22,539 nt of DNA from IMG/VR virus record IMGVR_UViG_3300035698_002920, positions 1 to 22,539 of that record, one strand, 5' to 3'. The notes below the pieces were generated by a model. It saw only the letters and a program-made list of their open reading frames with translations, was not told the origin of the DNA and searched no databases. The first letter of the stretch is position 1; every line of letters begins with the position of its first letter. Position numbers and translations under genes: made by a program. Below, piece by piece: positions 1-22,539 of the stretch. Source of the DNA: a virus.

Positions 1-36
1 ATGGAGGTCAAAACATGGGAAGAGGTGTTCGAATGA
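1..36 (+). CDS. 3' end of an upstream gene (partial)
   Basis: Frame 1 is open from the first base and ends at a TGA at 34-36, giving the tail MEVKTWEEVFE. The stop overlaps the ATG of the next gene as ATGA, the same junction used by most genes in this train. I therefore read it as the end of a gene that begins to the left of the window. An ATG happens to be the first codon, but an 11-residue protein starting exactly at the window edge is less likely. No function can be assigned. Confidence 0.4.
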   Translation: MEVKTWEEVFE

Positions 37-968
37 TCCAAGATGATGACATGCTGAAAGACGAACCGCTGCGAGATATCCTCAAAGGAAAAACGTGCAG
101 GCAGGCGCGACCCCCCCACCGGACCACAGGTGTCAGCTCGACCCCGGGAGGGGTGGAACAGTTATCCCGGTTACAGACACGCGACAGAGGGGTATCTCAT
201 TCTGACTCTATGGACCCATATATTTTATTGGGGATGTGCCTTGTATGCTTTGTGGGGTGCGGAGTGATTGGATGGATGCTGCCGACTGGGACAGGGTTGA
301 TCTCCTCAATTTTTTTGGCGTTTGCGGGAGGAGGACTGCTGCTGGCGGCGTGTCTCTGCAAAGAGAGACAGGATATGCGAAAGAGACCCGAGCCCAAAAA
401 TTTTTCTTCTTCTGTTCTTTCTGAAGTTCCGGTGACGTCTGAGGCCCAGACCCCTGGGGATATGTTTGATGAGCTGACTACCGAGTGCGCGAAGTGCCAT
501 GGCCCTCTCGAGGGGAACGGATACGTGACCAATAAGCGCGAGATCGTCTGTATGAAATGCTCCTGGTGGTGGAATACCGACACGGTCCGGAATGTGATGA
601 TCGATCCTGAGACGTACCAGATGACCCGGGATACGTGGCTGGCAGAGGGTGAGCATTTCGGGTTCAGGGAGAAGGACAAGTCTCAGATGATCCCCGGAGA
701 CGGAATGTTGCTGGTAGCCCCCGAGAAGTTGGACAGGCTCAAGAAGCACCTCGACGAGCAGAACCAGCCGGAGAACCCGGTACGGGATTGCGGGAACTGT
801 GAGTATCTAAAAAAGAAACTCTCTACACAGCCCTGCAAGGATTGTCGTGGACGCCCATTGGGAAACCCTTCAGGGTGGGTTAGGAAAGGCATTATCGACA
901 AGATGATCGAGTGCGGGAAGATCCTCGATAAGGCTGGATTCCCAACGATTACGACGGAGAAACCATGA
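33..968 (+). CDS. Membrane-anchored zinc-ribbon protein, unknown function
   Basis: The start at 33 is chosen because it overlaps the upstream stop as ATGA and has GAAGAGG seven bases upstream. It gives 311 residues. Two adjacent hydrophobic segments follow the ATG at 210 (about residues 62-82 and 92-113) and look like a transmembrane hairpin. The soluble part has CAKC (152-155) with CMKC (173-176), and CGNC (253-256) with CKDC (268-271), which are two likely zinc-binding ribbons. Residues 20-59 look unlike real protein and lie over a C7 run at 111-117. Either the true start is the ATG at 210 (252 aa), or an indel has disturbed the reading frame. The next gene overlaps its stop by 4 bases. I do not recognise the family; a membrane-tethered nucleic-acid or protein-binding role is possible but not shown. 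Confidence 0.65.
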   Translation: MIQDDDMLKDEPLRDILKGKTCRQARPPHRTTGVSSTPGGVEQLSRLQTRDRGVSHSDSMDPYILLGMCLVCFVGCGVIGWMLPTGTGLISSIFLAFAGGGLLLAACLCKERQDMRKRPEPKNFSSSVLSEVPVTSEAQTPGDMFDELTTECAKCHGPLEGNGYVTNKREIVCMKCSWWWNTDTVRNVMIDPETYQMTRDTWLAEGEHFGFREKDKSQMIPGDGMLLVAPEKLDRLKKHLDEQNQPENPVRDCGNCEYLKKKLSTQPCKDCRGRPLGNPSGWVRKGIIDKMIECGKILDKAGFPTITTEKP

Positions 969-1198
969 GAGCCTTTGGCGAACACCCCAGGGTATGCGAC
1001 TTCATTACCGAACTGATCAACTGGCGCCGTGAGCAGAACCGGGGCATGGGCGAAATCCCGATTACACAGTGGATGGCCGAGTGCCTGGAGAAGGAGATGG
1101 GCGGCGAGGTCAAGTGTATTGACGAAGTTCCGCTGCGGGTCGTACCCAACAGCGATTGCTTGAATGTGGGGCTTGGGCTCAGGATGGAGGAAGTATGA
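965..1198 (+). CDS. Small phage protein, unknown function
   Basis: This gene encodes 77 residues. The start overlaps the preceding stop (ATGA at 965-968), with GGAG about eight bases upstream. The N-terminal part looks helical (FITELINWRREQNRG), followed by an amphipathic stretch (WMAECLEKEMGGEV). There is no Cys cluster, signal peptide or membrane segment. It is translationally coupled at both ends and so probably made in step with its neighbours. I do not recognise it. Confidence 0.7.
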   Translation: MRAFGEHPRVCDFITELINWRREQNRGMGEIPITQWMAECLEKEMGGEVKCIDEVPLRVVPNSDCLNVGLGLRMEEV

Positions 1199-1446
1199 AA
1201 GAACGATACCCCCAACTCCAAGACGGCGAATGTACGACGATCAAGTATTTCCACCGCGATGGGTACAAGGTGGCGTGCCTTCGCTTCTGCTGCTGCGATT
1301 GCGGTCTAATCCATACGATTGTGATGATCCCGCTCTTGACTAGGCTGAAGATGTTTTTCTATCGTGACAACCGGGCGACAGCAACCCGGCGCCGGGGCAA
1401 GGCGCTGCGGGGGCTGAAGATCCCAAAACAGGAGAAGGGCAAATGA
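1195..1446 (+). CDS. Small Cys-rich phage protein with CxCxxCGLxH-like motif
   Basis: The start at 1195 is preferred over an in-frame ATG at 1156 because it makes an ATGA overlap with the upstream stop and has GGATGGAGG just upstream. It encodes 83 residues. The centre reads RFCCCDCGLIHTI and the basic end reads RDNRATATRRRGKALRG. Small phage proteins with a CCDCGL(V/I/T)H core followed by an Arg-rich RAT.RRR tail are common in tailed-phage accessory regions and are usually left as hypothetical. The four Cys plus His could bind one metal. Function unknown. Confidence 0.75.
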   Translation: MKERYPQLQDGECTTIKYFHRDGYKVACLRFCCCDCGLIHTIVMIPLLTRLKMFFYRDNRATATRRRGKALRGLKIPKQEKGK

Positions 1447-1649
1447 TTGAGAACGTACACGAAGTCGACGAGGGCCAGTGGGACCGCTGGAACGAAGCGC
1501 AGCGCAAGCTGTTCAATGCCGTCTATGAGTACCTGAACGAGAATCAGGATATCATGACGCATTCCGACGCAGCTCCGATCGAGGATGAGCACTGGCATGT
1601 CACAGCCTTTAACGCGGCGTTCACCGCGGCCGGTGAGGTGTCGGCATGA
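1443..1649 (+). CDS. Small acidic phage protein, unknown function
   Basis: The gene encodes 68 residues, starts in an ATGA overlap and has GGAGAAGGG upstream. It is acidic and Trp/Tyr-rich (EGQWDRWNEAQRKLF, then VYEYLNENQD) and probably all-helical. It has no metal motif and no membrane segment. It is coupled to the next mini-gene by another ATGA overlap. Not recognised. Confidence 0.7.
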   Translation: MIENVHEVDEGQWDRWNEAQRKLFNAVYEYLNENQDIMTHSDAAPIEDEHWHVTAFNAAFTAAGEVSA

Positions 1650-1819
1650 AGAAGGAAGACCGAGACTGCGTATGCGGAGGCAAGAAGATGCAGATCACTG
1701 GGACCACGATCAGGTGGTGTAAGAAATGCGGACGCCTGAATTATCCCTCGAAGGCAGGAAGGGTCTTTCGTAGTCCTGATGTAACAGAAGGCAAGCTCTT
1801 GTGCGGGAGACAACCATGA
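1646..1819 (+). CDS. Zinc-ribbon mini-protein
   Basis: This 57-residue gene starts in an ATGA overlap with the previous stop and has GAGGTG as its SD. C8-x-C10 and C25-x-x-C28-G make a compact four-Cys knuckle with a basic surface (KKEDR, CKKCGR). This is a typical minimal zinc ribbon, though one half is CxC rather than CxxC. Its TGA overlaps the ATG of the radical SAM gene, so the two are co-translated. A nucleic-acid or partner-binding role is only inference. Confidence 0.65.
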   Translation: MKKEDRDCVCGGKKMQITGTTIRWCKKCGRLNYPSKAGRVFRSPDVTEGKLLCGRQP

Positions 1820-2637
1820 AGATGATCTACCAACCAAAGGGACGCCGTGCACAGGAATACGCCGAGTCTGCAGAGGGTAAGGGAGACGGCTACGCGCTGA
1901 ACATCTACAAGGGCTGCACTCACAAATGCGCTTATTGCTACGTCCCGTGCGGTTTCCCGTGGAAGACCTACCCGGATCCGCGAAAGACGTTCCATGAGAA
2001 GGTGGCGCCAAGGGTGGATATCCTGGAGCAGCTCGACAAGGATCTCAAGGAGATGGTCAAGCTCGGTCTCGAGAACAACCCGATTCATCTGTGCTTCACC
2101 TGTGATCCGTACCCGGAAGAGCATAGCCATGTGACCAGGGACTGTCTGCTCATCATGGAAGATCACGGCATGAAGAATGTCCAGGTCCTCACGAAGGCCG
2201 GTCTCCGGGCAGAGCGGGACTTCGACATACTGGCGCGGAATAAGTGGAAGTTCGGGAGTACGGTGGTTGCCGTGGATCCCCTGTTCTACAACTTCCACGA
2301 TAGCCACGGTCTCGAGCAAGAGGGATGGGAGCCAGGCGCTACGCTGTTCGATGAGCGCAAGGCCGCGATCCAGAAGGCGCATGACTGGGGGATCTTCACC
2401 TGGGTAAGCATTGAGCCGGTGATCAACCCCTCGGAGTCCCTTGAGGTGATATACAGACTGAAGGGCTGGGTCGACCTCTGGAAGATCGGGAAGCTGAACC
2501 ACGGCGACCAGATCAGTCCCGAGTGCGCGGCGATCGAGAAGGAGACCGACTGGGGTGATTTCGTCTCCCGGGCAAAAGAGCTGCTTGGGGATGACACGGT
2601 GATCTGGAAGAAGAGCCTGAAGAAGTGGGTGGAGTAG
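1816..2637 (+). CDS. Radical SAM protein, spore-photoproduct-lyase/COG1533-like
   Basis: The gene encodes 273 residues. The ATG at 1816 overlaps the previous stop (ATGA) and has GGGAG upstream; a GTG at 1801 is in frame but less likely. The cluster motif is C34-x3-C38-x2-C41 (CTHKCAYC), the signature for a 4Fe-4S cluster that cleaves S-adenosylmethionine. Family features follow: NIYKGC just before it, LCFTCDPYPE, VLTKAG, STVVAVDP, then a conserved FTWVSIEPVI late in the barrel. This pattern belongs to the SplB-like/COG1533 radical SAM family, which occurs in many phages, but the substrate of the phage members is generally unknown. The length covers one full TIM-barrel, so the gene looks intact. 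There is no sign of a DNA-lesion-recognition tail, so I do not claim spore photoproduct repair. Confidence 0.9.
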   Translation: MKMIYQPKGRRAQEYAESAEGKGDGYALNIYKGCTHKCAYCYVPCGFPWKTYPDPRKTFHEKVAPRVDILEQLDKDLKEMVKLGLENNPIHLCFTCDPYPEEHSHVTRDCLLIMEDHGMKNVQVLTKAGLRAERDFDILARNKWKFGSTVVAVDPLFYNFHDSHGLEQEGWEPGATLFDERKAAIQKAHDWGIFTWVSIEPVINPSESLEVIYRLKGWVDLWKIGKLNHGDQISPECAAIEKETDWGDFVSRAKELLGDDTVIWKKSLKKWVE

Positions 2638-2640
2638 AGT

Positions 2641-2970
2641 ATGATGAACCTCGATGAAGTACCAGAATCGGTGAAGAACTACTTCGATCATTCCCGACCG
2701 GGATGGAGGAAGCCGTTTGAGAACCCGCCGAGCTTTCTGCAGAGAGTCGAGTTGGTTGACCCAATCACGTCCGGGTCAATTCTTGTGCGACTGAACTGCG
2801 GCCACGATAAGTTGGTGAGTCAGCGGAGGGGCCAAAAAGGCGGCGAATGGAAACGTGAACGAGAATCGTACATTGAAGGCACTGAGGTCATCTGCGATGC
2901 GTGCAGGAACGAATACAAGCCCAGACTCGAAAGAATCCACGTCGTATGCCAAAGCTCTCTGCGATCTTGA
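2641..2970 (+). CDS. Small protein with Cys/His pairs, unknown function
   Basis: The gene encodes 109 residues and starts three bases after the radical SAM stop, with GTGGAG upstream; the ATG at 2644 is an alternative. It contains LNCGH and, 40 residues later, ICDACRNEY, which together could bind zinc. The segment between is strongly charged. The last dozen residues may be less reliable, because the +2 frame below also looks coding-like at the 3' end. Not recognised. Confidence 0.6.
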   Translation: MMNLDEVPESVKNYFDHSRPGWRKPFENPPSFLQRVELVDPITSGSILVRLNCGHDKLVSQRRGQKGGEWKRERESYIEGTEVICDACRNEYKPRLERIHVVCQSSLRS

Positions 2971-3077
2971 CGACCCTGATTTTCAGAGTTACACTTCTGG
3001 CCTCATGAGTCGGTACGCTCCCGGAAAGGCCGGCAGCGATATCGGCGGTAAACCGCAGCGCAGAACAGGAGATAGTC

Positions 3078-3245
3078 ATGAAGAGCAAAAAAGGTAAGAA
3101 GGGTGGATTCCGCGTGAAAGGGAAATCACCAGGCGGCGAAACATATCCGGCAAAGGCCAGTGGCCTCGCCATGAAGAGTAAGACCAGCGGCGGCACAGGT
3201 GGCGAGAGCTACCCCTCCGGTGATCTCCAAGCGTCTCCGGCGTAA
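3078..3245 (+). CDS. Small basic Gly/Lys-rich protein
   Basis: The gene encodes 55 residues, with AGGAGAT seven bases before the ATG. It is highly basic at the N-terminus (MKSKKGKKGGFRVKGK) and then carries two copies of a short motif, GGETYPAKASG and GGESYPSGD, separated by a lysine/serine linker. The duplication within such a short protein is unusual. Similar small basic phage proteins can be DNA- or RNA-associated, but nothing here proves it. The 107 bases before it (2971-3077) hold only weak ORFs and no clear signal. Confidence 0.6.
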   Translation: MKSKKGKKGGFRVKGKSPGGETYPAKASGLAMKSKTSGGTGGESYPSGDLQASPA

Positions 3246-3256
3246 GGAACGATGGC

Positions 3257-3346
3257 ATGACACCAGAAATCGAGGTACTAGAATGGGATCATCCACAGAT
3301 TTTTCTAGTACCTCGATTCTGTACGACCTCCGATCAAAAAAAATGA
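3257..3346 (+). CDS. 29-residue ORF ending at an A8 run
   Basis: The ATG at 3257 lies 11 bases after the previous stop and has AAGGA eight bases upstream. It reads MTPEIEVLEWDHPQIFLVPR and ends QKK at a TGA immediately after a run of eight A. Its stop overlaps the ATG at 3343 of the next frame. Most of the ORF is built from a perfect 16-bp inverted repeat. It may be an independent mini-protein, or the N-terminal part of a frameshift fusion with the gene that follows. Confidence 0.5.
   Translation: MTPEIEVLEWDHPQIFLVPRFCTTSDQKK
3268..3318 (+). repeat. Perfect 16-bp inverted repeat
   Basis: Arm AATCGAGGTACTAGAA at 3268-3283 is perfectly complementary to 3303-3318, with a 19-base loop. In RNA this would be a strong hairpin inside the 3257 ORF. 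No T-run follows, so it is not a normal terminator. It could slow ribosomes, protect the message, or be an operator-like site. Confidence 0.8.
3336..3343 (+). other. A8 homopolymer at a gene junction, possible slippery site
   Basis: Eight consecutive A read CAA AAA AAA TGA in the upstream frame. A -1 slip after the second AAA would continue directly into ATG ATC TCC of the next gene. The gene at 3343 has no visible SD, so it must rely on coupling or on frameshifting. An assembly length error in the A-run would look the same. Confidence 0.45.
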
Positions 3347-3522
3347 TCTCCACGCTCCGTAAGTCCCTCGAAGATGCCGCTGCCGACGTAGGCGAGATCT
3401 GGCAAGTAATTCGAGACACCAATGGTCTCTTTAAGATCATCTTCCATTTTGTCAAATGCGGCCTTGATACCTGGACATGGTCCGCAACCTTTCCTAACAC
3501 ATCAACGCACGGGAGAAACTAA
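3343..3522 (+). CDS. Small protein, unknown function, coupled or frameshifted from 3257
   Basis: The gene encodes 59 residues from the ATG at 3343, starting MISTLRKSLEDAAADVGEIW. In-frame ATGs lie farther upstream (3199, 3283), but those would run through the inverted repeat and overlap two other ORFs, and only the 3343 start makes the ATGA junction. The N-terminal half is an amphipathic helix; the middle (LFKIIFHFVKCG) is hydrophobic and might touch a membrane. It overlaps the start of the next gene by one base (TAATG). Not recognised. Confidence 0.55.
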   Translation: MISTLRKSLEDAAADVGEIWQVIRDTNGLFKIIFHFVKCGLDTWTWSATFPNTSTHGRN

Positions 3523-3803
3523 TGGGCAATCTCAGCAGATTGGCGCAGAAGATTAAGAACTGGGCAAAGCGGAAACCAGAGGCTCCGAAGACCAAGGCAG
3601 AGAAGCCGATCGAGGAGACCCGGAAATACAAGCGCCGGCACAAGATCAAGGTTCGGTTCAGTATCAGCGGAAACCGGGCCGTACTCGACCTCAGCAATAC
3701 CGAATACAAGATTACCCCGAAAGGCTGGCGGCGCATCACGCCCAGGCCGAGCAACAAGCGGGACAGGATTTTGGCGAGACGGGCAAAGAGGCTGGCAGCA
3801 TGA
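3522..3803 (+). CDS. Small highly basic protein
   Basis: The gene encodes 93 residues, with GGGAGAA upstream and a TAATG start-stop overlap. Lys/Arg are very frequent at both ends (KIKNWAKRKPEAPKTKAEKP; RRITPRPSNKRDRILARRAK), around a short beta-like core (KVRFSISGNRAVLDLSN). The composition suggests nucleic-acid binding. The following gene starts in an ATGA overlap. No family recognised. Confidence 0.65.
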   Translation: MGNLSRLAQKIKNWAKRKPEAPKTKAEKPIEETRKYKRRHKIKVRFSISGNRAVLDLSNTEYKITPKGWRRITPRPSNKRDRILARRAKRLAA

Positions 3804-4210
3804 ATAACACAGAGACAATACTGGAACCGCGCAGTATATCTGTGATGCGGAAATGCAGAGGCGTCATCGAACTCCTTGGTTGTGCCCTGAGATTGATCTT
3901 CGAGAAGAGGGCAATCATGCAGACCAAACTGGAGTATCTGACACTCCAGGACAAAGAAGAACTTGTAAGCCAAATGCACATGGTGCAGTCCGGCTTTGTC
4001 TCCTGCCGGAGAATGGCAAAAGAGTTGATACAGTGTCATTTCCGCGAGTCAGGTCCCGGAATCCACGTTGAGAGACGAACGTGCGACGGATGCGGTATAG
4101 CCTTCACCTACACCTACCAGATAAGCAGACCGCCTGATCGCCCGCCCATTTGCTGTTCCATTACGTGTCGAGAGAAGGCATTGGATGAACTGGGCAGGCG
4201 ACGAGGATAA
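3800..4210 (+). CDS. Zinc-finger protein (C-terminal CxxC...CxxxC)
   Basis: The gene encodes 136 residues, starts in ATGA with AGAGG upstream. The first 90 residues look helical, with a short hydrophobic patch around residue 25 that is too polar for a sure TM helix. The C-terminus carries C95-x2-C98 and C118-C119-x3-C123, framed by RTCDGCG and CCSITCREKA. This resembles a short treble-clef finger of the kind found in small phage DNA-binding or HNH-like proteins, but there is no HNH triad. The role is unknown. Confidence 0.65.
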   Translation: MNNTETILEPRSISVMRKCRGVIELLGCALRLIFEKRAIMQTKLEYLTLQDKEELVSQMHMVQSGFVSCRRMAKELIQCHFRESGPGIHVERRTCDGCGIAFTYTYQISRPPDRPPICCSITCREKALDELGRRRG

Positions 4211-4243
4211 CCAATATCGATCATCACAAAATAGGAGGAGATC

Positions 4244-4531
4244 ATGGGCAATGAAGTGAAATGTGAGCGCGTAGTCATGTTCCGGGTGATACCGGCATGG
4301 GGAACAAAGAACCTGCGGGTATCGAAGGTCAATTGCGTGAGACGGGGCAAGACTCTCTATGTCCCGAATAGCCGGATACGGAAGTACGGCAAGCCGAATC
4401 TGCATCCCACAGCCAATGCGGCGATCGACCAGCGTATCAAAGAGCTCAAGGGCGAGATGGATCCAGAACCGGACAAATGGATCGAAGATATCAAGGGCAC
4501 GATTAAGACGCTCACGAAACTCAGAACGTGA
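4244..4531 (+). CDS. Small phage protein, unknown function
   Basis: The gene encodes 95 residues and begins after a 33-base gap, with a strong SD (AGGAGG, spacing six to seven). The N-terminal part seems beta-rich (CERVVMFRVIPAW, NLRVSKVNCVRRGKTLYVP) and the C-terminal part helical (DQRIKELKGEMDPEPDKW). There are no recognisable catalytic motifs. It may start a new translational unit, because it is not coupled to the gene before it. Confidence 0.65.
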   Translation: MGNEVKCERVVMFRVIPAWGTKNLRVSKVNCVRRGKTLYVPNSRIRKYGKPNLHPTANAAIDQRIKELKGEMDPEPDKWIEDIKGTIKTLTKLRT

Positions 4532-4558
4532 CACAATAACAGGGGGGGGGTAGCTGAC

Positions 4559-4675
4559 GTGAGAGACCGCATTCATGGGTTACGGGTGAAGCAAGTAAGT
4601 AAAGGTTGCAAAACCGATAACACCTCGCGGGAACCCATGAATCGCTCCACGTCGGCTCCCTCAACAAAATCATGA
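4559..4675 (+). CDS. Possible GTG-start 38-residue ORF
   Basis: The GTG at 4559 lies eight bases after a run of nine G (4541-4550 region, AGGGGGGGGG), which can act as an SD. The ORF ends at 4675 in an ATGA overlap with the gene at 4672, and that gene has no SD of its own, which argues for coupling. The protein is basic and Ser/Thr-rich (RIHGLRVKQVSKGCKTDNTS) and not recognised. The alternative is non-coding sequence with a chance ORF. Confidence 0.4.
   Translation: MRDRIHGLRVKQVSKGCKTDNTSREPMNRSTSAPSTKS
4571..4642 (+). repeat. 11-bp inverted repeat with 50-base loop
   Basis: ATTCATGGGTT at 4571-4581 is perfectly complementary to 4632-4642. With the G9 run just upstream it marks a structured leader ahead of the 4672 gene. 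Pairing would be long-range, and could expose or hide the start at 4672. Confidence 0.55.
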
Positions 4676-5043
4676 AGAACAAAAAACCAATACCCTTCCC
4701 GAGGAAGAGATCCTTCAGGCAGAAGGCCAAGCAGCAGATGGACCATAACGTCGAGATGGCCCGATTCAGCGAGGAGCTGTTGAAGCGTGTCTACAGAACC
4801 TACAAGATATGCTACGGTCTCCATGATCGAACCAAGGGACTGAAGGTGACGCCGCTCGCCTTCGTGGTCAAGAAGCAGATGGAGGAGATCTGCGCGGCAC
4901 TGGGACCATATTGTACTGACGTGACTGAACTGCAAACAGGAGGAAAGCCAGATGCCAGTGGAGCCGAAATTATACAAAGGGAAGATACGACAGATCGACC
5001 TGGCGGGAAAGAACAAGGGGAAGCCAGCCCTGAACAAGAATGA
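4672..5043 (+). CDS. Small basic-then-acidic protein before terminase
   Basis: The gene encodes 123 residues. The N-terminal third is basic (KNKKPIPFPRKRSFRQKAK), followed by a helical central part (FSEELLKRVYRTYK; AFVVKKQMEEICAALG) and a disordered polar tail (after residue 93). Its 3' end overlaps the next gene by 92 bases in another frame, and the tail residues are encoded there. From its place just before the large terminase it might be a small terminase, but no helix-turn-helix is evident and it is short for that role, so I do not assign it. Confidence 0.6.
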   Translation: MKNKKPIPFPRKRSFRQKAKQQMDHNVEMARFSEELLKRVYRTYKICYGLHDRTKGLKVTPLAFVVKKQMEEICAALGPYCTDVTELQTGGKPDASGAEIIQREDTTDRPGGKEQGEASPEQE

Positions 5044-5143
5044 TAATCCGGTCGACGGCGGTGGCTGGGAAGATACCCCCGCGAATCTAGCCAAGGCCAC
5101 GCGCCAGGCAAACGACTACATCAACCCGAGCGAACGCACATGA
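4952..5143 (+). CDS. 63-residue protein upstream of terminase
   Basis: The ATG at 4952 has an excellent SD (AGGAGG, eight-base spacing), so the start is credible even though it lies inside the previous gene. The protein is polar and Gly/Asn/Lys-rich (KGKIRQIDLAGKNKGKPALN), ending in YINPSERT. Its stop overlaps the terminase ATG as ATGA. It could be a small packaging accessory, but no family is recognised. Confidence 0.65.
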   Translation: MPVEPKLYKGKIRQIDLAGKNKGKPALNKNDNPVDGGGWEDTPANLAKATRQANDYINPSERT

Positions 5144-6666
5144 CCTTCGACGCATCTGACTATGGGGCAATACCTGAGTACGTGCCCGAACCTACCCCCA
5201 GGCTGTTCCATGCCAGCAAAAGGTTTGTGCGTGGACTCAAGGGCCCTGTAGGCAGTAGCAAGTCCAGCGCATGCTGTGAGGATCTCCTGATGAAGGCGTT
5301 CAATCAGAAGCCTTGGAAGGATGGTGTTCGCCGTACTCGGTTCGCAATTATTAGAAAAACCTATAACGAACTCTTAAACACAACGATAAAGACCTGGCAG
5401 GAGTGGTGTCCGGAAGCAGCAATGCACATCACAATGTCTCCCCCGCCTCACGGCCGCATGGTCAAGAAGCTCGCTGACGGAACTACGGTCGACATGGAGG
5501 TTATCTTCCTGGCCCTCGATGAGGAGAAGGACGTCGACAAGCTCAGATCGCTCGAGCTGACAATGGCATGGTTCAATGAGGCAAAGGAGATACTGAAGGC
5601 CCACGTTGACATGGCTACCTCCCGTGTCCGTAGATACCCTTCCCCCAAACTCGGAGGCCCGTCATTCACTGGCATTATCATGGACACCAACCCGCCGCAT
5701 GATAAGAGCTGGTGGTACAAGCTGTCCGAGCTGGAGTGTCCCAAGAACTATGAATTCTTCGACCAACCTCCAGCCGTGATCGAGGTCCCGCGCAAGAACG
5801 ACGATGATCCTCTTCAGTTTATCCCTAACCAGGGCCAGGGCATCTACCCACCGGCAGAGAACATCAGGAATCTGAACGGTGGCTTCCTGTACTACATGGA
5901 GCAGATAGGCGGCAAGGACCGGGACTGGATCAGGGTCAACCTGGAGGGACTGTACGGACAGACTCTCGAGGGCAAGCCGATCTATCACGAATACAACGAT
6001 GATATCCACTGTGCGAAATTCGATCTTAAGGTAATGCGCGGTCTTCCGATCATCGTAGGCATGGATCTTGGTCTTACTCCGTCGGTGGTGTTCCTGCAGA
6101 TGTCTCCCATGGGGCAGCTTCGAATTGTTGACGAGCTCTGGTCAGATGATCTTGGGATACGATCGTTTGCCCGTGATCACCTCGTTCCGCACGTCAGGAA
6201 CAACTACGAGGGTATGGAGCTGACCTATGTAATCGATCCAGCCGGTAAGCAGCGGGACCAGAACACCGAGATAACCACGCTCGAGGTTCTGGCCGAGTGC
6301 GGCTTGCGGGCTGAACTGGCATCTACCAATTCATTCGAAGCCAGGCGCGAAGCTGTAGCGTACTTCATGTTACAGGCCAGGGACGGTATGGCCGGCTTCA
6401 TGATCTCGAAGAAGTGTGACCGGATCCGCACAGCATGCAAGGGCGGCTACTGTTTCAAGATGCGGCGAGGATCCGAGGGAGTCACGTATGCAGACAGACC
6501 CGATAAGCACAATCCCTACACGCATATATCTGATGCTCTGCAGTACGGAGCGCTCGCGTTCCGCAGTGGATATGTCCAGAGCAGGGGCCCCCAAGGGGCT
6601 CCAGTTGGAGATGGTCAGGTACATGCCCTGCCGGTCGAACAAGTCAACGCTGACGGATGGACGTGA
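5140..6666 (+). CDS. terL: Large terminase subunit (DNA packaging ATPase/nuclease)
   Basis: The gene encodes 508 residues, a normal length for a TerL. The ATPase domain has a Walker A at residues 35-42 (GPVGSSKS), a Walker B with its catalytic Glu at 142-147 (MAWFNE, E147), and the DTNPP motif at 182-186. The RNase H-like nuclease domain starts about residue 300. Asp309 in GMDLGLTPS, Asp366 in VIDPAG and Asp465 in HISDALQYG make a plausible metal-binding triad. TerL docks on the portal, pumps DNA into the procapsid and cuts the concatemer. It starts in an ATGA overlap and is followed by a short terminator, so it ends a transcription unit. No separate TerS is identified nearby. Confidence 0.95.
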   Translation: MTFDASDYGAIPEYVPEPTPRLFHASKRFVRGLKGPVGSSKSSACCEDLLMKAFNQKPWKDGVRRTRFAIIRKTYNELLNTTIKTWQEWCPEAAMHITMSPPPHGRMVKKLADGTTVDMEVIFLALDEEKDVDKLRSLELTMAWFNEAKEILKAHVDMATSRVRRYPSPKLGGPSFTGIIMDTNPPHDKSWWYKLSELECPKNYEFFDQPPAVIEVPRKNDDDPLQFIPNQGQGIYPPAENIRNLNGGFLYYMEQIGGKDRDWIRVNLEGLYGQTLEGKPIYHEYNDDIHCAKFDLKVMRGLPIIVGMDLGLTPSVVFLQMSPMGQLRIVDELWSDDLGIRSFARDHLVPHVRNNYEGMELTYVIDPAGKQRDQNTEITTLEVLAECGLRAELASTNSFEARREAVAYFMLQARDGMAGFMISKKCDRIRTACKGGYCFKMRRGSEGVTYADRPDKHNPYTHISDALQYGALAFRSGYVQSRGPQGAPVGDGQVHALPVEQVNADGWT

Positions 6667-6669
6667 TCT

Positions 6670-6690
6670 GGGTCATTCTGACCCCTTTTA
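6670..6690 (+). terminator. Short intrinsic terminator after terL
   Basis: Stem GGGTCA (6670-6675) pairs with TGACCC (6679-6684) across a three-base loop, followed by CTTTTATT. The stem is only six base pairs, so termination may be partial. It lies four bases after the terL stop. Confidence 0.55.
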
Positions 6691-6699
6691 TTCGCAGAC

Positions 6700-6729
6700 T
6701 TGACAATCCATTCTCAACTGTGATATACT
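6700..6729 (+). promoter_or_regulatory. Sigma-70-type promoter for the head operon or a small RNA
   Basis: A perfect -35 TTGACA (6700-6705) is followed after 18 bases by TATACT (6724-6729), which is preceded by TGA and so also fits an extended -10 (TGn). The likely start of transcription is near 6736. This is the best promoter-like match I found in the window, and it stands immediately downstream of the terL terminator in the only large non-coding gap. Confidence 0.75.
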
Positions 6730-6735
6730 ATCCGC

Positions 6736-6890
6736 TGTTGAATGGGATAAGGTACAAGATGTGGTGTACGATGTAGCACGCATAAACATATTTTAGGCAA
6801 AGCCAGTAGCGGAGTAAGCTCCCGCCGCTGGCGAACGATTTTCGGAGCACGGCCATCCAGGGCTGGATACTTGGGTGGCCGTGCTCTTTT
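6736..6890 (+). ncRNA. Candidate structured leader or small RNA ahead of portal
   Basis: The stretch 6667-6908 has no convincing ORF. From the predicted start it holds three stems: GTACA/TGTAC (6752-6756 with 6765-6769); an 11-position stem at 6802-6812 with 6822-6832 with one wobble and one mismatch and a nine-base loop; and a strong terminal hairpin (6845-6886) followed by TTTT. The unit promoter-structured RNA-terminator is what a phage small RNA of about 155 nt looks like. It could equally be a 5' leader that controls portal expression by attenuation. There is no tRNA cloverleaf and no riboswitch class that I recognise. Confidence 0.45.
6845..6890 (+). terminator. Strong hairpin with short T-tail before portal
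   Basis: Fourteen pairs, GAGCACGGCCATCC (6845-6858) with 6873-6886 with one G-T wobble, extendable by one A-T and one G-T pair to a loop of about ten bases, then four T. The stem is much stronger than most terminators, but the U-tract is short, so some read-through into the portal gene is expected. It ends 18 bases before the portal start. Confidence 0.55.
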
Positions 6891-6908
6891 GCCGTTTAGG
6901 GACCATAT

Positions 6909-8954
6909 ATGGCTGACCAAGTTCTTAAATTCGCAGACGCCAACGCTGGCAGTCTCATCCATACAGCCAACAATTCCCAGATCCAAGAGCGCGAGCAGGC
7001 CATAAAGGATGCCGAGCTCCTACAGACCGAGATTGCCGTTTCCTCCCTCAGCAGCCACGTCACCGCAGTCTGGGAAGATAACAAGCTCTTCCGGGAGACC
7101 AGCGGGGTCGACGCCAAGATGATCGAGTCCCTGAACCAGCGCAATAGCGAATACGGTCCAGCAAAAATGTCCGAGATCCTACGACAGGGCGGCACCAAGG
7201 TCTTCATGGGGATAACTGGTCTCAAGATTCGAGCGGCTGAGGCATGGCTCTCGGACGTACTCTCTTCGGCCCGGCAGCGGTCCTGGCAACTCAAGCCCAC
7301 ACCGATAGCTGATCTGTCTCCGGAGGCCAGCGAGGGCGTCATCCAGAGCGCCATGCAGGAATGGGCAGCATCTCTACAGGATCCAGAGAACGCCATGGGA
7401 CCCCAGCAGGTTAAGGAAACAGCCGGGAAGATGCGGGACAAGGCGCTCTCTGATCTCCAGGACGAGGCTACCGAACGCTCCGATCGCATGGAGATCAAGA
7501 TCGCTGACCAACTGGCCGAGGGTGGCTGGAAAGACTCTTTCGATGATTTCATCACTGATGTAACGACACTGAAGGCCGGAATTTTGAAAGGACCTATACT
7601 TCAGCGTAAAACAAGACTCGTCTGGAAGAAGGCTGCTTTTGGTGGCAGGACCGTCCCTGTGACGAAAGTAGAGACCATTATGGTCTTCAAGCGGGTCAGT
7701 CCTCTGGACATATATCCTTCGAACGGAGCGGTCCATATCAACGACGGCTCTCTGATCGAGCGCGTCAAGTTCTCCAGGAAGAGTCTCCGGGATATGCGCG
7801 GTCTCAAGGGTTATAGCCAGAAGTCCATTGATCTCGCGCTCCAGCGATACGGAAAAGGTGGGCTGCAGACTCACACTCAGATCGACGGCGAACGTGCCAG
7901 GCTGGAAGACCGAAGCAATAACCTCAACCAGCAGAAGGACTACATCGAGGGTAAGGAATTCTGGGGGAGCGTACAGGGCCAGATGCTTCTGGACCATGGA
8001 ATCTACGTTACCAACAAGAACAAGAAGATCGAGCCACAGGACGAATACGAGATCAACGCCATTCAGGTAGGCAGCTATCTGATCTATGTTGCGTTCAATC
8101 CTGATCCGCTCGGACGTCGACCGTATTCCAAGACCGGCTGGGCAAAGGTGCCCGGGTCATTCTGGTACATGGGGATCCCGGAGCTCATGAAGGATCTTCA
8201 GAGCATCTGTAACGGTGCAATCCGCTCTATGGTCAACAACCTGGCAATCGCGTCCGGGCCACAGGTCGTTATCAACGATATCAAGGCTGTGCCCCCGGGA
8301 GCCAATGTTACGTCGATGTACCCGTGGAAGATCTGGCAGTTTGTCCGGAAGATGCAGAGCCAGGGCAAGCCGATCGACTTCTGGCAACCCCAATCCAATG
8401 CAAAAGAGCTTTTGGCCGTATATGACTTCTTCTCCAAGCTCGCTGACGACTATACCGGAATCCCCGCTTACACGTATGGGAATCAGAATGTGGCCGGCGC
8501 CGGAAGGACCGCGAGCGGATTGTCCATGCTGATGAACAGCGCATCCAGAGGATTGAAGAAGGTGATTGCCCGGATTGACAAGGACGTTGTGGCCGACTGC
8601 GTGACCCGGATCTATGACTGGAACATGCAGTACGACAAGGACGAATCTATCAAGGGTGACGTCGAGATCCAGGCTGACGGGGCACTGGCCGTTCTCATAC
8701 GGGAGCAGCTGGCCGCGCAGCGCATGGAATTCCTGCAGGCAATATCGAATAACGATCTGGCAAAACGGATTATCGGAATCGAGAGATTTGCGAATCTGCT
8801 CCGCGAGATCGTCGTAGTGCTCCAGATGGAGGAGAAAGACATTATCCCCGCAAAGGATGAGATTAAGGTCCTCGCAGCGGAGATGCAGAAAGAAGCCCAG
8901 GCGGCTCAACAAATGGCAATGGCCGAACAACAGCAGAAACAGAAGGCGGCTTAA
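6909..8954 (+). CDS. Portal protein (P22-type podovirus portal)
   Basis: The gene encodes 681 residues, with TAGGGA six bases before the ATG. The ring of portal subunits is the DNA entry point at one capsid vertex, binds TerL during packaging, and later holds the tail. Evidence is its place between terL and scaffold, its length, and the motif around residues 516-545, TGIPAYTYGN followed by GRTASGLSMLMNSA, which is a hallmark of podovirus portals. A long helical crown region follows, and the last 30 residues are Gln/Ala-rich and probably disordered. No truncation is seen. Confidence 0.88.
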   Translation: MADQVLKFADANAGSLIHTANNSQIQEREQAIKDAELLQTEIAVSSLSSHVTAVWEDNKLFRETSGVDAKMIESLNQRNSEYGPAKMSEILRQGGTKVFMGITGLKIRAAEAWLSDVLSSARQRSWQLKPTPIADLSPEASEGVIQSAMQEWAASLQDPENAMGPQQVKETAGKMRDKALSDLQDEATERSDRMEIKIADQLAEGGWKDSFDDFITDVTTLKAGILKGPILQRKTRLVWKKAAFGGRTVPVTKVETIMVFKRVSPLDIYPSNGAVHINDGSLIERVKFSRKSLRDMRGLKGYSQKSIDLALQRYGKGGLQTHTQIDGERARLEDRSNNLNQQKDYIEGKEFWGSVQGQMLLDHGIYVTNKNKKIEPQDEYEINAIQVGSYLIYVAFNPDPLGRRPYSKTGWAKVPGSFWYMGIPELMKDLQSICNGAIRSMVNNLAIASGPQVVINDIKAVPPGANVTSMYPWKIWQFVRKMQSQGKPIDFWQPQSNAKELLAVYDFFSKLADDYTGIPAYTYGNQNVAGAGRTASGLSMLMNSASRGLKKVIARIDKDVVADCVTRIYDWNMQYDKDESIKGDVEIQADGALAVLIREQLAAQRMEFLQAISNNDLAKRIIGIERFANLLREIVVVLQMEEKDIIPAKDEIKVLAAEMQKEAQAAQQMAMAEQQQKQKAA

Positions 8955-8975
8955 CCGCCCAAAAAGGAGACTGAC

Positions 8976-9917
8976 ATGAGGAAAATAGGTTTCGCAGTAG
9001 CAGTTCTTATGATCGCGACAATCGTAGCCCACGCGGCACCGTATGAGGATCTTGACCTCAACGTATGGCGCATCATCGGCACACAGGTCACGGCCAATGC
9101 GGCCGAGATCAACATTCTGGACGGCATGACGGCCACCACAGCAGAGCTCAATACGCTTGCCAAGTCCGGAGTTGAGGACGGCTTCCCGATGTCCTGGGAT
9201 ATCGAGAATGGAGTTTCGTTCTACGACACGTTCATCAACTGGTCAGTCGATACGGTTACAACCAACCCTACTGCGTGGACATATTCGGGTGACGTTCCCG
9301 GGTTTTCGTACCTGATGCCAGGAACTACAGGCGGCATAGCCAGGATCGCAACATCTACGGGTGACAACGACGAAGTTTACATCCAGCTCGGGTCAGAATA
9401 CGACGAAGAGGCATTTGTGATCGTAACGAACTCTTCGAATAAGATGTGGTGGAAGGCCAGAGTACGCGCTGACAACACGAACTATGCCACGGCCTACTAC
9501 GCTGGACTGGCTGAAGGCGGCTCGGCTGTCACGAACTTCCTGATCGACGATACGGGTGATCCGGCCGGCGTCGACCTGGCAGGTTTCCGCGTCTCCAGTA
9601 ACACCAACAGATATTGGGACGTAATCTTCCGTCAGCAGGGATCGAACCTCATACAGAATACCAGCATTGTGAATAACAACGAGGACTGGCACGAATTCAT
9701 GATCTACTTCGATGGAGTAACCAGCGTGTACTTCTACGCAGATGACGTAGCTGTCCACACAGCGGCCGTCGGAGCAGTGGCAACTGCCTTCCCGGTTGCC
9801 AAAGGACTCATGCCTATCTACGGCGTGAAAAACGGCGAAACCAATTGGCACAGTACATGGGGAGCTGAAGGTGCCGGTCTCGAAGTTCAATGGCATAAGA
9901 TGGGACAGGAACTCTAG
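8976..9917 (+). CDS. Fibre-like virion protein with Sec signal peptide
   Basis: The gene encodes 313 residues, with AAGGAG eight bases upstream. The N-terminus is a classic signal peptide (basic MRK, hydrophobic core, predicted cut AHA|AP near residue 20). Next comes ANAAEINILDGMTATTAELN, the AAEIN.LDG.TATTAELN repeat well known from phage tail fibres. From about residue 70 to the end the sequence is beta-rich with many Trp, Asn and Asp, resembling a jelly-roll/concanavalin-like carbohydrate-binding fold (inference). A fibre between portal and scaffold is an unusual place, and export would be unusual for a virion protein. It may instead be an exported accessory protein. Confidence 0.7.
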   Translation: MRKIGFAVAVLMIATIVAHAAPYEDLDLNVWRIIGTQVTANAAEINILDGMTATTAELNTLAKSGVEDGFPMSWDIENGVSFYDTFINWSVDTVTTNPTAWTYSGDVPGFSYLMPGTTGGIARIATSTGDNDEVYIQLGSEYDEEAFVIVTNSSNKMWWKARVRADNTNYATAYYAGLAEGGSAVTNFLIDDTGDPAGVDLAGFRVSSNTNRYWDVIFRQQGSNLIQNTSIVNNNEDWHEFMIYFDGVTSVYFYADDVAVHTAAVGAVATAFPVAKGLMPIYGVKNGETNWHSTWGAEGAGLEVQWHKMGQEL

Positions 9918-9922
9918 GCGAT

Positions 9923-10189
9923 ATGATCGACTTGAAGGAAAACGAGGAAGCGCTCTCAGCAGTCTGCCGGCTGCTGGGAGACTCCGATTTCGGGATATTC
10001 TTGCTTCATCTCAAGAAGTCTCGGGAATCAATTCGTGACGATAACGAGAAAGCAAACGGCAATGAAGTGTATCGGGGTAGCGGCAGATCATTAGAACTGT
10101 CTGAGTTGTTGGAAGAAGTACGCCAAGCCAAGAAGACGAAAACCGCGCTAGAGCAGGCGGCGAACGACATTCGGGCTGGGCAATTATAA
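9923..10189 (+). CDS. Small coiled-coil protein before scaffold
   Basis: The gene encodes 88 residues. A weak SD (AGGCGAT) lies just before the ATG, six bases after the previous stop. It is largely helical and charged, with a likely coiled coil in LELSELLEEVRQAKKTKTAL. It stands immediately upstream of the scaffold and may be a head-assembly helper, but no family is recognised. Confidence 0.6.
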   Translation: MIDLKENEEALSAVCRLLGDSDFGIFLLHLKKSRESIRDDNEKANGNEVYRGSGRSLELSELLEEVRQAKKTKTALEQAANDIRAGQL

Positions 10190-10200
10190 TAACGGGCTAT

Positions 10201-10251
10201 GCTGGCATACCCGGAAGGGCGCCAGCGAAAAACGCATACCCGGAAGGGCGC
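10201..10251 (+). repeat. Tandem 18-bp repeats forming GGAA-loop hairpins before the scaffold gene
   Basis: The 18-mer GCATACCCGGAAGGGCGC occurs exactly at 10205-10222 and 10234-10251 (period 29). Each copy can fold as CCC-GGAA-GGG, and the first is reinforced by GCTGGC/GCCAGC at 10201-10206 and 10221-10226. The scaffold SD (AGAGGAAAG) also contains GGA. Repeated GGA loops next to an SD are a pattern typical of CsrA/RsmA-type or phage coat-type translational operators. Confidence 0.7.
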
Positions 10252-10267
10252 GTGAGAGGAAAGTGAA

Positions 10268-11434
10268 ATGACGATTGCAGAAATAGATAACGCGATACCA
10301 GAAAGTGTGAGATTGGCAGCAGAGAATGCCAAGGAGCTTGAGGACCAGATGGATCGTGAAGCAGCGGGAGCCCCGCCGCCGGATCCTATGGAAACGCCTG
10401 ATATCAAAGAGGGGCAAGGATTGACGCTTCCCCCAGCAGACGCGCCTCCGACGCCGGCACCTGTTCATGCCAGGCCAGCAAAGAGTTTAGCGCAAATGGC
10501 AGGAGTCAAGACTGCAGCTTCTCAGCTTCCCCCCCCAGTGGTACCGGCAGCTCCGGCACCAGTAGCCGCGGCACCTACACCAGGCGCAACAGCAGCGACA
10601 GATATGGCGACTCTGCAGGCTGAGAATCGGAAACTCCAGCAGCAGTACGCTACGCTTCAGGGCAAACTCTACTCCGAAGTGCCAGCACAGGCCGAGACGA
10701 TCAGGGATCTGAAGGCTACCCTCGCACAGAACAATGCGGAGATGGCCGAACTCAGAGAGATGGTCAAGGGCTCCCAGTCGCCTGACTGGAAGAAGAACCT
10801 CAATGAGGATGAGCTGGCAGAGTATGAGACCCCTGAAGATGCGCTGGGCACCTCCGGCAAGGTGGCCGTGGCAGTTGCCGACTCCAGGCGCAAGAAGGAA
10901 CTCGACGAGATCAGGGCCAACCAGAATGAGTTTAACGAAAAGCTCGATAAGTCGATGGCAGCGCAGGAAGCAAATGCCGCGAGCGCATCCGAACAGACGT
11001 TCTGGCACAAGGTCGACGGACTCTGCTCTAACGCCTCAGTCATTAACGAGACTGACGAATTCAAGCTGTTTGTTAAGACGCCTGATCCGATTACGGGTCT
11101 CACCTATCTGCAGCGAGCTAAGGCTGCAATGGATGACAACAACTTCGAGGGCGTAGCAAAGGTTTTCCGTGAGTACAAGACGCTCACCGGGATGACAGAA
11201 GACATAGACGGACAGGTGGAAATCCAGATTAAGCCGGAATCGACGGCGGCGACGGTCCAGCCAAAGGGTGAAGACGAAGCACCCATTGTTTACCGCTCCC
11301 AGATCAATCAGTTCCAGAAGGACTGCATGACTGGTGAGTACGGACCGGATCCAGAAGCGAATTCGGATGCGATGGCGATACAAGACGTAATAGAAAGTGC
11401 CGCAATGGCGAATCGAATCGTAGAGGACGGCTAA
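10268..11434 (+). CDS. Scaffolding (capsid assembly) protein
   Basis: The gene encodes 388 residues, with GAGAGGAAAG upstream, directly before the major capsid gene, the normal place for a scaffold. It has a helical N-terminus, a Pro/Ala-rich flexible region (about 34-108) and then a coiled coil from about residue 112 (LQAENRKLQQQYATLQGKLY). More charged helices follow, rich in Lys and Glu, with a second helical patch near residue 220. The composition and order fit scaffolding proteins that guide shell assembly and leave before maturation. There is no protease domain. I assign it from composition and position rather than from a catalytic motif. Confidence 0.8.
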   Translation: MTIAEIDNAIPESVRLAAENAKELEDQMDREAAGAPPPDPMETPDIKEGQGLTLPPADAPPTPAPVHARPAKSLAQMAGVKTAASQLPPPVVPAAPAPVAAAPTPGATAATDMATLQAENRKLQQQYATLQGKLYSEVPAQAETIRDLKATLAQNNAEMAELREMVKGSQSPDWKKNLNEDELAEYETPEDALGTSGKVAVAVADSRRKKELDEIRANQNEFNEKLDKSMAAQEANAASASEQTFWHKVDGLCSNASVINETDEFKLFVKTPDPITGLTYLQRAKAAMDDNNFEGVAKVFREYKTLTGMTEDIDGQVEIQIKPESTAATVQPKGEDEAPIVYRSQINQFQKDCMTGEYGPDPEANSDAMAIQDVIESAAMANRIVEDG

Positions 11435-11492
11435 CGCCCTCTGCCTTCGGTACGCTCGATCGGCGTAAACAAGAAAGAAGGAGGTACTATAA

Positions 11493-12431
11493 ATGGCCTA
11501 CCCAACCGCAGCAGGTATACGGAACATTCAGGCCAGCACAATGCGCTACGTGCCGGAGATATGGTCAGGCAAGTTGCTGATCAAATTCTACGCGCGGACA
11601 GTGTGTGGTGCTATCTGCAACACCGACTACGAAGGTGAGATTGCGGATCAAGGTGATACGGTGTATATCCGTACAACACCGACGATCAATATCCGTGATC
11701 ATCAGAAGGGCCAGGCTCTCCAGTACGATCAGCCGACCGCAGCTCCGGTCACTCTACTGATCGACAAGGGGAAATCCTGGGCTTTTGCCACCAACAGGGT
11801 CGATGAGAAGCAGACGGATATCAAGAAGTACACAGAGAAGTGGACGGAAGCCGCTTCCAAGGATCTGAAGGTCGCAATCGACCAGGACGTACTGGGGGAT
11901 GTCTATTCCTCGGCAGATTCTTCAAACTACGGTGCTTCGGCTGGCGCGATTTCCGGCAACATCAACCTCGGTGTTGACGGTGGTACGTCGGTTCAGTTGT
12001 CCAAGTCCAATGTTCTCGACAAGATCGTTGAGTGCGGACAGGTCCTTGACGAGCAGAATGTACCCGACGAGGGTCGCTGGCTTGTCGTTCCGGCATGGAT
12101 GTGTTCCATCATCAAACTGTCGGATCTCAAAAACACCCAGATCACGGGTGACTCGGTATCTCCTCTGAGGAATGGCCGAATCGGTGAGATCGATACATTC
12201 ACCGTCTACAAGTCGAACAACCTGGGAACCAGCACAGACGGCGCAAGCGCTACTGCAACCCATGTCATCTTCGGCACCAAGCATGCGATCACGTTCGCAT
12301 CACAGCTCACAGAAAACGAGAGCATAGCTAACCCGTTCGCATTCGGGCGCTACTTCCGTGGCCTGCAGGTCTACGGATTCAAGGTTGTGAAGCCCGAAGC
12401 CCTCGGCTGGTTGTACTGCAAAAAGGCATAA
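11493..12431 (+). CDS. Major capsid protein (HK97-fold, P22-coat-like)
   Basis: The gene encodes 312 residues, with an ideal SD (AAGGAGGT) 8 bases before the ATG. It follows the scaffold and has the expected pattern of phage coat proteins: RYVPEIWSGKLLIKFYARTV near the start, then GDTVYIRTTPTINIRD (the P-domain-like strand), the long helix around KYTEKWTEAASKDLKVAIDQD, and the A-domain toward the C-terminus (ATHVIFGTKHAITFASQL; FGRYFRGLQVYGFKVVKP). The N-terminus lacks a long delta domain, so no propeptide is apparent. It forms the procapsid shell and probably needs the scaffold before it. Confidence 0.88.
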   Translation: MAYPTAAGIRNIQASTMRYVPEIWSGKLLIKFYARTVCGAICNTDYEGEIADQGDTVYIRTTPTINIRDHQKGQALQYDQPTAAPVTLLIDKGKSWAFATNRVDEKQTDIKKYTEKWTEAASKDLKVAIDQDVLGDVYSSADSSNYGASAGAISGNINLGVDGGTSVQLSKSNVLDKIVECGQVLDEQNVPDEGRWLVVPAWMCSIIKLSDLKNTQITGDSVSPLRNGRIGEIDTFTVYKSNNLGTSTDGASATATHVIFGTKHAITFASQLTENESIANPFAFGRYFRGLQVYGFKVVKPEALGWLYCKKA

Positions 12432-12447
12432 TTGACTCGGGTGTCTT

Positions 12448-12480
12448 GAGGGAAGTAGGCAACTAAACGCCTCTTCCCTC
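12448..12480 (+). terminator. Hairpin after the major capsid gene
   Basis: GAGGGAAG and AGGC (12448-12455, 12457-12460) pair with GCCT and CTTCCCTC (12469-12480), leaving one bulged T and an eight-base loop. The following sequence is GGCCCGGTCTTTG, with only a short T-run, so it may be an imperfect terminator or a processing/stability stem that raises capsid message relative to downstream genes. Confidence 0.5.
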
Positions 12481-12524
12481 GGCCCGGTCTTTGATTTAGA
12501 AACAACAAGATTGGAGGTAGCACA

Positions 12525-12965
12525 ATGGCTACAGTTATCACAGACCAGTATCAGACCATGGAAAAGAACGGTGCACCGGCTCTCGGTCGGATTCCTCGTC
12601 TTATTCAGGCAGACATCACGCTTGGCGGCGTTTGCGATGGGGCCGGCGAGGCAGTACAGGTATTCAAGTTCGTGGGCAGGGCCTTGGTCCTGAACGCTGG
12701 ACTCGAGGTGGAAACGCCGACGACCAACTCCATTACCGCATCTCTCGGGATCGGTGGTGGTGGCGGCAGCGCAACTGCGTTCCTCGGTGAGAGTGACGTG
12801 AGTGCCGCAGCCGGAACGGCCTATAGCGGTGGTCAGGGCGTGGCAAACGTTATGATCGCGGCAGCCGACTACATGGACATCGAGGTCAGCGCTGACGCTG
12901 GCGCTGCTGGGAAAGTCCGTGTGTGGGCGGTTGTAATGGACGTCGAAGATACCGACGGCAGCTAA
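12525..12965 (+). CDS. Probable capsid accessory/decoration protein
   Basis: The gene encodes 146 residues with strong SD (GGAGGT). It follows the major capsid gene, where decoration or head-completion proteins are usual. The protein is Gly/Ala/Val-rich and probably all-beta, with a glycine loop GIGGGGGSATAFLG and little charge. No family is recognised; the assignment rests on gene order and composition. Confidence 0.6.
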   Translation: MATVITDQYQTMEKNGAPALGRIPRLIQADITLGGVCDGAGEAVQVFKFVGRALVLNAGLEVETPTTNSITASLGIGGGGGSATAFLGESDVSAAAGTAYSGGQGVANVMIAAADYMDIEVSADAGAAGKVRVWAVVMDVEDTDGS

Positions 12966-13028
12966 TCATTCAGGGTGGACCCGGGGGGGACCTTCTCTCC
13001 CTCCTGGGTTCAGGGGAAGGGCCATGAA

Positions 13029-13472
13029 ATGTCAGAAGATACCTTGGCAATGTCACACTTGCAGGATGTTAAGGACCTCAGAAAGAATATCGAGTGTCCT
13101 GCATTGCCAGCCGTTGCAAATGTCTTGGAGGACTGCGTGACTCATATCCTTGATACCCGCATCGATGTACGAGAGCTCAAGAAATACGTTCAGGACGAGT
13201 TACCCGACGCAATCATCAATAGGGCAAATGGAAATGCCGATGAGATTAGAATCGGACTCGGAGGCGGTAGAACACTTTCAGGTAAATGGAGCGTCGTAGC
13301 GCGATTCGTTATGGCGATAAGCATTTTTGGTGTGGCAATGATGGGAATATGGAATCTGGCAAAGGACCGGGGCATAATCGGCCCAGGCACAGAAACGATG
13401 ATGAAGACAATCGTAGCAGAAGCAGTTCAGGCAGAAATGGCCTCACTGAATACCGTATCGCCGAACAAATGA
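13029..13472 (+). CDS. Single-pass membrane protein inside the head module
   Basis: The start at 13029 is chosen over an in-frame upstream ATG because it has GGGGAAGGG ahead and gives a sensible N-terminus. It encodes 147 residues. The N-terminal 80 residues are soluble and charged; a hydrophobic helix runs from about 88 to 108 (SVVARFVMAISIFGVAMMG), followed by a basic residue and a polar helical C-terminus of about 40 residues. This could be a holin-like or other membrane-active lysis/entry protein, or a virion-bound membrane protein. One TM helix alone does not prove a holin. Confidence 0.6.
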   Translation: MSEDTLAMSHLQDVKDLRKNIECPALPAVANVLEDCVTHILDTRIDVRELKKYVQDELPDAIINRANGNADEIRIGLGGGRTLSGKWSVVARFVMAISIFGVAMMGIWNLAKDRGIIGPGTETMMKTIVAEAVQAEMASLNTVSPNK

Positions 13473-13516
13473 TTTTGGATGCAAGATAAAGACGCTGGCT
13501 AAACAGGAGGTTGATT

Positions 13517-13735
13517 ATGGGACATGGACCAGGAAAGAAGATGCCGGGACTCAAGAGACTCTGGGTAAAGAACATCGATACCGGGCACGTCACTCAGGCG
13601 CAGCCGAGACACGAGATGAATCCTAAGTTCATCGTGATTACTGAGAAGGAAGCCAGAGCCATTCAGAAGGCTCAGGACGACGAGAATCAGGCTCGGACGA
13701 ACGATCACACAAGAAGGCCGGCAACGTCGGTATAA
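13517..13735 (+). CDS. Small protein, paralogue of the N-terminus of the next gene
   Basis: The gene encodes 72 residues. The ATG at 13517 follows AGGAGG by six bases. Its core (LKRLWVKNIDTGHVT, then IVITEKEARAIQKAQDDEN) lines up with the first 60 residues of the next gene (IKRYWLRRRGTDFVC, then IPISEEDAMKIRAIKDNK). This suggests tandem duplication. The fold is probably a short beta strand pair plus a helix. Its role is unknown; the location suggests a minor virion or assembly protein. Confidence 0.6.
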   Translation: MGHGPGKKMPGLKRLWVKNIDTGHVTQAQPRHEMNPKFIVITEKEARAIQKAQDDENQARTNDHTRRPATSV

Positions 13736-13750
13736 CGGGCAACAGGGGCA

Positions 13751-14398
13751 ATGACAGAAAGGTGGGCAAACGACATGGTTGAGCAGATTAAGCGGTACTG
13801 GTTGAGACGCAGGGGCACAGATTTTGTGTGCCAGCGTACTCGGGTTCTGGCGAAGAATGACGATATGATTCCTATTTCCGAGGAAGACGCCATGAAGATC
13901 CGTGCTATCAAAGACAATAAGGCATTGGATTGCCGGATTGCACGTAACGCGGGTATGGCGATTCCGACGAAGGAGAGCATCGACGACGCGAAGCACCGGG
14001 AACTGGTTGAGCAGGGATTGATCCCCGCAGACGAAGCGGAACTTGATCATCCTCAGATGCACGATCCGAATCGGGAGAAGACTCTTCTCGAGATGAACGA
14101 AGTGGAACTCCGGAAGAAAGCCTTTGAGATGAAGATTCTCATTGGTGACGAGGCTACTGCAGAGGATATCCGCGAGGAAATTAACCGCGCTACGGTCGTT
14201 CTCACCGGTCCTCCTCCGGAAGATGAGAGCCATACGGACTTCGCGCCAGAGGGTAACGACGACCTCAACCTCATGAACCACAAGCAGCTGTTCGATGAGG
14301 CTGGCAAGGTGGGAGTGGTTAAAAAGGGCGATAACGCTACTCTGCGGATACAGATCCGTCAGGCACGTAAGGCGCAACTGGAGACAGCCGGCGTATGA
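13751..14398 (+). CDS. Virion-module protein with helix-extended-loop-helix (SAP/HeH-like) repeats
   Basis: The gene encodes 215 residues, with AGGGG upstream. The first 60 residues match the preceding small protein. The middle and end each contain a short helix-loop-helix unit: about 111-150 (LLEMNEVELRKKAFEMKILI) and about 174-210 (LMNHKQLFDEAGKVGVVKKG), similar to the SAP/HeH modules that some phage structural proteins carry for DNA or protein binding. The linker is Pro/Glu-rich. The stop overlaps the next gene by ATGA. The assignment is tentative. Confidence 0.6.
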   Translation: MTERWANDMVEQIKRYWLRRRGTDFVCQRTRVLAKNDDMIPISEEDAMKIRAIKDNKALDCRIARNAGMAIPTKESIDDAKHRELVEQGLIPADEAELDHPQMHDPNREKTLLEMNEVELRKKAFEMKILIGDEATAEDIREEINRATVVLTGPPPEDESHTDFAPEGNDDLNLMNHKQLFDEAGKVGVVKKGDNATLRIQIRQARKAQLETAGV

Positions 14399-14736
14399 CA
14401 GGCACAACCCTCATTGATAACAGAGTCAGGGAACAGGTTTCGGATGCGAAGCCTGATTATCGCTATTTAGAGGCGAAGATGCTGACATACCTCAATGAGG
14501 GTCTGAGTGATATGTGGTCAAGACGGTCAGAGTTTTTCTATAGCGAGTCCGTCTTGGTCGCGTATCCGGGAGATATAGCATCGCTTGGTGCGGATCTCCC
14601 GATCTCAGTACATGGCTACAAGGCCATTACAGATTACGTGTGTTACCGAATCTTTCAGGAAACGTCCGAAGATACCGACAACGCAGCCAAAATGATGATG
14701 CACCTGAATGACTACGAAAGGGTCATGGCAGCATGA
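14395..14736 (+). CDS. Head-tail adaptor protein (neck, DUF6682-like)
   Basis: The gene encodes 113 residues, starts in ATGA with GGAGA upstream. It has the layout of small podovirus adaptor proteins: MTGTTLIDNRVREQVSD, then YRYLEAKMLTYLNEGLSDMW, and later AITDYVCYRIFQETSEDTDN and a helix that ends the protein. Proteins like this form a ring below the portal and connect it to the tail. The gene order (adaptor then the connector below) supports this. Confidence 0.65.
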   Translation: MTGTTLIDNRVREQVSDAKPDYRYLEAKMLTYLNEGLSDMWSRRSEFFYSESVLVAYPGDIASLGADLPISVHGYKAITDYVCYRIFQETSEDTDNAAKMMMHLNDYERVMAA

Positions 14737-15386
14737 GTAAGACCAGAAACATAACGGCGCTGTACCCAAAGATTACGCCATGGTTGCCCGGCGTAGATGG
14801 AGCGAAGCCACTACTTCTCCAGACCATGCGGGATGCCATCATCGAGTTTTGCGAGCAAACTCAGGCGTGGACTTGCACCATGGATGCTATTCTGGTCCGT
14901 GAAGACGTGGTTGACTATGACCTTGAGAAACCCAGCTACGCCGAAGTCGAGAAGATCAAGAGTGCCACGATCGATGACGTTACGCAGTTGCCGACTCGGG
15001 ACTATACAATGCCGAACCGGTGCGCGTACCAGATGGTTTACGAGCCGACTGCCGATACTGCATCCGATCAGGACGGGCTGATAATCGAGCTGGTCCTCAA
15101 GCCGACAGATGAGGCTTTACTTGTTCCCGATGATCTGTACCGAGCCCACAATCGCGCCTGGGCATGGGGAACGATCGCCACAATGATGGATATGCCGAAG
15201 AAGTCATGGACCAACCCGAACAGAGCCCTGTTCTTCTGGGACAAATACTGGACATTGGTATCCAGCGCCCGTGTCGACCAGAACCGCGGGACCATGAATC
15301 AGGAATTACAGGTCAGATCCCCGCATCAATTTGCAGCTACCGGCCGCGGTGACGCAGAATACTCGAAGAATCCGAACACATTTTAA
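14733..15386 (+). CDS. Neck/tail connector protein
   Basis: The gene encodes 217 residues, coupled to the adaptor by ATGA. It starts with a pattern seen in many phage connector proteins, LYPKITPWLPGVDGAKPLLL followed by LLQTMRDAIIEFCEQTQAW. The middle is beta-rich and ends in helical DLYRAHNRAWAWGTIATMM. It probably forms a ring between adaptor and nozzle. The assignment is by similarity of pattern and by gene order. Confidence 0.65.
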   Translation: MSKTRNITALYPKITPWLPGVDGAKPLLLQTMRDAIIEFCEQTQAWTCTMDAILVREDVVDYDLEKPSYAEVEKIKSATIDDVTQLPTRDYTMPNRCAYQMVYEPTADTASDQDGLIIELVLKPTDEALLVPDDLYRAHNRAWAWGTIATMMDMPKKSWTNPNRALFFWDKYWTLVSSARVDQNRGTMNQELQVRSPHQFAATGRGDAEYSKNPNTF

Positions 15387-15395
15387 GGAGATACC

Positions 15396-16004
15396 ATGGA
15401 TGCTCTGATATTTCATTCCAGCGACGATCTCCAGAGCCTTGACCTGAGACTGGGCGATATCCAGTACGACTGCTGGCTCGACATTTCGGACTCAACGACC
15501 GTTGCGTACTGGAAGTTCAGGCAGAAGAGCTCAACAACCGTACTTGCCAGCGGGAAGACCGCGAAGCTCTGGACAGGCAATACTGGGTACTGCCGGCTGA
15601 CATGGGGTGACACCGACCTCGACGGTCTGGCTGCAGGAATGTACGAGCTTGAGATATGCACCTGCTTCAGCGTTACGACCGGGACCATCACCGGCGCTAC
15701 GGCCGCAAGCCCGTGTGTGATTACCGATGTAGCGCACGGCCTGACCACAGGGGATGAGGTCTATATCAGTGGGGTCCTAGGGATGACCGAGCTGAACGGC
15801 GATATCTATACCATTACCGTGATCGATGTGGATTCTTTCTCTCTCAACAGTATCGACGCCAGCGCCTACACGGCATACACGAGCGCCGGGACATGGGAGA
15901 AGCTGGCCGGGAAGCTGACCGCGAACAAGTATTTCTTTGAGGGCGAGGAAGACACGAACTGGGATAGCAGATCCATCCCTATCAGAATAGTCGCAGATTT
16001 CTAA
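15396..16004 (+). CDS. Virion protein with inserted E1-FCCH-like domain
   Basis: The gene encodes 202 residues, with AAGGAGAT upstream. Two halves of a beta-rich phage fold (residues 1-90 and 170-202) are interrupted by about 92-168, which has the pattern of the FCCH domain of ubiquitin-activating E1 found as an insert in phage tail proteins (ITGATAASPCVITDVAHGLT, then TGDEVYISGVLGMTELNG). The inserted module is presumably a small beta-barrel exposed on the virion. There is no E1 catalytic domain, so no ubiquitin chemistry is implied. Confidence 0.7.
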   Translation: MDALIFHSSDDLQSLDLRLGDIQYDCWLDISDSTTVAYWKFRQKSSTTVLASGKTAKLWTGNTGYCRLTWGDTDLDGLAAGMYELEICTCFSVTTGTITGATAASPCVITDVAHGLTTGDEVYISGVLGMTELNGDIYTITVIDVDSFSLNSIDASAYTAYTSAGTWEKLAGKLTANKYFFEGEEDTNWDSRSIPIRIVADF

Positions 16005-16016
16005 GGAGGTCCACAG

Positions 16017-16364
16017 ATGACATGCCAGGATGCCAACACGGGGATAAAAGTACAGGTCTCAAGCAAGGCCGCGAATACTGCGTTCAGCATTGTCCGGTCC
16101 GGGACCGGCAACACGCGGACACTCACGATCTCGACAGATACCGCAGGCTCCTACCTATTCCGTATCTGGCTGGTAGATAGCGCGACCGATCGCACGATCA
16201 CACAGCAACCACCGAGCGAGGATCAAACGACTGTCTGGTTCAAGGAGACGCTTTCCACCGGGATTCTGACCCACACGGTTGTTCATAATGGGACGCAGAA
16301 CTGGTACATGAAGGCCGTACTGATAGGGCCGGTTGCAACCTCTGATATTCTGCAGTACACGTAA
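16017..16364 (+). CDS. Small virion-type protein, unknown function
   Basis: The gene encodes 115 residues, with AAGGAGGT about eight bases upstream. It is beta-rich and looks like one small Ig-like or jelly-roll unit (NTRTLTISTDTAGSYLFRIW). It stands between the FCCH-domain protein and a fibre gene, and probably belongs to the tail tip. Not recognised further. Confidence 0.6.
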   Translation: MTCQDANTGIKVQVSSKAANTAFSIVRSGTGNTRTLTISTDTAGSYLFRIWLVDSATDRTITQQPPSEDQTTVWFKETLSTGILTHTVVHNGTQNWYMKAVLIGPVATSDILQYT

Positions 16365-16374
16365 GGAGTTTGAT

Positions 16375-17787
16375 ATGAGAAATGGAATCATTGCTGTCGC
16401 GCTGCTTCTGGCCGTTACAACGGCGAGTGCTCAGAGTCTCAACGTAGTGCCGTCTTCGGACGTGCTGGCTTCTGCCTATGCCGGCAGCGGATCATCCAAT
16501 CGTACAGGCGTGGCGCTTACGAACTTGATTACCGTGCTGGGCACCAGAGAGTGCAATGTCGTTATCGATGGTGGCGAGTGGCTGGTTGCGAACAACGTGA
16601 CATGGCCGACGAACATCACCGTTACCATGACGCCAGGCTCATACTTCAACATCACGAACAGCACGGTCATGAACTTCGAGAGCAACAGCCTGATCGCGCA
16701 TGAGTGGGTTGTCTTTACCGGACTGGGCACGGCTACCGGCGAGGCATCCTTTGTATGGCGTTATCCGATCTGGGGCGATATAGGGCGATTTAACATTGGA
16801 GACGGTCTTCTCGGAACGAACGTGTGGGACTCGAATTACACCATGACCGACGGAACGACGTTCACAGCAAAGGACTTTGTGGCTGGAACAGCGGACGTGT
16901 ACCGACTCGAAGCGGATATCTTTGATATGGGTACTGGGCTTGTAGACGTAGTTGTCGGCGGCACAGGCGACTTCTACCGGATTGAGTCAGATACCTTCGA
17001 TCTGGCTACCGGACTCGTTGATATCGTCAAGGGCGGGACTGCCGATGTTTACCGCGTAAATACTGAAGTGCTTTATATCGACGGCCAGAAGTGGGGCGTT
17101 CAGGCTTCAACCAACATTGCCATTGCCACGAATCAAAATAGGGCTGCTGTGATAGCTATCATTGGCGGCTTATATAGGTATCTACCGGCACTTACTACCG
17201 TAACGATGACGTGGGCTGATGGTACGCATTACTATGATGGAACGATCAGCTTCCAGGGTTTCTTTGGGGCAGGGCAGTTCATACTTCAAGGGAATACCGC
17301 AGAAACCAATTCTGTTTTACACTCGAATCAGACTGCAAGGATTGTATGCGGGTTAACGAATGGAGCTGCCCTTACCGTCGGCAATAATGATTGTAACTTC
17401 TCTATCAAGAATCTGTATATCGCCTCATCTAATGTGAATAAAGGCCTTGAGGTTCTTGGCAACCAGTTCGGGTCAAGGTTCAACACGATCAGTGGTTGCT
17501 ACATAAAGTCCATAGCCCCCGATCCACAGCGAACAAATAATGCTCCACTTATAGCTGTTTACAACGGGAGCGCTTCCATCAGCCACTGCATGTTCGAGTG
17601 GGGCGAGAGCGCTATAGAGGCTGAACGATTCGGCCATATCTACGTTGTATCGAATAGGGCCATAGGGGTGAATTATCCCGACTATGGACTAGCAGCCAAG
17701 GCAGGCGGCGTGATTGCCACGAATGCCGAACAGCCCGTAGGCGCGACCGCTTCGGAACACGCTACATTCGGCGGCATAATCAGGTAA
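16375..17787 (+). CDS. Beta-helix fibre/spike-like protein with signal peptide
   Basis: The start at 16375 is chosen because it has AAGGAG upstream and begins a signal peptide (RNGIIAVALLLAVTTASA, predicted cut ASA|QS); an in-frame ATG at 16333 would remove that logic. It encodes 470 residues. A beta-rich middle contains two direct 25-residue repeats. The second half (INISNSTVMNFESN style in the first third; FSIKNLYIASSNVN and ISHCMFEWGESAI later) reads like a right-handed parallel beta-helix. The tail end (QPVGATASEHATFGG) is like fibre trimer ends. It may bind or cut host polysaccharide, but no catalytic residues are certain. Confidence 0.72.
   Translation: MRNGIIAVALLLAVTTASAQSLNVVPSSDVLASAYAGSGSSNRTGVALTNLITVLGTRECNVVIDGGEWLVANNVTWPTNITVTMTPGSYFNITNSTVMNFESNSLIAHEWVVFTGLGTATGEASFVWRYPIWGDIGRFNIGDGLLGTNVWDSNYTMTDGTTFTAKDFVAGTADVYRLEADIFDMGTGLVDVVVGGTGDFYRIESDTFDLATGLVDIVKGGTADVYRVNTEVLYIDGQKWGVQASTNIAIATNQNRAAVIAIIGGLYRYLPALTTVTMTWADGTHYYDGTISFQGFFGAGQFILQGNTAETNSVLHSNQTARIVCGLTNGAALTVGNNDCNFSIKNLYIASSNVNKGLEVLGNQFGSRFNTISGCYIKSIAPDPQRTNNAPLIAVYNGSASISHCMFEWGESAIEAERFGHIYVVSNRAIGVNYPDYGLAAKAGGVIATNAEQPVGATASEHATFGGIIR
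16900..17049 (+). repeat. Two 75-base direct repeats coding 25 residues each
   Basis: Units begin YRLEADIFDMGTGLVDV (16900-16974) and YRIESDTFDLATGLVDI (16975-17049), followed by the start of a third (YRVNTE). The DNA is diverged though protein is well conserved, so the duplication is old and under selection. This is the kind of repeat that forms fibre shaft turns. Confidence 0.75.
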
Positions 17788-17799
17788 GGGGAATGAGAA

Positions 17800-19797
17800 G
17801 TGGAATTCATACCGAAAGGATTCGATGGGCTTATCCCCAAGCTGGAGCCCCGGACACTTGGCCGTACTCAGGCACAGGTAGCCGAGAACGTAGATCTCCG
17901 GGAAGGCCACCTCGGGGCTATTGAAGAGCCAAGCCTCGTTCAGAACCTCAGCGCCGATACCATCCGCGTCTATAACTGGAACAGCTCATGGCTGGAATGG
18001 TCTACCGACGTCAACGTCGTTGAGAACCCGATTGCCAATGACGCCTACGACCGTATCCACCTGACAGGTTCAGGCACCCCCAAAGTCTACGGGGTTGTGG
18101 CCTCAGTTGAATACAAGCTCGACCTGGGAGTCCCGAAGCCTACGAAGACGCCACTCGCTACGGCAGTCCAGAAGGCAGCAACGGTCTGGACCCGGACATG
18201 GCGCTACCAGTACGAGGACCCGACGAACGGAACGATCTATCAAGAGGCTGTTCTGGTTGAAGGTACAGACGTAATCGAAGTGATTTCCGGAAAGCAGTAC
18301 ACGTTGGCTACGCTTCCGACCCGAATAGCTGGAACGCCGGCAAGCGCCCGATTCATCCTCTGGGCTTCTGGGACCGATCAGTACGGCTCTGATCTGGGAC
18401 GGGTTTACCCGGATATCAGCAGCTATGCCAATGATAAGCGCTACCCGGGAAACAGTGATCTGTTTGTAGACGGGGCACAGGTCACGGGAGGCCAGTACAC
18501 TCGATCAGGATCCCCGAATGTTACATTCAACTTCGTCTATGGTACTTCCAGAGCCAGCGAGTACAAGGTTGAGCGAGCGTATGTCTACACCTTCAAGAGC
18601 ATCTTCGGGGAAGAAGGGCCTCCCAGCGAGCCGTCAGTAATCAAGGCTGTTGATCCGAGTCAGGACTGCACGGTATCTAACTTCGATACTAGCGTGGTCG
18701 GGAACTACAATATCACCACAGTAACCGTCTACAGGACCGTCACGGATGAGAACGGACACGCAGCCTACCAGTATGTGACAGAGTTCGATATCGGTGGATC
18801 AAGCTATCTAGATGAGCTTCCAAACTCCTCGACCGGAGAGATATTGCAGACAACCGGATGGGTAGCACCTCCCGCGGATCTCGCCGGCATGGACGTTCAC
18901 GGATCCGGTGCGGCCGTAGGATTCTCCGGGAATGACCTGTACTTCTCGGTCCCGTTCTATCTGCATGCCTGGAAGGTGAACTTCATCCAGTCAATGAAAG
19001 CCCCGATCGTCTCAATCGGCGTCAGCGATACCACCGTGATAGTCGCTACCACCAAAGGCATACAGGTCGTAACCGGCTCACACCCGGATTCCATGAGCAT
19101 CGACGACGGCAACATGCAGCAGCCCTGTAAGAATAAGCTCTCCATGGTCAACGTGAACGGCACGATCGTCTACGCATGTCCTGATGGCCTGGTCGGATAC
19201 CAGGGCCATGATGGCGCAATGCTCACTAACAACTACTACACAGAGATCCAGTGGGCCGATATCAATCCGGGCTCGATGTTCGGTACGGTCCACGATCAGC
19301 AGTATTTTGCATGGACCAGCTCAGATTCCATCATATTCGACTTCCAAGAGTCCAGAGATGCGCTCACAACCACCACCGTAACGCCCGTGGCTGTCTATTC
19401 CGACATTCCGAATGATAAGCTGTACCTGATCGTGGACAACGCCACCTCGGGCAACAGAGAGCTTCAGCTATGGCGCGGAGGTAGCACGAACCTCAAGCTC
19501 CGCTGGAAAGGCCGACTCCTGCAGTTGGGGCAGCCAGAAGACCCGCTATTCTGTCGGACAGTGGCAGATTCCTATACCTCGATCGACGACGTTCGCTCAG
19601 ACGATGACATCACGCTCAATATTTACGCCAAGACAGTCCTGGTCAAAACAGTCATCCTGTACGATGACGCTGCGCGGTGGGTACCGGAGCTGAGGCGGGA
19701 GAAGACTTGGGAGTTCGAGGTTACGGCCAAAGTGGACGTTCACGGCTTGGGCATTGCAGCATCTATGAAGAAACTGAAAGCGATCACCAATGAGTAA
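17800..19797 (+). CDS. Large virion protein, probable tail nozzle/hub
   Basis: The gene encodes 665 residues from a GTG at 17800, with AAGGGG upstream; the ATG at 17793 leads to a short wrong-frame ORF. The start (EFIPKGFDGLIPKLEPRTLG, then AQVAENVDLREGHLG) is a pattern I know from large podovirus tail proteins. The middle has a fibronectin-like stretch, YTFKSIFGEEGPPSEPS followed by VTVYRTVTDENG. Then there is a propeller-like repetitive beta region. The size and order (after the connector and before the fibre) suit a nozzle or hub. There is no tape-measure or tail-tube gene around it, consistent with a short tail. Confidence 0.7.
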   Translation: MEFIPKGFDGLIPKLEPRTLGRTQAQVAENVDLREGHLGAIEEPSLVQNLSADTIRVYNWNSSWLEWSTDVNVVENPIANDAYDRIHLTGSGTPKVYGVVASVEYKLDLGVPKPTKTPLATAVQKAATVWTRTWRYQYEDPTNGTIYQEAVLVEGTDVIEVISGKQYTLATLPTRIAGTPASARFILWASGTDQYGSDLGRVYPDISSYANDKRYPGNSDLFVDGAQVTGGQYTRSGSPNVTFNFVYGTSRASEYKVERAYVYTFKSIFGEEGPPSEPSVIKAVDPSQDCTVSNFDTSVVGNYNITTVTVYRTVTDENGHAAYQYVTEFDIGGSSYLDELPNSSTGEILQTTGWVAPPADLAGMDVHGSGAAVGFSGNDLYFSVPFYLHAWKVNFIQSMKAPIVSIGVSDTTVIVATTKGIQVVTGSHPDSMSIDDGNMQQPCKNKLSMVNVNGTIVYACPDGLVGYQGHDGAMLTNNYYTEIQWADINPGSMFGTVHDQQYFAWTSSDSIIFDFQESRDALTTTTVTPVAVYSDIPNDKLYLIVDNATSGNRELQLWRGGSTNLKLRWKGRLLQLGQPEDPLFCRTVADSYTSIDDVRSDDDITLNIYAKTVLVKTVILYDDAARWVPELRREKTWEFEVTAKVDVHGLGIAASMKKLKAITNE

Positions 19798-20293
19798 CGA
19801 ATCAGCCAGAGGGATACCGAGCGGAGGAAATGCCTTCAAGGATCTCAAGGAACGCGCTTGGGCTCTCAAGGTGGAGGAAATGCTCGAGATCCTTATCGGT
19901 ACTCGCGGGAACGTAGAAGACCAGGCCATGACGTGGCGTAAGATGATCCTGCTTGGATTCGCATTTCTCAAAGATGAAGATCTGGTCAAAGACCTTTCGA
20001 CTACCGACGCCTTCTCCGTCCAGATAGCAGAGACATACGGATGGAATGGAATGTTCGCAGCGGTCGACGAAACCGCATTGAAGACCGTTAATGTCAGCGT
20101 GGTCAATGGCGAGGTTCAGGGATGGGCCGGCGCGTTCACGGCAGTTGATACCGCTACGAACCTGAGTACCAGAATAACTGTATCCAGTGGTCTTTGCAGT
20201 CCAGACGGAGCATACGCAGTGGTAAATCCGATCAACCCTCGGGCAACTGTAGACATGACAATCACTCTCGGAAGGATATTGACAGTAATATGA
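19790..20293 (+). CDS. Small tail protein linking hub and spike
   Basis: The gene encodes 167 residues and overlaps the hub gene by eight bases. Residues 14-60 are helical (FKDLKERAWALKVEEMLEIL), and the C-terminal half is beta-rich (KTVNVSVVNGEVQGWAGAF). A helix-then-beta layout is common in proteins that join a tail hub to fibres. It is coupled to the next gene by ATGA. Not recognised further. Confidence 0.6.
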   Translation: MSNESARGIPSGGNAFKDLKERAWALKVEEMLEILIGTRGNVEDQAMTWRKMILLGFAFLKDEDLVKDLSTTDAFSVQIAETYGWNGMFAAVDETALKTVNVSVVNGEVQGWAGAFTAVDTATNLSTRITVSSGLCSPDGAYAVVNPINPRATVDMTITLGRILTVI

Positions 20294-22539
20294 AGAAACT
20301 CCTTTGCACTTTGCTGGTAATGATGGTGGCTACCGGAGCAGTAGCTCAGTCCACGAACGTCAAGATCTATTTTGGTGATACAGACGGGACGCAAGTCAGT
20401 GGCCCTTTCCTGATGACGAACCCGAGTAACAGCTTCTTTGGGACAATCGTAAACGTGGAGACTGCGGACGTTGTGGAAGTCCAATGGCCGATGGGCGATG
20501 CTATTACGAACGTGGTCAGCGATATCACGACCAGTAACCTTTACACCATTCTGACCTCCAAGGGTTCGCATGACCTAGCGGCGGCGGCGAGCGTAAGTTC
20601 GGGCTGGATAACTACGCAGGCTGTGCATACTACTGAAATTGCATTACTCAATGCCGACTGCACAAACATTTACTACGTCGCCCTATGCGGTGATGACGCC
20701 AATACCGGACTCAATCCGCAGTTTCCGAAACTCACAATTCAGTCAGCACTTGATGCCGCAGAAATAGTCGAACTAGCAGGCGGCGGGCGGCAGAAGATTC
20801 AGATAGGCGCTGGGGAGTGGACAGAAGATAACACCCTTCCAAAGGGGATATTGTTTTACGGGTCAGGAGACACGGCCACAAGGCTTGGTGGATCGCTGAC
20901 TACCGCAACCAATCTTGTAGGCGGCACAACCATAGGCGACTTTGCTTTTACGGCCACGGGCACAACGGGGGCCAAGTATGTAGTCCCTGATGGCATGGAT
21001 GACACTGTGAACATCCGTCTTGCTAATGTCCAATTTGTCTTTTCGTCGCTGACAAACTTTACGGCTACTCCTGTCCATCTTTCGAGTGGCAATAATATCT
21101 TTGACGCCGTAGGCTTGAGTGCCCCGAGTGCCGACTTTACAAGTATGGCAGATTCGTCTGGCTCATTCTTGGTGGGTACCAATACCGCTGATTTGTCTGT
21201 CAACTATTTCCAGGTCATCATGGAGAATCTGAACCTTACCAACGGCACCATGAACATACTTGAGTTCACAGGCGGCACAGGAAATATCCGTATCAAGAAT
21301 AGCTCTATGGATATCACCCTCACCAATTCATTTGACGGTGAGTTTAGGGGGCTGAAATTCTCTGCGCCAAGTGGTGAGCATCAGATCATCAGTTGCGATA
21401 TTGACATAGAGGGTGTTGACGATACGATGGGTGACGTTGATGGCGTCCATGTGAGTGACGGAACGGTGCGGGCCGCATTCTGTGAGATCAACATAGACGG
21501 CTTCCTTGACAGTCATTCATACCACCGGACGGCAAACACAAACGCGCAGCTGATTGTCAACTTTTCCAGTGACACAACTGAGTATGAGGTAGACGGCACT
21601 GATACATTCCTCGACTATATTGGCTCCCCGCAAGATGGCCTGTTCAGGACTCCGCTATTCCAGTTTGGACAGGATGGTCAGGTGTATTCAGCATTCCCTG
21701 AGTCACCTACGCTCATAGGGCATAACGGCACAGGATGGGTGAGTTTCACAGAGAGCAAAAACGCAACCTTTGGCGAGGATGAGATATACAACAATCTGAC
21801 GGCATTCGCAGACGGAACTGAATACAGCATTCAGGACAGTGACGGCAAGCTGATGGGCATCACGTTCACGGTTGATAATTGGACAGAGGCAAAGGGTGAC
21901 GGGGAGAATGCGGCTGGTACGCTGTTTCCTAAGAGTGCAATCAAGTCACAATTCCGTACAGCCGCAGACGACTCAACCGCAACCATAGCAATCACAGGGC
22001 TGGAGATCGGCGAGACGTACTATCTCGACATACTTGCCAGCGCGAAAGATGCCAGCAAGGATTGCACAGATCAGGACTTTTGGGTAGACGTGGCCTATAC
22101 CGGAACTGTCGATACGGTAGACAACACTGACAACCTTGTGGTGCTTACCAACGTGGCCGCCACCGCGTCTATGACCCTGTACTGTACTAGCCCTAATGCA
22201 GGTGAGCGTGCATGGATCAACGCTCTCAGGATACGAGGACCGCAGGGTGAAGGGCTTGACGAACGATACCTGCGCCTTGACGGGCAGGAGGCAATGACGG
22301 GCGACGCAGACGCAGGCGGCAACACATGGACAAATCTCGCAGACGGTACAGCGTCGGATCATGCGGCAACGTATGGGCAGTTGGGCACAGTTAGCAACAA
22401 GGTGGTCGGCGTTGACGGGCGTAAGCTGATTGATGCTGCGGCGGTTGATTCCCTCGATTGGGAAACACGCGAAACATACGATTCATCGGACGTGGCATCG
22501 CTGAACTATGACGGGCGTAAGCTGATTGATGCTGCGGCG
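20290..22539 (+). CDS. Large fibre/spike protein with signal peptide (partial, open at right edge)
   Basis: The ATG at 20290 overlaps the previous stop (ATGA), and the frame is open without stop for 750 codons to the window end. The signal peptide is KKLLCTLLVMMVATGAVA, cut AVA|QS. About residues 127-160 read YYVALCGDDANTGLNPQFPK then LTIQSALDAA, the usual opening of DUF1565/pectate-lyase-like beta-helices. A beta-helix fills about 160-420, then a beta-sandwich. From residue 663, LDGQEAMTGDADAGGNTWTN then LADGTASDHAATYGQLG is a fibre-type linker, followed by 32-residue repeats (LDWETRETYDSSD style) that are common in long tail fibres. It likely recognises host polysaccharide; no enzyme activity is certain. 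Confidence 0.82.
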   Translation, partial: MKKLLCTLLVMMVATGAVAQSTNVKIYFGDTDGTQVSGPFLMTNPSNSFFGTIVNVETADVVEVQWPMGDAITNVVSDITTSNLYTILTSKGSHDLAAAASVSSGWITTQAVHTTEIALLNADCTNIYYVALCGDDANTGLNPQFPKLTIQSALDAAEIVELAGGGRQKIQIGAGEWTEDNTLPKGILFYGSGDTATRLGGSLTTATNLVGGTTIGDFAFTATGTTGAKYVVPDGMDDTVNIRLANVQFVFSSLTNFTATPVHLSSGNNIFDAVGLSAPSADFTSMADSSGSFLVGTNTADLSVNYFQVIMENLNLTNGTMNILEFTGGTGNIRIKNSSMDITLTNSFDGEFRGLKFSAPSGEHQIISCDIDIEGVDDTMGDVDGVHVSDGTVRAAFCEINIDGFLDSHSYHRTANTNAQLIVNFSSDTTEYEVDGTDTFLDYIGSPQDGLFRTPLFQFGQDGQVYSAFPESPTLIGHNGTGWVSFTESKNATFGEDEIYNNLTAFADGTEYSIQDSDGKLMGITFTVDNWTEAKGDGENAAGTLFPKSAIKSQFRTAADDSTATIAITGLEIGETYYLDILASAKDASKDCTDQDFWVDVAYTGTVDTVDNTDNLVVLTNVAATASMTLYCTSPNAGERAWINALRIRGPQGEGLDERYLRLDGQEAMTGDADAGGNTWTNLADGTASDHAATYGQLGTVSNKVVGVDGRKLIDAAAVDSLDWETRETYDSSDVASLNYDGRKLIDAAA
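22414..22539 (+). repeat. Tandem fibre repeat, 96-base period, cut by window edge
   Basis: A 30-base block is identical at 22414-22443 and 22510-22539 and codes DGRKLIDAAA both times. Between them is VDSLDWETRETYDSSDVASL. The unit is 32 residues. The near-perfect DNA identity suggests recent duplication, and the array probably continues to the right. Confidence 0.8.

Follow-up and report, generated by a model that had tools for sequence, protein, structure and literature searches.

The 242-nt gap between terL and portal (positions 6667–6908) in a 22.5-kb IMG/VR record of an uncultured virus of bacteria holds an RNA element whose core, at positions 6796–6893, takes the form of a tight, closed four-way junction when folded, and this shape is conserved in at least six related viruses despite an almost complete turnover of the letters. 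Here, "the window" refers to the whole stretch of DNA that was analyzed, at its full length of 22,539 nt. That the shape matters is indicated by the relatives, which keep it with almost entirely different letters. The junction most likely gates the expression of the head-building genes. Compensatory changes give strong evidence for this class of phage RNA, which has no entry in Rfam and occupies the switch point ahead of the head genes; the class is new with respect to Rfam 15 and to those open papers that were searched.

Locus and Fold of the Junction RNA

The gap lies between terL (5140–6666, plus strand; phrog_2, 4.3e-21; PF04466, 1.4e-7) and portal (6909–8954, plus strand; phrog_332, 1.2e-51; PF23899, 1.8e-11), the first gene of the downstream head operon, exactly where the original prediction had placed it. 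That prediction described a promoter, a structured RNA, and a terminator, in this order, as a non-coding unit, and we find strong support for such a unit being real, its stems being kept and covarying in relatives. No DNA similarity of the window to known or cultured phages was found; on the level of proteins, Rhizobium phage RHph_TM3_14A is a distant relative (31% identity for portal, 44% for capsid), and the HMO-2011-like podoviruses are further from the window in portal and capsid. Directly 3′ of terL, a short hairpin followed by TTTT (6670–6688, plus strand) is a candidate, though a weak one, for the terminator of the terL transcript, with a terminator score of −7.9, which is under the threshold.

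In the minimum free energy (MFE) fold, the junction consists of four helices, P1–P4, with four unpaired bases between them, all on the plus strand. The 5′ strand of P1, GGCAAA (6796–6801; pair probabilities 0.77–1.0), forms 6 bp with positions 6888–6893; P2 (6802–6832) is a 12-bp hairpin interrupted by one bulge and one mismatch; P3 (6836–6844) is a small hairpin, of 2–5 bp across the family in the MFE folds and the joint alignment; and P4 (6845–6886), the terminator stem, has 17 bp and an 8-nt loop. The folds, the terminator score, and the alignment agree on the U-run UUUUGCC (6887–6893) as both the terminator tail and, at 6888–6893, the 3′ strand of P1. The original prediction had recognized three stems, which correspond to P2, P3, and P4, and missed the closing helix P1, which makes the structure a four-way junction; its final hairpin with TTTT is likewise present, with 17 bp followed by TTTTGCC rather than 14 pairs.

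The RNA from 6736 to 6895 has a folding energy of −70.4 kcal/mol (z = −5.7). For the core, z is −7.1 on the plus strand and −5.1 on the minus strand, and over the seven carriers described below the values range from −5.8 to −8.4 and from −2.2 to −5.7, respectively; given this weaker fold on the minus strand, the RNA is taken to have the same orientation as the head genes.

On neither strand do the copies have a reading frame over the core in common. As the original prediction had proposed, we searched Rfam: Rfam 15 gave no match at the gathering score in the window or the six relatives, and a search of the gap at E ≤ 5 returned just weak microRNA chance matches. No tRNA or tmRNA was detected at the site in the six relatives by ARAGORN, and there was no Rfam match to either there or in the window. 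A description of this RNA was not found in the open-access papers searched.

Conservation and Covariation

Relatives were collected by scans with portal, capsid, and TerL. Six further distinct IMG/VR contigs (L162, L253, L163, L330, L252, and L256) show this fold in the corresponding position; in all seven carriers, P1 ends 8–17 nt, mostly 15, ahead of the portal ATG. The carrier set thus defined comprises seven distinct sequences, three of them close, L252, of which L329 is a duplicate, being counted once. The capsid of L162 is 83% identical to that of the window, and L176 and L249 are near-copies of L162. Two contigs, L002 and L251, are truncated at the portal start, which leaves them outside this comparison; the edge of L002 keeps just a TTTTGCC. 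All seven carriers group together in the portal tree, as a single clade (98/96).

Independent MFE folds of the single sequences returned the same closed junction in all seven cases, with 0–4 unpaired bases between helices. MAFFT by itself did not align the divergent copies correctly; the joint alignment was therefore made with a covariance model and, being fitted to this model, leans towards the structure; it is for this reason that the single-sequence folds, which are independent of the alignment, and the controls with slid partners matter. Double-sided compensatory changes are seen in 33 of the 41 pairs of the joint alignment (P1, 4 of 6; P2, 12 of 12; P4, 15 of 19), and 94.8% of the cells pair, compared with 68.8% in shuffles and 41–48% with the partners slid; none of 500 shuffles reached the observed covariation. 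RNAalifold on the joint alignment returns the same fold. A covariance model built from L163, L330, and L252 alone recovered the window at full length with 43.7 bits, and L162, L256, and L253 at full length with 31–33 bits, when those stretches alone were searched; with default filters on whole loci, the same model found L256 (E = 1.4e-4) and missed the window. Such a junction is present in 1 of 15,000 random 98-nt windows and in none of 338 portal-upstream regions of non-carriers.

Predicted Promoter and 5′ Part of the Proposed Leader

Upstream of the junction lies a sigma-70-like promoter with a TG extension, TTGACA-18-TATACT (6700–6729, plus strand), which matches 11 of 12 consensus positions and predicts a start near 6736. 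Its parts are as originally described, with TTGACA at 6700–6705, an 18-nt spacer, and TGA-TATACT with the −10 element at 6724–6729. It is the sole 11/12 site in the window, where shuffled windows lead one to expect 0.08 on the plus strand, and 12 of 3,000 shuffles of the gap reached this level. Promoter-like sites at the 9/12 level occur at a chance number in the window, so the case for the promoter rests on the 6700 site and on its conservation in L162, which has the same motif, TTGACAATCCCTTCTCAAATGTGATACTAT. No second strong plus-strand promoter was found upstream of portal, the 15 nt that separate the junction from portal included; these 15 nt (6894–6908, plus strand), directly 3′ of P1, are the ribosome-binding region of portal, with AGGGA. 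A promoter also precedes portal in the non-carrier relatives L003, L024, and L048.

The promoters of the L163, L330, and L252 group are without the standard spacing. Directly before P1, the gaps of these three contigs have the conserved motifs CTTGACTT...TATGRTAGG and GACAATTT, whose spacing is unlike that of a sigma-70 promoter.

The 5′ part of the leader, from the predicted start to the junction (6736–6795, plus strand), is not conserved between clades in the alignments. Leader ORFs of 5–7 residues in the window and L162 were dropped, as they are not conserved in L253, and no conserved leader peptide was found.

A Predicted Terminator within the Junction

A GC-rich hairpin with a U-run directly after it is present in all seven carriers, in which P4 and the U-run score 16–51 as an intrinsic terminator (d'Aubenton-Carafa, threshold 0); P4 of the window with its tail scores +39.9. 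The U-runs are short (3–5 U) and interrupted by bases that P1 needs. Unusual is the partner of this U-run, an A-rich strand that lies some 90 nt upstream and is separated from the terminator stem by P2 and P3. As the sole strong promoter lies upstream of P4, transcripts of the portal operon must read through P4.

We propose, with a confidence that stays a little below even, that the junction is a cis-acting structured leader of the head-morphogenesis operon; the simplest view is that its built-in terminator is incomplete or conditional. Transcription would start near 6736, and the RNA would fold P2, P3, and P4, with P4 and the U-run as a putative intrinsic terminator. The A-rich strand of P1 would pair with the terminator's own U-run and close the four-way junction; P1 presumably stacks on P4, extending the P4 stack into the U-run, so that the two inserted arms would split off the lower stem of the terminator. 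Most transcripts would end near 6893, giving an RNA of ~155 nt with a base-paired 3′ end, and read-through, basal or aided by a putative junction-binding factor, would reach portal and the genes after it. The outcome would be a delayed or tuned expression of the head genes, much as with the lambda late leader, and P2 and P3 would be natural places for such control. An attenuator with classical alternative pairing, which the original prediction had considered, is not visible: no alternative antiterminator fold was found, the whole leader folds with P4 intact, and the leader region is unconserved between clades.

The closest layout is that of phage lambda pR′-6S RNA-tR′, in which a late promoter is followed by a short leader RNA, an intrinsic terminator, and then the morphogenesis and other late genes; other lambdoid late leaders under the control of Q share this order of promoter, short leader, terminator, and late operon. 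The lambda late leader is not known to form a conserved closed four-way junction, whereas the RNA described here does. No Q-family gene was found in these fragments: PF06530 and PF03589 did not match in the eight records searched, but as these may be incomplete, their absence carries little weight. If the gating is true, this would be a new type of late-gene timing by a terminator inside a four-way junction, in which neither Q nor an RNA polymerase of the phage has an obvious part. P4 with its U-run and the A-rich P1 strand also resemble intrinsic terminators in which an upstream A-run pairs with the U-run; here, however, P2 and P3 separate the A-rich strand from the stem, and covariation shows that every one of these elements is kept. 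The put RNA of HK022 is structured, lies just after a phage promoter, and affects transcription termination (PMC9378689), but its tandem hairpins suppress termination downstream, whereas the junction contains a predicted terminator, and no shared structure is demonstrated.

Alternative Functions

The original prediction had offered two readings, a head-operon leader and a stand-alone RNA acting on messages, and the former fits better, because there is no other strong promoter, the position before portal is constant, and almost no stretch is unpaired. A stand-alone, trans-acting small RNA, which would probably work via a protein or as a decoy and leave portal to leaky read-through, is in our estimate unlikely: the predicted promoter and terminator of its own speak for it, as do the closed fold and the paired 3′ end, which are expected of a stable RNA, yet the element always lies directly before the portal ribosome-binding site. 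Hfq-dependent small RNAs have a free, unpaired 3′ U tail. Here neither such a tail nor an unpaired seed is found, as the U-run is the 3′ strand of P1, 0–4 junction bases are unpaired, and the loops are small; with so few free bases in the conserved part and a paired tail, antisense pairing, and with it a message-pairing small RNA, is unlikely. Slightly more likely than the stand-alone RNA, though less so than the leader with a terminator, is an untranslated 5′ structure whose effect on the portal message involves no real termination. It might control or insulate the ribosome-binding site (e.g., as an operator for a head protein), shield the 5′ end of the mRNA, or be processed by RNase III. Such an element of translation or stability is suggested as a possibility by P1, which adjoins the ribosome-binding site of portal at the near-constant spacing given above, and the long P4 duplex is consistent with it, as is the compensatory change that keeps the 3′ strand of P1, which matters solely if the RNA extends there; it needs no U-run after a GC-rich stem, yet one is kept in all seven carriers and scores as a terminator.

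The position between terL and portal, whose products would be its two partners, also raises the question of a discrete packaging-motor RNA that bridges terminase and portal, as does the pRNA of phi29, a three-way junction encoded near the left end of the genome (PMC11476376; PMC5340915); we regard this as very improbable, and it would constitute a second, independent origin of packaging RNA outside the phi29-like phages. The likeness extends to a phage RNA with a closed core of about 100–120 nt, to an association with terminase and portal, which is here one of gene position, and to a conserved shape with variable sequence, as reported for the pRNAs (PMC12670572). On the other side, the junction is four-way in all seven carriers, there is no match to any Rfam family, that of the phi29 pRNA included, and conserved complementary loops were not seen by eye. 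The phi29-like pRNA is thought to compensate for a reduced terminase domain, taking over a function that the nuclease domain has lost (PMC11476376), whereas TerL of the window retains aspartates of its RNase H-type nuclease domain (D309, D366, and D465). Chance inverted repeats without function could be suspected from the chance number of promoter-like and terminator-like patterns that looser settings give in the window overall, but this explanation is refuted by the covariation; the clade-wide conservation and the low background in random windows also speak against it.

Distribution of the Junction RNA

The seven-sequence covariance model makes this RNA class searchable. In 282 sources (about 3.1 Mb), it added no member to the family, L358 (E = 0.59) coming closest among the other full-length matches, and portal-based relatives at 35–42% identity are without the element. 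Both strands of 4.1 Mb were also scanned with a descriptor; family matches fell solely just before portal, and the background elsewhere was scattered. No TerL pattern match in viral contigs was confirmed. A search with the P1/P2 pattern returned L162 and its near-copy L249 besides three chance matches; a 17-base exact pattern of P4 gave two matches at unrelated places, which were discarded as chance. Conserved phage leader RNAs can escape notice because their sequence turns over almost completely.

The sister lineage of the carriers, L254, is without the junction. At 5513–5626, this contig has a different closed multibranched hairpin with an outer stem of about 13 bp (z about −5), ~130 nt upstream of the portal start and before a promoter-like motif; it is possibly a drifted homologue. 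No such hairpin was found in the short stretch present before portal in L257, which lay on a long branch in an initial tree.

Neighboring Genes

The gene directly after portal in the window (8976–9917) encodes a signal-peptide-like N-terminus (MRKIGFAVAVLMIATIVAHA...), which is unusual for a virion gene, and a gene of this kind also follows portal in L251 and L002; the tail-spike-like gene at 16333–17787 likewise has an N-terminus of this type (MRNGIIAVALLLAVTTASA...), equally unusual for a virion gene. The window also encodes a radical SAM protein at 1801–2637 (PF04055; phrog_13321, function unknown), whose counterpart in L176 is 68% identical. tRNA-Gly and tRNA-Asn genes are present in related phage contigs (L163, 917–1006; L253, 1001–1076).
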